NCBI GenBank assembly: GCA_031181145.1
Contig: JAPSLB010000011.1
Span: 1-64,000 of the forward strand
Length of the DNA stretch: 64,000 nucleotides
Direction of reading: 5' to 3'
DNA from: Microvirga sp.
Lineage (GTDB): Bacteria > Pseudomonadota > Alphaproteobacteria > Rhizobiales > Beijerinckiaceae
The notes under the pieces were generated by a model. It saw only the letters and a list, made by a program, of their open reading frames with translations, was not told where the DNA came from and ran no database searches. Positions 1 through 64,000 of this stretch are shown here, in pieces (the stretch's first letter is position 1; each line of letters begins with the position of its first letter). The position numbers and the translations under genes are program-made.

Positions 1-2
1 CG

Positions 3-863
3 GACTTCTCGCCTCAAGAGAGAGCGATGCTCAAGAACGTGCTCTCCTTCCATCGGATCCGGGTGGACGACGTGATGGTGCCCCGTGCCGACATCGTGGC
101 CGTGGCCGCCGACACCAATCTCGGCGAGCTGTTGAACCTCTTCCGCACAGCCGGCCATTCCCGCCTTCCTGTCTATGGCGATACCCTCGACGACCCGAAG
201 GGCATGGTCCATATCCGGGACTTCCTCGACTTCATCGCCATGCGGGCCGACAGCGGCGCCTCGGAAGGCGGCGCGAGCGACGACACGCCCCCGCCGAGCC
301 TCGGTCAGATCGACCTGTCCATGACCCTGGCCGAAGCCAACATCCTTCGCCCCGTGCTCTTCGTGCCGCGCTCGATGCCCGCCATCGACCTGCTGGTGCG
401 CATGCAGGCGACCCGCACCCACATGGCCCTCGTGATCGACGAATACGGCGGCACGGACGGCCTCGTCTCCATCGAGGACCTCGTGGAGATGGTGGTGGGC
501 GACATCGAGGACGAGCACGACGAGGAGGAGGACGTCACCATCGCCCTGGCGGCGGACGGCACCTACATTGCCGATGCCCGGGCAAGCCTCGACGAGGTCA
601 CGGAGACGCTCGGCGTCGATCTCTCGGAGGAGGAGGGGGCCGAGGACATCGACACGATCGGCGGTTTCATCGTGACGCTGGCCGGTCGCGTGCCCTCGCG
701 CAGCGAGGTCATCGAGGGCCCGAGGGGCCTGGAGTTCGAGGTGCTCGACGCCGATCCGCGCCGGGTCAAGCGCCTGCGCATCCTCCAGCACGTCGCCCCC
801 GAAACGGTCGTCGGAGAGCCCGCGAACGCCGCTCCGCGTCCTGAAAACGCTGCGGCGGAATGA
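3..863 (+). CDS. corC: CorC/HlyC-type CBS-domain protein, 5' end outside window
   Basis: Membrane-associated or cytosolic CBS-pair protein of the CorC/HlyC group, linked in the literature to magnesium/cobalt efflux and envelope homeostasis. The frame is open from base 3 and reads DFSPQERAMLKNVL into the recognisable MLKNVLSF segment, so the ATG at 27 is internal and the true start lies upstream of the window. Two CBS motifs (RVDDVMVPRADI near the start and a second around FVPRSMPAIDLL) are followed by the acidic linker EDEHDEEED and a C-terminal transporter-associated domain (DTIGGFIVTLAGRVPSRSEV). The stop overlaps the lnt start by ATGA, so the two are translationally coupled, as in other alphaproteobacteria. 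Confidence 0.9.
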   Translation, partial: DFSPQERAMLKNVLSFHRIRVDDVMVPRADIVAVAADTNLGELLNLFRTAGHSRLPVYGDTLDDPKGMVHIRDFLDFIAMRADSGASEGGASDDTPPPSLGQIDLSMTLAEANILRPVLFVPRSMPAIDLLVRMQATRTHMALVIDEYGGTDGLVSIEDLVEMVVGDIEDEHDEEEDVTIALAADGTYIADARASLDEVTETLGVDLSEEEGAEDIDTIGGFIVTLAGRVPSRSEVIEGPRGLEFEVLDADPRRVKRLRILQHVAPETVVGEPANAAPRPENAAAE

Positions 864-2473
864 TCCCCCTGGCCGATCGCGTCATCCTCGGCCGAGGATG
901 GCGTCGCTCGCTTCTGTGCCTTGCGGCGGGCGCTCTGGGCGCGCTGGCCATGCCGCCTTTCGGCTTCCTGCCGGCGCTCGCCGTCTCGCTGACGCCCGCC
1001 ATCTGGCTGATCGACGGAACCGCCAAGAGCGGCCTCTCCCGCCGGGCCTCCCTCGGATCGGCCGCGCTCGCCGGCTGGCTCTGGGGCTTCGGCTATTTCG
1101 TGGCCGGGCTCTGGTGGCTCGGCGCGGCCTTTCTGGTGGAAGCCGACCAGTTCGCCTGGGCCCTGCCCTTCGGCGTCCTGGGACTGCCTGCTCTCCTGGC
1201 CTTCTTCACGGCCTTCGGTTTCGCGCTCGCCCGCCTGCTCTGGCTCCCCGACGCCTCGCGCATTCTCGCTTTCGCCGTCGCGCTCACGGCGAGCGAATGG
1301 CTGCGGGGCCATCTCTTCACCGGCTTTCCCTGGAACAATCCCGGCATGGCGCTCGGCCAGAACATCTGGCTCATGCAGAGCGCCCCGTTCCTCGGCCTCT
1401 ATGGCCTGTGCTTCCTCTCCCTCGCCATCGGCGCCTCTCCGGCCGTGATCCTCACGGGCCGCACCGCCCTTGGGCGGTGGACGATGCCGGCCCTCGGGGC
1501 GGCGGCTCTTGTGGCACTCGGGGCTTTCGGCGTCTGGCGCATTCCCGCCGCGCCCGTCGCGACGGTCGAGAACGTGCGCCTTCGCATCATGCAGCCCAAC
1601 CTGGCGCAGGATGCCAAGTTCAATCCGCGCAACCGCGACGCGATCATGAGGCACTACCTGACCTTGAGCGCCAGCCCGGGGCGCGACGGCCGCTCCCTCG
1701 CGGACGCCACTCATATCATCTGGCCGGAATCGGCCTTCCCGTTCCTGCTTCACCGGGATCCGGCCTCGCTCGCCCAGATCGGAGGCCTTCTGGAGCCGGG
1801 CTCGGTGCTGATCACGGGCGCCGCCCGCATGGACGAGCCGTTGCCGGGCGCGGCTGTCGGCAAGTTCTACAACGCCATCCAGGTCATCGACGACCGTGGC
1901 ACCATTCTCGGCTCCTACGACAAGGTGCACCTCGTCCCCTTCGGCGAGTATGTGCCTGAGTTCCTGGATACCCTGATCCGGGCGGCGGGCCTGCGCCAGT
2001 TCGTGCATATTCCGGGCGGTTTCGAGCCCAGCGGGCGGCGCGAAGCCCTCTCCGTCCCCGGCCTACCGCCGGTTGCCGCCACGATCTGCTACGAGGCGAT
2101 CTTCCCCGGCGAGGTCCTGCCCGAGGGTGACGGACCGCGTCCTAACCTGATCCTCAACGTCACGAACGACGGCTGGTTCGGGCAGACGACCGGGCCGTAT
2201 CAGCACTTCGCGCAGGCTCGCCTGCGTGCCGTAGAGGAAGGCCTCCCTCTGGTAAGGGCGGCCAATACGGGAATCTCAGCCGTTGTCGACCCTTACGGCC
2301 GGATTGTGGACAGTCTTCCACTTGGGGTAGAGGGTATATTAGACACAGAGCTTCCGGTTGCGCTGGAAGCTATTCATTCCCCGAAAACAAGAAGCTTTTC
2401 TTTGACGGCGCTGCTCACGATCTGCTTAATGGCCTTGACTGTACGTCGAAAACAAAGAGCCACATCTTTATAA
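860..2473 (+). CDS. lnt: apolipoprotein N-acyltransferase
   Basis: Inner-membrane enzyme that adds the third acyl chain to the N-terminal cysteine of lipoproteins. The 537-residue protein has about six hydrophobic N-terminal segments, then a carbon-nitrogen hydrolase domain. The expected triad is present: Glu290 in WPES, Lys355 in YDKVHLVPFGEYVPE and Cys410 in ICYEAIFPGE, followed by the family block NVTNDGWFG. One more hydrophobic segment closes the C-terminus. The ATG overlaps the corC stop. The last roughly 150 bases and the following gap are visibly more AT-rich than the rest of the gene. Confidence 0.95.
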   Translation: MIPLADRVILGRGWRRSLLCLAAGALGALAMPPFGFLPALAVSLTPAIWLIDGTAKSGLSRRASLGSAALAGWLWGFGYFVAGLWWLGAAFLVEADQFAWALPFGVLGLPALLAFFTAFGFALARLLWLPDASRILAFAVALTASEWLRGHLFTGFPWNNPGMALGQNIWLMQSAPFLGLYGLCFLSLAIGASPAVILTGRTALGRWTMPALGAAALVALGAFGVWRIPAAPVATVENVRLRIMQPNLAQDAKFNPRNRDAIMRHYLTLSASPGRDGRSLADATHIIWPESAFPFLLHRDPASLAQIGGLLEPGSVLITGAARMDEPLPGAAVGKFYNAIQVIDDRGTILGSYDKVHLVPFGEYVPEFLDTLIRAAGLRQFVHIPGGFEPSGRREALSVPGLPPVAATICYEAIFPGEVLPEGDGPRPNLILNVTNDGWFGQTTGPYQHFAQARLRAVEEGLPLVRAANTGISAVVDPYGRIVDSLPLGVEGILDTELPVALEAIHSPKTRSFSLTALLTICLMALTVRRKQRATSL

Positions 2474-2523
2474 GACAAGTTGGGTCCGACGTTACGTTAG
2501 CTTTGACATGGAAGCGTGGGGCT

Positions 2524-2922
2524 ATGAAGAAGTCGACCAGCTTAATCGATAAGGAAATCGGCACGCGCGTCCGCATGCGACGTATCTCGATTGGCATGAG
2601 TCAGGAAAAACTTGGCGAATTGCTCGGCCTTACCTTTCAGCAGGTGCAGAAGTACGAAAAGGGAATGAACCGGATCAGCGTGGGTCGGCTCGTAGATATT
2701 GCGAAGATCTTGGAGGTTGACATCCACTTCTTCTTTGACGGCATCAAGAGCGGGAAGGCCGGTTCCGGCTTCGCGGAGGAGGGAGCCTCTCCCTACATCG
2801 CCGATGTGATGTCTACTCCGGAAGGCCTCCAGCTCATCCGGACCTTCACCGAGATCAAGAGTTCCAAGGTTCGCAAGAGCATCGTGCAGCTCGTGGCGTC
2901 CCTCGCTACCCATGAAGAATAA
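2524..2922 (+). CDS. XRE-family helix-turn-helix regulator
   Basis: Small cytosolic DNA-binding protein of 132 residues. Residues about 10-65 form a Cro/CI-type helix-turn-helix (GTRVRMRRISIGMSQEKLGE, then LTFQQVQKYEKG), with a short C-terminal tail resembling the many alphaproteobacterial regulators of this length. The ATG at 2524 fits the usual MKK start of relatives; an in-frame ATG at 2503 would add seven residues and cannot be excluded because no strong ribosome-binding site separates them. It lies between lnt and metK, a conserved Rhizobiales order. Its target genes are unknown. Confidence 0.85.
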   Translation: MKKSTSLIDKEIGTRVRMRRISIGMSQEKLGELLGLTFQQVQKYEKGMNRISVGRLVDIAKILEVDIHFFFDGIKSGKAGSGFAEEGASPYIADVMSTPEGLQLIRTFTEIKSSKVRKSIVQLVASLATHEE

Positions 2923-2988
2923 GAACGTTCGACATAAAGAACGCGTTCGCTTGACCTTTCCTTTGCTGTAAGGCATGACCAGAAGACA

Positions 2989-3010
2989 CGCCTATCATTG
3001 CCTGTAGGCG
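2989..3010 (+). other. short hairpin in the metK leader
   Basis: CGCCTA (2989-2994) pairs perfectly with TAGGCG (3005-3010) around a 10-base loop, about 33 bases before the metK start. The 3' half can also fold as GCCTGTAGGC, so alternative structures are possible. I could not match the leader to a known SAM riboswitch consensus, and no T-run follows. It is listed only as a possible leader element. Confidence 0.25.
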
Positions 3011-3043
3011 CAGCTTTTGCATTTGCCTCAAAGGAATCCTGTC

Positions 3044-4222
3044 GTGCGGCGGTCAAGCTATCTCTTCACCAGCGAGTCGGTATCCGAAGGCCATCCGGAC
3101 AAAGTCTGCGACCGGATCTCCGATACCGTCGTCGATGCGTATCTGGCGGCAGAGCCGGAAGCGCGCGTGGCCTGCGAGACTCTGGCGACCACCAACCGCA
3201 TCGTCATCGCCGGCGAGGTTCGTGGCCCCGAATCGATCACCAAGGACATGGTGATCGAGCTCGCCCGCAACGCCGTCAAGGATATCGGCTACGAGCAGGA
3301 AGGCTTCCACTGGAAGAGCGCCGAGATCGATGTCTACCTGCACGCCCAGTCGGCGCATATCGCACAGGGCGTCGACGCCTCCGGCAACAAGGACGAGGGC
3401 GCGGGCGACCAGGGCATCATGTTCGGGTATGCCTGCAGCGAGACGCCCGAGCTGATGCCGGCGCCGATCTACTACGCCCACAAGATTCTCGAGAACCTGA
3501 CCGCGGCCCGCAAGACCAGGCAGGGCGATGCCGCCAAGCTCGGCCCCGACGCCAAGAGCCAGGTCACGGTCCGCTACGAGAACGGCAAGCCGGTCGCCGC
3601 CACGCAGATCGTCCTGTCCACGCAGCACCTGGACGAGACCCTCTCCTCCGATGACGTGCGCGCCATCGTCGAGCCCACGATCCGCCAGACCCTGCCCGAG
3701 GGCTGGATCTCCCCCCAGACCGTCTGGCACGTGAATCCCACCGGCAAGTTCGTGATCGGCGGCCCCGATGGCGATTGCGGCCTCACCGGCCGCAAGATCA
3801 TCGTGGACACCTATGGCGGCGCGGCCCCGCACGGCGGCGGCGCCTTCTCCGGCAAGGACCCGACCAAGGTGGACCGCTCGGCCGCCTACGCAGCCCGCTA
3901 TCTCGCCAAGAACGTGGTGGCAGCAGGCCTCGCCGACCGCTGCACCCTGCAGCTCTCCTATGCCATCGGGGTGGCCAAGCCCCTGTCGATCTACGTGGAC
4001 CTGCACGAGACCGGCAAGGTGAGCGAGGACAAGCTCGAGGCCGTGCTCATGGAGGCGATGGACCTCTCGCCGCGCGGCATCCGGACGCATCTCGGCCTCA
4101 ACAAGCCGATTTATGCACGCACCTCGGCCTATGGCCATTTCGGCCGGAGGCCGGACGCGGATGGCGGCTTCTCCTGGGAGCGCACCGATCTCGTCGACAG
4201 CCTGAAGGCGGCCTTCCGCTAA
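3044..4222 (+). CDS. metK: S-adenosylmethionine synthase
   Basis: Cytosolic enzyme making S-adenosylmethionine from methionine and ATP. The 392-residue sequence opens with [20 protein letters not shown], carries the family motif DQGIMFGYA and the phosphate-binding block [19 protein letters not shown], and ends with the typical FSWERTD segment. The open frame begins at TTG 3017, but GTG 3044 has AAAGGA nine bases upstream and gives the family's normal N-terminus, so I chose it. Its product supplies the methyl donor for the neighbouring tRNA methyltransferase trmB. Confidence 0.95.
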
Positions 4223-4310
4223 AGGCATGATCCGGAACCGGAGCTCCGGCAGAGCGAATAGCGGATCCCGGTCTCCCGAGACGATCACGCCCGTTTAGGA
4301 GCTATCTTTG

Positions 4311-4994
4311 ATGAGCGAGGCACATCAGCGCGCCGGCGCTTTCTTCGGGCGCCGGAAGGGCAAGAAGCTTCGCTCCGGCCAGGACGATCTCATCCAGAAC
4401 CTGCTGCCCGCGATTCGCGTTTTTCCGGGCGGCGCTCCCGCGGGCCAGTTCCCGAACGGTCAGGCGCGGGAGACATGGCTCGAGATCGGCTTCGGCGGCG
4501 GCGAGCATCTCGCGGCCCAGGCCCGCACTCACCGGGACGTCGACTTCATCGGCTGCGAGCCCTTCGTGAACGGCATGGCGAAACTGCTGGCCGCCATCGA
4601 CCACGAGAAGCTCGACAACATCCGCGTGTGGGACGACGACGTCACCAAGCTGCTGCCGACCCTGCCAGAGGGGTGCTTCGACCGGGTCTACATCCTCTAC
4701 CCCGATCCGTGGCCGAAACGCCGCCAACGCAAGCGCCGCCTCGTCTCGGACGAGATGCTCACGATGCTGGCCCGCGTGATGAAGCCCGGCGCGGAGCTGC
4801 GCTTCGCGAGCGACATCGACGATTATATCGGCTGGGTGCTGGCCCGCGTGCTGCGCTCCGACCATTTCCGCTGGACGGCGACACGGGCCGACGATTGGCG
4901 CCGGCCCTACGAGGGCTGGCCCGGCACCCGCTACGAAGCGAAGGCCATCCGCGAAGGGCGCGTGCCGAGCTATCTCACCTTCGTGCGCGTCTGA
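4311..4994 (+). CDS. trmB: tRNA (guanine-N7-)-methyltransferase
   Basis: SAM-dependent enzyme that methylates G46 of tRNA. It has the Rossmann motif WLEIGFGGGEHL near residue 58, the IGCEPFVNG strand and the diagnostic YPDPWPKRRQRKRRL block, and ends with a family-typical YLTFVRV. The ATG at 4311 follows AGGAGC by about nine bases; an in-frame TTG directly before it is a less likely start. It follows metK by 88 bases. Its stop lies six bases from the converging ABC ATPase gene. Confidence 0.95.
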   Translation: MSEAHQRAGAFFGRRKGKKLRSGQDDLIQNLLPAIRVFPGGAPAGQFPNGQARETWLEIGFGGGEHLAAQARTHRDVDFIGCEPFVNGMAKLLAAIDHEKLDNIRVWDDDVTKLLPTLPEGCFDRVYILYPDPWPKRRQRKRRLVSDEMLTMLARVMKPGAELRFASDIDDYIGWVLARVLRSDHFRWTATRADDWRRPYEGWPGTRYEAKAIREGRVPSYLTFVRV

Positions 4995-5000
4995 CGCCGG

Positions 5001-5702
5001 TCAGACCGTTGCCTGAGCCACACGCTCGTCGCTCACGACCTTGCCGTCCACGAGGTGAACGCGCCGGTCCGCGCGCGCGGCGATCTCCATGTCGTGCGTG
5101 ACGGCCACCACGGTCTTGCCGCGCTTTTTCACCAGATCCCGCAGGATGGCGAAGACCTGCTCCGAACTCTTGCTGTCGAGGCTTCCGGTCGGCTCGTCGG
5201 CCAGCACCACATGCGGATCGTTGGCGAGCGCGCGCGCAACCGCCACGCGCTGACGCTGTCCGCCCGACAGCTGATCGGGCGTTTTGTCGAGATGGCCCGC
5301 AAGGCCGAGATCCTCCAGAAGCCCCGCCGCGCGCTCGCGCATCTCCGAGGCCGACAGGCGTCCAGCCTTGCGCATCGGCAGTTCCACGTTCTTCAGCACG
5401 CTGAATTCCGGCAGCAGGAAGTGGAACTGGAACACGAAGCCGAGGCTTTCGAGCCGCAGTTGCGCCAGGGCGGCATCGTCGAGTTGCGAGGTATCCCGTC
5501 CTCCGATCCTCAAGGTGCCCCCGGTCGGGCGATCGAGCAGGCCGAGCAGGTAGAGCAGCGACGACTTGCCGGAGCCGGACGGGCCCGTGATCGCCACGAA
5601 TTCCCGCTCGCCGACGGAGAGCGACACGTCGCGCACCAGGGTCACGGGCACGATGGCGGGAAGGACGCGCGTGAGATGATCGGCTTCGATCAGCGCACTC
5701 AT
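5001..5702 (-). CDS. ABC transporter ATP-binding subunit (LolD/MacB-like)
   Basis: Cytosolic ATPase of 233 residues that powers the FtsX-type permease encoded just upstream on the same strand. Walker A (GPSGSGKSS), Q-loop, signature (LSGGQRQRVAVARAL) and Walker B/D-loop (VVLADEPTGSLD) are all intact. The ATG at 5702 overlaps the permease stop (ATGA); the frame stays open further upstream but that part lies in the permease gene. With the fusion protein and permease it forms a tripartite cassette of the DevBCA/MacAB type. The substrate cannot be read from the sequence. Confidence 0.9.
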   Translation of the reverse strand: MSALIEADHLTRVLPAIVPVTLVRDVSLSVGEREFVAITGPSGSGKSSLLYLLGLLDRPTGGTLRIGGRDTSQLDDAALAQLRLESLGFVFQFHFLLPEFSVLKNVELPMRKAGRLSASEMRERAAGLLEDLGLAGHLDKTPDQLSGGQRQRVAVARALANDPHVVLADEPTGSLDSKSSEQVFAILRDLVKKRGKTVVAVTHDMEIAARADRRVHLVDGKVVSDERVAQATV

Positions 5703-6946
5703 GTGGCCCCCCGGATGATATCGACGGGATTGAGCCGCGCCGCCTGCCGCGCGGGCAGGTAACCCGCCACGCCGGCCGAGACGAGCGCGAAGCCCGAGGC
5801 GATCGCATAATGCCACGGCGACCAGAAGAGCGGCAGATGCGTGAGCTCGCGGCCGACGGCCGCGCCGGACAGCTTGAACTCCACCTGCGAGAGCGCGAAG
5901 CACAGCAGAAAGCCGATCACCCAGCCGACGGCGGAGCCGGCCATCCCCAGGGCGAGTCCCTCGATCAGGAACAGACGGCGCATGTTTCCTTGGGTGAAGC
6001 CGAGCGATTTCAGAATCGCGATGTCGCGCGCCTTCTCGTGGGTGATGGTGGAGATGATGTTGTAGATCCCGAAGCCCGCGACCAGCAGGATCGCGCCGAC
6101 CACCGTGTACATCACCACGTTGCGCACCACGAGCGCCTCGAGCAGCGACTCGTTCGCCTCCTGCCAGGGCACGGCCTTGTAGCCCAGCTCCGCCTCCACC
6201 TGCCGGGCCACGCGCGGCGCGGCCTCGGGATCGTCGAGGCGCAGGCGGATGTCGTTGATGGCGTTGGGACGCTCGGAAAGGATCTGCGCGTTCTTGAGAA
6301 GCACATAGGTCTCGCCCTCGTCCCGCGCGTTGTTGCCCGTGTGGAATTGCCCGACGATCTTGAAGCCGCGGGACTGGCCCGTGGGCGAGACGAGCTGGAT
6401 CGTCGTGCCCATGGATGCGCCGAGCCGCTGTGCCAGGGTGTCGCCGACGACGATGTTGTTGCCCCCCGCCTGCAGCGAAGCGAAGCTTCCCTGCACGAAA
6501 TCGCCGGCCACCGATGAAACGGTCGCCTCGGTCTCCGGCTCGATGCCGATGATGGAGACGCCGACATCCCGTCCGGCATAGCGCACCACGCCCTGGGTGC
6601 GCAGGCTCTGCGCCATGCGTCCCGGCACCCAGGCTTGCAGGGCTGCGGTCGCGGCGGCGGGATTGAGGATGCCGCGCCGGTCCTCCTTCGGCCTCAGGCC
6701 CTCGAACTGCACGGCCGAGAACAGGTCCTCCGCCGGCTGGCGGCGCGGCGTGCGGCGCTCGTCCGAGATCTGGACATGGGGCATGGTGTCGACGAGCTGC
6801 GCGATGAAGTCCTTCTCCGTGCCCTGCATGAGGGCGGCCATGGCGATGGAGAAGCCCACGCCCAGCGCCACGCCGAGAATGGCCACCATGGTTTGGCGGC
6901 CGCGCCCGGCGATATGGATGAGAGCCAGCTCCAGGATGAGGCGCAT
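5699..6946 (-). CDS. ABC transporter permease, FtsX/MacB family
   Basis: Inner-membrane permease of 415 residues. It has one N-terminal transmembrane helix (residues about 18-40), a large periplasmic MacB-type core domain, then three C-terminal helices (around VVGAILLVAGFGIYNIIST, GLALGMAGSAVGWVIGFLLC and YAIASGFALVSAGVAGYLPA). The FtsX-domain segment ITHEKARDIAILKSLGFTQ is clear. It is coupled to the ATPase by ATGA and follows the fusion-protein gene by four bases. This topology fits mechanotransmission exporters moving lipids, glycolipids or peptides rather than classic channel importers. Confidence 0.88.
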   Translation of the reverse strand: MRLILELALIHIAGRGRQTMVAILGVALGVGFSIAMAALMQGTEKDFIAQLVDTMPHVQISDERRTPRRQPAEDLFSAVQFEGLRPKEDRRGILNPAAATAALQAWVPGRMAQSLRTQGVVRYAGRDVGVSIIGIEPETEATVSSVAGDFVQGSFASLQAGGNNIVVGDTLAQRLGASMGTTIQLVSPTGQSRGFKIVGQFHTGNNARDEGETYVLLKNAQILSERPNAINDIRLRLDDPEAAPRVARQVEAELGYKAVPWQEANESLLEALVVRNVVMYTVVGAILLVAGFGIYNIISTITHEKARDIAILKSLGFTQGNMRRLFLIEGLALGMAGSAVGWVIGFLLCFALSQVEFKLSGAAVGRELTHLPLFWSPWHYAIASGFALVSAGVAGYLPARQAARLNPVDIIRGAT

Positions 6947-6950
6947 GGCT

Positions 6951-7949
6951 TCAGCCTCCCCTTTCCTTCACCTTCGCTCCGTCGGCGAGATCCTCCGGAA
7001 ACGGCACGATCACGCGCCCGGCCTCGCCGAGACCGGAGAGAATCTGGGTATTGCTCGCTCCGCGAATCCCGACCGTCACGTCGCGCCGGCGGGCGACCCC
7101 GTTCTCCACGATGAAGAGAGAGCCGCCGCGCAGGGCGTTCGTCGGCACGAGAAGCGCACCGGACGAGACCTGCACGATCACGTTCACCTCCACGGTCATG
7201 CCGATGAGAAGCGGCGTGTCCTCCGGCAGGGCGAGGCGCACCCGATACGTCTTGGCCACGGGGTCTCCCTTCGGCGTGATGGAATCGACCTTCGCCTCCA
7301 GGATGCGATCGGGAAATGCATCGGCCTTAAGAACGGCGCGCTGGCCCACGGCCACGCGCGGGATGTCCTCCTCGTTCACGTCCGCTTCCACCAGCAGGGG
7401 CAGCGGCTCGCCGACCCAGAACAGAACCGTGCCCGGTTCGGCGACTTCGCCCACCTCCCCGTCCTGGCGCAGGACGACGCCGCTCATGGGCGCCCGCAGG
7501 ATGTAGGTCTCGAGCTTGGTCTCCTGGCCGGCGATCAGCGCTTCGATCTGGCTCAGCTCGCTGCGTGCCCGGTCGAGGGACTGCTCGCTGGCGACCCTCC
7601 GCTCGAGCAGGGCGGATACCCGCTCGTAGTCGGCTCGGGCGAATCTCTGGCGGGCGCGCAGCTCGGAGAGGCTCGCCTGAGCCTGACGGTCGTCGAGGCG
7701 GGCGAGCACGGCATCCTTCTCCACGGGCTCGCCTTCGCAGTTGCACAGCGCGACGATCCGCTCCCGCAGGAGGGGCGTGACCTTGGCCCAGGTGCGCGGC
7801 TCGACGACCCCCGTGGCATAGACGATCTCCGCCGCATCGCCCCGCATGGGCGCTGCGGTGGCGACCTCCGGCGGCCGGCTGACGCGCCAATAGGCTCCCG
7901 CCGCCGCCAGCAGCAGCACGAGGACAAGGAGCACGCGGGAGATCTTCAC
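6951..7949 (-). CDS. periplasmic adaptor (HlyD/MacA-like membrane fusion protein)
   Basis: First gene of the minus-strand export cassette, 332 residues. An N-terminal signal anchor (about residues 5-25) is followed by a biotinyl-lipoyl strand pair, an alpha-helical hairpin (residues about 90-150, rich in Arg, Glu and Leu), and the fusion-protein beta-barrel with RAPMSGVVLRQDGEVGEV. It probably bridges the FtsX permease to an outer-membrane channel, which is not encoded here. A CNCEG segment near residue 70 places two cysteines in the periplasm, unusual enough to note. The gene diverges from rimP across a 244-base gap. Confidence 0.85.
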   Translation of the reverse strand: MKISRVLLVLVLLLAAAGAYWRVSRPPEVATAAPMRGDAAEIVYATGVVEPRTWAKVTPLLRERIVALCNCEGEPVEKDAVLARLDDRQAQASLSELRARQRFARADYERVSALLERRVASEQSLDRARSELSQIEALIAGQETKLETYILRAPMSGVVLRQDGEVGEVAEPGTVLFWVGEPLPLLVEADVNEEDIPRVAVGQRAVLKADAFPDRILEAKVDSITPKGDPVAKTYRVRLALPEDTPLLIGMTVEVNVIVQVSSGALLVPTNALRGGSLFIVENGVARRRDVTVGIRGASNTQILSGLGEAGRVIVPFPEDLADGAKVKERGG

Positions 7950-8062
7950 GACGGACCCTCCGAGGAACAGGTTCCTCTAGCATAGCCTCATTGCGGCCGC
8001 GAGAACGTGATGCTCTTGGCTGAAGGGCGGGGGTCCGCGGCAGAGGCCCCTTTCGCAGACCC

Positions 8063-8091
8063 TTGCCTTTTTGGGCATGAATCGGTATATC
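8063..8091 (+). promoter_or_regulatory. promoter of the rimP-nusA operon
   Basis: TTGCCT (8063-8068), a 17-base spacer and TATATC (8086-8091) make a good housekeeping-sigma promoter. Transcription would start near 8098, giving about 95 bases of leader before rimP that includes a terminator hairpin. Predicted from sequence only. Confidence 0.6.
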
Positions 8092-8132
8092 TGCGGTTGT
8101 CAGCTCTGGTTGCAGCGTGAAGCTGCTGGTCG

Positions 8133-8163
8133 AGAGTGGGCCCCGCCGGGTCCGCTCTTTTTT
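8133..8163 (+). terminator. intrinsic terminator / attenuator in the rimP leader
   Basis: An 11-pair stem (8133-8143 with 8148-8158, two G-U pairs) closes a CGCC tetraloop and runs straight into six T residues (8158-8163). It ends 30 bases before the rimP start and lies downstream of the predicted promoter, so it should stop transcripts before the operon unless antitermination occurs. A predicted alphaproteobacterial RNA family, the rimP leader, describes such an attenuator here. A GCAGC/GCTGC hairpin just upstream could be part of an alternative fold. Confidence 0.8.
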
Positions 8164-8193
8164 ATTGCTTGATTACCGGAGCTTCGGAGAGCC

Positions 8194-8817
8194 ATGACGA
8201 ACGAACGCGACAAGCGGCTGATTACGGAAAACGGCGTTGCCGCCCGGGTGGCCGCCATCGTAGAGCCCGTGATCGAGGATCTGGGCTTCAACCTCGTGCG
8301 GGTGAAGGTCACCGGCACCAATGGCTGCACCGTACAGATCATGGCGGAGCGGCCGGACGGCACCATGTCGGTGGACGATTGCGAGACGGTGAGCCGCGCG
8401 ATTTCGCCGGTTCTGGATCTCGAAGATCCCATCGATCGCGCCTATTATCTCGAAATCTCCTCGCCGGGGATCGACCGCCCCCTGGTGCGCGCCAGCGACT
8501 TCGAGCGCTGGACCGGCTACGAGGCGAAGATCGAGATGGCTGTGCCGATGGACGGCCGCAAGCGTTTCCGGGGCTTTCTCCGGGGCATCGAGGACGGAAG
8601 ACTCGTGGTCGAGCTCCCGGACGTGAAGGAGGGGCTGGAGCCCGTCGCGCGCCTGCCCCTGACCGATCTGGGCGAAGCGCATCTCGTTCTGACGGACGAC
8701 CTGATCCGTGAGTCGCTGCGCCGGGGCACCGCGCCGACCACGGACGATCTGGATGAAGATACGGATGTGGTGGAAGCGCCGGAACCGCGCAGCCCGTCCG
8801 ACAAGAAACCGAATTAA
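8194..8817 (+). CDS. rimP: ribosome maturation factor RimP
   Basis: Cytosolic factor for 30S subunit maturation. The 207-residue protein has the RimP N-terminal domain ([17 protein letters not shown]), the [17 protein letters not shown] block and the diagnostic [14 protein letters not shown] motif, then an SH3-like C-terminal domain and an acidic tail ([15 protein letters not shown]) that extends beyond the E. coli length. It is the first gene of the nusA-infB operon and sits directly behind a promoter and attenuator. The nusA ribosome-binding site overlaps its stop. Confidence 0.93.
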
Positions 8818-8829
8818 GGAGTGACCTCG

Positions 8830-10449
8830 ATGGCTGTGAGCGCCAACAGGCTTGAACTTCTGCAGATCGCCGATGCGGTCGCGCGTGAGAAGGTGATCGA
8901 CAAGCAGATCGTGCTTGACGCCATGGCGGACGCCATCGCGAAGGCCGCCCGCTCGCGGTACGGGGCGGAGACCGACATTCACGCCGAGATCAACCCGAAG
9001 ACCGGCGAGCTGCGCCTGTCGCGCCACCTCCTGGTGGTCGAGGACGGAGCGCTGGAGAACGATTCCCGCGAGATCACCCTCTCGGAAGCCCGCGCCCGCC
9101 ACAACCCGGCCGCCCAGATGGGCGACGTGATCGCCGATACCCTGCCGCCCTTCGATTTCGGTCGCATCGCGGCCCAGTCCGCCAAGCAGGTGATCGTGCA
9201 GAAGGTGCGGGACGCCGAGCGCGACCGCCAGTACCAGGAATACAAGGACCGCATCGGCGAGATCGTGAACGGCGCGGTTAAGCGCGTCGAATACGGCAAC
9301 GTGATCGTCGATCTCGGTCGTGGCGAGGCGATCATCCGCCGCGACGAGCTGATCCCCCGCGAGACGTTCCGCCCGGGCGACCGGATCCGCGCCTATCTCT
9401 TCGACGTGCGCCGCGAGACGCGCGGTCCGCAGATCTTCCTGTCCCGCACGCATCCGCAGTTCATGGCGAAGCTCTTCGCCTCGGAAGTGCCGGAGATCTA
9501 TGACGGCATCGTCACCGTGCAGGCAGTGGCCCGCGACCCGGGCTCCCGCGCCAAGATCGCCGTGTCGTCCCGCGATTCGTCCATCGACCCGGTCGGCGCC
9601 TGCGTGGGCATGCGCGGCTCCCGCGTCCAGGCGGTCGTCGGCGAGCTCCAGGGCGAGAAGATCGACATCATTCCGTGGTCCCCCGATCAGGCGACCTTCA
9701 TCGTCAACGCGCTCCAGCCCGCCGAAGTGGTGAAGGTGGTGCTCGACGAGGAGGCCGACCGCATCGAGGTGGTGGTGCCCGACGATCAGCTCTCGCTGGC
9801 CATCGGACGCCGCGGCCAGAACGTGCGCCTGGCCTCGCAGCTCACCGGCTGGGACATCGACATCCTCACGGAGGCCGAGGAATCCGAGCGCCGCCAGAAG
9901 GAATTCGCCGAGCGCACCGATCTGTTCATGAACGCCCTCGACGTGGACGAGGTGGTGGGCCAGCTGCTCGCCTCCGAAGGCTTCCGCTCGGTGGAGGAAA
10001 TCGCCTATGTGGATCCCGCCGAGGTTGCCTCCATCGAGGGCTTCGACGAGGACACCGCCGCCGAGATCCAGAACCGCGCCCGCGATTACATCGCCCGCAT
10101 CGAGGCCGAGAACGAGGCCCGCCGCAACGAGCTTGGCGTCTCCGACGAGCTGAAGGACATCGACGGCGTCACCACCGCCATGCTGGTGGCCTTCGGCGAG
10201 AACGACATCAAGACGGTCGAGGACCTGGCGGGCTGCGCCACCGACGATCTCGTGGGCTGGACGGAGGGCAAGGGCGCCGAGGCGACACGCTACAAGGGTG
10301 CGCTCGACGGCTTCGACGTGTCCCGTACGGAGGCCGAGGCCATGGTCATGGCCGCCCGCGTGAAAGCCGGCTGGATCGAGCAGCCTGAAGAAACCGTAGA
10401 GACCGAGGGATCGGCCGACGAGGCCGAGACCGAGGCTCAGCCGTCCTAA
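8830..10449 (+). CDS. nusA: transcription termination/antitermination factor NusA
   Basis: RNA polymerase-associated elongation factor of 539 residues. Order: N-terminal polymerase-binding domain, S1 domain ([20 protein letters not shown]), KH1 and KH2 ([40 protein letters not shown]), then two helix-hairpin acidic repeats typical of proteobacterial NusA and a Glu-rich end. AAGGAG at 8816-8821 sits eight bases before ATG 8830, so this start is preferred to GTG 8821. NusA is a plausible sensor for the leader terminator upstream, since it affects pausing and termination; that link is inference. Confidence 0.96.
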
Positions 10450-10478
10450 CAGACGATGGCAAAGCGAGGTCAGCACCC

Positions 10479-11146
10479 GTGCCGCGGCATGAACCGGAGC
10501 GCACCTGCATCGTTACCCGCGAGGCGCAAAGCCCCGCGGGACTGATCCGCTTTGTCCTCGGGCCCGACCGCCAAGTCGTTCCCGATCTCAGGCACAAGCT
10601 TCCCGGTCGGGGCGTCTGGGTGACGGCCCGGGCGGACATGGTGGACGAGGCGGTCAAGCGCCGCCTCTTCTCCCGCGCCTTCAAGACGGAGGCCAGAGCC
10701 TCCGAGACCCTGTCCCAAGACGTCGAGCGTCTCCTTCGCGACGACATGAGGCAGGCTCTCGCCCTCGCCAACAAGGCGGGCTGCGTCGTCACCGGCTTCC
10801 AGAAAGTCGAGTCGGCCATCACGGATAAGCCCATTATCGCCCTTATTCATGCCGCAGAGGCGGCCGAAGATGGGCGAAGAAAATTGGCGAACCCGTTGCG
10901 AAAACGCCTCGGCGAGGCAATATCTAGCTTTCCGGTCATCCAAGTATTGTCAATTGGCGAATTGGATTTGGCATTAGGCCGGTCACATGTGATACATGCT
11001 GCCCTCGTCGCGGGCGCTGGGAGCGACGGCTTTCTGAACCGCTGGCATCGTTACCGCACCTATTGCGGCATCGGAGCCGATCCATCTGGCCTCGGAAACG
11101 AGACCGGCGAACCCACGATTTTGAAACCCGCAGGAACATTAGCGGA

Positions 11147-11150
<4 letters not shown>
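10479..11150 (+). CDS. YlxR (DUF448) RNA-binding protein with L7Ae-like C-terminal region
   Basis: A 223-residue protein between nusA and infB, as in most bacteria. Residues 1-80 match the YlxR family: [27 protein letters not shown] and [10 protein letters not shown]. The middle (residues about 90-180) resembles an L7Ae/ribosomal-protein-eL8 fold ([17 protein letters not shown]), a fusion common in alphaproteobacteria. The GTG at 10479 follows GAGGT by about nine bases; the nearby ATG 10456 is in another frame. The stop overlaps infB by ATGA. The likely role is RNA binding, but no exact function is established. Confidence 0.85.
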
Positions 11151-14140
<2,990 letters not shown>

Positions 14141-14233
14141 AAGCTCAATCCGGCGAAACGGGCCTCGGTTCGCCGGATCGGCGATGGAAAGACAGCCGCC
14201 CGAGTTCCTTTTCGACAGACCTGAAACAATCGT

Positions 14234-14258
14234 CATGGCCGGGTCATTCCCGGCCATG
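14234..14258. repeat. single-hairpin REP-like palindrome between infB and rbfA
   Basis: CATGGCCGGG (14234-14243) and CCCGGCCATG (14249-14258) form a perfect 10-pair stem with a TCATT loop. The arms match the right-hand hairpin of the longer two-hairpin repeats elsewhere in this window, so this is probably a shortened member. It could also stabilise the infB mRNA end. Confidence 0.7.
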
Positions 14259-14299
14259 ATCCCTTTTGATCGATCCGGTCCAATCCCGGAGGATGACCC

Positions 14300-14728
14300 A
14301 TGGCAAAACGTTTCGAACAAACCACCGGCCCATCCCAGCGCCAGCAGCGCGTCGCCGAGCTCGTGCGCCACGCCTTGGCGGAGGTGCTCTCCCGCGGCGA
14401 TCTTCAGGACGACGTTCTGACGAGACACGTCATCACCATTCCCGAGGTGCGCATGTCGCCGGACCTGAAGCTCGCGACCGCCTATGTGATGCCGCTCGGC
14501 GGCAGGGACGAAGACGCGGTGATCAAGGCGCTCGACAAGAACAAGAAGGTCCTGCGTCAGGAGGTCGCCCGCCGGGTGAACCTGAAATTCGCGCCCGATC
14601 TCCGCTTCCGGCGCGACGAGAGCTTCGACGAGGCCGCCCGCATCGACGCGCTGCTGCGCTCCGAACGGGTGGCGCGCGACACGGGCAAGCCCGACGCGGA
14701 CCAGGCCGACGACGACAACGACGAGTGA
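14300..14728 (+). CDS. rbfA: 30S ribosome-binding factor A
   Basis: Cytosolic 16S rRNA maturation and cold-adaptation factor of 142 residues. It shows the KH-like RbfA fold: [74 protein letters not shown]. An acidic tail ([11 protein letters not shown]-like) is typical of Rhizobiales. It starts 159 bases after infB with a palindrome in the gap, and truB begins five bases after its stop. Confidence 0.94.
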
Positions 14729-14733
14729 GAGCA

Positions 14734-15663
14734 ATGACTGAAGACCGTTCCGAGGAGCGCCCTCGCCGCCCTCACGGCGACCGCCCGAAGAAGCGCGACA
14801 TCAATGGCTGGATCATTCTCGACAAGGGCGTCGGGATGACCTCGACCCATGCGGTCGCGCTGGTCAAGCGCGGTTTCTCGGCCAAGAAGGCGGGCCATGC
14901 GGGCACGCTCGACCCGCTCGCCTCCGGCATTCTGCCGATCGCTTTGGGCGAGGCCACGAAGACCGTGCCCTTCATCATGGACGGGCGCAAATCCTATGTG
15001 TTCACCGTGGCCTGGGGCGCGGAGACCAACACCGACGACACAGAGGGCGATGTCGTGGAGCGCACGGACAAGGTGCCGGACGCTTCCGAGATCGAGACTC
15101 TTCTGCCGCGCTTCACCGGCTCCATCCAGCAGGTGCCGCCGCGCTTCTCCGCCATCAAGATCCAGGGCGAGCGGGCCTACGACCTCGCTCGCGACGGCGA
15201 GGTGGTGGAGCTGCAGGCCCGCACCGTGGAGATCGACCGCCTCGCGCTCGTCCATCATGACGGCAACCGCTCGGTGATCGAGGCGGATTGCGGCAAGGGC
15301 ACTTACGTGCGCGCCATCGCCCGCGACCTCGGCCGGAGCTTGGGCTGCCTCGGCCATATCGCGGCACTGCGCCGCACGCGGGTCGGTCCCTTCACCGAGC
15401 ACGACGCGGTCACGGTGGACGACCTCACCACCGACCCGGCGGCGCTCCGCCCGGTGGAATCGGCCCTGAGCGAGATCCCGTCCGTCCCCGTGAGCCGCGA
15501 CATGGCCGGCCGCCTCATGCGCGGCCAGTCCATCATCCTGCGCGGCCGCGACGCTCCGCTCACCGGGAAGGCCTACGCCACCTGCAACGGCGTCCTCGTC
15601 GCCGTGGGCGACATCGAGCGCGGCGAACTTGTGCCGCACCGAGTGTTCAATCTGGGGGCATAG
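14734..15663 (+). CDS. truB: tRNA pseudouridine(55) synthase
   Basis: Makes pseudouridine 55 in the tRNA T-loop. The 309-residue protein has the family's N-terminal block GWIILDKGVGMTSTHAV and the catalytic segment GHAGTLDPLASGILPIALGEATK with its essential Asp. FSAIKIQGERAYDLARDGE and GTYVRAIARDLGRSLG follow. A short Arg-rich N-terminal extension precedes the core. The ATG at 14734 is preceded by GAGAG. It is the last gene before a REP-like repeat and a reversed DUF892 gene. Confidence 0.95.
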   Translation: MTEDRSEERPRRPHGDRPKKRDINGWIILDKGVGMTSTHAVALVKRGFSAKKAGHAGTLDPLASGILPIALGEATKTVPFIMDGRKSYVFTVAWGAETNTDDTEGDVVERTDKVPDASEIETLLPRFTGSIQQVPPRFSAIKIQGERAYDLARDGEVVELQARTVEIDRLALVHHDGNRSVIEADCGKGTYVRAIARDLGRSLGCLGHIAALRRTRVGPFTEHDAVTVDDLTTDPAALRPVESALSEIPSVPVSRDMAGRLMRGQSIILRGRDAPLTGKAYATCNGVLVAVGDIERGELVPHRVFNLGA

Positions 15664-15675
15664 AACGCCCGCCGC

Positions 15676-15763
15676 CGTCATCACCGGCCTCGGGCCTGTG
15701 ATCCGGACCAGAGGAGCGCATGCCTCTCAAATCGAGATGGCCGGGACGAGCCCGGCCATGACG
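15676..15763. repeat. two-hairpin REP-like intergenic repeat
   Basis: This 88-base element runs from CGTCATCACCGG to CCGGCCATGACG. The left arm is an imperfect CACCGGCC/GGGCCTGTG hairpin; the right is a perfect ATGGCCGGG/CCCGGCCAT stem (15737-15745 with 15751-15759). It shares architecture and end sequences with copies at 26668, 32711 and 33971. It fills most of the gap after truB. Confidence 0.8.
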
Positions 15764-15820
15764 TGGAGAGATGTTCAACGGTCCCGGATCGCTCAGGCCG
15801 TCTGGGATGACGCTTGCGGA

Positions 15821-16366
15821 TCACCGATCCGCCTTCAGGCCCTGCGCCTCCCGCATCAGATACTTCTGCGTGATCGGCTCGATCATGTCGCGGATGGCTT
15901 GAGCCGTCTTCTCCTCTTCCCGGAGCGTCTCCTGCAGGGCCGGGACGAAGCGCTGGTGGCCGGCAGCCTCGGCCATGGCGATCAGGGACTTGTAGGAAGC
16001 GATCTCGAAATTCTCGAAGGCATGGTTGGCGAAGGTGTTCTTCAGAACCTCGTCGGCCATGGGCATGTGGCCTGCGGCCGCCATATTGGCCATGAACTGG
16101 GTCGCCATGTCCTTCAGGAGCGACCGGTCCTCGCCGAAGGTGTGCAGCATCTCGTCGAGACGGCGCACCTGGCCCTCCGTCTCGGCGATATGGGTGCGCA
16201 GCAGGTCCGACATTTCCGGGTAGTGTTCGAAGCGCTCCACTTGGCGCTGCATCAGCTGCAGCGCTTCCTTCTCGAGGGCATGCGCGTTCTGAAGGCCGGT
16301 GATGAAGATGTTCTTCACGGTCTCGTTGGACGTCAGGTCCATCGTGCCTGCGGTGCTGGCGGTCAT
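15821..16366 (-). CDS. ferritin-like DUF892 (YciE/YciF) protein
   Basis: A 181-residue, mostly helical cytosolic protein of the YciE/YciF family, a four-helix ferritin-like fold often tied to stress responses. Visible family features are NIFITGLQNAHALEKEALQLM, the Glu/His pairs at HIAETEGQVRRLDEML and NHAFENFEIASYKSLI, and EEEKTAQAIRDMI. Metal binding is probable from these Glu/His positions but not proven. It is oriented against truB and rpsO, so it interrupts an otherwise continuous operon order. ATG 16366 is chosen; M9 is an alternative. Confidence 0.85.
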   Translation of the reverse strand: MTASTAGTMDLTSNETVKNIFITGLQNAHALEKEALQLMQRQVERFEHYPEMSDLLRTHIAETEGQVRRLDEMLHTFGEDRSLLKDMATQFMANMAAAGHMPMADEVLKNTFANHAFENFEIASYKSLIAMAEAAGHQRFVPALQETLREEEKTAQAIRDMIEPITQKYLMREAQGLKADR

Positions 16367-16484
16367 GATGTCGGCTTCCTATGTTGGAGATGTCTGGTTC
16401 ACCAACATCAGCCGCCAGAACTTGTTCCGACGGCGGCGCCACGCAGACCCATCCCATTGGCCGTGCTTGGCAAAAAGGATTCTG

Positions 16485-16513
16485 CTGGCACTTGTTCACA
16501 ATTCGTGTATGGT
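16485..16513 (+). promoter_or_regulatory. candidate promoter for rpsO
   Basis: CTGGCA (16485-16490), a 17-base spacer and TATGGT (16508-16513), each 4/6 to consensus, lie about 150 bases before rpsO. A separate rpsO promoter makes sense because a reversed gene separates it from truB. The rest of the 296-base gap shows no further gene. Confidence 0.4.
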
Positions 16514-16662
16514 GCGCCAGCCTCGGAGGGTCGACCTTCCCGAGGACCGTCCCGGTGACGGACCGCGCTGGACGACATCCCGGCCCGGCCTTTCCCGGAC
16601 GAACCGGACCTTCAGCCAGACGGCCAAGGTCCCATCGAAAAGCAAACCTGAAAGGATATGCG

Positions 16663-16932
16663 ATGTCGATTACGGCCGAGCGCAAGAACGCGCTTATCAA
16701 GGAATTCGCGCAGAAGGCTGGCGACACGGGCTCCCCCGAGGTGCAGATCGCCATTCTGACCGAGCGGATCAACAACCTGACCGGTCACTTCAAGACCCAC
16801 GCGAAGGACAACCACTCCCGTCGCGGCCTCCTGAAGCTCGTCTCGTCGCGTCGTTCGCTTCTCGACTACCTGAAGAAGAAGGACGAGAGCCGCTACAAGA
16901 CCCTGATCGAGAAGCTCGGCATCCGCCGCTAA
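16663..16932 (+). CDS. rpsO: 30S ribosomal protein S15
   Basis: Primary 16S rRNA-binding protein of the small-subunit platform, 89 residues, the standard length. The family blocks [40 protein letters not shown] and [12 protein letters not shown] are intact. ATG 16663 follows AAAGGA by about six bases. It precedes pnp, the conserved rpsO-pnp pair in which the spacer RNA is a processing target. Confidence 0.97.
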
Positions 16933-16945
16933 GCTTTTGAACTGT

Positions 16946-16970
16946 CCGTCCGGAGCACGGCTCCGGACGG
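16946..16970 (+). other. hairpin in the rpsO-pnp spacer
   Basis: CCGTCCGGAGC (16946-16956) pairs perfectly with GCTCCGGACGG (16960-16970) around three bases, 14 bases after the rpsO stop. No T-run follows, so it is more likely a partial terminator, a 3'-end stabiliser, or an RNase III processing site like that known in the E. coli rpsO-pnp transcript. Confidence 0.6.
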
Positions 16971-17221
16971 ATGTCCGGACCTGATCGACGAGGATCAGCT
17001 CCGGGATCCACGAACGGATCGGATGAAAGAATCCGACCGGTTCGCTCCGGCGCTGGCGAGGCTTCAGACAAGTCCCGGCGTCCCTTTGAGGAGACGGATG
17101 ACGCGATGACCATGGCAGGATCGCAAGGGGCTTGGAGGAACGGGATTTCCCGCTTCACGAGCCTCTTGCCGTCTTGCTCATGGCATCGAGCCCCCGCTCC
17201 TGCTGTCATGAAAGACGAAAC

Positions 17222-19402
<2,181 letters not shown>

Positions 19403-19441
19403 GGGCATCGGACCTGCCAAGGACCCTGCCAAGAACACGGA

Positions 19442-19467
19442 AGGCGCGGCTTCGGCCGCGCCTTTTT
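19442..19467 (+). terminator. intrinsic terminator after pnp
   Basis: AGGCGCGGC (19442-19450), TTCG tetraloop and GCCGCGCCT (19455-19463) form a perfect 9-pair stem followed by five T residues. It ends the rimP-pnp gene series and shields the converging AraC-type gene. Confidence 0.92.
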
Positions 19468-19486
19468 CTTTGTCGCGAGCAAAATC

Positions 19487-20335
19487 TCATTCCAACGGCA
19501 GATAGATGTCCGTCCGCAGCTCGGTCGGCAGCGTGTCGCGCGGGCTGTTGAGATATTCCTCGAAAACCGGGGCATCGGCCGCTTCCCGGCCGGACGTGGG
19601 TAGCCACTGGCCGAAAAGCCAGTCGTAGGCCGCGCGCATATCGCCGTACGGACCCTTGTATCTCAGGACGGCATGATCGCCGCCCCGGATGGCCGTTGTC
19701 AGAAGCGGAGCATCGGCGACAACAGGATCAGGGATGATGACGCCGGCCTGAGACCGCAGCTCAGACTCCGGAACGCTTGTCGGATCGTCGAGATAGATCC
19801 CGATCATCCGCAGGCTCGGCCTGATCAGGTTGCGCGATGCAAGGGTGGTGAACAGAAGATCGAAGCTCTTGCCGATGCTCATGTAGGAGCCGCGGTGATC
19901 GACGGCGAGCAGGTTCATGGCAGGAACCTGGACAATGGCGATGTCGTACATGACCTGAACATCCCGGGGGGCTAAGTCCTTGAAGACCGTGTGGCCGCCG
20001 GCTTCGCGATATTTCGCAGGCGGCAGGCCGAAGGCGGCGCTGAAGGCGCGAGTGAAGGAGGCTTGACTGTCATATCGCGCCCGTGCCGCAATCTGCGGAA
20101 TCGGCGTGTCCGTATGAGCCAGATCGGCGGCAGCGCGTTGCAACCTCAGACGCTTGATGGTCACCGCGACCGTTTCGCCGAAGTAGCCATGGTAGATCCG
20201 GTGCCAATGGTAAGGTGACAAGCAAGCGATCCCGGCAAGAACATCGATGGTGAGTTCTTCATCCAGGTGATCGTGGATATGGGCCGAAACGCGCGTGAGA
20301 CGTTTCGCGTAGCTTTCCGAAACCGGCTTTTCCAT
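19487..20335 (-). CDS. AraC-family regulator with GyrI-like effector domain
   Basis: Cytosolic transcription regulator of 282 residues. Residues about 10-105 hold the two AraC helix-turn-helices (ELTIDVLAGIACLSPYHWHRIYH; IPQIAARARYDSQASFTRAF). Residues about 125-282 form a GyrI-like/SOUL-type ligand domain (VPAMNLLAVDHRGSYMSIGKSFD and YKGPYGDMRAAYDWLFGQWLP), as in Rob- and BmrR-like drug-sensing regulators. ATG 20335 has GGAG just upstream; an earlier in-frame start at 20389 lacks one. It converges on pnp and is tandem with the EamA exporter gene, a possible but unproven target. Confidence 0.88.
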   Translation of the reverse strand: MEKPVSESYAKRLTRVSAHIHDHLDEELTIDVLAGIACLSPYHWHRIYHGYFGETVAVTIKRLRLQRAAADLAHTDTPIPQIAARARYDSQASFTRAFSAAFGLPPAKYREAGGHTVFKDLAPRDVQVMYDIAIVQVPAMNLLAVDHRGSYMSIGKSFDLLFTTLASRNLIRPSLRMIGIYLDDPTSVPESELRSQAGVIIPDPVVADAPLLTTAIRGGDHAVLRYKGPYGDMRAAYDWLFGQWLPTSGREAADAPVFEEYLNSPRDTLPTELRTDIYLPLE

Positions 20336-20417
20336 TCTCCGCCCCCGATTGAGCTGTTTGCCTGATCTTAAGCGGAGAGCTTTTGACAAATCCTGCGGTT
20401 TTGAGCGGACCCTCGCC

Positions 20418-21362
20418 CTACCCTTTCCTCTCCGACAGGGTGAACCAGCCGATACCGAGAATGACGAGGGCGGCGCCGAGCCATTCGGAACCGCTCACCG
20501 TATCGCCGAGCACGGCCACGGCGAGCAGGATGGTCACCACCGGGCTGAGCATGCCGATGGTGGCGTTGGCCTGCGCGGAGATCTGCTTGAGCGCGGCGCT
20601 CAGGAAGAAGGACGGCAGCACGGTCGCGCCGAAAGCCAGCGCCAGCCCGATCCCCCACAGGGTGGGCGAGACGAAGATGGCCTCGAAGGGATGGGTAGCC
20701 AGGAACTGGAGAATCACGGCGACGCCCGCCGCGCCCATCGCCACGCAGGTGAAGAGTTGCGGTCCGATCTTCATGATCAGGGGCTTGGCCAGGAGCTGAT
20801 AGAGCGCGAACGTGACCGCGGCGGAGAGCACATAGAGAGCCCCTACCCCCGTGGCTGAGCCGGAAGCCGCCATGTTCTGAACGAAGAGCAGCGCCAGACC
20901 GGCATAGCTGATGGCGAAGGCCCCGAGCGCCTTGGGCTTGATGGGCTGGCGAAAGAAGGCCGCCCCGAACAGCACCACGAAGAGCGGATAGGTGAAGAGG
21001 ATCAGCCGCTCGAAATGCGCCGAGATATATTCCAGCCCCTTGAAGTCGAGATAGCTCGATGTCCAGTAGCCTACGAGTCCGACGCCGATCGTGCGCAGGA
21101 CGAGCCTCCTGTCCGGCAAGGGCTCGCCCTTGGCTCTCGTATGCGCCAGGGCATGGATGCCGATGACCAGATAGAACGGCAGGGACAGGATCATGCGCAG
21201 GGCCAAGGTTGTCTCCGCGTCGATCCCTTCAGCATAGGCGAGCTTGATGATGATGCCCTTCGAGGCGAACAGCGCCGCACCGATGGCCGCCATGGCGTAG
21301 CCCGCATAAGGCGGGCGCTTGGCGTCTTTCGCGCTCGTGGCGGAGGTCGTGGCGGAATTCAT
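20418..21362 (-). CDS. EamA-family drug/metabolite exporter
   Basis: Inner-membrane protein of 314 residues with about ten transmembrane helices arranged as two EamA repeats; the second begins near ALYVLSAAVTFALYQLLAKP. Charged ends (SERKG) follow the last helix. ATG 21362 follows a GAGGAAA site. It lies 82 bases upstream of the AraC-type gene on the same strand and diverges from the flavoprotein gene across 133 bases. The substrate (amino acid, nucleoside or drug) cannot be told from sequence. Confidence 0.88.
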   Translation of the reverse strand: MNSATTSATSAKDAKRPPYAGYAMAAIGAALFASKGIIIKLAYAEGIDAETTLALRMILSLPFYLVIGIHALAHTRAKGEPLPDRRLVLRTIGVGLVGYWTSSYLDFKGLEYISAHFERLILFTYPLFVVLFGAAFFRQPIKPKALGAFAISYAGLALLFVQNMAASGSATGVGALYVLSAAVTFALYQLLAKPLIMKIGPQLFTCVAMGAAGVAVILQFLATHPFEAIFVSPTLWGIGLALAFGATVLPSFFLSAALKQISAQANATIGMLSPVVTILLAVAVLGDTVSGSEWLGAALVILGIGWFTLSERKG

Positions 21363-21495
21363 GGCAGGTTTCCTCGGCCTGCAAGCTCTTTCACATGGTC
21401 TCCAAAGGCACAAGGATGCGTCACGCATCCCTCCATTGCGGCAAAGACGAGGCAGGGTTATGCCTGTTCCCGTCCAGGTTCAGGAGGGGCGTTTC

Positions 21496-22110
21496 ATGCC
21501 GGCCACGATCTCCACCATCGCCGAACTCGAAGCCCTCTACGGCCAGCCGGCCGAGGCCTCGATCCTGAAGGAAGCGCAGCGCATCGTTCCCGAGTACCGC
21601 GCCTTCATCGAGGCTGCGCCGTTCGTGGCGCTCGCCACGCGCGGGCCGGAGGGGCTCGACTGCTCCCCGCGGGGGGACGGGCCGGGCTTCGTGCGGGTGC
21701 AGGACGACAGGACCCTGCTGCTGCCGGACCGGCGCGGCAATAACCGCATCGACTCGCTCCGCAACATCGTCCGCGATCCGCATGTGGCGCTGCTTTTCCT
21801 GGTTCCCGGCATCGGCGAGACGATCCGGGTGAACGGTCGCGCGGCGATCTCCGTCGACCCTGCCCTGCTGGAGAGCTTCACCGTGGACGGCAAGGCACCG
21901 AAATCGGTGATCGCAATCACCGTCGACACGGTGTTCTTTCAGTGCGCCCGCGCGATCCTGCGCTCCGAGCTGTGGAATCCGCAAAGGCATGTGGCACGTG
22001 AAGCCCTGCCGAGTGCCGGACGGATCCTCTCTGCTCTGAGCGCCGACCGCTTCGACGGCGAGGCTTACGACAAGGCTCTGCCCGAGCGGCAGAGAACGAG
22101 CCTGTACTGA
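21496..22110 (+). CDS. pyridoxamine 5'-phosphate oxidase-like flavoprotein
   Basis: A 204-residue FMN-binding split-barrel protein resembling the MSMEG_1061-type PPOX family. It shows the characteristic FVALATRGPEGLDCSPRGD, RTLLLPDRRGNNRIDSLRNI and PHVALLFLVPGIGETIRVNG segments, and a C-terminal CARAILRSELWNPQRH block. Function in the family is largely unassigned: flavin-dependent reduction or peroxide handling. ATG 21496 follows AGGAGGGG by seven bases. It is followed after 68 bases by ridA-like gene, and both may remove reactive metabolites. Confidence 0.86.
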   Translation: MPATISTIAELEALYGQPAEASILKEAQRIVPEYRAFIEAAPFVALATRGPEGLDCSPRGDGPGFVRVQDDRTLLLPDRRGNNRIDSLRNIVRDPHVALLFLVPGIGETIRVNGRAAISVDPALLESFTVDGKAPKSVIAITVDTVFFQCARAILRSELWNPQRHVAREALPSAGRILSALSADRFDGEAYDKALPERQRTSLY

Positions 22111-22178
22111 TCTTGACCTTGAGCCGACGACCCCTGAAAAAGCCCTTCTCCCTTCTTTCAGAAGCGCAAGGAAAATTC

Positions 22179-22529
22179 ATGACGATTCAACGCATCAAGC
22201 CCGGCCCCCGCATGAGCGGCGCCGTCGTTCACGGCGACACGGTCTATCTCGCGGGTCAGGTCGCCAATCAGACCGCGGGCAAGAGCGTCACGGAGCAGAC
22301 GCAGGAAATCCTCACGATCATCGACAGCCTGCTCGCCGAGGCCGGCACCGACAAGTCGAAGATCCTGATGGCCAATATCTGGCTCACCGACATGGCCACG
22401 TTCCAGGAAATGAACGCCGTATGGGATGCCTGGGTCTCCCCCGGCAACACCCCTGCCCGCGCGACCGTCGAGGCGAAGCTCGCGGCTCCTCAGTTCAAGG
22501 TCGAAATCGCAGTCATCGCTGCGAAGTAA
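22179..22529 (+). CDS. RidA/YjgF-family enamine/imine deaminase
   Basis: Cytosolic 116-residue protein of the RidA superfamily, whose members hydrolyse reactive 2-aminoacrylate-type enamines. SGAVVHGDTVYLAGQVA, the TEQTQEILTIIDSLLAEAG helix and the C-terminal ARATVEAKLAAPQFKVEIAV with the conserved Arg are present. The motif differs slightly from archetypal RidA (no Gly-Pro-Tyr N-terminus), so it may belong to an Rid4-7 type subgroup. Ribosome-binding site AAGGAAA precedes ATG 22179. It is tandem with the flavoprotein gene. Confidence 0.88.
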   Translation: MTIQRIKPGPRMSGAVVHGDTVYLAGQVANQTAGKSVTEQTQEILTIIDSLLAEAGTDKSKILMANIWLTDMATFQEMNAVWDAWVSPGNTPARATVEAKLAAPQFKVEIAVIAAK

Positions 22530-22560
22530 CCGGTACATCCGCCACGCTAGCCTAAATCGA

Positions 22561-22596
22561 ATGGTCTCGGCTTCTCTCTGGAGGATCCGAGACCAT
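22561..22596 (+). terminator. hairpin after the RidA gene
   Basis: ATGGTCTCGG (22561-22570) and CCGAGACCAT (22587-22596) form a perfect 10-pair stem with a 16-base loop, 31 bases past the RidA stop. No T-run follows, so any termination would be weak or factor-assisted. The rest of the 315-base gap holds the metalloprotease promoter. Confidence 0.5.
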
Positions 22597-22716
22597 GTCC
22601 CGCCCGAGCGCCTCACCCGGTTCGGCGCGCATGAGATGTCCGGCAGAAGATGCCGAAGGCGCGCTTCTGTGTTCCAGCGCACCCGCGTCGCTTCGCACGC
22701 GGCAAGCCCCCTTCTA

Positions 22717-22746
22717 TTGACAATATTACGTGATAACATATCGTAA
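22717..22746 (+). promoter_or_regulatory. promoter and operator-like palindrome before the metalloprotease gene
   Basis: TTGACA (22717-22722, perfect -35) and TATCGT (22739-22744) are separated by 16 bases. Inside, TTACG (22726-22730) and CGTAA (22742-22746) form an inverted repeat spanning the -10 region, where a repressor could block transcription. The local sequence is markedly AT-richer than the surroundings. Confidence 0.55.
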
Positions 22747-22844
22747 ATGTCGGTCGTGAGCCGCCATTAACGATGATGTGCCGTCGTGTCCCGGCTGCGA
22801 TTACGCGCGAGGATTTCCGACGTCCGTATCTGGGGAACAGTACC

Positions 22845-24542
22845 ATGCCCGGAGTCATGCTCAGCAGCGACCCGTCTATCAACAGCCTCCTGTCGGGGGT
22901 CAAATGGGGCCTGACCAGCCTGACCTTCAGCTTTCCGACTTCGACCGGTCACTATGGAGCCGGTTACAGGGACTGGCAGGGAAATCCCACCGGCGAACTC
23001 GCAGGCTTTCAGGGCGCAGCCAACGACGATCAGAAATGGGCGCTCAGAACTGCATTCTTTTGGATTCAGACTTACACCAACCTGGAATTTGCCGAAGTTG
23101 TGCCCGCTCTGAGCGCACCCGCGAGCATCCGCTTTGCCCTGTCGAACACCCCCGGCACGGCCGTGGGCTACTATCCTGCGGGCTTCGACCAGGATGGCGA
23201 CATATGGATGAATCCGAACGGCGGGCCGACCTATATGACTCCCAACCTCGGAAACTGGGGCTTTGCCACGATCCTTCATGAGGTGGGGCACGCGCTGGGC
23301 TTGAAGCATGGACACGAGACGGAGGGCTTTGACGGATTCCCCTCCGGGGCCCTGCCCTTTGCCGAAGACAACTGGAACTACTCCCTCATGACGTACCGGA
23401 GCTATTCCGGCGCGCAGACGGATTTCGTTCGCGGCAACATGGAGAGCGACAACCCCACGACCTACATGCAGAATGATATCGCCGCTCTCCAGTACATGTA
23501 CGGGGCCAACTTCAACGCCAACGCGGGCAACACGGTCTATCGCTGGAACCCGACGACGGGGCAGTTCACGGTCAACGGGGCGGACTGGGGTACGCCCCTC
23601 GGCAACAAGATCTTCATGACTGTCTGGGACGGCGGCGGAAACGACACCTATGATCTGTCCAGCTACACGACCGGTCTCGTTCTCGATCTAAGGCCGGGAG
23701 CCTTCTCCACTTTCAGCACAGCACAGCTGGCCGATTTGGACGGAACCGGCGTCTTCCGGCCCGCCCTGGGCAATGTCGCCAATGCACGCCTCTACCGAGG
23801 CGATACCCGCTCCCTGATCGAGAATGCCGTCGGCGGCAGCGGCAATGACCGGATCATCGGCAATTCGGCCCGTAACGTGCTCAAAGGCGGAGCCGGAGCT
23901 GATCGCCTGGAGGGCGGAACAGGCGACGACACTTACTACGTGGACAACGCGGGCGACCGGGTGATCGAAATCGCCACCGGCGGCACGGCGGACCGGGTCT
24001 ACACCACGGTCAGCCATACCCTCGCCGCTCACGTGGAGCAGCTTTACGCCAGCGGCAGCGCCTCGATCACGCTCAAGGGCAATGCCGGCGCCAACACGAT
24101 CACCGGCAATGCAGGCCGCAACACGATCCAGGGCCTGTCCGGCAACGACAAGCTCTCCGGCGGAGCGGGCCACGACATACTCGACGGCGGCACCGGAAAG
24201 GACACGCTAACCGGCGGCTCGGGCAGCGACACCTTCGTGTTCAAGGATCACCGACCCGGCAGCGCCTATTGCGATAAGATCACGGACTTCAACAGGAGCT
24301 CCGACGGCTATCTGAAGATCGACAACAAGTACATGCCCAAGCTCGGCGGCACAGGCCGCCTGAGCAGCTCCAAATTCGTCGTGGGCACTCAGGCCAAGGA
24401 TCCCTATGACCGGCTGATCTACGACAAGGCCAAGGGCTATCTCTATTACGATCCGGACGGCACCGGCGCGGCGGCAAAGCAGCTCATAGTCTGCCTCACC
24501 AACAAGGCGAGCCTGGCCTATTCGGACATCTATGTCATCTGA
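22845..24542 (+). CDS. serralysin-like zinc metalloprotease with RTX repeats
   Basis: Predicted secreted protease of 565 residues. The zinc site HEVGHALGLKH (His145, Glu146, His149, His155) and the Met-turn SLMTYRSY define an M10/metzincin catalytic domain. Then come M10 serralysin C-terminal and calcium-binding glycine-rich repeats (GGSGNDRII, GGAGADRLEGGTGDDTYY, later GGAGHDILDGGTGKDTLTGGSGSDTFVF). No N-terminal signal peptide is visible, as expected for type I secretion, but no dedicated ABC/HlyD/TolC set is adjacent. ATG 22845 gives the family-like MPGVMLSSDP start; ATG 22773 would add 24 residues. Neighbours suggest an independently transcribed accessory gene. Confidence 0.85.
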   Translation: MPGVMLSSDPSINSLLSGVKWGLTSLTFSFPTSTGHYGAGYRDWQGNPTGELAGFQGAANDDQKWALRTAFFWIQTYTNLEFAEVVPALSAPASIRFALSNTPGTAVGYYPAGFDQDGDIWMNPNGGPTYMTPNLGNWGFATILHEVGHALGLKHGHETEGFDGFPSGALPFAEDNWNYSLMTYRSYSGAQTDFVRGNMESDNPTTYMQNDIAALQYMYGANFNANAGNTVYRWNPTTGQFTVNGADWGTPLGNKIFMTVWDGGGNDTYDLSSYTTGLVLDLRPGAFSTFSTAQLADLDGTGVFRPALGNVANARLYRGDTRSLIENAVGGSGNDRIIGNSARNVLKGGAGADRLEGGTGDDTYYVDNAGDRVIEIATGGTADRVYTTVSHTLAAHVEQLYASGSASITLKGNAGANTITGNAGRNTIQGLSGNDKLSGGAGHDILDGGTGKDTLTGGSGSDTFVFKDHRPGSAYCDKITDFNRSSDGYLKIDNKYMPKLGGTGRLSSSKFVVGTQAKDPYDRLIYDKAKGYLYYDPDGTGAAAKQLIVCLTNKASLAYSDIYVI

Positions 24543-24636
24543 TCGGCGGTCGACTTCATCAAAAGCCCTTCGATGGCTTTCTCATCAAAGGGCTGTTCGA
24601 TTGGGCCTCTCTCGTCAGGCGCGTCGACTATGCGCC

Positions 24637-25098
24637 TCAGGGGCAGGGATGACGGCGGCCGTCGTAACCCAGATAGGTGCCCGAGGCCGGGTCGTAGGAC
24701 CTGAAGCGCTGCGCGCAATAGGCATGAACGTTGCTGCCGTAAGCCGGAGCTGCCTGAGCCTGCGACTGGGCGAGAGCTCCGCCGATGATGGCGCCGGTCG
24801 CCAGACCGACCGCACCGGCCGCCAGGGCGTTGCCCCGGTCACGGCGGTAATAATAGCGGCGGTCCGGATAATAGCGGCGATCCACGTAGCGGCGATCCCC
24901 GTAGCGGCGGCTCGGATAATAGCGGCGCTCCACGTAACGGCGGCGCTGCACGTAATCCGATTTCACCTCGCCGTTCTGGATGGCGGCAACCAGTTCCTTG
25001 ACCGGGGCGGTCTGCGCCTCGGCCGCCGAGGCGGGAGCGGTAAGCCCGAATGTGCCGAGAGCCGCTGTCGCGGCGAGCGCCATGAGCATTTTACGCAT
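24637..25098 (-). CDS. BA14K-family secreted protein with Arg/Tyr repeats
   Basis: A 153-residue envelope protein. It has a clear signal peptide (MRKMLMALAATAALGTFGLT, cleavage near PASAAEA), then five or so RRYYP/RRYVD-type repeats over residues about 50-85. A glycine/alanine-rich hydrophobic segment (LAAGAVGLATGAIIGGALAQ) and the BA14K signature HAYCAQRFRSYDPASGTYLG follow, ending in RRHPCP. Related Rhizobiales proteins include a lectin-like Brucella immunogen. GGAGG precedes its ATG. Its role here is unknown. Confidence 0.85.
   Translation of the reverse strand: MRKMLMALAATAALGTFGLTAPASAAEAQTAPVKELVAAIQNGEVKSDYVQRRRYVERRYYPSRRYGDRRYVDRRYYPDRRYYYRRDRGNALAAGAVGLATGAIIGGALAQSQAQAAPAYGSNVHAYCAQRFRSYDPASGTYLGYDGRRHPCP
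24843..24950 (-). repeat. tandem Arg/Tyr-coding repeats inside the BA14K gene
   Basis: Degenerate units of about 15-18 bases built around AGCGGCG (opposite-strand view) recur across this stretch and encode the RRYYP-type series. They are in frame, so slippage would change the number of peptide units. Confidence 0.75.
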
Positions 25099-25331
25099 GG
25101 GTTAACTCCTCCAAGTCATCATGTGTTGAGGAGCGAACGCATCACATGAGGAGGTCGTTCCCCTGCTGGGGACATTTGTCCGGCGGCTCTCGCGGAAACG
25201 TGAGGTCGGTCCGAGAACGGTCTTTGATCCCGAGGGAGGGCTGCCACTCCCGCCTGCCCTGCTCCCGGCTGCCGTCCTTGCGGTTCCAAGGCGTGGATGG
25301 CCGCAACATGCGCGGCCGTGACACACCGCCG

Positions 25332-26642
25332 TCAGAGGATGAAGCGGCTGAGATCCGTGTTCTTGGCGAGGGATTCGACCTCGCCGCGAACATAGGCGGC
25401 GTTGATGGTCACCGTCTCGCCGGAGCGATCCGGAGCGGTAAAGGACACGTCGTCCAGCACCCTCTCGAGCACCGTCTGCAGGCGGCGCGCGCCGATATTC
25501 TCGACCGTGTTGTTCACCTCGACAGCCACCTGCGCCAGCGCATCGATGGCATCGTCGGTGAACACCAGCTCCACGCCTTCCGTGCGCATGAGCGCGACGG
25601 ATTGCTTGATGAGGCTTGCCTCCGTCTCGGTGAGGATGCGCTTGAAATCCCCGACGGTGAGCGGCGAGAGCTCCACGCGGATCGGCAGGCGGCCTTGCAA
25701 TTCGGGCAGCAGGTCGGACGGCTTCGAGACGTGAAACGCACCGGACGCGATGAAGAGGATGTGGTCCGTCTTCACCGACCCATATTTCGTGGACACCGTG
25801 GTGCCTTCGATGAGCGGCAGCAGGTCGCGCTGCACGCCCTCGCGCGACACGTCCGCGCCGGAGCGGCCTTCGCGGGCACAGATCTTGTCGATCTCGTCGA
25901 GGAAGACGATGCCGTTGTTCTCCACCTGGCGCAGGGCTTCCTGCACGATGGCGTCCTGGTCGAGCATCTTGTCGGCTTCTTCCGTGACCAGCGGCTCGTA
26001 AGCCTCCCGAACGGTGGTGCGGCGCGTCTTGCGCTGGCCGCCGAACGCCTTGCCGAACATGTCCGAAAGGTTGATCGCGCCCACCGAAGCTCCCGGCATG
26101 CCGGGGATCTCGAACATGGGAAGTCCGGCGCCGCCGGATTGCTGCAGCTCGATCTCGATCTCCTTGTCGTCGAGTTCGTTGCTGCGCAGCTTCTTGCGGA
26201 AGGCGTCGCGCGTCGCAGCACTCGCGGTCGAACCCACGAGCGCATCGAGCACGCGCTCTTCCGCCGCCACGTGGGCCTTGGCCTGCACCTGACGGCGGCG
26301 CTCCTCCTTCAGGAGACCGATGCCGATCTCCACGAGATCGCGCACGATCTGCTCCACGTCCCGGCCCACATAGCCGACTTCGGTGAACTTCGTGGCCTCG
26401 ACCTTGATGAAGGGCGCATTGGCGAGCTTGGCGAGACGCCGGGAGATCTCCGTCTTGCCGCAGCCCGTGGGCCCGATCATCAGGATATTCTTCGGCGCCA
26501 CCTCCTCGCGAAGATGGCCTTCGAGCTGCTGACGCCGCCAGCGATTGCGCAGCGCAATGGCGACGGCGCGCTTGGCGTCATTCTGGCCGACGATGTAGCG
26601 GTCGAGTTCTGAAACGATTTCGCGGGGAGAGAATGTGGTCAT
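25332..26642 (-). CDS. hslU: ATP-dependent protease ATPase subunit HslU
   Basis: AAA+ unfoldase of the HslVU (ClpYQ) protease, 436 residues. Walker A (GPTGCGKTE), the pore motif GYVGRDVEQ, the intermediate domain (around 130-220), Walker B ([13 protein letters not shown]) and sensor-2 ([16 protein letters not shown]) are intact. The C-terminus ends SRFIL, the tail that inserts into HslV to activate it. It follows hslV on the same strand, but 104 bases with a REP-like repeat separate them. Confidence 0.97.
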
Positions 26643-26667
26643 GAGATGTCTTGGCTCAGCAGATTGT

Positions 26668-26741
26668 CGTCGTACCCGGCTTGGTACCGGGGATCCACGC
26701 CGGTGAGGACGTGGAGGGCCGGAACACGTCCGGCCCTGACG
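26668..26741. repeat. two-hairpin REP-like repeat between hslV and hslU
   Basis: A CCCGG/CCGGG hairpin (26675-26691) and a perfect AGGGCCGG/CCGGCCCT hairpin (26715-26722 with 26730-26737) are bounded by CGTC and TGACG, the same ends as the 32711 copy. It fills most of the spacer between two genes whose products must assemble in fixed ratio, so it may affect hslU expression. Confidence 0.72.
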
Positions 26742-26746
26742 GGTGA

Positions 26747-27304
26747 TCAGGTTTCATCCAGCGTTTCGATGACGATGTTCGAATTCGTATAGACGCAGAT
26801 TTCGGCGGCGATCGCGAGGGAACGGCGGACGATGGTTTCCGCATCGAGCCCGCTGTCGGCGAGCGCCCGCGCGGCGGCGAGCGCATAATTGCCGCCCGAG
26901 CCGATGGCCGCGATGCCGTTCTCCGGCTCCAGCACGTCCCCCGCGCCGGAGAGCAGCAGGCCCACCTCCTTGTCGGCGACGAGCATCATGGCTTCCAGAC
27001 GGCGCAGATAGCGATCCGTGCGCCAGTCCTTTGTGAGTTCCACGCAGGCGCGGGTGAGCTGGCCGGGGTACTGCTCGAGCTTGGCTTCAAGCCGCTCGAA
27101 GAGGGTGAAGGCATCGGCCGTGGAACCGGCAAAGCCGCCGATCACCCCGCCCTTGGAGAGGCGGCGCACCTTCCGCGCATTGCCCTTCACGATGGTCTGA
27201 CCCAAGCTGACCTGCCCGTCGCCTCCGATGACGACGCGGCCCCCTTTGCGGACCATGAGGATCGTGGTGGCATGCATGCTGCGGGGGGTGGCGTCTTCGG
27301 ACAC
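26747..27304 (-). CDS. hslV: ATP-dependent protease proteolytic subunit HslV
   Basis: Threonine peptidase of the HslVU complex, 185 residues from the GTG at 27304, which has TGGAG eight bases upstream. The mature protein would begin at Thr13 ([10 protein letters not shown]), the catalytic residue, after removal of a 12-residue propeptide. [23 protein letters not shown] and [18 protein letters not shown] are standard. The frame is open to 27358, but that would give an unusual long leader. It diverges from hisB across 137 bases. Confidence 0.94.
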
Positions 27305-27441
27305 GAGGCGAACTCCAGCGGACGGGGAGGGAAAACCGATGAACCCTGACTTAATCACTCATTATCCAAAAGCAACGCGGGTAGCGTTTCTCGTACGGTC
27401 TTGGTAGAAGGCCCCCGTCTCAATCTCCGCAAAGGATTTTC

Positions 27442-28032
27442 ATGATGCGCTCCGCGAGCGTCAGCCGTCGCACCGCCGAGACCGATGTGGCCGTGTCGAT
27501 TGCCCTCGACGGCACCGGCAAGGCCGAGATCTCCACGGGAGTCGGCTTCCTCGACCATATGCTGGAACTCTTTGCCCGCCACGGTCTGTTCGACCTGACC
27601 GTGAAGGTGACGGGCGACCTGCACGTGGATCAGCATCATACGACGGAGGATACGGGCATCGCGCTGGGGCAGGCCATCCTGAAGGCGCTTGGCGACAAAA
27701 AGGGCATCAGCCGCTACGCGGACATCCATCTGCCGATGGACGAGACGCTGACGCGCGTCGCCCTCGATATTTCCGGCCGCCCGTTCCTGGTCTTCCGCAC
27801 GTCTTTCCCGACGGAGAAGATCGGCGTGTTCGACACCGAGCTGGTACGCGAGTTCTTCCAGGCCTTCGCCGTGCAGGCGGGGCTGACCCTCCACGTGGAG
27901 ACCCTCTACGGGGAGAACAGCCACCACATCGCCGAGAGCTGCTTCAAGGGTCTCGCACGGGCCCTGCGTCAGGCCGTCGCCATGGACCCGAGGGAGGAGG
28001 GGCGCGTTCCCTCCACCAAGGGCACGCTCTAA
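27442..28032 (+). CDS. hisB: imidazoleglycerol-phosphate dehydratase
   Basis: Catalyses the sixth step of histidine synthesis. The 196-residue monofunctional form has the duplicated metal-binding motifs: [29 protein letters not shown], and [21 protein letters not shown]. It opens the hisB-DUF2628-hisH-hisA-hisF-hisE series, the usual Rhizobiales arrangement. A second ATG directly follows the first, so the start could be 27445. Confidence 0.95.
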
Positions 28033-28098
28033 GTTTGGCCAAGAGGCACCTTGTCCGGCATCCTTCGGCTGGCCGGACAGGGTTTGAGGAACGACGCC

Positions 28099-28596
28099 AT
28101 GACCACCTATACCCTGCACCTCCCGCGCGACGCGCGGCCGGGTGATCCGGCTGCTTTGGAGGACGCGGAGCTCGTGAAGGATGCGTTCTCCTGGGGCGCT
28201 TTCTTCTTCACCTTTCTCTGGTTTTTCTTCCACCGGCTCTGGCTGGCCGGACTGGCCGTCCTCGTGCTCGTCTTCGCCTTCGGCGGGCTCATGCAGGTGC
28301 TGAACGTGCATGAGGCCGCGGGCACCGTGGCGGCGTTGCTCCTGCAGGTCCTGATCGGTCTCGAGGCGAACAGCCTCAGGCGCTGGACGCTTTCGCGCCG
28401 TGGATTTGTCCTTGCGGATGTGGTCACGGCCGCCGACCGGGACGAAGCGGAGGCCAAGGCCTTCGCCCGCTGGCTCTCGCAGCGCCCCGCCACGCTTGCG
28501 CCCCGGAATAACCCGGCCACCGCGCCGGTTCCATCCACCCTCAGAAGGCCCGATCCCGTGATCGGCCTCTTTCCCGATGCGGAGCGTCCCCGGTGA
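28099..28596 (+). CDS. DUF2628-family membrane protein in the his operon
   Basis: A 165-residue protein of unknown function between hisB and hisH. After a soluble start containing [20 protein letters not shown], three hydrophobic segments run to about residue 95, followed by a cytosolic charged tail. This [21 protein letters not shown] pattern is typical of DUF2628. GAGGA lies just before ATG 28099, and its TGA overlaps the hisH GTG. Conserved position in Rhizobiales suggests co-expression rather than a proven histidine role. Confidence 0.82.
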
Positions 28597-29243
28597 GCGT
28601 CGTCATCATCGATTACGGTTCGGGCAACCTGCACTCCGCCGCCAAGGCCTTCGAGCGCGCGGCCCGCGAGGCAGGACTCGACCGCACCATTACCGTCACA
28701 TCCGACCCGTCCCTCGTCGCAAGAGCCGACAGGATCGTTCTGCCGGGCGTCGGGGCTTTCGCCGATTGCCGCCGAGGCCTCGATTCCGTGCCCGGCATGG
28801 TGGAGGCGCTCCAGCGCCGCGTGCGGGAGGAGGGGGCGCCCTTCCTCGGCATCTGCGTGGGCATGCAGCTCATGGCGGCCCGCGGCCTCGAGCACGTCAC
28901 GAGCTATGGGCTCGACTGGATCCATGGCGACGTGAAAGCCATCGAGCCGAAGGATCCGTCGCTCAAGATCCCGCATATGGGCTGGAACACCCTTGAGCTG
29001 ACAAAACCCCATCCGCTGATGGACGGCATTCCCACGGGGCCGGACGGGCTGCACGCCTATTTCGTGCATTCCTATGCGCTCTCCCCGAACGATCCCAACG
29101 ATGTGGTCGCCACCACGGATTACGGCGGACCCGTCACGGCCATTGCCGGCCGCGACAACATCGTCGGCACCCAGTTTCATCCCGAAAAGAGCCAGGCTCT
29201 CGGCCTCAAGCTCATCGCCAATTTCCTGAGGTGGCGCCCGTGA
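28593..29243 (+). CDS. hisH: imidazole glycerol phosphate synthase, glutaminase subunit
   Basis: Class I glutamine amidotransferase subunit that feeds ammonia to HisF. The 216-residue protein shows [15 protein letters not shown], the oxyanion GVGAF segment, the nucleophile elbow [11 protein letters not shown] with the catalytic Cys, and [14 protein letters not shown] with His and Glu of the triad. The GTG start overlaps the DUF2628 stop, and its stop overlaps the hisA GTG (GTGA), so translation is chained. Confidence 0.95.
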
Positions 29244-29989
29244 TCCTTTATCCCGCAATCGACCTGAAGGAAGGCCGCTGCGTTCGCCTGATCCAGGGCG
29301 ACATGGACCAGGCCACGATCTTCAACGACGATCCCGCCGATCAGGCCGCCACCTTCGAGGCACAGGGCTTCGAGTGGCTGCACGTGGTCGATCTCGACGG
29401 CGCGTTTGCCGGCAAGCCCATGAATGCGTCCGCCGTGGAGGACATCCTCAAGCGCGTGAGGATCCCGGTGCAGCTCGGCGGCGGCATCCGCGACATGAAG
29501 ACCGTCGAGGGCTGGCTGTCCAAGGGCGTGACCCGCGTGATCATCGGCACGGCCGCCGTGCGCGATCCCGCCTTCGTGCGGGAGGCCGCGCGGCTTTATC
29601 CGGGCAAGATCGCCGTCGGAATCGACGCGAAGGACGGCCTCGTGGCCGTGGAGGGCTGGGCGCAGACCTCGACCTTGTCGGCCGAGGAACTCGGCCGCCG
29701 TTTCGAGGATGCGGGCGTGGCCGCGATCATCTACACGGACATCGCCCGCGACGGCATCCTGAAGGGCCTCAACTTCCCGATGACGCTAGGCCTGGCCCGG
29801 GCGGTATCGATCCCGGTCATCGCGTCGGGCGGGCTTGCCTCCATGGCGGATATCGAGCGTCTCACGAGGCCCGATTGCGCCGTGCTCAACGGCGCCATTT
29901 CCGGCCGTGCGCTCTATGACGGGCGCATCGATCCGGAAGAAGCGCTGGCGCTGCTGCGCTCCGCCAGCAAGGAAAATGCCCGATGCTGA
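29240..29989 (+). CDS. hisA: phosphoribosylformimino-5-aminoimidazole carboxamide ribotide isomerase
   Basis: TIM-barrel isomerase of histidine synthesis, 249 residues. It begins [20 protein letters not shown] with the first catalytic Asp, then LQLGGGIRD-type ([18 protein letters not shown]) and [14 protein letters not shown] with the second. GTG 29240 overlaps hisH as GTGA and gives the family N-terminus; GTG 29231 would add three residues. It overlaps hisF by seven bases. Confidence 0.95.
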
Positions 29990-30777
29990 AAGTTCGCCTC
30001 ATTCCCTGCCTCGACGTCAAGGACGGGCGCGTCGTGAAGGGCGTGCAGTTCGTCGATCTCGTCGATGCGGGAGATCCCGTGGAAGCGGCGAAGGCCTATG
30101 ACGCGGCCGGCGCCGACGAGCTCTGCTTCCTCGACATCACCGCAAGCCACGAGGCGCGCGGCATTCTGCTCGACGTGGTGCAGCGCACGGCGGAAGCCTG
30201 CTTCATGCCGCTGACGGTCGGCGGCGGCGTGCGCACGGTCGAGGACATCCGCAAGCTGCTGCTGGCGGGCGCCGACAAGGTGTCGATCAACACCGCCGCC
30301 GTGAAGAACCCGGACTTCGTGCGCGAGGCCGCGGAGAAGTTCGGCGCGCAATGCATCGTCGTCGCCATCGACGCGAAGAGGGTCTCGGGCGAGGGCGAAT
30401 CCCCGCGCTGGGAGATCTTCACCCATGGCGGCCGCAACGCCACGGGCATCGATGCCGTCGGCTTCGCCCGACGGGTGGCCGAACTCGGGGCAGGGGAGCT
30501 CCTCGTCACCTCCATGGACCGTGACGGCACCAAGGGCGGCTACGATCTCGCGCTTGTCCGCGCCATCGCGGACGCGGTTCCGGTCCCCGTCATCGCCTCG
30601 GGCGGGGTCGGCAATCTCGACCACCTCGTCGACGGGGTCGAGAAGGGCCATGCCAGCGCCGTGCTCGCCGCCTCGATCTTCCACTTCGGCACGCATACGA
30701 TTTCCGAGGCGAAGACCTACATGGCGAAAGCGGGCCTGAGGATGCGGCTCGACGAGCCTGCGAAGAATGCGCCCTGA
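29983..30777 (+). CDS. hisF: imidazole glycerol phosphate synthase, cyclase subunit
   Basis: TIM-barrel synthase subunit, 264 residues, partner of HisH. Both catalytic Asp motifs are present: [20 protein letters not shown] at the start and [16 protein letters not shown] past the middle. [28 protein letters not shown] is the standard phosphate-site segment. Its start lies within the hisA end. hisE follows after 17 bases. Confidence 0.96.
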
Positions 30778-30794
30778 CCGGACGGAACGGATCC

Positions 30795-31115
30795 ATGACC
30801 ACCTTCACCCTCGACGATCTCGCCCGCATCGTGGCCCGGCGCGCCGCGGCACCCGCCTCCGAATCCTACACGGCGAAGCTCCTGAGCGAGGGGCCGGCCA
30901 AGGCGGCCAAGAAGCTCGGCGAGGAGGCGGTGGAGGCCGCGCTCGCCGCCGTCCAGGGCGACCGGCAGAACCTTACGGCCGAGGCGGCCGATGTGCTGTA
31001 TCATCTTTTGGTCGTGTTGCAGGGCGCGGATATTCCGCTAAGTGACGTTATGGCCGAATTGGAGCGCCGCACCGCGCAATCGGGGCTCGCCGAGAAGGCC
31101 GCGCGCAAGTCGTGA
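30795..31115 (+). CDS. hisE: phosphoribosyl-ATP pyrophosphatase
   Basis: Second step of histidine synthesis. The 106-residue all-alpha MazG-like protein has [29 protein letters not shown]-type core (Glu-rich metal ligands) and [16 protein letters not shown]. It closes the his gene series, 34 bases before coaA. Confidence 0.95.
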
Positions 31116-31149
31116 CCTAGCGTCACGACGTCACAACAGGGGGGCTCGC

Positions 31150-32124
31150 ATGGATCAGCCCAACGTGGTTTCGCCTCAGGCCGATGACGGTCTCTCGCCC
31201 TACCGCACCTTCACGCGGGACGAATGGGCGAAGCTGCGCGCCGATGCGCCCATGACGCTGACCGCCGATGAGGTGGTGCAGTTGCAATCCCTCAACGACC
31301 CGATCTCGCTCGACGAGGTGGCGGCGATCTACCTGCCGCTCTCGCGCCTGCTCTCGCTCTATGTCGCGGCGACCCAAGGATTGTTCAGGGCGACGCAGCG
31401 CTTCCTGCTCGCGGAGCAGGAGGCGAAGGTGCCCTACATCATCGGCGTCGCGGGCTCGGTGGCGGTGGGCAAATCCACCACGGCGCGCGTGCTCAAAGCG
31501 CTTCTCGCCCGCTGGCCCAACACCCCGAAGGTGGATCTCATCACCACGGACGGTTTCCTTTTGCCCAATGCCGAGCTCACGCGGCTCGGCCTGATGGAGC
31601 GAAAAGGCTTCCCGGAGAGCTACGATACCGGCAAGCTCCTGCGCTTCCTGGCCGACATCAAGGCGGGCAAGCGCAACGTGAAGGCACCGCTCTACTCGCA
31701 CCTGGTCTACGACGTGGTGCCGGGCGAGGAGACCAATGTCGACCGGCCGGACATTCTCATCGTCGAAGGGCTCAACGTGCTCCAGCCCGCGCGCATGCCG
31801 AAGGATGGCGAGGCCATTCCCTTCGTGTCCGACTTCTTCGACTTCTCCGTCTACATCGATGCCGACGAGGAGGACCTGCACCGCTGGTACGTGAACCGGT
31901 TCCTGAGGCTTCGCCATACGGCCTTCCGCGATCCGCTCTCCTACTTCCGCCGCTATGCGGAGCTGCCGGAGGCGGAAGCCATCAGCATCGCCGACGGCCT
32001 GTGGAACCGCATCAACCTGGTGAACCTGCGCGAGAATATCGTGCCCACCCGCCAGCGCGCGAGCCTGATCCTCACGAAGGGCGCGAGCCACCGGATCGAG
32101 ACCGTGGCGCTGCGCCGTCTCTGA
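31150..32124 (+). CDS. coaA: type I pantothenate kinase
   Basis: Phosphorylates pantothenate, the first step of coenzyme A synthesis. The 324-residue protein has the P-loop [36 protein letters not shown], and VEGLNVLQ blocks characteristic of bacterial CoaA. ATG 31150 fits GGGG just upstream. It follows hisE closely, as in other Rhizobiales. The other CoA gene, coaE, lies near 39 kb in this window. Confidence 0.95.
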
Positions 32125-32177
32125 AAACAGACCTTTTTTGCAATCTTGAGCGTTGTTCCTCGGTCAACGGAGGAACC

Positions 32178-32696
32178 ATGGCCACGCCACCCGCCGAGGA
32201 AAAGCTCAAGCACAGCGCCCAGCATGCCGAGGAGGCGGCGGCGCAGACCCAGGAGGCGGCCGAGAATACCCAGGAGGCCGCCGAGCAGACGCACGCCGCG
32301 GCCAAGACCACCGCCAAGGCCACCGTTCAGCTCAAGGACAGCGCCGACCGGCGCACCGAGCTCGCGGCCAACCGCACCGTCTTCGCGGCCGAGCGCACCT
32401 ATGCGGCCTGGGTGCGCACGGGCCTTGCCGCGCTCGCCTCCGGCGTCGGCGCGAAAAAGCTCCTGGAGGGTGTCGTGCCGGACTGGATGATCGTCTCCAC
32501 CGGCTCCGTGCTGGTATTGTTCAGCGCCTTCTGCTTCGCCGCGGCCGTCTGGCGTCAATTGTTCACGGGATCGCAACCGCCGCAGCCGGACGTGCAGAAA
32601 ATCCCGCCTTACCTCTTCGTGATCTTCAACGGCTTCCTGGCCCTCGTGTCGCTCGCGGCCCTGTTCGGGCTCTGGTTCGGGCGGACGGGCGGGTAG
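32178..32696 (+). CDS. YidH/DUF202-like membrane protein
   Basis: Small inner-membrane protein of 172 residues. Residues 1-70 form a repetitive Ala/Glu/Gln/Thr helix (EEAAAQTQEAAENTQEAAEQ) likely to be a coiled coil. The DUF202 signature AAERTYAAWVRTGLAALASG follows, then hydrophobic segments around 95-120 and 145-168. GGAGGA precedes ATG 32178. The long heptad-like N-terminus is more than the usual YidH start and may mediate oligomerisation. Function is unknown. Confidence 0.82.
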   Translation: MATPPAEEKLKHSAQHAEEAAAQTQEAAENTQEAAEQTHAAAKTTAKATVQLKDSADRRTELAANRTVFAAERTYAAWVRTGLAALASGVGAKKLLEGVVPDWMIVSTGSVLVLFSAFCFAAAVWRQLFTGSQPPQPDVQKIPPYLFVIFNGFLALVSLAALFGLWFGRTGG

Positions 32697-32710
32697 GAGG
32701 AACTTTCCTC

Positions 32711-32801
32711 CGTCCTCACCGGCCTTGTGCCGGTGATCTCATTTCAGGAAAGCGCGGCGCTCTTCTTGGTCGAGATGGCCGGAACAAGCCCGGCCATGAC
32801 G
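32711..32801. repeat. two-hairpin REP-like repeat left of the PfkB kinase gene
   Basis: The clearest copy of the family. A perfect TCACCGGC/GCCGGTGA stem (32716-32723 with 32729-32736, loop CTTGT) is followed 38 bases later by ATGGCCGG/CCGGCCAT (32775-32782 with 32790-32797). Ends are CGTC and ATGACG. A second copy in the same orientation lies at 33971, so the kinase gene is bracketed. Confidence 0.85.
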
Positions 32802-32810
32802 AGGGAAATC

Positions 32811-33812
32811 CTACCCCAAAAGCCCTTCCTGCTGCGCGAGTTCGCGCAGATTCGCCTGCGGGCGCGCGCCGAGATGGCTGATGATCTCCGCCGCCGCCAG
32901 GCCGCCGAGGCGGGCGCAATCGACCAGCTCCAGATTCTGCACGAGACCGGCCAGGAAGCCGGAGGCGAAGAGATCGCCCGCGCCGGTTGTGTCCACCACG
33001 CGCTCGACCGGGAAGGCGGGAACGGCCAGGGTTTCTCCGCGGCTCACCACCAGCGCGCCGTCCTCGGAGCGGGTGATGACGCCGAGCAGGTTCTCCTCCC
33101 GCAAGGCCGCCAGAGCGCTCTCGGACGAGGACGTGCCGTAGAGGCTCTGCAGTTCGTGGATATTGGCGAAGAGGATGTCGAGGCTGCCGTCCCGCATAAG
33201 TCCGAGGAACTCGTCCCGGTAGCGGTCGACGCAGAAGGCGTCGGAGAGGGTCAGCGCCACCTTGTTGCCCGCCTCGTGCGCGATCTTCACGGCCTTGCGG
33301 AAGGCCTCCTTCGCGGCCGGCGGATCCCACAGATAGCCTTCGAGGTAGACGATGCTGGAGGCGCGCACCGTGTCCGGGTTCACGTCGCCGGGCGTCAGGT
33401 TCTGGCAGGCGCCGAGATAGGTGTTCATGGTGCGCTCGCCGTCGGGCGTCACCAGGATGAAGCTGCGGGCGGTGGCGGGGCCGTCCTCGGCGGGTTTCAC
33501 GTCGTAGTGCACGTCGATGGCCCTCAGATCGTGCGCGAAGAGCTTGCCCGTCTCGTCGTTCTTCACCTTTCCGATGAAGCCTGCCTTCACGCCGAAGGCG
33601 GCAACGCCCGCCGCCGTGTTGGCGCCCGAGCCGCCGGACACGATGATGGCGGGGCCCATGTCGCGATAGAGCTCCTCGGCGCGGGCCTCGTCGATGAGCT
33701 GCATGGCGCCCTTGTGCACCTTCTTCTCGATCAGGAAGGCCTCGTCGGTATGGGCGAGCACGTCAACGATGGCGTTGCCGAGCGTGAGCACGTCGATTCG
33801 GGACTGGGACAT
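32811..33812 (-). CDS. PfkB-family kinase, probable adenosine kinase
   Basis: Cytosolic ribokinase-fold kinase of 333 residues. It has LTLGNAIVDVLAH, the substrate-side GGSGANTAAGVAAFG, and the catalytic anion-hole motif DTTGAGDLFASGFLAG. Close Rhizobiales homologues are annotated adenosine kinase; the substrate is inferred from overall resemblance, not from a residue. The ATG at 33812 is preferred to the TTG two codons earlier. The gene has a REP-like repeat on each side. Confidence 0.85.
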   Translation of the reverse strand: MSQSRIDVLTLGNAIVDVLAHTDEAFLIEKKVHKGAMQLIDEARAEELYRDMGPAIIVSGGSGANTAAGVAAFGVKAGFIGKVKNDETGKLFAHDLRAIDVHYDVKPAEDGPATARSFILVTPDGERTMNTYLGACQNLTPGDVNPDTVRASSIVYLEGYLWDPPAAKEAFRKAVKIAHEAGNKVALTLSDAFCVDRYRDEFLGLMRDGSLDILFANIHELQSLYGTSSSESALAALREENLLGVITRSEDGALVVSRGETLAVPAFPVERVVDTTGAGDLFASGFLAGLVQNLELVDCARLGGLAAAEIISHLGARPQANLRELAQQEGLLG

Positions 33813-34162
33813 GAACAACCACGGTGTTGGAGGGGATTAGGGCGCTTTGGCATTCCCGGCTCAGGCGGTCAAGAACCTTCCCGATGGCGGGAGGGTCGCC
33901 GGATCTTTCCTCTCTGCAAGAGGGCAGGGGATGGTGTGACCGGGTCAGTGGCTCATCCAGCAGGATTGTGTCGTCACCGGCCTTGTGCCGGCGATCCCGT
34001 TGCCTCAAGGCGCGGTGCTCGTCTACGCCGGGATGGCCGGCCCTGTCCCGGTCACGACACTGGAGAGCCGCCATGCTGCCCGGGCGAAACGCGGCGCTCC
34101 GACTTTGCACCCTCATTCTCAGTCCCTCTCGGCAAGGAGGGGAAGGATTCGAGGCCTTTCGA
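33813..34162. other. 350-base gap with a REP-like repeat
   Basis: Between the start of the PfkB kinase gene and the end of the XRE gene, both on the minus strand. It holds the repeat at 33971-34057 and a CCTCT/AGAGG hairpin near 33910-33925. I see no credible gene. The kinase promoter should lie just right of 33812 but no clear boxes were found. Confidence 0.6.
33971..34057. repeat. two-hairpin REP-like repeat right of the PfkB kinase gene
   Basis: It shares the TCACCGGCCTTGTGCCGG left hairpin almost base for base with the 32711 copy. The right hairpin is decayed (TGGCCGG 34034-34040 with CCGGTCA 34048-34054, one G-T mismatch). Ends are TCGTC and TCACGAC. Confidence 0.78.
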
Positions 34163-34573
34163 TCATCCCACGGCGTCCTGCGCGGCCTGGATCGCCACGG
34201 AGGGGCGCCGCTCGCGCCCTTGAGCGTGATCGAGAATGGCGAGTATATCCTCGAGTTCGCCCTCGGAGAGGTTGCGAATCTCGCGGGCGAGGCGGTTGGC
34301 GAGCAGCGTCGCCTTCGGATCGGCCCCGGCGGTGTCGATCTTCACGCGCGGATCGGAGAGGTCGGCGAGCCGCGTCAGCTCGTCCGCCTCGTCCCAGATA
34401 ATGTGGAAATATTGCAGCACGCCCTGAAGCAGCGTCCAGGTCGGCTTGCCGCGCTCGCCGCGCTCCAGCGCCGAGAGATAGGCGCTCGACACCCCCAGAT
34501 GGGCCGCCATGTCCTTCAACATCAATCCGCGCTCGCGGCGCAGCTGCCGCACCCGTTCGCCAAAGGGGGTCAT
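34163..34573 (-). CDS. XRE-family helix-turn-helix regulator
   Basis: Small regulator of 136 residues. The helix-turn-helix is at residues about 4-60 (FGERVRQLRRERGLMLKDMA, HLGVSSAYLSALERGERG). The rest is helical with a segment (ATLLANRLAREIRNLSEGEL) seen in a family found beside Smr and mltA genes in Rhizobiales. It lies four bases after the Smr gene, in an mltA-smr-xre series. Target unknown. Confidence 0.85.
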   Translation of the reverse strand: MTPFGERVRQLRRERGLMLKDMAAHLGVSSAYLSALERGERGKPTWTLLQGVLQYFHIIWDEADELTRLADLSDPRVKIDTAGADPKATLLANRLAREIRNLSEGELEDILAILDHAQGRERRPSVAIQAAQDAVG

Positions 34574-34577
34574 GTGG

Positions 34578-35153
34578 TCATCCCTCGCCCCGCCTGCGGC
34601 GGAGCCTGACATAGAGTGCACCGGAACCGCCATGTTGAGGAGAGGCTTCCTCGAAGCCGATCACAAGAGATCTCAGGTCCGGCAACCGCAGCCAGTGCGG
34701 CACCATGCGGCGAAGCACACCCCGCTCCTCGAACATCCCGCCCTGGGCGGAGGCTCCGCCCTTGCCGGTGATGACGAGCACGAGGCCGTGGCCCGAATGC
34801 TGCGCCCGGTGCAGGAAGCTGATGAGCGCGAAATGCGCCTCCTCCTGGCGCATGCCGTGAAGGTCGATGACGCTGTCCACATCCTTCCGGCCCCGGCGAA
34901 GGGCTGTCAGCGTCTTGCGCTCGACAGGAGCGAGCGGGGGAATCGAGGGCTTTTTCGGCTTGGGCGCAAGCGCCGGGAGGGAAGGGGGAGGCGACAGCGA
35001 AACCTGCGGGGCAGGGGCGGTCGCGGTCTCTTCCTGCGGTTCGGGTTCCGACGGCAGGGCCTTGCCCTTCATGGGCTTCACGTGGCGGGCCACATGCGAC
35101 CAGAGCCGCCGCTCCTCCGCGGTGAGCTGACGTGTCCTGCGGCGCTTGGTCAT
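34578..35153 (-). CDS. Smr-domain protein
   Basis: A 191-residue cytosolic protein. Residues about 30-75 are Pro/Glu-rich and probably disordered. The C-terminal Smr domain begins near residue 92 with DLHGMRQEEAHFALISFL, then LVLVITGKGGAS and the RRMVPHWLRLPDLRSLVIGF end. The family's DLHG and HGxG-like (TGKGG) motifs suggest nucleic acid binding or nicking. Its ATG overlaps the mltA stop (ATGA), so they are co-translated. Confidence 0.9.
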   Translation of the reverse strand: MTKRRRTRQLTAEERRLWSHVARHVKPMKGKALPSEPEPQEETATAPAPQVSLSPPPSLPALAPKPKKPSIPPLAPVERKTLTALRRGRKDVDSVIDLHGMRQEEAHFALISFLHRAQHSGHGLVLVITGKGGASAQGGMFEERGVLRRMVPHWLRLPDLRSLVIGFEEASPQHGGSGALYVRLRRRRGEG

Positions 35154-36322
35154 CGCTGGGCTTTGGGCATGAGCACCACGAAGCGCGTGGCATGGCGCAG
35201 CAAGCCGGCGCGGATGCCCGCTTCCTCGCCGCTGCCGAAGAAGAAATCGCCACGGGCGGGGCCGACGATGGCCGAGCCCGTATCATGCGCGATCATGAGG
35301 CGTCGCAGGGGTTCGGACCGTTCGAGGGTGACGGGCAACCGACCCTCCAGCCAGAAGGGCAAGCCATAGGCCCAGAGCTGGCGGTCGACGGCGAGACTCC
35401 GGCCCGGCACCAGGGGAAAGCCTGCACCGCCGATAGGCCCGTCCTCGGGCGCGAGCTCGTCGGCTTCGCGGAAGAAGATATAGGACTGGTTCTGACGCAT
35501 CAGCTCCCTTGCGGGGCCGGGATTGTCCTTCAGCCATCCCATGAGCCTGGCAAGCGTCATGGTTTCGAGATCCATTTCGCCCCGCTGCACCAGCAGGCGG
35601 CCGATGGAGGTGTAGGGGCGTCCGTTGCGGCCCGCATAGGCCACGCGCATCACGGAGCCGTCGGTGAGCCGGATGCGGGAGGAGCCCTGCACGTGGATGA
35701 TGAAGGCCTCGCCCGGCTCGCGCAGATACACGACGGGCTTGGCGAGCGAGCCCAGCGCCCCGTCTTCGATGGCGGCACGGTCCGGATAGGGCTCATAGCC
35801 TCTTTTCGTTCGCCGAGCGGCCTGGAGCCCCTTGTCGATGCCGGGCAGGGTTTGGCCTTGCGGGATCGTGACCAGATCGCCGGGCCTTGCGAGCAGGGGA
35901 ACCCGGTAGTGGGAATCGGGCGTGCGCGAGCCCTGGAACTCGGGCTCGTAATAACCGGTGAGAAAGCCCTGGCCCGAATGAGGAACGACGGCGAAGGGCT
36001 GGAAATGCGCCTCGAAGAAACGCCGGGCCTCCGGGCGCGACAGGTGCCGGATCTTCAGGGCGGCACGGCATACGGCCGCGAGGCGATGCTCGGGCGCCTG
36101 GGCCGGACGCAACTCGGCAGCCCTCCCATCAAGGGCGCTGCAGGAGCGCAGGAAAGCCCCGAAGGCAGCGGCGTGATCGTCATCCGCCCAACCATCGAGA
36201 TCCTCGAAGGACAGGGCCTCAAGACGCGCCTGCCCCGTCAGCCGGGATGCGGCCTCCCCCTCCGGCATGGTCAGGATCCAGGCGAAGAGACACGCAAAAA
36301 GAGCTCGCCCGGCATCCCTCAT
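35150..36322 (-). CDS. mltA: membrane-bound lytic transglycosylase A
   Basis: Peptidoglycan-cleaving enzyme of 390 residues, exported to the periplasm. ATG 36322 gives a signal peptide (ALFACLFAWILTMPEGEA); there is no lipobox Cys, unlike E. coli MltA, so it may be soluble or otherwise anchored. The MltA domain has GFLTGYYEPEFQGS, VYLREPGEAFIIHVQGSSRI and the 3D-type end IAHDTGSAIVGPARGDFFFG with the expected catalytic Asp. The start overlaps the Tim44-like gene stop (ATGA). Confidence 0.92.
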   Translation of the reverse strand: MRDAGRALFACLFAWILTMPEGEAASRLTGQARLEALSFEDLDGWADDDHAAAFGAFLRSCSALDGRAAELRPAQAPEHRLAAVCRAALKIRHLSRPEARRFFEAHFQPFAVVPHSGQGFLTGYYEPEFQGSRTPDSHYRVPLLARPGDLVTIPQGQTLPGIDKGLQAARRTKRGYEPYPDRAAIEDGALGSLAKPVVYLREPGEAFIIHVQGSSRIRLTDGSVMRVAYAGRNGRPYTSIGRLLVQRGEMDLETMTLARLMGWLKDNPGPARELMRQNQSYIFFREADELAPEDGPIGGAGFPLVPGRSLAVDRQLWAYGLPFWLEGRLPVTLERSEPLRRLMIAHDTGSAIVGPARGDFFFGSGEEAGIRAGLLRHATRFVVLMPKAQR

Positions 36323-37041
36323 TGCCCCGCTTCGGTCGCGACGAGCAGCCAGTTGGGATCGCGGCTTCCGAGCTGGCGGGCAAAGGTCCACACATCGGTG
36401 ACTTCGGCCACCTGATCCGGGCTTCCGTCGACGACCGCGCCCGAAGCATCGCGGGTGACGGTGATCAGCTGCGAAACGAATCGCACCACGATCTGCGCAG
36501 TCTTGCCGTGGACCTCCGCCCCGGCCATCTCGGCCTTGTCGATGGACACGAAGGTGGTTTCCACACGCTCGCCGCGCTGCTCGCGTTCGGTGATGGCGCG
36601 CTCGAACCCTTCATAGACCTCGCGGGAGAGAAGGTCCTTCAGCGTCTTGCGGTCGCCCGCCGCAAAAGCAGTGACGATCATCTCGTAAGCCGCCTTGGCA
36701 CCCTCCAGGAAACCGGAGGGATCGAAACCGGATTCGGCGCGGGCGATGCTGTCGAGGGCCGCCGCCATGGGCGTCCCGGGCTCGGCGAAGCCCTTCCAAC
36801 GCTCGGCTGTCTGAACCTCGGCGGCAGGATGGGCGCCGTTGGGACCGGGAAGACGCACGACGTTGTGATCGGGCTCGGGCGCCGGATTGCCCGGGCGTAG
36901 GGGCGCATCCCGGCGGGCCAAGGGATCGAAGGGCGGCTGCTCGTTGCCGGTCTTCTGTCCGAGCACCGATCTGAGGCGCCAGATCACGAAGATGGCGAGA
37001 ACGATAAAAATGAGGGTCGTGATGTCGAAGGAATCCTGCAT
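36319..37041 (-). CDS. Tim44/TimA-like domain protein
   Basis: Membrane-anchored protein of 240 residues. One N-terminal helix (TTLIFIVLAIFVIWRLRSVL) is followed by a Pro/Arg linker and a C-terminal Tim44-like domain (FLEGAKAAYEMIVTAFAAGD; DVWTFARQLGSRDPNWLLVA). Bacterial relatives, such as Caulobacter TimA, are proposed to act in membrane protein handling. It heads the minus-strand series with mltA, smr and xre, and diverges from secB across 262 bases, a conserved ori-proximal pairing. Confidence 0.88.
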   Translation of the reverse strand: MQDSFDITTLIFIVLAIFVIWRLRSVLGQKTGNEQPPFDPLARRDAPLRPGNPAPEPDHNVVRLPGPNGAHPAAEVQTAERWKGFAEPGTPMAAALDSIARAESGFDPSGFLEGAKAAYEMIVTAFAAGDRKTLKDLLSREVYEGFERAITEREQRGERVETTFVSIDKAEMAGAEVHGKTAQIVVRFVSQLITVTRDASGAVVDGSPDQVAEVTDVWTFARQLGSRDPNWLLVATEAGQ

Positions 37042-37303
37042 CGTCGATCCGTTGTCAGCCTGCCGGAACCCAGCTGGCGCCGGGTGTTACCCCGAGTAAG
37101 AGGATGTGTTTCTTTGCATATGGGGTCCTTCGGTCGTAACATCCACCTCTTCCCGCGACAAGCGAAGGAGACTCGCAAACTTGCCTCCCGAGCCGGAAAC
37201 ATGATAGCGCGGGAATCCGTGGCCCGTTGCCGATCAGGTGCCTTCAAGACGTGAAGCGCCCCGTCCGGGTCGACCGATTTACCTCTCTTCGGAGCATGAA
37301 ACC

Positions 37304-37792
37304 ATGGCCGATAACCCGGCAAACAACGGAGCGCCCGGCGGCATGCCCGCGCTGAACGCCCTTGCGCAGTACTGCAAGGATTTCTCGTTCGAGAACCCCA
37401 ATGCCCCCCGCTCCCTGCAGCAGCAATCCGAAGGCCCGCAGATCAACCTGCAGGTCAACGTGAACGCCAAGCAGCTGGCGGAAGCCGATTTCGAGGTGGA
37501 CCTCACCCTCGAGGGCAATGCCAAGGCCGGCAACGACGTGCTGTTCGCCTTCGAACTCACCTATTCGGGCGTGTTCCGCGTGCAGAACATCCCGCAGGAG
37601 CAGCTGCATCCGGTGGTGATGATCGAGTGCCCGCGCCTGCTCTTCCCCTTCGCCCGTCAAATCGTTGCGGACGCGGTGCGCAACGGCGGCTTTCCGCCCC
37701 TGTACATCGACCCGATCGATTTCGTGGCGCTCTACCGCCAGCGCGCGGCCGAGCTTCAGGGGGAGCAGCAGGGCGGCCAGACCCTGTCGTAA
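37304..37792 (+). CDS. secB: protein-export chaperone SecB
   Basis: Cytosolic tetrameric chaperone that delivers unfolded preproteins to SecA; 162 residues. [37 protein letters not shown] and the diagnostic [20 protein letters not shown] and [15 protein letters not shown] blocks are present. GGAG precedes ATG 37304. An intrinsic terminator follows. It is one of few plus-strand genes left of the origin, thus transcribed toward it. Confidence 0.95.
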
Positions 37793-37817
37793 GACGAACC
37801 GGTCTTCAGATCACGGG

Positions 37818-37846
37818 AGGCGGAGCGGACGACTGCTCCGCCTTTT
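37818..37846 (+). terminator. intrinsic terminator after secB
   Basis: AGGCGGAGC (37818-37826) pairs perfectly with GCTCCGCCT (37835-37843) around eight bases and is followed by TTTT. It separates secB from the converging dnaQ. Confidence 0.85.
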
Positions 37847-37861
37847 GCTTTGTTCCGATTC

Positions 37862-38587
37862 TCAAGAGGCTTCCTGCGCAGCCTCGCCGAGATATTCGCG
37901 CCAGATGGCGTTCGGCCCGAGCTGCTCGACGAAGGCCGCATGGGCGGTGCGTTCCGCATCCGTCAGGCGCGAGATCATGGGGCGCGGTTTTGCCTCGCGC
38001 GGTGCGGCCGCATCGGCACGAATGGCAGGGCCGGCGCCCTTCGCGGGCTGAGCGGTGAGATCGAATCCGACCTGCCGGCCGCCGATCAGCTCGATATAGA
38101 CCTCGGCCAGGATCTCGGCGTCGAGCAATGCGCCGTGCTTGGTGCGCTTGGAATTGTCGATACCGTAGCGCGAGCAGAGCGCATCGAGGTTGTTCGCGGC
38201 CCCCGGATGCTTCCGGCGCGCCATGATGAGCGTGTCGACCACGTCCGCCAGATCGATGGCCGGATGGCCGGTGCGCGCGAATTCCGCATTGATGAAGCCG
38301 ATGTCGAAGGCCGCGTTGTGAATGACGAGCCGCGCATCGCGGATGAACTCGTAGAATTCCTCGACGATGGCCGCGAAGACCGGCTTGTCCGCCAGGAACT
38401 CGTCGCTCAATCCATGCACCGCGAATGCGCCGGGAGAAACCGGGCATTCCGGATTGATATAGACGTGGTAGCTCTTGCCCGTCGGAATGTGGTTGAGGAG
38501 CTCGACGCAGCCGATTTCGATGATCCGGTCACCCTTGGCGTGATCGGTTCCGGTGGTTTCGGTATCGAGAACGATCTCTCGCAGCAT
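37862..38587 (-). CDS. dnaQ: DNA polymerase III epsilon subunit (proofreading exonuclease)
   Basis: DEDDh-type 3'-5' exonuclease of 241 residues. Exo I (IVLDTETTG), Exo II (VIHNAAFDIGFINAEF) and Exo III (KHGALLDAEILAEVYIEL) with the catalytic His are complete. An Ala/Pro-rich linker and a short C-terminal helical region, the presumed alpha-subunit contact, follow. ATG 38587 lies just after the coaE stop; the TTG at 38593 would add two codons. Closely linked to coaE-aroE-maf, as at other alphaproteobacterial origins. Confidence 0.95.
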   Translation of the reverse strand: MLREIVLDTETTGTDHAKGDRIIEIGCVELLNHIPTGKSYHVYINPECPVSPGAFAVHGLSDEFLADKPVFAAIVEEFYEFIRDARLVIHNAAFDIGFINAEFARTGHPAIDLADVVDTLIMARRKHPGAANNLDALCSRYGIDNSKRTKHGALLDAEILAEVYIELIGGRQVGFDLTAQPAKGAGPAIRADAAAPREAKPRPMISRLTDAERTAHAAFVEQLGPNAIWREYLGEAAQEAS

Positions 38588-38589
38588 CG

Positions 38590-39204
38590 TCAAACACTCT
38601 TCACAAGATCACCGCGGCCCGGCCGTCCCGCCAGGCAGGCCAGAATGGACCTGACCTGGGCCTCGGCGGAAGCGAAGCCTCGGCTCGTATCGACAAGAAA
38701 ATGGGCGCGGGCGCGCTTTTGCGCGTCCGGCATCTGTTTACGCAGAATGGCGTTAAAGGTCTCTTCCGTCATGCCGGGCCGCGCCATCACCCGCGCGCGC
38801 TGCACGTCGGCGGGTGCCGTGACGACGAGAACCGCATCGCAGCGCCTGTCGCCGCCGGTCTCGAGGAGGAGGGGGATATCGAGCACCGCGAGAGATGCCG
38901 TTGCGGAGATCTTGCGGAGAAAGTTTTCTTCCTCCTCGCGCACGAGGGGGTGCACGATGCTCTCCAGCCGTGACATTTTCTCCGGATCGCCGAGCACGGC
39001 TTGGCCGAGCTTGCGGCGATCCACCGCACCGTCGGCGATCGTCCCCGGAAAAGCCTTCCCGATCAGCGGTACCGCGCGCCCGCGATAGAGCGCGTGGACG
39101 GCGGCATCCGCGTCGTGCACCGGAACGCCGAGACGCCGGAAGAGATCGGCGGTGGCCGATTTCCCCATGCCGATGGAGCCGGTCAGGCCGAGCACGAAGG
39201 TCAT
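38590..39204 (-). CDS. coaE: dephospho-CoA kinase
   Basis: Last step of coenzyme A synthesis; 204 residues. P-loop LGLTGSIGMGKS, DADAAVHALY and the VLDIPLLLETGGDRRCDAVLVV segment fit the family. ATG 39204 overlaps the aroE stop (ATGA), and dnaQ starts two bases beyond its stop. The longer upstream frame lies in aroE and is rejected. Confidence 0.94.
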   Translation of the reverse strand: MTFVLGLTGSIGMGKSATADLFRRLGVPVHDADAAVHALYRGRAVPLIGKAFPGTIADGAVDRRKLGQAVLGDPEKMSRLESIVHPLVREEEENFLRKISATASLAVLDIPLLLETGGDRRCDAVLVVTAPADVQRARVMARPGMTEETFNAILRKQMPDAQKRARAHFLVDTSRGFASAEAQVRSILACLAGRPGRGDLVKSV

Positions 39205-40049
39205 CGGCTCGCCTCGAGATCGGCGACGATCATTGCGCGCAGATCGGGCGTGACCTCGGGCCATACGCCGAACCAGCGCTCGAAGCCGGGCGCCGCCTGA
39301 TGCAGCAGCATTCCCAGGCCGTCGACCGTCCGCAGGCCGTGGGCCTCCGCGGCTGCGAGCAGCGGCGTGCGCAAGGGAAAATAGACAATGTCCGTAACGA
39401 TGGCGCGGCCGGGCGCCCTGGCGAGATCGAGGGTGAGCGGAGGCTGGCCCGCCATGCCGAGCGACGTGGTGTTGACGATGAGCTGCGATCCGGGAAGGGC
39501 GCGGTCGAGATCCTCCCAGGCGAGGACCTCGAGTCTCGCCGTGCCGTGCCGTTCGAGACCGCCCACCAGGTCCTGCGCCTTCGCGAGGGTGCGGTTTGCG
39601 ACGAGAATTCTCTCCAGCGGGCGATCCTGCAGGCCAGCGACGATGCCGCGCGCCGCGCCTCCAGCGCCCAGAACGAGAGCGGTATCCACATCTTGCTCCC
39701 AGCCTGTCCCCAGGCTCAGGTCGAGATTGGCCATGAAGCCGAGCACGTCCGTGTTGTCGCCCCACAGGACCCCGTTCTCGACCCAGAGCGTGTTGACCGC
39801 TCCCAGGCGTTCCGCGCGCTCGGTCCTGCGCGCGACCCCCGCGAAGGCCGCCTCCTTGTGGGGGATCGTGACATTGCCGCCGGCAAAGCCCCGCTCATGA
39901 AATGTTTCGAGAAAATTCCCGAAATCCACAGGCGTCACGTCGATCCGCTCGTAGGAACCGCTGATCCCAAGCTGTTTCAACCAGTAGCCGTGAATGAGCG
40001 GCGAGCGGGAATGCTTGATCGGATGGCCGACGATGAAGGCCTTTGTCAT
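39201..40049 (-). CDS. aroE: shikimate dehydrogenase
   Basis: NADPH-dependent reduction of 3-dehydroshikimate in aromatic amino acid synthesis; 282 residues. Substrate motifs GHPIKHSRSPLIHGYWLKQ and GGNVTIPHKEAAFAG (catalytic Lys), the coenzyme loop VLGAGGAARGIVAGL, and the C-terminal DGLGMLLHQAAPGFERWFG are all present. The gene is 12 bases from maf and overlaps coaE. Confidence 0.95.
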   Translation of the reverse strand: MTKAFIVGHPIKHSRSPLIHGYWLKQLGISGSYERIDVTPVDFGNFLETFHERGFAGGNVTIPHKEAAFAGVARRTERAERLGAVNTLWVENGVLWGDNTDVLGFMANLDLSLGTGWEQDVDTALVLGAGGAARGIVAGLQDRPLERILVANRTLAKAQDLVGGLERHGTARLEVLAWEDLDRALPGSQLIVNTTSLGMAGQPPLTLDLARAPGRAIVTDIVYFPLRTPLLAAAEAHGLRTVDGLGMLLHQAAPGFERWFGVWPEVTPDLRAMIVADLEASR

Positions 40050-40061
40050 GGTCGTGTGGTC

Positions 40062-40679
40062 CTAAAGTGCAAGGCAGCCGAGGCGGCGCAGCGCCGACAG
40101 GAGCGGGAGCAGGGGAAGCCCCAGGATGGTGGAGTGATCGCCTTCCACGGAATCGAACAGATGAACTCCGAGGCCCTCGTAATGATAGACACCGACGCTG
40201 TGGAGCACCGTGGGACCCGCAAGGTCCAGATAAAGATCGATGGCGTCGTCGGTGAGCGGCCGCATGGTGAGGGTGGCGGTAGCCACGAAACTCTCCACCG
40301 AGCGGCCGCCGATGGCGAGCGCTCCGGCCGAATGAAGGGCGTGGTTTTTCCCGGAGAGAGCCTGAAGCTGGCGGCGCGCGGCGTCGCGGCCGGCCACCTT
40401 GTGGAACACGGCCGAACCGCAGGCGAGAACCTGGTCGGCCCCGAGCACGACGCGCTCCGGATGGCGGCGGCTCACGGCGAGCGCCTTCTCGGCGGCCAGG
40501 CGCGCCGCCAGCGCCGGCGGATCGAGGCCCTCGCTCTGCGCCGCTGTCTCGATCGCCCTCTCGTCGACGTCCGAGCCTTGCGTTTCGACGGAGAGACCCG
40601 CGCTCACGAGCAGCGCGAGGCGCGTCGCGCTGGTGGAGGCCAGGAGCAGCTTTTCCGATCCGGTCCAGAGGGCAGGCAT
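40062..40679 (-). CDS. maf: Maf-family nucleotide pyrophosphatase
   Basis: House-cleaning nucleoside triphosphate pyrophosphatase of 205 residues. LLLASTSATRLALLVSAGL, VLGADQVLACG and the SVGVYHYEGLGVHLFDSVEGDHSTILGLPL end, split across family positions, identify Maf. The ASTSATR start replaces the usual ASxSPRR, placing it in a subgroup with possibly different base preference. It starts three bases after the ppsR stop. Confidence 0.93.
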   Translation of the reverse strand: MPALWTGSEKLLLASTSATRLALLVSAGLSVETQGSDVDERAIETAAQSEGLDPPALAARLAAEKALAVSRRHPERVVLGADQVLACGSAVFHKVAGRDAARRQLQALSGKNHALHSAGALAIGGRSVESFVATATLTMRPLTDDAIDLYLDLAGPTVLHSVGVYHYEGLGVHLFDSVEGDHSTILGLPLLPLLSALRRLGCLAL

Positions 40680-40682
40680 GGT

Positions 40683-41534
40683 CTACTCCGCGATGAATTT
40701 CATGCGATGGTCGCGGTAGAGATCGAGAATCGCGGCCGCGGTCTCCTCGATGGAGCGCCGCGTCACGTCGATCACCGGCCAGCCGTGACGCGCGAACAGC
40801 CGCCGAGAGGCCGCGACTTCCTCCGCGACGGCTTCGCGGTCCACATACGAAGTGTCGTCGTCGGCGTTCAGGCTGAGCAGCCGGTTCTGGCGGATCTGCA
40901 CGATGCGCTCGGGCGTCGCGACGAGGCCCACGATGAGAGATTTTTTCGCCGCCTCGAGCTTGGGCGGCAGAGGCATGCCGGGAACGAGAGGAAAATTCGC
41001 CGTCTTCAATCCGCGGTTGGCGAGATAGATTGCCGTCGGCGTCTTCGAGGTCCGGCTCACGCCCATGAGGATCACGTCCGCCTCGTCCAGATCCTCGGGC
41101 AGGTGCCCGTCGTCGTGGAGAAGGGTGAAGTTCATGGCGTCGATGCGCTTGAAATATTCCGCGTTAAGCATGTGCTGTGCGCCGGGCCGGGCGGTGGAAT
41201 GCGTGCCGAGATAGGAGGAAATCATCTGGTGCACGGGTTCGAGCACGGAGAGATAGGGAGAGCCGGTCGCGCGGCAGACCTCCTCGAGGCGGCCCGTGAG
41301 ATCCTTGTCCACGAGAGTGTAGAGCACAATCCCGGGGGCGCTTTCGATCTCGGTCAGCACGCGCTCGAGTTGCGTGGTGGAGCGCACCAGCGGGTAGACA
41401 TGCTCGATGGCGGCGACGCCTTCATATTGCGCGACCACCGCCCGGGCGACGGTGATCAGGGTCTCTCCCGTCGAATCGGAGACGAGATGAAGATGGAAGT
41501 AGCTGCGTCCCGGCACGACGGTTCTCCCGAGCAT
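40683..41534 (-). CDS. ppsR: pyruvate,phosphate dikinase / PEP synthase regulatory protein
   Basis: Bifunctional kinase/pyrophosphorylase (DUF299) that inactivates and reactivates PPDK or PEP synthase by threonine phosphorylation; 283 residues. [20 protein letters not shown], the P-loop-like [18 protein letters not shown] and [12 protein letters not shown] are diagnostic. It is the first minus-strand gene left of the origin, as its homologue is at the Caulobacter origin. Which dikinase it controls here is not visible. Confidence 0.93.
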
Positions 41535-41837
41535 CGGACCTGAAAGTGGTTTACACTTTTAGGGCCCATCCGGTGCTCTCTGGTCAATCGGCACATCGCT
41601 TTATGCGGACCCGAAGGGCCGCGTCAGCGAAAACCGGGTCCACGTTTCCGCACGATGCGCAAAGGAGTCGATAAATGTGGATAGAACGGCTCCAGTCCGA
41701 GGTCCAGGGCAAGGGCCTGTGATCTGTCGCTATGGCCATCAACAGCGGAGCTTCGTGTGTGAGTCCGAATTCTCACGTTTGGGAGAATCCGGCACGAATC
41801 ACCTCCGCAGTCCGCGTTAAGGTTCCGTTCAACTTCA

Positions 41838-41852
41838 TTAACGGGCTGTTAA
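41838..41852. promoter_or_regulatory. CtrA-type box 1 in oriC
   Basis: TTAACGGGCTGTTAA, an exact TTAA-N7-TTAA. In Caulobacter such boxes at the origin bind the response regulator CtrA, which blocks initiation. It sits 20 bases after a related half-match at 41817-41831. Confidence 0.7.
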
Positions 41853-41896
41853 GGTTTAAGAATTCGGAAAGGATTGTGGCGGGGCGGCCCCGTCCG

Positions 41897-41911
41897 TTAA
41901 TGAACAGTTAA
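41897..41911. promoter_or_regulatory. CtrA-type box 2 in oriC
   Basis: TTAATGAACAGTTAA, an exact TTAA-N7-TTAA embedded in a longer perfect inverted repeat CCGTTAA/TTAACGG. It lies about 110 bases before hemE and could also repress the hemE promoter. Confidence 0.7.
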
Positions 41912-42022
41912 CGGGATGCTCCGTGTGGAAGGGTTGTGGACGGGGTTGCGGCTTTGCGATTCACGGCCCAAGAGAAACATCAGATTCTTAGATTCAAGAA
42001 TTATTCTTCTTAGAGAGGGCCT

Positions 42023-43060
42023 GTGAGCGAGCGTCCCACCAAAGCGATCCTCCGCGTGCTGAACGGCGAACCGGTCTGGCCTCTGCCGGTCTGGATCATG
42101 CGCCAGGCCGGCCGCTATCTCCCGGAATACCGGGAGACCCGGAAACAGGCGGGCTCCTTCCTGGATCTCTGCTATACGCCGAGGCTTGCCGAGGAAGTCA
42201 CTCTTCAGCCGATCCGCCGCTTCGGCTTCGACGCCTCGATCCTGTTCTCCGACATCCTGGTCATCCCCCATGCGCTCGGCCAGGACGTGCGCTTCGTCGA
42301 GAACGAGGGTCCGAAGCTCGATCCCGTCACCTCGGGGAAGGATCTTGCGAAACTCGCCGACGAGCTGCCGCTGGAGCGGCTCGATCCGGTCTTCGAGACT
42401 TTGGATCGCCTGAGCAAGTCCTTGCCGAAGGAAACCACCCTCCTCGGCTTCTGCGGGGCACCCTGGACGGTCGCGAGCTACATGATCGCCGGCAAGGGCA
42501 CCCCGGACCAGGCGCCCGCCCGGCTCACCGCCTATCGTGACCCGGCCTTCATGGACGATCTCATCGAGAAGCTGGTGCAGGCCTCCACCGCCTATCTCAT
42601 CCGCCAGATCGATGCGGGGGCGGAAGCGGTCCAGATCTTCGAGAGCTTCGGTGCGGCGCTTCCGCCCGCTCTCTTCGACCGGCTGTCCCTCGACCCGATC
42701 CGCCGCATGGTGGAGGGCCTGAAGGCCGCGCGGCCTCAGGCCAAGGCGATCGTGTTCGTGCGCGGCGGCGGCGCGAACCTTCATCGCTTCGCCTCGGCCG
42801 GGATAGGCGACGCGCTGGCGCTGGATTGGACGCTTGATCCGGCTCTGGTGCTGCCCACCCTGCCGGGCACCGTCGCAACCCAGGGCAATCTCGATCCGCT
42901 CGCGCTGATCGCCGGCGGGGAGCCGATGGAGCAGGGGATAGACCACATCCTCGGTGCGGTGCGCGGCCGTCCGCACATCTTCAATCTCGGCCACGGCATC
43001 CTGCCGGAGACGCCGATCGCCCATGTGGAGCAGATGATCGCCCGCGTTCGGAGAACTTGA
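42023..43060 (+). CDS. hemE: uroporphyrinogen decarboxylase
   Basis: Heme synthesis enzyme converting uroporphyrinogen III to coproporphyrinogen III; 345 residues. PVWIMRQAGRYLPEYRETR carries the substrate-binding Arg and Asp residues, with FGFDASILFSDILVIPHALG and GFCGAPWTVASYMIAG following. GTG 42023 is the only plausible start. It is the first gene right of the origin, transcribed away from it, with hemJ immediately downstream. Confidence 0.96.
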   Translation: MSERPTKAILRVLNGEPVWPLPVWIMRQAGRYLPEYRETRKQAGSFLDLCYTPRLAEEVTLQPIRRFGFDASILFSDILVIPHALGQDVRFVENEGPKLDPVTSGKDLAKLADELPLERLDPVFETLDRLSKSLPKETTLLGFCGAPWTVASYMIAGKGTPDQAPARLTAYRDPAFMDDLIEKLVQASTAYLIRQIDAGAEAVQIFESFGAALPPALFDRLSLDPIRRMVEGLKAARPQAKAIVFVRGGGANLHRFASAGIGDALALDWTLDPALVLPTLPGTVATQGNLDPLALIAGGEPMEQGIDHILGAVRGRPHIFNLGHGILPETPIAHVEQMIARVRRT

Positions 43061-43065
43061 AAACC

Positions 43066-43491
43066 ATGTTGTATCTCTGGCTGAAAGCGTTCCATGTCAT
43101 CGCCGTCATCGCCTGGATGGCGGGCATGCTCTACCTGCCGCGCCTCTTCGTCTATCATTGCGAGGCGCCAAAGGGCTCGATCCAGTCCGAGACCTTCAAG
43201 ATCATGGAACGGCGGCTTCTGAAGGCGATCATCAACCCGGCGATGGCCGTCACCTGGGTCCTGGGCCTCTACCTCGTCTGGGACGGAGGCTGGTACACCT
43301 CCGGCTGGCTCCACGGGAAGGTCGCCCTTGTGCTGATCCTCTCCGGCCTGCACGGGGTCTATGTGCGCCGCCTGAAGGACTTCGCCGCCGACAAGAACAC
43401 CCGCCCGGCAAAATACTACCGTATCCTCAACGAGGTGCCGACGGTGCTGATGATCGGCATCGTGATTCTCGTGATCGTGAAGCCGTTCTGA
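43066..43491 (+). CDS. hemJ: protoporphyrinogen IX oxidase HemJ
   Basis: Inner-membrane enzyme of late heme synthesis, 141 residues, the form used by most alphaproteobacteria without HemG or HemY. Four hydrophobic segments and the conserved His in LKAFHVIAVIAWMAGMLYLP and VYHCE are present, with Lys/Arg residues in the KLSGLHGVYVRRLKDF-like loop. I chose ATG 43066, since the TTG at 43057 overlaps the hemE stop and is too near GGAG. The pair hemE-hemJ works in the same pathway. Confidence 0.9.
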   Translation: MLYLWLKAFHVIAVIAWMAGMLYLPRLFVYHCEAPKGSIQSETFKIMERRLLKAIINPAMAVTWVLGLYLVWDGGWYTSGWLHGKVALVLILSGLHGVYVRRLKDFAADKNTRPAKYYRILNEVPTVLMIGIVILVIVKPF

Positions 43492-43561
43492 CCCGCGACC
43501 GATCCCGGATCGGCCGGACGATCCAGGGATCCCCCTCTCGAAAGGGTTATTCAAACGGGAC

Positions 43562-43590
43562 TTGAGATCATCCGAGAACGCGGTTATAAA
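43562..43590 (+). promoter_or_regulatory. promoter of rho
   Basis: TTGAGA (43562-43567), exactly 17 bases, TATAAA (43585-43590). It would start transcription near 43597 and give a leader of about 145 bases; a long leader fits the known autoregulation of rho by its own product in other bacteria. Confidence 0.65.
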
Positions 43591-43742
43591 GAACTCCTCT
43601 TCCATAAAAGACAGGTTGCGCTGCACGGGCCCCACAGGGCTCTCTCAAGTCACCCTCGTGAACTGGGCGGCCCTGTCGACCATTCCCTGATCTCCCCTGC
43701 GCACCTTTCTCATCCGCGCATTTACCCCGAGAGTGTTCCCCG

Positions 43743-45008
43743 ATGAGGGAAATCAAACTTCAAGATCTCAAGTCCAAGTCCCCCACCGAACTCATTGCCT
43801 TCGCCGAGGAGCTCGAGGTCGAGAACGCGAGCACCATGCGCAAGCAGGAGCTCATGTTCGCCATCCTCAAGCAGCTTGCGGCCCGCGAGGTCGAGATCAT
43901 CGGCGCGGGCGTGGTCGAGGTGCTGCAGGACGGCTTCGGCTTCCTCCGCTCGGCCGATTCGAACTACCTGCCGGGACCCGACGACATCTATGTCTCGCCG
44001 TCCCAGATCCGCCGCTTCGGCCTGCGCACGGGCGATACGGTGGACGGCCCGATCCGGGGCCCGAAGGAGGGCGAGCGCTATTTCGCCCTGCTTAAAGTGA
44101 ACACGATCAATTTCGAGGATCCCGAGAAGATCCGGCACAAGGTTCATTTCGACAACTTGACGCCGCTCTTCCCGACCGAGCGCTTCAAGCTCGAGATCGA
44201 CGATCCGACGCGCAAGGATTTCTCGCCGCGCATCATCGATATCGTGTCGCCCATCGGCAAGGGCCAGCGCGCGCTCATCGTCGCCCCGCCGCGCACCGGC
44301 AAGACGGTGCTGATGCAGAACGTGGCGCAGTCGATCACGACGAATCATCCGGAGTGCTATCTCATCGTGCTGCTCATCGACGAGCGCCCGGAGGAAGTGA
44401 CCGACATGCAGCGCTCCGTGAAGGGCGAGGTCGTGGCCTCCACCTTCGACGAGCCGGCGACGCGCCACGTTCAGGTGGCCGAGATGGTGATCGAGAAGGC
44501 CAAGCGCCTCGTGGAGCATGGCCGCGACGTGGTCATCCTGCTCGATTCGATCACGCGTCTGGGCCGCGCCTACAACACGGTTGTGCCGTCCTCCGGCAAA
44601 GTGCTCACCGGCGGTGTGGACGCCAACGCCCTGCAGCGCCCGAAGCGCTTCTTCGGCGCCGCGCGCAATATCGAGGAGGGCGGTTCCCTCACCATCATCG
44701 CCACGGCGCTGATCGATACCGGCTCGCGCATGGACGAGGTGATCTTCGAAGAGTTCAAGGGCACCGGCAACTCGGAAATCATTCTCGACCGCAAGGTCGC
44801 CGACAAGCGCACCTTCCCGGCCATCGACATCACGCGCTCGGGCACCCGCAAGGAAGAACTGCTGGTTCCGGCCGACACGCTCAAGAAGATGTACGTGCTG
44901 CGCCGCATCCTCAACCCGATGGGCACCGTCGACGCTATCGAGTTCCTGCTCGACAAGCTGCGCCAGACCAAGTCGAACCAGGAATTCTTCGACTCGATGA
45001 ACACCTGA
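43743..45008 (+). CDS. rho: transcription termination factor Rho
   Basis: Hexameric RNA-dependent ATPase and terminator, 421 residues. N-terminal helix bundle ([20 protein letters not shown]), cold-shock RNA-binding domain ([20 protein letters not shown]), Walker A ([17 protein letters not shown]), Walker B ([16 protein letters not shown]), and Q/R-loops ([20 protein letters not shown]) are intact. It follows hemJ by 251 bases with its own promoter. A strong terminator follows. Confidence 0.97.
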
Positions 45009-45035
45009 CCGCCGGACTCTCGGCTTCGATCATAA

Positions 45036-45066
45036 CCCATCCTCCCAGGCGGGAGGGTGGGCTTTT
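45036..45066 (+). terminator. intrinsic terminator after rho
   Basis: CCCATCCTCCC (45036-45046) pairs with GGGAGGGTGGG (45051-45061) around AGGC, one G-T pair, and is followed by CTTTT. It ends the hemE-hemJ-rho series. Confidence 0.88.
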
Positions 45067-45076
45067 CGTCCGGTAT

Positions 45077-45175
45077 CTAGATCACACCCATCAGGAACAG
45101 GATGAGCAGGGTGATGGCTGTGGAGATCAGGAGCGAGCCTGCGCATCCCAACCGATTCGAGAAGAAAAGGAACAT
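45077..45175 (-). CDS. 32-residue single-helix membrane protein
   Basis: A small gene: ATG at 45175, stop at 45077, with AGGAG five bases before the ATG. The peptide opens MFLFFSNRLGCAGSLL and continues as one hydrophobic helix to a short GVI end. The aromatic start followed by SNRLGC resembles short proteins I recall from other bacteria (MFxFxSNRxGCxGS...), which supports a real family. Function is unknown; the expected location is the inner membrane. It lies between the rho terminator and a broken exporter gene. Confidence 0.65.
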   Translation of the reverse strand: MFLFFSNRLGCAGSLLISTAITLLILFLMGVI

Positions 45176-45200
45176 CGGCTCTCCTGTATTCTGCACCGCC

Positions 45201-45598
45201 TCAAGAGGATGGGCGGAGAATGCCGCTCGCCAGCACAACGCCTAGGGCCGCCAGAAGGATTCCCGCCGTGGCGGCCGGGCCGATCTCCGCCGCGGGGCGA
45301 ATTGCATTCCCAAGGCCATGACCAGGAAGAAGGGCGCAGCCGAGGCGAGGAGGCCGAGTCCTTTCAGGAGTGGCACCCCCTTCGGAAACAGGCCTATCTG
45401 CGGTCAACGGGGGCGAGCAGAACAGCCCGCACTCCGAATTGCAGGAGTCCGGTTGCGGCGGGGCCGATGCTTCGTCACCCCATGGCGGGTGCCGACGATC
45501 CAGCAGGCTCAGATCGTGACGGTGGCAAGGGTCGCGAGCCAGCCGATGAGGGAAGGTCGCACGTTGGGGCTTGGCAGAACGGAGGAGACCTGTGACAT
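45201..45598 (-). pseudogene. broken EamA-family exporter gene
   Basis: Reading left from ATG 45598 gives 29 residues of an exporter N-terminus ending LATLATVTI, then TGA at 45511 where Trp is expected. The next codons continue as WIVGTRHGVT, and further pieces in shifted frames read LLQFGVRAVLLAP, GLFPKGVPLLKGLGLLAS and, after one more shift, AAEIGPAATAGILLAALGVVLASG. It therefore carries a nonsense codon, at least two frameshifts and a large internal loss, since only about 130 codons remain of the usual 280-300. It diverges from an equally broken Lrp/AsnC regulator. Confidence 0.75.
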
Positions 45599-45659
45599 GG
45601 TGAAGCTCCGTCGATGATCTCCAGCATGCTCTGACCGGCTGAGAGATGGCCTTGCGGGC

Positions 45660-45692
45660 TTCCTGCCGAACATGCTCCATTATCGGCAGGAA
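45660..45692. promoter_or_regulatory. operator-like inverted repeat between the two pseudogenes
   Basis: TTCCTGCCGA (45660-45669) and TCGGCAGGAA (45683-45692) form a perfect 10-base inverted repeat with 13 bases between, in the 126-base divergent region. The size suits an Lrp/AsnC-type site. It remains intact though both flanking genes look dead. Confidence 0.6.
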
Positions 45693-45724
45693 ATTGCGTG
45701 CGGGCCCCCTGGAACGGTGAATTC

Positions 45725-46197
45725 ATGCCCGATCTCGATCTCGACGCCATCGATCTGCGGATCCTGAGGGCCCTGCAGGCGGACGGACGGCTCACGAACC
45801 AGGAGCTGGCCGATCAGGTCGGCCTCTCGCCTTCGCCCTGTCTGCGGCGGGTCGCCGCCCGGAGCGCAACGGATTCATCCGCGCCTACCGCGCCGTCCTC
45901 GACCGGGAATCCGTCGGGCTTGGCTTGACGGTCCTCGTGGACATCAAGGTGGAGAAGCATTCCCGCGAGAACGCCACGGCGCTCCGGGAGGCCTTGGCGG
46001 CGCTGCCGGAAGTGGTGGCCTGCCGCATGGTTTCGGGCACCGCCGATTTCATTCTCGAGATCGCTGTGGCGAACCTGAAAGCCTATGAGCGCTTCCTGTC
46101 CGAAAGGCTCCTGACATTGCCCATGATCAGCGATATCCGCTCGAACTTCGTCCTGACCCAGGTGAAAGCGGACGCGCCCCTGCCGCTCACGCATCTG
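45725..46197 (+). pseudogene. frameshifted Lrp/AsnC-family regulator
   Basis: ATG 45725 starts a normal AsnC helix-turn-helix (DLDAIDLRILRALQADGRLT, then LADQVGLSPSPCLRRV). At about 45852 one base is missing: the frame shifts and stops at 45928. In the shifted frame the rest is intact, from ERNGFIRAYRAVLDRESVGL through the ligand domain (ADFILEIAVANLKAYERFLS) to LPLTHL, the usual C-terminus. No stop follows there; the frame stays open to 46446 into the converging gene. Sequencing error could explain the one-base loss but not also the lost stop and the dead neighbour. Confidence 0.78.
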
Positions 46198-46247
46198 GAA
46201 GGGGGAATTGTCCGCTTCGAAGGCGGATCGCTGAAGGCCGTTCCCGT

Positions 46248-48266
<2,019 letters not shown>

Positions 48267-48400
48267 GGATCCTGCTCCGGAAGGGTTCGGCTCATGCGAG
48301 GCGGCTCGACCGCTTCGGACCGGAACCGATCCCGGCTCCGCCTCGCGTTAAGCCTTCATCATCATAATGGCCCGATCCCGGAAGAGGTCCAAAAAGGTTT

Positions 48401-49717
48401 ATGCCCATGCGCTCGGACGACACCATCTTCGCCACCGCCTCCGGCCATGGTCGCGCTGCCGTGTGTATCGTCAGAATCAGCGGGCCGCAGAGCTGGACGA
48501 TCCTCGAGACGCTCGGCGGCAGCGTGCCCGAGCCGCGCCGCGCGGCCGTGCGGATCCTGCGGGAGCCCGGCTCCGGCGAGCCCCTCGATCAGGCGCTGGT
48601 TCTCTGGATGCCGGGGCCGCGCAGCTTCACGGGCGAGGATCAGGCGGAACTTCACATCCATGGCGGCCTCGCCACGCGGGCGGCGGTGCTGAAGGCCCTC
48701 GGCGCGATCCCGGATTGCCGCCCGGCGGAAGCAGGGGAATTCACCCGCCGGGCCTTTCTCAACGGGCGGATGGACCTGTCCCAGGTCGAAGGCCTCGCGG
48801 ACGTGATCGACGCGGAGACCGAGGCCCAGCGGCGGCAGGCCATGCTCCAGCTCGAAGGCCGTCTCGGCGATACGGCCGAGCGGTGGCGCGAGGAGATCCT
48901 TCAGGCGCTCGCTCTCCTCGAGGCGAGCCTCGATTTCTCGGACGAAGGGGACGTGCCGGAAGATCTGGAGGCCGATATCCTGCACAGGCTCGACCGGCTC
49001 CATGAGGAGATCGGACGGGTGCTCGCGAATCGCAGCGGCGAGCGCCTGCGCGAGGGCTTCACCGTCGTCCTGGCCGGTCCTCCCAATGCCGGGAAATCCA
49101 CCTTGCTCAACGCCCTGGCCCGGAGGGACGTGGCGATCGTTTCTCCTATCGCTGGGACGACCCGCGACATCATCGAGGTCCATTGCGACCTGGGCGGCCT
49201 GCCGGTCGTCGTCGTGGATACGGCGGGCCTGCGGGAGAGCGGCGACGCAATCGAGCAGGAGGGGGTCTCCCGCGCCCGCGCCCGTGCCCAGGATGCGGAT
49301 CTCGTGCTCTGGCTCGTTCCTCCCGAAGGAGAGGAGACAAACCCGCCGCCCGCTCGGCGGCTTCTGAGGATCGGCACCAAGGCGGATGTGAGCCGGAACC
49401 GTCACGATTGCGATCTTCTGATCTCGGCCTCGACCGGGGAGGGGCTCACGGACCTGATCGCCGCGCTCGAGCATGAGGCGGAGGCTGGCCTGGGCCAGGG
49501 GGATGCGCTCCTGACCCGAGAGCGTCACCGCCGGGCGCTGGAACGGGCGCACCATTCACTCGCGGCGGGGCGGGAGCTGCTGGCAACCGGAGGGCCGCTG
49601 GAGCTGGCCGCGGAAGAAGTGCGTCTCGCCTCGCGGGCGGTCGGCGAGATTAGCGGCCGGGTGGATGTGGAGGACGTGCTGGACCGGCTGTTTTCCAGCT
49701 TCTGCATCGGCAAGTAG
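48401..49717 (+). CDS. mnmE: tRNA modification GTPase MnmE
   Basis: GTPase that, with MnmG, installs the cmnm5 group at tRNA wobble uridine. The 438-residue protein has the N-terminal tetrahydrofolate domain (TIFATASGHGRAAVCIVRIS), a helical domain, an inserted G domain (GPPNAGKSTLLNAL, DTAGLRES, NKAD replaced by GTKAD) and the C-terminal FCIGK with its required Cys. It follows the reversed DUF255 gene and precedes mnmG by 190 bases. Confidence 0.95.
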   Translation: MPMRSDDTIFATASGHGRAAVCIVRISGPQSWTILETLGGSVPEPRRAAVRILREPGSGEPLDQALVLWMPGPRSFTGEDQAELHIHGGLATRAAVLKALGAIPDCRPAEAGEFTRRAFLNGRMDLSQVEGLADVIDAETEAQRRQAMLQLEGRLGDTAERWREEILQALALLEASLDFSDEGDVPEDLEADILHRLDRLHEEIGRVLANRSGERLREGFTVVLAGPPNAGKSTLLNALARRDVAIVSPIAGTTRDIIEVHCDLGGLPVVVVDTAGLRESGDAIEQEGVSRARARAQDADLVLWLVPPEGEETNPPPARRLLRIGTKADVSRNRHDCDLLISASTGEGLTDLIAALEHEAEAGLGQGDALLTRERHRRALERAHHSLAAGRELLATGGPLELAAEEVRLASRAVGEISGRVDVEDVLDRLFSSFCIGK

Positions 49718-49846
49718 CCCTCGGGTTAAGGATCGGGCGAATTTGTGAGACTCCGCCGCATCCCTGTTCACGAATCGCCTGAATGATGGTGAATCCTCCC
49801 TGCACAGCCTGTGGGAATCGTGTGCAGAAGCGGCGAGTCAGGCGAA

Positions 49847-49862
49847 TGTTTCACGTGGAACA
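49847..49862. other. parS site 1
   Basis: TGTTTCACGTGGAACA, a match to the bacterial parS consensus with only the wobble positions differing between arms. ParB spreads from such sites to segregate the origin region. It lies 46 bases before mnmG, about 8 kb from oriC and 3.4 kb from parB. Confidence 0.9.
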
Positions 49863-49907
49863 TTTTGCCCTTTTGACCTCTTCGCTGCGAGGTCTTAGAC
49901 CCCAGGC

Positions 49908-51821
49908 ATGGAGAATTTCGTGAGTCAGATCTCTTCCCTTGAGATGTTCGATGTCGTCGTGGTCGGGGGCGGCCATGCGGGCGCCGAGGCGGCTGCCGCT
50001 TCGGCGCGCATGGGCGCGCGCACGGCCCTCGTGACCCATAAGCTCTCGACCATCGGCGCCATGTCATGCAACCCGGCTATCGGCGGGCTCGGCAAAGGCC
50101 ATCTGGTCCGCGAAATCGATGCCCTCGACGGGGTCATGGGCCGCATGGCCGACAGGGCTGGAATTCAGTTCCGGCTCCTGAACCGCCGCAAGGGTCCTGC
50201 CGTGCGCGGGCCTCGCACACAGGCGGACCGGAAGCTCTATGCCCAGGCCATGCAGGCCGAGCTGCTCCAGACCGACAATCTCGCCATCGTCGAAGGGGAG
50301 GCGGACGATCTCCTCGTGCAGGACGGATACGTGACGGGGCTCCTGCTGAGCGACGGGCGGCAGCTCCGGGCCGGCGCCGTGGTCATTACCACTGGCACCT
50401 TCCTGTCCGGCCTCATCCATATCGGCGAGAAGAAGATCCCGGCCGGGCGGATGGGCGAGCGTCCTTCCCTTGGCCTTCCGAAGACCTTTGCCCGCCTCGG
50501 CTTCACCCTGGGCCGGCTGAAGACGGGCACTCCGCCGCGCCTCGACGGGCGCACCATCGACTGGGCGGGCGTGGACAAGCAGGCGGCGGATGACGATCCG
50601 GTGCCGTTCTCCCTGCTGACGGACAGGATCACGACACCGCAGATCGAGTGCGGCATCACCCGCACCACGGCTAGGGTACATGAGTTGATCCGGGCCAACC
50701 TGCACCGCTCCGCCATGTATTCCGGGGACATTCAGGGCACCGGCCCGCGCTATTGCCCTTCCATCGAGGACAAGGTGGTGCGCTTCGGTGATCGCGACGG
50801 GCACCAGATCTTCCTGGAGCCGGAAGGCCTGGACGACATCAAGGTCTATCCCAACGGTATCTCGACCTCCCTGCCGGAGGACGTGCAGCTGGAATTCCTG
50901 AAACATGTTCCGGGTCTCGAGAAGGTGCGGATGCTCCAGCCGGCCTATGCCATCGAATACGATTACGTGGACCCACGAAACCTGACGGCCGGGCTCGAAA
51001 CCAAAGCGGTGAGGGGACTGTTCCTGGCAGGCCAGATCAACGGCACCACGGGTTACGAGGAAGCGGGCGCTCAGGGCTTGGTCGCAGGCATCAATGCCGC
51101 CCGCCGCGCGGCGGGGCAGGAGAATGTGGTCTTCGATCGGGCCGAGTCTTACATCGGCGTGCTGATCGACGATCTGATCACCCGGGGAGTGAGCGAGCCC
51201 TACCGGATGTTCACCTCCCGGTCGGAATATCGCCTGAGCCTGCGGATCGACAATGTGGACGAGCGCCTGACCGGAAAGGGTCTGGAGATCGGCTGCGTGG
51301 GCGCGAGGCGTGCGGCGCATTTCCATGAGACGCAGGAGGAAATCCGCTCCGTTCGCGAGCGTCTCCGATCCTTGAGCCTCACGCCGCAGGAAGCGGCGCG
51401 CCATGGTCTCAGTCTCAATCAGGACGGGATTCGCCGTAGCGCCTATCAGCTCCTGTCCTATCCGGCGATCGGCTGGGATGATCTTGCCATGGCTTGGCCG
51501 GATCTCGCTTCGGTGTCGCCCCAGGTGCGGGAGCGGCTCGAAACGGACGCGACCTATGCGGTATATCTCGACCGGCAGCAGGCCGACATTGCCGCCTATC
51601 GCCGGGACGAGGGCATCGTGCTCGAGGAGACGCTGGACTTCCGTGGACTTCCGGGCCTGTCGAACGAGATCAAGGCGAAGCTTGACCTGGTCCGGCCGAA
51701 GACCCTTGGCCAAGCGGCACGGATCGAGGGGATTACGCCTGCCGCCCTGACGCTTCTGGCCGCCCACGCGAGGAAGGCATCCTCCGAGGCCGTGAGGCTC
51801 TCCGAACCGGTGGCGTCATGA
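49908..51821 (+). CDS. mnmG: tRNA uridine 5-carboxymethylaminomethyl modification enzyme MnmG
   Basis: FAD-dependent partner of MnmE, 637 residues. FAD motif [23 protein letters not shown], then [40 protein letters not shown], and CGQ-type ALEHMNTP-like C-terminal helices are in place; [20 protein letters not shown] is the FAD-domain return. Starts at ATG 49908 or codons nearby (GTG 49920, ATG 49944) are all plausible. The stop overlaps rsmG by ATGA. Confidence 0.95.
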
Positions 51822-52444
51822 ATGCCCCCGCCTCGGCCCGGGCCGACCTGAATGTTTCACGTGAAACGCTGGAGAAGCTGGAGCTTCTCGAACGCGAGTT
51901 GCGCCGCTGGCAGGCGATCAAGAATCTCGTCGGCCCGGCGACGCTCGACCGGATCTGGGAGCGACACGTCATCGATTCCCTCCAGCTGCTGGAGCACGCT
52001 CCCGCGGCCAGGACCTGGGTGGATCTCGGCTCCGGAGCCGGTTTTCCCGGACTCGTGCTCGCCATCGCGGGGCAGGAGAGGGGACTGACGGTTCACCTTG
52101 TCGAGAGCAATTCCCGCAAATGCGCCTTCCTGCGCCAGATCGCCCGCCTCACCGGAGCTTCGGCGATTGTGCACGAAGAGCGGCTGGAGGCGGTCATTCC
52201 CGGTTTCGTCAGCAAGGCCGACGTGGTCTCCGCCCGGGCTCTGGCTTCGCTGACGCAGCTGCTGGAATGGACAGAGCCCATGTTGAAAACGGGGACGACC
52301 GGGCTCTTTCCCAAAGGGCGGGATGCCGAGTCCGAATTGACCGAGGCTCGGAAAAGGTGGACAGTCAAGGCAGACATCCTGCCGAGCCGCACCGATTCCG
52401 AGGCCAGGATCCTTCGCATAACCTCCATCGAGAGCCTGACATGA
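51818..52444 (+). CDS. rsmG: 16S rRNA (guanine527-N7)-methyltransferase
   Basis: SAM-dependent GidB methyltransferase, 208 residues. The core shows [16 protein letters not shown] (SAM loop), [22 protein letters not shown] and [18 protein letters not shown] 51818 overlaps mnmG and its stop overlaps parA (ATGA). Codons 12-17 of this gene contain a parS site, so the N-terminal residues NVSRET are partly fixed by ParB binding. Confidence 0.95.
51853..51868. other. parS site 2, inside rsmG
   Basis: TGTTTCACGTGAAACG differs from the perfect palindrome TGTTTCACGTGAAACA at the last base only. It lies in rsmG codons 12-17, 2.0 kb from site 1. Intragenic parS sites near parAB occur in other bacteria. 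Confidence 0.88.
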
Positions 52445-53280
52445 TGACCGACCTCAGCGAATCCCAGGACGGAGCGCGTGGCGTGAAGCCGCGCGTTCTC
52501 GTGGTCGCCAACCAGAAGGGTGGCGTCGGCAAGACGACGACAGCCATCAATCTCGGCACGGCTCTGGCGGCCATCGGGGAGAAGGTGCTCATCATCGACC
52601 TCGATCCACAGGGCAATGCTTCGACGGGCCTGGGGATCGACCGCAAGAGCCGTCAGGTCTCGACCTATCACGTTCTGGCCGGTGAAGCCTCGCTTTCCGA
52701 GAGCATCACGGAGACGGTGGTGCCGGGCTTATGGCTCGCACCCTCGACGCTCGACCTCCTGGGGATCGAATTGGAGATCGCGAATGAGCGGAACCGCGCT
52801 CACCGTCTCCGCGCGGCGATTCGCAGCTTGGCCGGGGATGAAGTAATTGAACCTTTTACCTATATCCTGATCGATTGCCCGCCGTCTCTTAATCTTCTGA
52901 CCATCAATGCCTTGACCGCGGCAGACGCCGTTCTGGTCCCGCTTCAATGCGAATTCTTCGCTCTGGAGGGACTCAGCCAATTGCTCAAGACAGTGGAACA
53001 GGTCCGATCGGCGCTCAATCCGGATCTGACGATTCACGGCGTGGTGCTCACCATGTTCGACCCACGCAACAACCTGTCGGGGCAGGTGGTGGCGGATGTG
53101 CGCGAGTTCATGGGGGACAAGGTCTACGAGACCATGATCCCGCGGAACGTGCGGGTGTCCGAGGCTCCGTCCCACGGCAAGCCGGTGCTGCTTTACGATA
53201 TCAAGTGCACCGGCTCCCAGGCTTACCTCCGTTTGGCATCCGAAATCATTCAGCGTGAGCGCGCCCTGCGCGCCGCGTAA
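52441..53280 (+). CDS. parA: chromosome-partitioning ATPase ParA
   Basis: Walker-type ATPase of 279 residues that drives origin segregation. The deviant Walker A KGGVGKTTTAINLG, DLDPQGNASTGLGI, IDCPPSLNLLTINAL and the P-loop partner motifs are present. The chromosomal type lacks an N-terminal helix-turn-helix. The ATG overlaps the rsmG stop; parB follows after 18 bases. Confidence 0.96.
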   Translation: MMTDLSESQDGARGVKPRVLVVANQKGGVGKTTTAINLGTALAAIGEKVLIIDLDPQGNASTGLGIDRKSRQVSTYHVLAGEASLSESITETVVPGLWLAPSTLDLLGIELEIANERNRAHRLRAAIRSLAGDEVIEPFTYILIDCPPSLNLLTINALTAADAVLVPLQCEFFALEGLSQLLKTVEQVRSALNPDLTIHGVVLTMFDPRNNLSGQVVADVREFMGDKVYETMIPRNVRVSEAPSHGKPVLLYDIKCTGSQAYLRLASEIIQRERALRAA

Positions 53281-53298
53281 CGAGAGTTGAGACGAACA

Positions 53299-54177
53299 AT
53301 GGCGAAAGAAATGAAGTCGCTGGGCCGGGGCTTGGCCGCGCTGATCGGAGAAGTCGGTGACGAAATCGGCTCCATCCAGAGCAGCAAGGGTGGCGCGAGG
53401 AAGGTGCCCGTCGAGTTCCTGCGGCCGAACCCGCGCAATCCGCGCAAGGTGTTCGAGGATACGGAACTCGAGGAGCTGACCCAATCCATCAAGGACCGCG
53501 GCATCATTCAGCCTATCGTGGTCCGGCCCTTGCCGAACAAGAGCGACGCTTACGAGATCGTCGCGGGCGAACGCCGCTGGCGCGCCTCGCAGAAGGCCGG
53601 TCTGCACGAGGTGCCGGTGGTGGTCGTCCATATCGACGACAAGACCTCCCTCGAATACGCCATTCTCGAGAACGTCCAGCGTGCGGACCTCAACCCGATC
53701 GAGGAGGCGGAAGGCTATGCCCGGCTGATGGCCGAGTTCTCCTATACGCAGGAGAATCTTTCGAAGATCATCGGCAAGAGCCGGAGCCACATCGCCAATA
53801 TGATGCGTCTCAGCGATCTTCCCGACCCGGTGAAGAAGCTTCTCGTCGAGCGCAAGCTCTCCGCCGGCCATGGCCGTGCGCTGCTGGCCGTGAAGGACCC
53901 GATTGGGGTCGCCAAGCAGGTGCTCGACCAGGGCATGAGCGTGCGGCAGGTGGAGGCCCTTGCGCAGTCGGAAAGCGCCGAGCCGGCCAGGCTCGAAACC
54001 AAGTCCGCCAAGATCAAGGCCGAGAAGGATCCGGACACCCGTGCCCTGGAGCGCGTCCTCCAGGACGTGCTGGGCCTCACCGTCACCATCGACCACAAGG
54101 GCAATGGCGGTGAATTGCGCATCCGCTACAAGACCCTGGAACAGCTCGATGGGCTCTGCCGCCGGCTGAATCCCTGA
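53299..54177 (+). CDS. parB: chromosome-partitioning protein ParB
   Basis: CTP-dependent DNA clamp that binds parS, 292 residues. LGRGLAALIGE is the ParA-stimulating N-terminus. The CTP-binding boxes include YEIVAGERRWRASQKAGL and ENVQRADLNPIEEAEGYARL; the helix-turn-helix (TQENLSKIIGKSRSHIANMMRL) and dimerisation C-terminus follow. Its two targets are in this window at 49847 and 51853. ATG 53299 is the start; a TTG at 53287 is less likely. Confidence 0.96.
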   Translation: MAKEMKSLGRGLAALIGEVGDEIGSIQSSKGGARKVPVEFLRPNPRNPRKVFEDTELEELTQSIKDRGIIQPIVVRPLPNKSDAYEIVAGERRWRASQKAGLHEVPVVVVHIDDKTSLEYAILENVQRADLNPIEEAEGYARLMAEFSYTQENLSKIIGKSRSHIANMMRLSDLPDPVKKLLVERKLSAGHGRALLAVKDPIGVAKQVLDQGMSVRQVEALAQSESAEPARLETKSAKIKAEKDPDTRALERVLQDVLGLTVTIDHKGNGGELRIRYKTLEQLDGLCRRLNP

Positions 54178-54578
54178 AAGCGGGTTCTTTGCGGGATGGT
54201 GAGGAGGGAGAGCATCGGAGGCGAAGAACGTTCCGTCCTCTCCGCGCTTTCTCTCGTTCTTCCCGGGCTCGTTCCGGGAAGCCCGTCTCTGGGACGGCGG
54301 TTCTCAAGACGTGTATGAGCGGGACCGATCCCGGACAAGGTCGGGGGCGGCCATGGCGAAGATGGGCAAGGGCCCTGGTTCCTCTCTCACCGCAAGCTTC
54401 GCGCCGCCAACCGCCTGGAGGCAATCCGTCTGCCTTGTGACATCTCAGGTTCCGTATCGGACAAGGTGGCCGTGGCTCCGGGCAGGGCTCCTCCGCCTGC
54501 GGGACGTCTATGTTTTTCCGTCTCCTTCGCGACGCCCGAGCCCGCGGCACAACGGCGGTTGCATAGGACGCCGCGGTC
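54178..54578. other. 400-base gap after parB
   Basis: Between converging parB and holA. It contains a CTTCCCGG/CCGGGAAG hairpin (54259-54281) and CCGTC/GACGG (about 54283-54297), which may help end parB transcription although no T-run follows. The rest shows short GC-rich palindromes reminiscent of decayed REP-like repeats, but no credible gene. Confidence 0.55.
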
Positions 54579-55598
54579 CTACCGTCGCGCCATGCGGGCG
54601 ATGTCGAGCAGGGTCTTGGCCGCGATCGTGTCGCCGAGATGGGAGAGGCGGCGGGTGTCGAGGAGGCTCGACTGGAGGAGGACAATGGCGGTCTTGAGGC
54701 TCTCGCTCGTCCAGCGCTGGAGGTGGCGCTCGACCAGGGACTTGCGGCGGAAATGCAGGCTGCGCATGGTTTCCATGACGGCCGGGATCGACCGCCCCTC
54801 CTCCACGTTGAGGCGGGCCGTGAGCAGCATCAGGGCGTGGCGAAGCGCTGCGCCCAGCAGCACGGAGGCATGGATCCCCTCCGCCGCAAGCCGTCGGGAG
54901 CCGATCTCAAGGTTTGTGCCTTCTCCGCCGAAAGCGGCGTCCACCACCGCATCCATGGCAAGGCTCGATACGTCGCTCATGATCGCATCGACGTCCTCGG
55001 GTGTGATCTCGCGTTTGCCATGCGCATAGAGCATGAGCTTCGCAAGTTCGCCCCGGGTCGCGAGACGATCGCCGCCTAGGCTCGCGATCAGGGCCGTGCG
55101 CGCCTCGCGGCCGATCGAGAAGCCGTTGTTCTTCAACGTTTCGTCCACCACGGTTCCGAGATCGCGGCCGGTATCCGCGTAGCAGGGCAGGGCGAGAGCC
55201 TTCTGCGAACGTTCACACAGGGTGCGCAAGGGGGAGGATTTCTGCAGATCGCCGCCCTCGATGATGATCACCGTGTCCTGCAACTCGCCCTTGAGCACGG
55301 TATCGACGGCGGGGGCGATGTTGCGCGTCGTCGATTTCACCCAGATGGCGCGCTTTCCGCCGAACAGACCTATGGTGCCGGCTTCATCCGCGAGGCGGGC
55401 CGGGTCGGACGCGATGTCGTCACCGTCGATGCGGATGAGCTGGAAGGGATCCGAGGGGTCGTCCACCGAACGTTCTGCGACGGCGCGGGCGCGCTCATTG
55501 ATGAGCCCCATGTCGGGACCGTAGAACAGATATACGCCGATGCGCGGATCGGGACGCCGCAGCGCCCCCTCCACGTCACCTGCCTTAACGGCAACCAT
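54579..55598 (-). CDS. holA: DNA polymerase III delta subunit (clamp loader)
   Basis: Clamp-loader subunit that opens the sliding clamp; 339 residues. The HolA family pattern is visible: an N-terminal nucleotide-binding-like domain (IGVYLFYGPDMGLINERA), VIIIEGGDLQKSSPLRTLCE, and a C-terminal domain with IASLGGDRLATRGELAKLML. It begins two bases from the lptE stop, in the order leuS-lptE-holA standard for proteobacteria. Confidence 0.93.
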   Translation of the reverse strand: MVAVKAGDVEGALRRPDPRIGVYLFYGPDMGLINERARAVAERSVDDPSDPFQLIRIDGDDIASDPARLADEAGTIGLFGGKRAIWVKSTTRNIAPAVDTVLKGELQDTVIIIEGGDLQKSSPLRTLCERSQKALALPCYADTGRDLGTVVDETLKNNGFSIGREARTALIASLGGDRLATRGELAKLMLYAHGKREITPEDVDAIMSDVSSLAMDAVVDAAFGGEGTNLEIGSRRLAAEGIHASVLLGAALRHALMLLTARLNVEEGRSIPAVMETMRSLHFRRKSLVERHLQRWTSESLKTAIVLLQSSLLDTRRLSHLGDTIAAKTLLDIARMARR

Positions 55599-55600
55599 CG

Positions 55601-56149
55601 TCAGATGCCGGCGGAGAGCGTCGCCGCCAGACGGGTTTTCACCTGCTCCGCCAGGACCTTCGCAAGCCTGATTTCCGCATCGCGGGCCGCACGGACGGTG
55701 GCGAAACGCTGCTGGTAGCGGTCATAGGCCGTCGAGGAGGTGGCCGATCCCCGGGTATAGACCTTCGCGCCGTCAAGGCTCGTCAGCGTGTAAGTGACCG
55801 TTCCGCCCACGATGGCCGAGCTTGCCCGGCCCGTCTCCGTGTCGACGATCGGCGTGGAGAGCGAGCGGGCAAGCGCCAGTTTCAGCACGTAGCGCTTCGG
55901 CGTCTCGGAGCCGGAACCGTTCAGGGCATAGATCAGTTCGCTGCGCAGGTAATGACCCATCACAGCCTGGTTGTCGGGCCACCTGATTTCGGGAACGTCG
56001 ATCGCAGCCAGGACCGTCTGGAGCGATTCGCCCGAGGCCGTGGGACCATAAAGCGGTTTGAAGCAGGCGGACAAGCCAAGAGAAAGGCCGGCCGCAAGGC
56101 CCACCGCGATGGTGAGGCGGGCCAAGCCTTTGAAGTTAAACGACGACAT
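55601..56149 (-). CDS. lptE: LPS-assembly lipoprotein LptE
   Basis: Outer-membrane lipoprotein that plugs the LptD translocon for lipopolysaccharide insertion. The 182-residue protein has a signal sequence ending in the lipobox LSAC (Cys about residue 29) followed by [13 protein letters not shown], typical of alphaproteobacterial LptE. Its start overlaps the leuS end by 14 bases. Confidence 0.92.
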
Positions 56150-58757
56150 TCACGATCCTCTGCGGAACGACGATGAACTTGCGCGCAGGCTTTCCTTCCA
56201 TAGCCTTTTGCACGGTTTCAAGCGAGAGCACCGCCGCCTCGATGGCGGCCTGATCCGCATCGCGCGCCACGGTCACGTCGGCGCGCTTCTTGCCGTTGAC
56301 CTGGACGGGGAGGGTGATGGTGTCCTCGACCAGCAGCGTGCGGTCGAGCGCCGGCCAGGGCGTATCGGTCACGAGGCCGGGCTGACCGAGCGCTTCCCAG
56401 CATTCCTCCGCCAGATGCGGCATCATGGGAGCAAGCAACTGCACGAAGATGCGGCCGGCTTCCGCGAAGGCGGCGGAAAGGCCGGGCTCATTCGCGGTCT
56501 TGGCCTGGATCGCCAGATCCTGAAGGCTATTGGCGAGTTCGTAGAGATGCGCAACGCAGCGGTTGAAGCGCAGGCGCTCCACGTCCTCCTCCACGGCGGC
56601 GAGCGCCTTGTGCGCGGCCTTGCGGACGGCAAGGCCGATCGGACCCTCAGATTGAGCATCGTTGCCGCCATTGATGCGCTCGGCGATCTCGCCGACGAGG
56701 CGCCACACGCGCTGCACGAAGCGGCCCGCGCCCTGCACGCCTTCCTCGGTCCAGATCACGTCGCGCTCGGGCGGCGAGTCGGAGAGCATGAACCAGCGCG
56801 CCGTGTCGGCGCCGTAGGAACCGATGATCTCGTCCGGATCCACCGTGTTCTTCTTCGACTTCGACATCTTCTCGATGGAGCCGATCTCGATCGGTGCCCC
56901 GGTCGCCACATGGAAGGCTTTGCGTGCGTTGCCCTGCGTTTCGAACCGCACGTCGCTCGGCAGCACCCACGCGCCGCTCGCGTCCTTGTAGGTTTCGTGC
57001 ACCACCATGCCCTGGGTGAACAGGCCGGCGAAGGGCTCGTCGAGACCCGCGTGGCCGGTCTTCTTCATCGCGCGGGTGAAGAAGCGCGAGTAGAGCAGGT
57101 GCAGGATCGCGTGCTCGATGCCGCCGATATACTGGTCGACCGGCAGCCAGGAATCGACCGTGCCGCGATCGGTCGGCTTGTCCTCGAGGGTCGGATCCGT
57201 GAAGCGGGCGAAGTACCAGGAGGAGTCCACGAAGGTATCCATGGTGTCCGTCTCGCGCCGCGCCGGCTTGCCGCATTTCGGGCAGTCCACGTGCTTCCAG
57301 GTCGGGTGGCGGTCGAGCGGATTCCCCGGCACGTCGAAGGACACGTCCTCCGGCAGCACGACGGGCAGCTGATCCTTCGGCACGGGAACCACGCCGCAAT
57401 CGTCGCAATGGATGATCGGGATCGGGCAGCCCCAGTAGCGCTGGCGCGAGATGCCCCAGTCGCGCAGGCGGAAATTCACCTTGCGCTCGGCCACCGGGCG
57501 GTTGTCGCGGGTCTGCGATTCGAGCCGCCGGGCGATCTCTTCCTTGGCCTCGGCGATGGTGAGTCCGTCGAGGAAGCGGGAATTGATCATCCGGCCCTCG
57601 CCGCCATAGGCGGTGTCGGTGATGACGAAGGTGGCCGGGTCCTGGTCCGGCGGGCAGACGACCGGGGTGTTGCCCAGGCCGTACTTGTTGACGAAGTCCA
57701 GATCGCGCTGGTCATGCGCCGGACAGCCGAAGATCGCGCCCGTGCCGTATTCCATCAGGATGAAGTTCGCGACGTAAACGGGGAGCGTCCAGTCCGGGTC
57801 GAACGGATGCACGGCGCGCGCGCCCGTGTCGAAGCCGAGCTTCTCGGCCTTCTCGATGGCTTCCTGCGCGGTGCCGATGCGCTTGCACTCCTCGATGAAG
57901 GCGGCGAGCTCCGGGTTCTTCGCGGCGGCGGCCTTCGCCAGCGGGTGATCGGGGGCGACCGCCATGAACTTGGCGCCGAAGAGAGTGTCGGGTCGCGTGG
58001 TGTAGATCTCGAGCTCGGTCTCGCCGTTGGGAGCGGTCTCGGGCTTCAGGGCGAAGCGCACCAGCAGGCCTTCCGAGCGGCCGATCCAGTTGCGCTGCAT
58101 CAGGCGCACCTTCTCCGGCCAGCGGTCGAGGGTTTCGAGCCTGTCGTCGAGATCCTGCGCGAAATCAGTGATCTTCAAGAACCACTGGGTCAGCTCGCGC
58201 TGCTCCACCAGCGCGCCGGAGCGCCAGCCGCGCCCGTCGATCACCTGCTCGTTGGCCAGAACGGTGTGGTCCACCGGGTCCCAGTTCACCTTCGCGGTCT
58301 TGCGGTCGACGAGGCCGGCCTCGAGGAAATCCAGGAACATGCGCTGCTGGTGCTTGTAGTAGCTCGGATCGCAGGTGGCGATCTCCCGGCTCCAGTCGAG
58401 CGAGAGGCCCATGCTCTGCAGCTGGGCGCGCATGGTGGCGATGTTGGCGTAGGTCCACTCCTTCGGGTGGACCTTGTTCTGCATGGCGGCGTTCTCCGCC
58501 GGCATTCCGAAGGCGTCCCAGCCCATCGGGTGGAGCACGTTGAAGCCCTTGGCCCGCTTGTAGCGCGCCACCACGTCGCCCATGGTGTAGTTGCGCACGT
58601 GACCCATGTGGATGCGCCCGGACGGATAGGGAAACATCTCAAGCACGTAATATTTCGGACGCGGGTCGTCGTTGTTGGTCTTGAACAGGTTGCGGTCGTT
58701 CCAGACCTTCCGCCATTTCAGCTCGGCTTCCTTGGCGTTGTAGCGCTCGGGCCTCAT
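56136..58757 (-). CDS. leuS: leucyl-tRNA synthetase
   Basis: Class I synthetase charging leucine, 873 residues from ATG 58757. [15 protein letters not shown] starts the family sequence; the HIGH site reads HMGH in [15 protein letters not shown], and KMSKSKKN carries the second ATP motif. The editing (CP1) domain ([20 protein letters not shown]) and zinc-type segments ([23 protein letters not shown]) are intact. The frame is open to a TTG at 58790, but ATG 58757 gives the usual N-terminus. Confidence 0.96.
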
Positions 58758-58950
58758 TTTTGTCAGCACATCCGTCGGTTCGAGATTCAAGCGGCTTGCG
58801 CCGCCATGGTGGGGCGGACTAGGACACAGCTCACCCGCGCGGTCAACGGTTTCGCGCGCAAGAGGCGGTCAAGTTTTGCTCCGGCGCGTGTTCCCCCGAG
58901 GGGGAGAGAAATATTGGCGCAGTGAAGCGAATTATGCGGAGAGGACGTCC

Positions 58951-59634
58951 ATGAGCGAGAACGATGCGGTCGAAAACCTGAGGGAGGTGCGGGACGCCAT
59001 CCGCCGCGCCGCGTCGGACTATGACCGCGATCCCTCGGACATCGTGCTGGTAGCAGTCTCCAAGACCTTCCCGGCCGAGGCCATCGAGCCGGTCCTGGCC
59101 ACAGGCCAGCGGGTCTTCGGCGAAAACTACGTTCAGGAGGCCAAGGCCAAGTGGCCCGAGCTGCGCAGGCGATACCCGGATGTGGAACTCCACATGATCG
59201 GCCCGCTCCAGTCCAACAAGGCCAGGGAGGCGGTGGAGCTTTTCGACGTGATCCATACCCTCGACCGGCCTTCGCTCGCCCAGGCCCTTGCCAAGGAAAT
59301 CGCCAGACAGGGAAAGAGGCCCCGCCTGCTCGTCCAGGTGAACACGGGCGAGGAGCCGCAGAAGGGCGGCGTGATTCCCGCCGAGGCGGACGCCTTCATC
59401 GAGGCCTGCCGCACGACATACGGCCTTGAGATCGAAGGCCTCATGTGCATCCCTCCTGCCGAGGACCCGCCGTCTCCCCATTTCGCGCTCCTCAACGCCA
59501 TCGCCAAGCGGAACGGCCTGAGCGTTCTCTCCATGGGGATGAGCGCCGATTTCGACGCGGCGATCCAGCTCGGCGCGACGCATGTACGCGTGGGAAGTGC
59601 TATCTTCGGCACCCGCTCCAAGCCCGCCGCGTGA
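58951..59634 (+). CDS. YggS-type pyridoxal-phosphate homeostasis protein
   Basis: Cytosolic PLP-binding protein of the YggS/PLPBP family, 227 residues, thought to buffer pyridoxal phosphate. The PLP lysine lies in LVAVSKTFPAEAIEPVLATG, with FGENYVQEAKAKWPELRRR and the C-terminal MGMSADFDAAIQLGATHVRVGSAIFG. GAGAGGA precedes ATG 58951. It diverges from leuS. Confidence 0.93.
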   Translation: MSENDAVENLREVRDAIRRAASDYDRDPSDIVLVAVSKTFPAEAIEPVLATGQRVFGENYVQEAKAKWPELRRRYPDVELHMIGPLQSNKAREAVELFDVIHTLDRPSLAQALAKEIARQGKRPRLLVQVNTGEEPQKGGVIPAEADAFIEACRTTYGLEIEGLMCIPPAEDPPSPHFALLNAIAKRNGLSVLSMGMSADFDAAIQLGATHVRVGSAIFGTRSKPAA

Positions 59635-59647
59635 GAAGTCGCTTTTC

Positions 59648-60619
59648 GTGACGCAAACAACACTCGATCATCGCTTCCTTCCGGAGGAAGACCGTCTCCT
59701 GCCCCTCGACGATGTGCTCGCCGGCGACTCGGTCGAGCTCATCAGGTCTCTGCCCACAGAGAGCGTGCACCTGATCCTGAGCGACATTCCCTACGGCATC
59801 GGGGCCGAGGATTGGGATGTGCTGCACACCAACACCAACTCCGCCTATCTCGGTTCAAGCCCCGCTCAGGCGAAGGCGGGAGCGGTGTTCAGGAAACGCG
59901 GCAAGCCCATCAATGGCTGGTCGGAAGCCGACCGCGCCATTCCGCGTGAATATTACGAATGGTGCCTCACCTGGGCTCCGGAATGGCTGAGGGTGCTCAA
60001 GCCCGGCGGCTCCGCGCTCGTCTTCGCGGGCCGCCGGCTGGCCCATCGCTGCATCGCGGCGATGGAGGATTCGGGCTTCTCCTACAAGGATATGCTCGCC
60101 TGGATGCGCGCCCGCGCGCCCCATCGCGCCCAGCGCCTGAGCGCGGTCTACGAGCGACGGGGGGATGCGACGGCCGCGAAAGCCTGGGAGGGCTGGCGCG
60201 TCGGCAATCTGCGCCCGACCTTCGAGCCCATTCTATGGCTCACGAAACCCTACAGGATCGGCGCGACGCTCGCCGACAACGCGCTCACGCACGGGGTGGG
60301 CGCTTACAATCAGGGTGCATTGCTGCAATACATATCGGACCCCGAGAACGTGCTCGATCTCGGCTTCATGCCGAAGGAGGGCGGCCTGCACCCGACGCAG
60401 AAGCCCTTGCGCCTGATGCAGGCGCTGATCGAACTCACCACGCGGGAAGGCCAGATCGTTCTCGACCCCTTCTGCGGCAGCGGCACGGCCCTGATCGCCG
60501 CGAAACGCCTCAACCGCCGCTTCATCGGTTTCGAGGCGGAGGCGGCTTATGTCGAGATCGCCAGGAAGCGGTTGAGGGATGGCGTTTCGTCCCGAGAGGC
60601 AGGAAGTTCGACCGGGTGA
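59648..60619 (+). CDS. orphan site-specific DNA methyltransferase
   Basis: A 323-residue SAM-dependent DNA methyltransferase. The catalytic motif IV reads SDIPYG where DPPY is usual, near residue 45, and the SAM motif DPFCGSGTALIAAKRLNR lies near the C-terminus. That order (motif IV first, motif I last) indicates the beta class, N6-adenine or N4-cytosine. The middle (AWMRARAPHRAQRLSAVYER) probably forms the target-recognition region. No restriction gene is adjacent. GTG 59648 begins 13 bases after the YggS stop with GAGAAG upstream. It is not CcrM, which has DPPYN. Recognition site unknown. Confidence 0.83.
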   Translation: MTQTTLDHRFLPEEDRLLPLDDVLAGDSVELIRSLPTESVHLILSDIPYGIGAEDWDVLHTNTNSAYLGSSPAQAKAGAVFRKRGKPINGWSEADRAIPREYYEWCLTWAPEWLRVLKPGGSALVFAGRRLAHRCIAAMEDSGFSYKDMLAWMRARAPHRAQRLSAVYERRGDATAAKAWEGWRVGNLRPTFEPILWLTKPYRIGATLADNALTHGVGAYNQGALLQYISDPENVLDLGFMPKEGGLHPTQKPLRLMQALIELTTREGQIVLDPFCGSGTALIAAKRLNRRFIGFEAEAAYVEIARKRLRDGVSSREAGSSTG

Positions 60620-60700
60620 GCGAGCCAACAAGGGAAGCGCGGGCTTATCTTTCCCGTGTGGGAGAGGGGATATGCCGGACGCAGTTTAGCGCTCTCCGGA

Positions 60701-61570
60701 TCAGATGCGGCGCTCTAGGCTCTTCGCCCGTTCCACAATCGCACGCGCCATGCGCTCGGCGCTGCCCGGCGCGAATTCGAGATAGAGGTAGGGCTCGATC
60801 AGCTCAAGCTCCATGAGCATGAAGCCGTTCGGACGAACGATCCCGTCGACACGGGCGTAGAGCGGCATCTCAGGCGCAAGGGAGAGGGAGGCTTTTGCCG
60901 CCTCGACCACCTCTGGGCTCACGCAGACGCGCTCATAGGTGATCCCGAACTGCGGATTGGCGCGCCATTCCCCCGCTTTCAGAATGCGTCGTACGGCATG
61001 GGAGAAGTCCCCCTCGATGAAGGTCAGGGTCGTTTCGCCGAGACTGGCCATGTCCGCTTGAAATTCCTGGAGTAGGGCTTCATCGAAAGGCGCCGGATCG
61101 AGGGTCCGGCGAACTTGCTCCGTTCCATCGAACTTCTGCACGCCATAGCCGCTCTGGCCCGTGACGGGTTTCAGAACGGCCGTCGGCCAGCCTTGAGCCT
61201 CCATGCGCTGGGCAACCACGTCCGCGTTGACCGCCTGCAGGTGAACCGTCGGCGGCACGGCAAGTCCTGCCGCCGCCATCTCCAGCAAATAGGTCTTGCG
61301 GAAATTCCAGCGGAGGGCCGCCAGGGTGTTGATCGGCCTCGCACCATGCGTTTCGAGGGCGTCGATCCAGGCGAGGAAGGCTGCCGGATTGCTGTGATAA
61401 TCCCAGCAGCAGAGAGGCAGGATTGCGTCGGCGGCTACGAATGCCGCCGGAGGCGTGGTCTTCCAGGGACGATGATCCGCCTCCGCGCCGAGCGCGCGCA
61501 GGGCATCCAGCAATGCCTCGAGGCTCGGGGTCGGGTGGGGATGCGCGGAGCAGGTGGCAACCAGAATCAC
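60701..61570 (-). CDS. ATP-grasp domain protein
   Basis: A 289-residue protein resembling stand-alone ATP-grasp ligases of the glutathione-synthetase/RimK type. PTAVLKPVTGQSGYGVQKFD contains the ATP lysine and glycine loop, and the C-terminal VDGIVRPNGFMLMELELIEPYLYLEF holds the metal-binding acidic residues. The N-terminus (DAILPLCCWDYHSNPAAFLAW) has no catalytic role I can assign. The GTG at 61570 starts it, three bases from the L,D-transpeptidase stop. Substrate unknown. Confidence 0.82.
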   Translation of the reverse strand: MILVATCSAHPHPTPSLEALLDALRALGAEADHRPWKTTPPAAFVAADAILPLCCWDYHSNPAAFLAWIDALETHGARPINTLAALRWNFRKTYLLEMAAAGLAVPPTVHLQAVNADVVAQRMEAQGWPTAVLKPVTGQSGYGVQKFDGTEQVRRTLDPAPFDEALLQEFQADMASLGETTLTFIEGDFSHAVRRILKAGEWRANPQFGITYERVCVSPEVVEAAKASLSLAPEMPLYARVDGIVRPNGFMLMELELIEPYLYLEFAPGSAERMARAIVERAKSLERRI

Positions 61571-61573
61571 CTG

Positions 61574-62107
61574 TCAGCCCACGATCTCGATCACCGTCCG
61601 GGGCCCGATCCGTTCCAGGAGACGCCGGATCATGCGGGGCTCCACGGCCACGCAGCCCTCCGTCGGCGGGAAGCCGGGGCGGGCCAGGTGGAGGAAGATG
61701 GCGCTGCCGCGGCCACGCCTGATGGGCCCCCGATTCCAGGCGATGTCGATCACCACGTCATAGAGATGGTCGTCCCGCCACATCCTTTCATGGCTCGTGG
61801 GGCAGGGGAGCGGCACCGGCCGGTTGTAGCGCCGGTCGAAGGGATCGTCCGACCATCCGTCGTCGAGCCGGATGGGGCGCAGCTTCAGGCCCGTGCGGGG
61901 GCGGGGGCCGTGATCAGCCCGGTAGAAGGCCTGCAGCAGGCGGAAGCGTCCGACCGGCGAGGCTCCGTCGCCTTCCCGCTTGGCGTGGGTCGTGCCGGAG
62001 CGTCCGAGGGCACAGGGCAGGGTGAGATCGCCGGCCGTCAGCCGTCCCCGGCGATGATCGAGCGGGGAGCGGTGGACGCGGATAACATGGACGCTGGTTC
62101 GCTTCAT
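61574..62107 (-). CDS. L,D-transpeptidase-like (YkuD) protein
   Basis: A 177-residue protein with a minimal YkuD domain. FLHLARPGFPPTEGCVAVEP gives the His and Cys of the active site, with TEGC in place of the usual SxGC. Earlier residues (GDGASPVGRFRLLQAFYRA) match the family's substrate-side pattern. There is no signal peptide from ATG 62107, so it may act in the cytosol or be exported another way. It precedes the ATP-grasp gene by three bases, hinting at a shared role in cell-wall peptide or cross-link chemistry. Confidence 0.8.
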   Translation of the reverse strand: MKRTSVHVIRVHRSPLDHRRGRLTAGDLTLPCALGRSGTTHAKREGDGASPVGRFRLLQAFYRADHGPRPRTGLKLRPIRLDDGWSDDPFDRRYNRPVPLPCPTSHERMWRDDHLYDVVIDIAWNRGPIRRGRGSAIFLHLARPGFPPTEGCVAVEPRMIRRLLERIGPRTVIEIVG

Positions 62108-62136
62108 AGCCGTGGAAGGGCAGACCCTGCCCCTTG

Positions 62137-62164
62137 TTGTCAAGCTGGGAATGACTACTCTAAT
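62137..62164 (+). promoter_or_regulatory. promoter of the response-regulator gene
   Basis: TTGTCA (62137-62142), 16 bases, TCTAAT (62159-62164): five of six matches in each box. It would start near 62171 and leave about 155 bases of leader before 62328. Confidence 0.55.
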
Positions 62165-62327
62165 GCAACGTGTGTGATCCGAAAGCGGGAAGTCTGACCC
62201 CGGCGGGGCTCCTGGAGCCCGGCCGATCGGCTTGACGATCATGCGTGAAGAATGGGAGCACAGACCTCGATCTGCTCCTGGAAGCCGCCTCAGGGCTTTT
62301 TGCTGTTCATTGTGTGAAGGGTTTGAG

Positions 62328-63014
62328 ATGTCGAATGCCAGCCGCCTCCTCGTCGTGGACGACGATCAGGATCTGCGCGACACCCTGGCCGAGCAGCTGG
62401 GCCTCCATGAGGAGTTTCAGGTCGCCACCGTCGATACGGCCACCGCCGCCATCGAGGCGGTCAAGGGCGACCGGATCGACCTCGCCATCATGGATGTGGG
62501 CCTGCCCGACATGGACGGGCGAGAGGCGGTCAAGATCATGCGCCAGAACGGCTTCCGCAGCCCGATCATCATGCTGACGGGCCAGGGGTCGGACAACGAC
62601 ACCGTGATGGGACTGGAGGCGGGTGCCAACGATTATGTGGTGAAGCCCTTCAAGCTGGCCGTGCTGCTCGCCCGCATCCGGGCGCAGCTGCGCCAATACG
62701 AGGCGAGCGAGGACGCTGTGTTCCAGATCGGGCCCTACACCTTCCGCCCGGGCTCGAAGCTCCTCACCAACGAGAAGGGGTCGAAGCTCAAGCTGACGGA
62801 GAAGGAAACCGCGATCCTGCGCTATCTCTACCGCGCAGGTCAGGCGGTGGTGGGGCGCGAGACTCTGCTCACCGAGGTCTGGGGCTACAACTCCAACGTG
62901 ACCACCCATACGCTGGAAACCCATATCTACCGATTGCGCCAGAAGATCGAGGCCGATCCCTCCAATGCCCGCATCCTCGTCACCGAGCCCGGCGGCTACA
63001 AGCTCATCCCTTAA
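62328..63014 (+). CDS. OmpR/PhoB-family response regulator
   Basis: A 228-residue two-component regulator. Receiver: LLVVDDDQDLRDTLAEQLGL with acidic pocket, phosphorylatable Asp in LAIMDVGLPDMDG, Thr in ITM-type MLTGQG and Lys in YVVKPFK. C-terminal winged helix: KLTEKETAILRYLYRAGQ and THTLETHIYRLRQKIE. It resembles the alphaproteobacterial CenR-like group, whose members control envelope integrity, but no sensor kinase is adjacent. ATG 62328 is the clear start. Confidence 0.9.
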   Translation: MSNASRLLVVDDDQDLRDTLAEQLGLHEEFQVATVDTATAAIEAVKGDRIDLAIMDVGLPDMDGREAVKIMRQNGFRSPIIMLTGQGSDNDTVMGLEAGANDYVVKPFKLAVLLARIRAQLRQYEASEDAVFQIGPYTFRPGSKLLTNEKGSKLKLTEKETAILRYLYRAGQAVVGRETLLTEVWGYNSNVTTHTLETHIYRLRQKIEADPSNARILVTEPGGYKLIP

Positions 63015-63020
63015 GGACCC

Positions 63021-63515
63021 ATGGCCCTCGACGACGACATCGCGATCCTCTCCCGGGCTCCCCTGTTCAACCTGCTGGAGCGGGATGCCCTGCGGCTCGT
63101 CGCCTTCGCCTCGGAAACCCGCAATCTCCGTGCCGGCGATGTGCTGTTCCGCAAGGGCGACCGCTCGGACGGGGGCTATGTGGTGAGTCGCGGCGCCGTT
63201 GCGCTCGATGCCGGCGAGGACGGCGCCCCCGCCGCCTTCGTGGCCGGTCCGGGTTCCCTGGTCGGCCAGGCCGCCCTCTTCACGCGCATCGCCCGGCCGG
63301 CCACGGCGACGGCCCAGGAGGATTCCGCCGTCATCCGCGTGACGCCGAGCCTCATGCGCCGGGTGCTGGAGGAATTCCCCGCCGCCGCCGCCGCCATGCA
63401 GGAGGCCATGGCCGAAGAGCTTGCCCGCCTCACCCAAGGGCTGGAGCAGGTGCGCCAGAAGCTCATCGCCATCGACGGCGAGGAGACGCCAGCCCGACCT
63501 CCCGACGGAGAGTGA
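63021..63515 (+). CDS. cyclic-nucleotide-binding domain protein
   Basis: A 164-residue protein made of a single cNMP-binding (Crp-like) fold: LFNLLERDALRLVAFASETRN, GDVLFRKGDRSDGGYVVSRG, PGSLVGQAALFTRIARPATA and a closing helix. There is no helix-turn-helix, so it cannot bind DNA as Crp does. It begins six bases after the response-regulator stop and is probably co-transcribed, suggesting it tunes that pathway or a partner protein. Confidence 0.85.
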   Translation: MALDDDIAILSRAPLFNLLERDALRLVAFASETRNLRAGDVLFRKGDRSDGGYVVSRGAVALDAGEDGAPAAFVAGPGSLVGQAALFTRIARPATATAQEDSAVIRVTPSLMRRVLEEFPAAAAAMQEAMAEELARLTQGLEQVRQKLIAIDGEETPARPPDGE

Positions 63516-63572
63516 GGATTCCGATCGCACCGCCCGGCACGATGCGCCTCCTCGAAAGGTGGTCGGTCCGGC

Positions 63573-63606
63573 CGATCCCGAAAGTTGCGTTCTCCTTTCG
63601 GGATCG
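63573..63606. terminator. bidirectional hairpin between converging genes
   Basis: CGATCCCGAAAG (63573-63584) pairs perfectly with CTTTCGGGATCG (63595-63606), 12 pairs, loop of 10. It lies between the cNMP-binding gene and the chemotaxis gene, which converge. No T-run on either side, so termination would be partial. Confidence 0.55.
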
Positions 63607-63618
63607 ATGCTCAAGCTC

Positions 63619-64000
63619 TCACGCCGCCTTCACCCCATTGAGGAACGAGCCGACCTCGCGGCTGAGCGTCTCCGAGTGACGCGCCAGCTCCTGCGCAGAG
63701 CTCAGCACCTGCGATGCCGCCAGGCCGGTTTCGCCCGCGCCCTGACGCACCTCGTTGATGTTGCCGGTCACGGCTTCCGTGCCGCGCGCGGCCTCCTGCA
63801 CGTTGCGGGAGATTTCGGCCGTGGCCGCACCCTGCTCCTCCATGGCCGCTGCGATCGAGACCGAGATCTGCGACATCTCGCCGATCGTGCGGGCGATGGT
63901 CTGGATTGCCTGCACGGCCTCGGCGGTCGCCTGCTGCACCGAGCCGATCTGAGCCGAGATCTCCTCCGTGGCCTTCGAGGTCTGGGTGGCGAGGTGCTTT
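63619..64000 (-). CDS. methyl-accepting chemotaxis protein, C-terminal end
   Basis: The frame is open from the right window edge to a stop at 63619, giving about 127 residues. Upstream of the ATG at 63939 it continues as KHLATQTSKATEEISAQIG, the start of the conserved signalling hairpin's return helix. AAMEEQGAATAEISRNVQEA and AARGTEAVTGNINEVRQGAG are typical of chemoreceptor methylation helices. The N-terminus and ligand domain lie outside the window. No chemotaxis partner genes are visible here. Confidence 0.85.
   Translation of the reverse strand, partial: KHLATQTSKATEEISAQIGSVQQATAEAVQAIQTIARTIGEMSQISVSIAAAMEEQGAATAEISRNVQEAARGTEAVTGNINEVRQGAGETGLAASQVLSSAQELARHSETLSREVGSFLNGVKAA

Follow-up and report, generated by a model that had tools for sequence, protein, structure and literature searches.

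The 488-bp gap between ppsR and hemE is very probably the chromosome replication origin of Microvirga. This call, made from sequence, follows from its flanking genes, its invariant TGTGGA cores, a nearby GC-skew switch in four Microvirga genomes and parS sites 8–11 kb away, and the same evidence bears out the origin that a preliminary description had placed here in the window, as we call the whole 64,000-bp stretch analyzed. In the joint reading that we favor, with a probability of roughly 0.8, DnaA would act at the cores of this origin, phosphorylated CtrA (CtrA~P) would block it, and CcrM would methylate its GANTC sites, with GcrA as the reader. The gap and its two flanking genes are as follows:

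41535-42022, no strand assigned: ppsR-hemE gap, predicted chromosomal origin (oriC), from conservation, skew, parS and flanking genes
40683-41534, minus strand: ppsR (DUF299/COG1806), origin flank, from an NCBIfam match
42023-43060, plus strand: hemE, origin flank, from an NCBIfam match

The bounds of the gap are exact, as ppsR starts at 41534 on the minus strand and hemE at 42023 on the plus strand. On the ppsR side follow maf, aroE, coaE and dnaQ, and on the hemE side hemJ and rho. This order, which the preliminary description had likened to that of known alphaproteobacterial origins, agreed with the protein matches: for all eight flanking proteins (ppsR-maf-aroE-coaE-dnaQ / hemE-hemJ-rho) the best NCBIfam match fitted the expected name, and seven of the eight passed the curated cut-off (Maf passes none). 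The gap therefore has the position of the hemE-type alphaproteobacterial chromosomal origins, between hemE and a COG1806/DUF299 gene (ppsR), and its flanking genes are those described for the Caulobacter and Rickettsia origins (PMC1914354). The two genes are neighbours in 77 of the 80 named loci; among sampled stretches, the figure is 86 of 97. Microvirga species are the closest named relatives of the window (HemE 95% identical to that of M. makkahensis, PpsR 97% identical), which places it in Microvirga, family Methylobacteriaceae, order Hyphomicrobiales.

Comparisons were made with three sets of relatives. Of the 80 named loci, three with no ppsR match were dropped, leaving 77; the 38 Microvirga gaps are 37 loci plus the window, and since these sequences are related, their counts are not independent. 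One locus titled Microvirga (L041) has a HemE only 73% identical and was counted with the sister groups. The survey was not random: the order sample comprised 69 of the 107 order genomes with hemE, the window’s own excepted, with ppsR inside the stretch in 61 and not in the other 8 (one of which ended at a contig end), and the class sample comprised the best 30 of 82 class genomes with hemE (28 labelled as the same class, 25 of them usable, plus one of the same family and the window’s own), so that distant orders are under-represented. The window’s own genome is 89.6% complete (4.56 Mb, 93 contigs), and genome-wide counts cover these contigs.

The predicted DnaA boxes of this hemE-type origin consist of one 9-mer and a set of invariant cores, listed here with the most AT-rich part of the gap:

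41676-41684, minus strand: DnaA box 1, CTATCCACA, one mismatch to TTATNCACA; its TGTGGA core (41676-41681) is kept in 38/38 Microvirga
41924-41929, minus strand: weak core TCCACA (TGTGGA on the plus strand), putatively of DnaA type; 38/38 Microvirga
41935-41940, minus strand: weak core TCCACA, putatively of DnaA type, 11 bp after the start of the previous core; 38/38 Microvirga
41975-42014, no strand assigned: at 75% AT, the richest in AT among the 40-bp windows scanned across the gap; perhaps an unwinding element, perhaps the hemE leader

The DnaA-like box of the preliminary description is thus present, with an invariant core. As a 9-mer alone it is unremarkable (20 matches in the window versus 16.4 expected). 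The hexamer TGTGGA/TCCACA occurred 116 times in the 38 Microvirga gaps versus 5.9 times in shuffles, and its fold enrichment was 13.8 in the other 40 named gaps, 8.4 in the 61 gaps of the order sample and 7.1 in the 25 gaps outside the order; the reversed control hexamer gave 0.5–1.5. The AT-rich block described earlier was also found, in modest form (62% AT at 41835-41874 and 75% in the window listed above, both 40 bp long). An IHF-type site (WATCAANNNNTTR) was searched for at up to one mismatch, and the gap held none. Cori, the Caulobacter origin, carries an IHF site; we know of no requirement for one in all hemE-type origins. Directly before hemE, positions 41946-41988 of the window form a block that is nearly invariant in Microvirga (TTGCGGCTTTGCGATTCACGGCCCAAGAGAAACATCAGATTCT) and could belong to the origin or represent the hemE promoter.

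GC skew was taken from sampled stretches. In the complete chromosome of Microvirga strain VF16, the cumulative skew over the contiguous 1–390 kb reached its minimum at 179.4 kb; the gap, at 199.4–199.8 kb, is 20 kb away, and dnaA lies at 0.4 kb. Coarse sampling of this chromosome gave positive skew in 7/7 stretches between 0.54 and 2.16 Mb and negative skew in 9/9 between 2.97 and 5.13 Mb. The values at 2.43 and 2.70 Mb were mixed, and contrary signs were seen at 5.34 and 5.38 Mb (positive) and in several small negative values at 270–350 kb. Of the 115 kb of the window’s own contig, 104 kb were read; the minimum there lay at 33.1 kb, the gap at 41.5–42.0 kb. M. subterranea and M. flavescens, with gaps at ~550 kb, changed sign between the 490- and 590-kb stretches, again with contrary stretches (in the former, positive skew at 60, 170 and 280 kb with negative skew at 690 kb; in the latter, positive skew at 280 kb). 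The sister genome YIM 77505 showed no clear switch at the gap in 40 noisy stretches. The skew check proposed with the preliminary description therefore came out in its favor in four Microvirga genomes, which switch near the gap as hemE-type origins do, and gave no usable signal in YIM 77505.

The parS motif GTTTCACGTGRAAC occurred exactly twice in each of four Microvirga genomes (4/4), always 8–11 kb from the gap, which is the proximity found at hemE-type origins; in Caulobacter, parS is described as lying ~8 kb from Cori (PMC6399470). In the window, the matches (49848 and 51854) fall in the run mnmE-mnmG-rsmG-parA-parB:

49847-49862, plus strand: parS 1, TGTTTCACGTGGAACA, in the mnmE-mnmG gap, from a motif search
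51853-51868, plus strand: parS 2, within the opening codons of the rsmG ORF, from a motif search
52120-54177, plus strand: parA ORF (52120-53280, from the first possible start) and parB (53287-54177), from ORFs

The true start of parA is probably later than 52120. As parS 2 lies inside the first rsmG codons, it may be under coding constraint too.

Boxes of the form TTAA-N7-TTAA, predicted to bind CtrA as in CtrA-silenced origins, lie between the DnaA cores. A motif scan recovered the two perfect boxes and the near match that had been described:

41817-41831, plus strand: near CtrA box, one mismatch
41838-41852, plus strand: exact CtrA box 1, TTAACGGGCTGTTAA, exact in 29/38 Microvirga
41897-41911, plus strand: exact CtrA box 2, TTAATGAACAGTTAA, exact in 29/38 Microvirga

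The two exact boxes are spaced 59 bp apart, and 12 bp lie between the end of box 2 and the next TGTGGA core, so the letters of box and core do not overlap. At up to one mismatch the motif had six matches in the 64 kb versus 0.76 expected, and when the gap was shuffled 5000 times with its dinucleotides preserved, two exact boxes never arose. The contigs of the own genome held 24 exact sites (the reversed control pattern had 12), and the pair in the gap was the only one within 10 kb on one contig. Conservation of both boxes in related genomes, which the preliminary description had put forward as a check, was evident in Microvirga: exact boxes numbered 58 versus 0.1 expected from shuffles of the 38 gaps, and at least one was present in 31 of the 38 (0.05 expected) and absent from seven. 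Exact boxes were further present in 32 of 40 gaps of other named relatives (0.33 expected), in 22 of 61 of the order (Hyphomicrobiales) sample (0.45 expected) and in 2 of 25 outside the order (0.22 expected), counts in which an exact-match search misses some sites. Their absence from 39 of the 61 order-sample gaps indicates that CtrA input is not essential to a hemE-type origin. The 968 kb of the 77 named loci contain 91 exact sites, of which 90 fell within the gap, although it makes up only 3.3% of the bases. Microvirga boxes mostly lie ~185 and ~126 bp upstream of hemE; among the named, order and class samples there are relatives whose only box is 17–65 bp before this gene. These sequence comparisons support the boxes as conserved, gap-specific predicted sites in a genus that encodes a CtrA ortholog, and CtrA control of the Microvirga origin is likely.

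Two other arrangements of TTAA halves were seen. TTAA-N6-TTAA (20 occurrences, enriched in Microvirga) was considered as a separate motif and rejected, because its positions are those of the right half of the near box and the left half of box 1. One further locus (L260, genome G202) carries two exact TTAA-N7-TTAA boxes 85 and 64 bp before hemE, with starts 21 bp apart and flanked by further TTAA halves, a layout that differs from that of Microvirga.

Mapped on a PpsR tree, the presence of an exact box required 25 changes versus 44 in shuffles (0/500 as low), 11 of the 25 being forced by well-supported branches. The label is clustered by clade and reflects neither a single gain nor a single loss. 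The tree was built by a quick method from 132 rows and the window, and included 8 of the 37 Microvirga loci; L039 and L262 were left out as too short. Nine order genomes (L235, L240, L241, L248, L250, L256, L257, L259 and L264) formed one set with support 98, and none of their gaps held an exact box; this set might hold Rhizobiaceae-like lineages.

We also evaluated the GANTC sites of the gap, of which there are seven:

41665-41669, no strand assigned: GANTC site, kept in 28/38 Microvirga
41761-41765, no strand assigned: GANTC site, 22/38 Microvirga, centre base variable
41785-41789, no strand assigned: GANTC site, 36/38 Microvirga
41796-41800, no strand assigned: GANTC site, 37/38 Microvirga
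41958-41962, no strand assigned: GANTC site, 38/38 Microvirga
41983-41987, no strand assigned: GANTC site, 38/38 Microvirga
41991-41995, no strand assigned: GANTC site, 34/38 Microvirga

The earlier count of seven was exact, and the expectation given with it (about 1.6) was of the right order of magnitude, shuffles of the gap averaging 2.5 and reaching at least seven in 36 of 5000. Across the window the mean is 1.04 per 488 bp, with the gap as the maximum. The proposed search for GANTC density in relatives gave 330 sites in the 38 Microvirga gaps versus 85.0 in shuffles of the same gaps (3.88-fold), with seven control palindromes of the same form at 0.24–1.33. Each Microvirga gap holds 6–12 sites, or 12.9–33.3 per kb versus 0.95–3.16 per kb outside the gap in the same locus. 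In Microvirga and its neighbours the cluster is several to thirty times denser than its surroundings. In the contiguous 390 kb of VF16, the densest 400-bp window had 10 sites, nine of them inside the gap, and the next place had six; none of 20 further stretches exceeded six. The excess falls off as kinship becomes more distant. It was 2.2-fold in the other 40 named gaps (control palindromes 0.58–1.69), with 2.96 in sister groups, 2.54 in Methylobacterium, 2.08 in Chelatococcaceae, where some Chelatococcus gaps were at flank level, and 1.47 in the rest. The order and class samples gave 1.62-fold and 1.64-fold, the former no higher than the best control palindrome in that sample (AGNCT, 1.76), which indicates that dense GANTC is a trait of Microvirga and its near relatives and not of the class. 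In the order sample, GANTC density was not linked to the presence of a CtrA box (medians 8.4 versus 7.1 per kb in 22 versus 39 gaps, p 0.18). At several variable places in the 38 Microvirga gaps the centre base changes and GA-TC is kept. Around most of the fixed sites, conservation extends past the motif into whole blocks, and the constancy of these sites is therefore no proof by itself of selection for methylation.

Over the window as a whole GANTC is depleted (135 sites versus 379 expected from shuffles of the 64,000 bp), in line with its reported under-representation in Alphaproteobacteria (PMC3973325). A second cluster, with six sites in 178 bp (49749-49926; five in the mnmE-mnmG gap proper, the cluster extending into the start of mnmG), adjoins parS 1. 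Near the corresponding parS 1, VF16 has five sites within 114 bp upstream, M. flavescens four within 146 bp, and M. subterranea one. VF16 also has clusters of six sites per 400 bp near 170.4 kb (L118, 160001-180000) and five per 400 bp near 110.4 kb (L115, 100001-120000), and both of these stretches carry TTATCCACA or TGTGGA words.

The regulators that such an origin would call on are encoded in the own genome. Its CtrA is 86% identical to Caulobacter CtrA over 204 residues and carries the receiver and Trans_reg_C domains of a CtrA ortholog; a CcrM-type methyltransferase with N6_N4_Mtase and RAMA domains, GcrA and one DnaA are also present. The gap has the dense methyltransferase sites of a methylation-sequestered origin of the E. 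coli type, and SeqA was found in none of four Microvirga genomes (0/4), with the E. coli positive control detected.

From the location, motif conservation, skew, parS sites and regulator genes, we infer how binding, occlusion and methylation might proceed. DnaA would assemble on the TGTGGA/TCCACA cores at 41676, 41924 and 41935, and the DNA would probably open in one of the AT-richer parts of the gap, near 41835-41875 or near 41975-42014. Phosphorylated CtrA on the two boxes would bar DnaA until CtrA is removed, as in Caulobacter, which offers a direct precedent. There, an origin stripped of its CtrA sites is described as replicating with only mild disturbance in constant culture, and the sites as essential under nutrients plus antibiotics (PMC4468827). 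CcrM would methylate the GANTC cluster, leaving the origin hemimethylated once replicated, and the reader of this state would most likely be GcrA, which would affect transcription driven from the origin and the hemE promoter. Of the Caulobacter-like cell-cycle control by CtrA and CcrM put forward in the preliminary description, the CtrA part is backed by conserved boxes and an encoded ortholog; the CcrM part, for which a GANTC cluster and the enzyme are present, is unsupported as worded, and CcrM control of initiation at the Microvirga origin is only hypothetical.

Some of these features would also be expected of an ordinary promoter region, in which CtrA boxes and GANTC sites regulate hemE and ppsR via CtrA and GcrA while the origin lies elsewhere. 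The strongest conserved block (41935-41988) does directly precede hemE, as does the sole box of the relatives that have it 17–65 bp from the gene, and GANTC is reported to be over-represented between genes in general (PMC3973325). Such a region would account neither for the invariant TGTGGA cores, the skew switch and the nearby parS, nor for most Microvirga boxes lying ~185 and ~126 bp from hemE, and we regard it as very improbable. It is conceivable, if rather doubtful, that the gap is an origin timed by DnaA alone, with the boxes and GANTC sites serving only hemE or origin-proximal promoters. The confinement of 90 of 91 box sites to the gap, with almost none elsewhere nearby, and the 12 bp between the end of box 2 and the invariant core pair speak against this, and set against them are the 39 of 61 order-sample gaps with no exact box, the mild effect of CtrA-site removal in constant Caulobacter culture (PMC4468827) and the absence of an effect of ccrM deletion on Caulobacter DNA content (PMC3973325).

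Another possibility is that the GANTC cluster times a DnaA origin through hemimethylation, delaying its re-initiation as GATC and SeqA do in E. coli, but with another reader. Its density relative to the flanks, its 3.9-fold excess over shuffles with control palindromes at 0.24–1.33, and the retention of GA-TC at some variable sites all fit, and E. coli oriC is described as having eleven GATC sites (PMC10073500). SeqA, however, is absent from the four Microvirga genomes (4/4), and an enrichment of 1.6-fold in the order and class samples, with some Chelatococcus gaps at flank level, shows that the cluster is not general. Precedents for CcrM are mixed, and most are negative. In Caulobacter, ccrM deletion is described as giving a DNA-content profile like that of the wild type, CcrM overproduction having earlier been reported to give extra chromosomes (PMC3973325); in Agrobacterium, CcrM depletion is described as affecting ori2 but leaving the DnaA-dependent ori1 without obvious change (PMC11514494). 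On account of the Caulobacter deletion and the ori1 data, we hold such a timer to be tentative and on the unlikely side. Beyond the joint reading of DnaA, CtrA~P and CcrM with GcrA, a more speculative and unlikely extension would give the origin of Microvirga and its neighbours two locks: CtrA boxes would bar DnaA in resting cells, and the GANTC cluster together with that in the parS gap would let origin and centromere sense their own replication by hemimethylation without SeqA, through GcrA or an unknown reader.

In the open-licence literature, we found neither CtrA boxes in Hyphomicrobiales origins nor a GANTC-dense origin of DnaA type in the order. What is new here is that predicted CtrA boxes occur in many Hyphomicrobiales origins, patchily and clustered by clade, with a state that changed many times. 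A review states that CtrA sites were not seen in origins beyond Caulobacter and perhaps Rickettsia (PMC4468827), which boxes in a good part of Hyphomicrobiales would contradict. Their patchiness makes the timing of the CtrA-origin wiring a question that can be mapped. CcrM timing of a DnaA origin is reported as tested in Caulobacter and not found there (PMC3973325). The genus-wide GANTC density provides a natural strain set for asking whether CcrM methylation times such an origin.

Hyphomonas neptunium belongs to another order than Microvirga. A CtrA ChIP-seq peak is described as adjoining its origin (PMC7200025), a likeness by description only. Sinorhizobium meliloti, like Microvirga, belongs to Hyphomicrobiales and has CtrA and CcrM (PMC4433202, PMC8725594), but its chromosomal origin is reported to have no CtrA motifs and to be unbound by CtrA (PMC4433202); Brucella CtrA is likewise reported not to bind the origin (PMC2877005). 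In Escherichia coli oriC, as in the Microvirga gap, the origin is densely set with sites for a solitary adenine methyltransferase, with GATC, Dam and SeqA in E. coli versus GANTC and CcrM in Microvirga, where SeqA was not found in 4/4 genomes. Caulobacter crescentus Cori was compared by description. Cori has five CtrA sites versus two exact and one near in the Microvirga gap, which, unlike Cori, has no IHF-type site and holds 6–12 GANTC throughout the genus sample. Like the Microvirga gap, Cori is described as lying between hemE and a COG1806/DUF299 gene with TTAA-N7-TTAA boxes and weak DnaA sites (PMC1914354, PMC4468827) and as containing several GANTC (PMC3973325), and a ppsR-hemE origin with CtrA boxes is in this respect of an already known kind.
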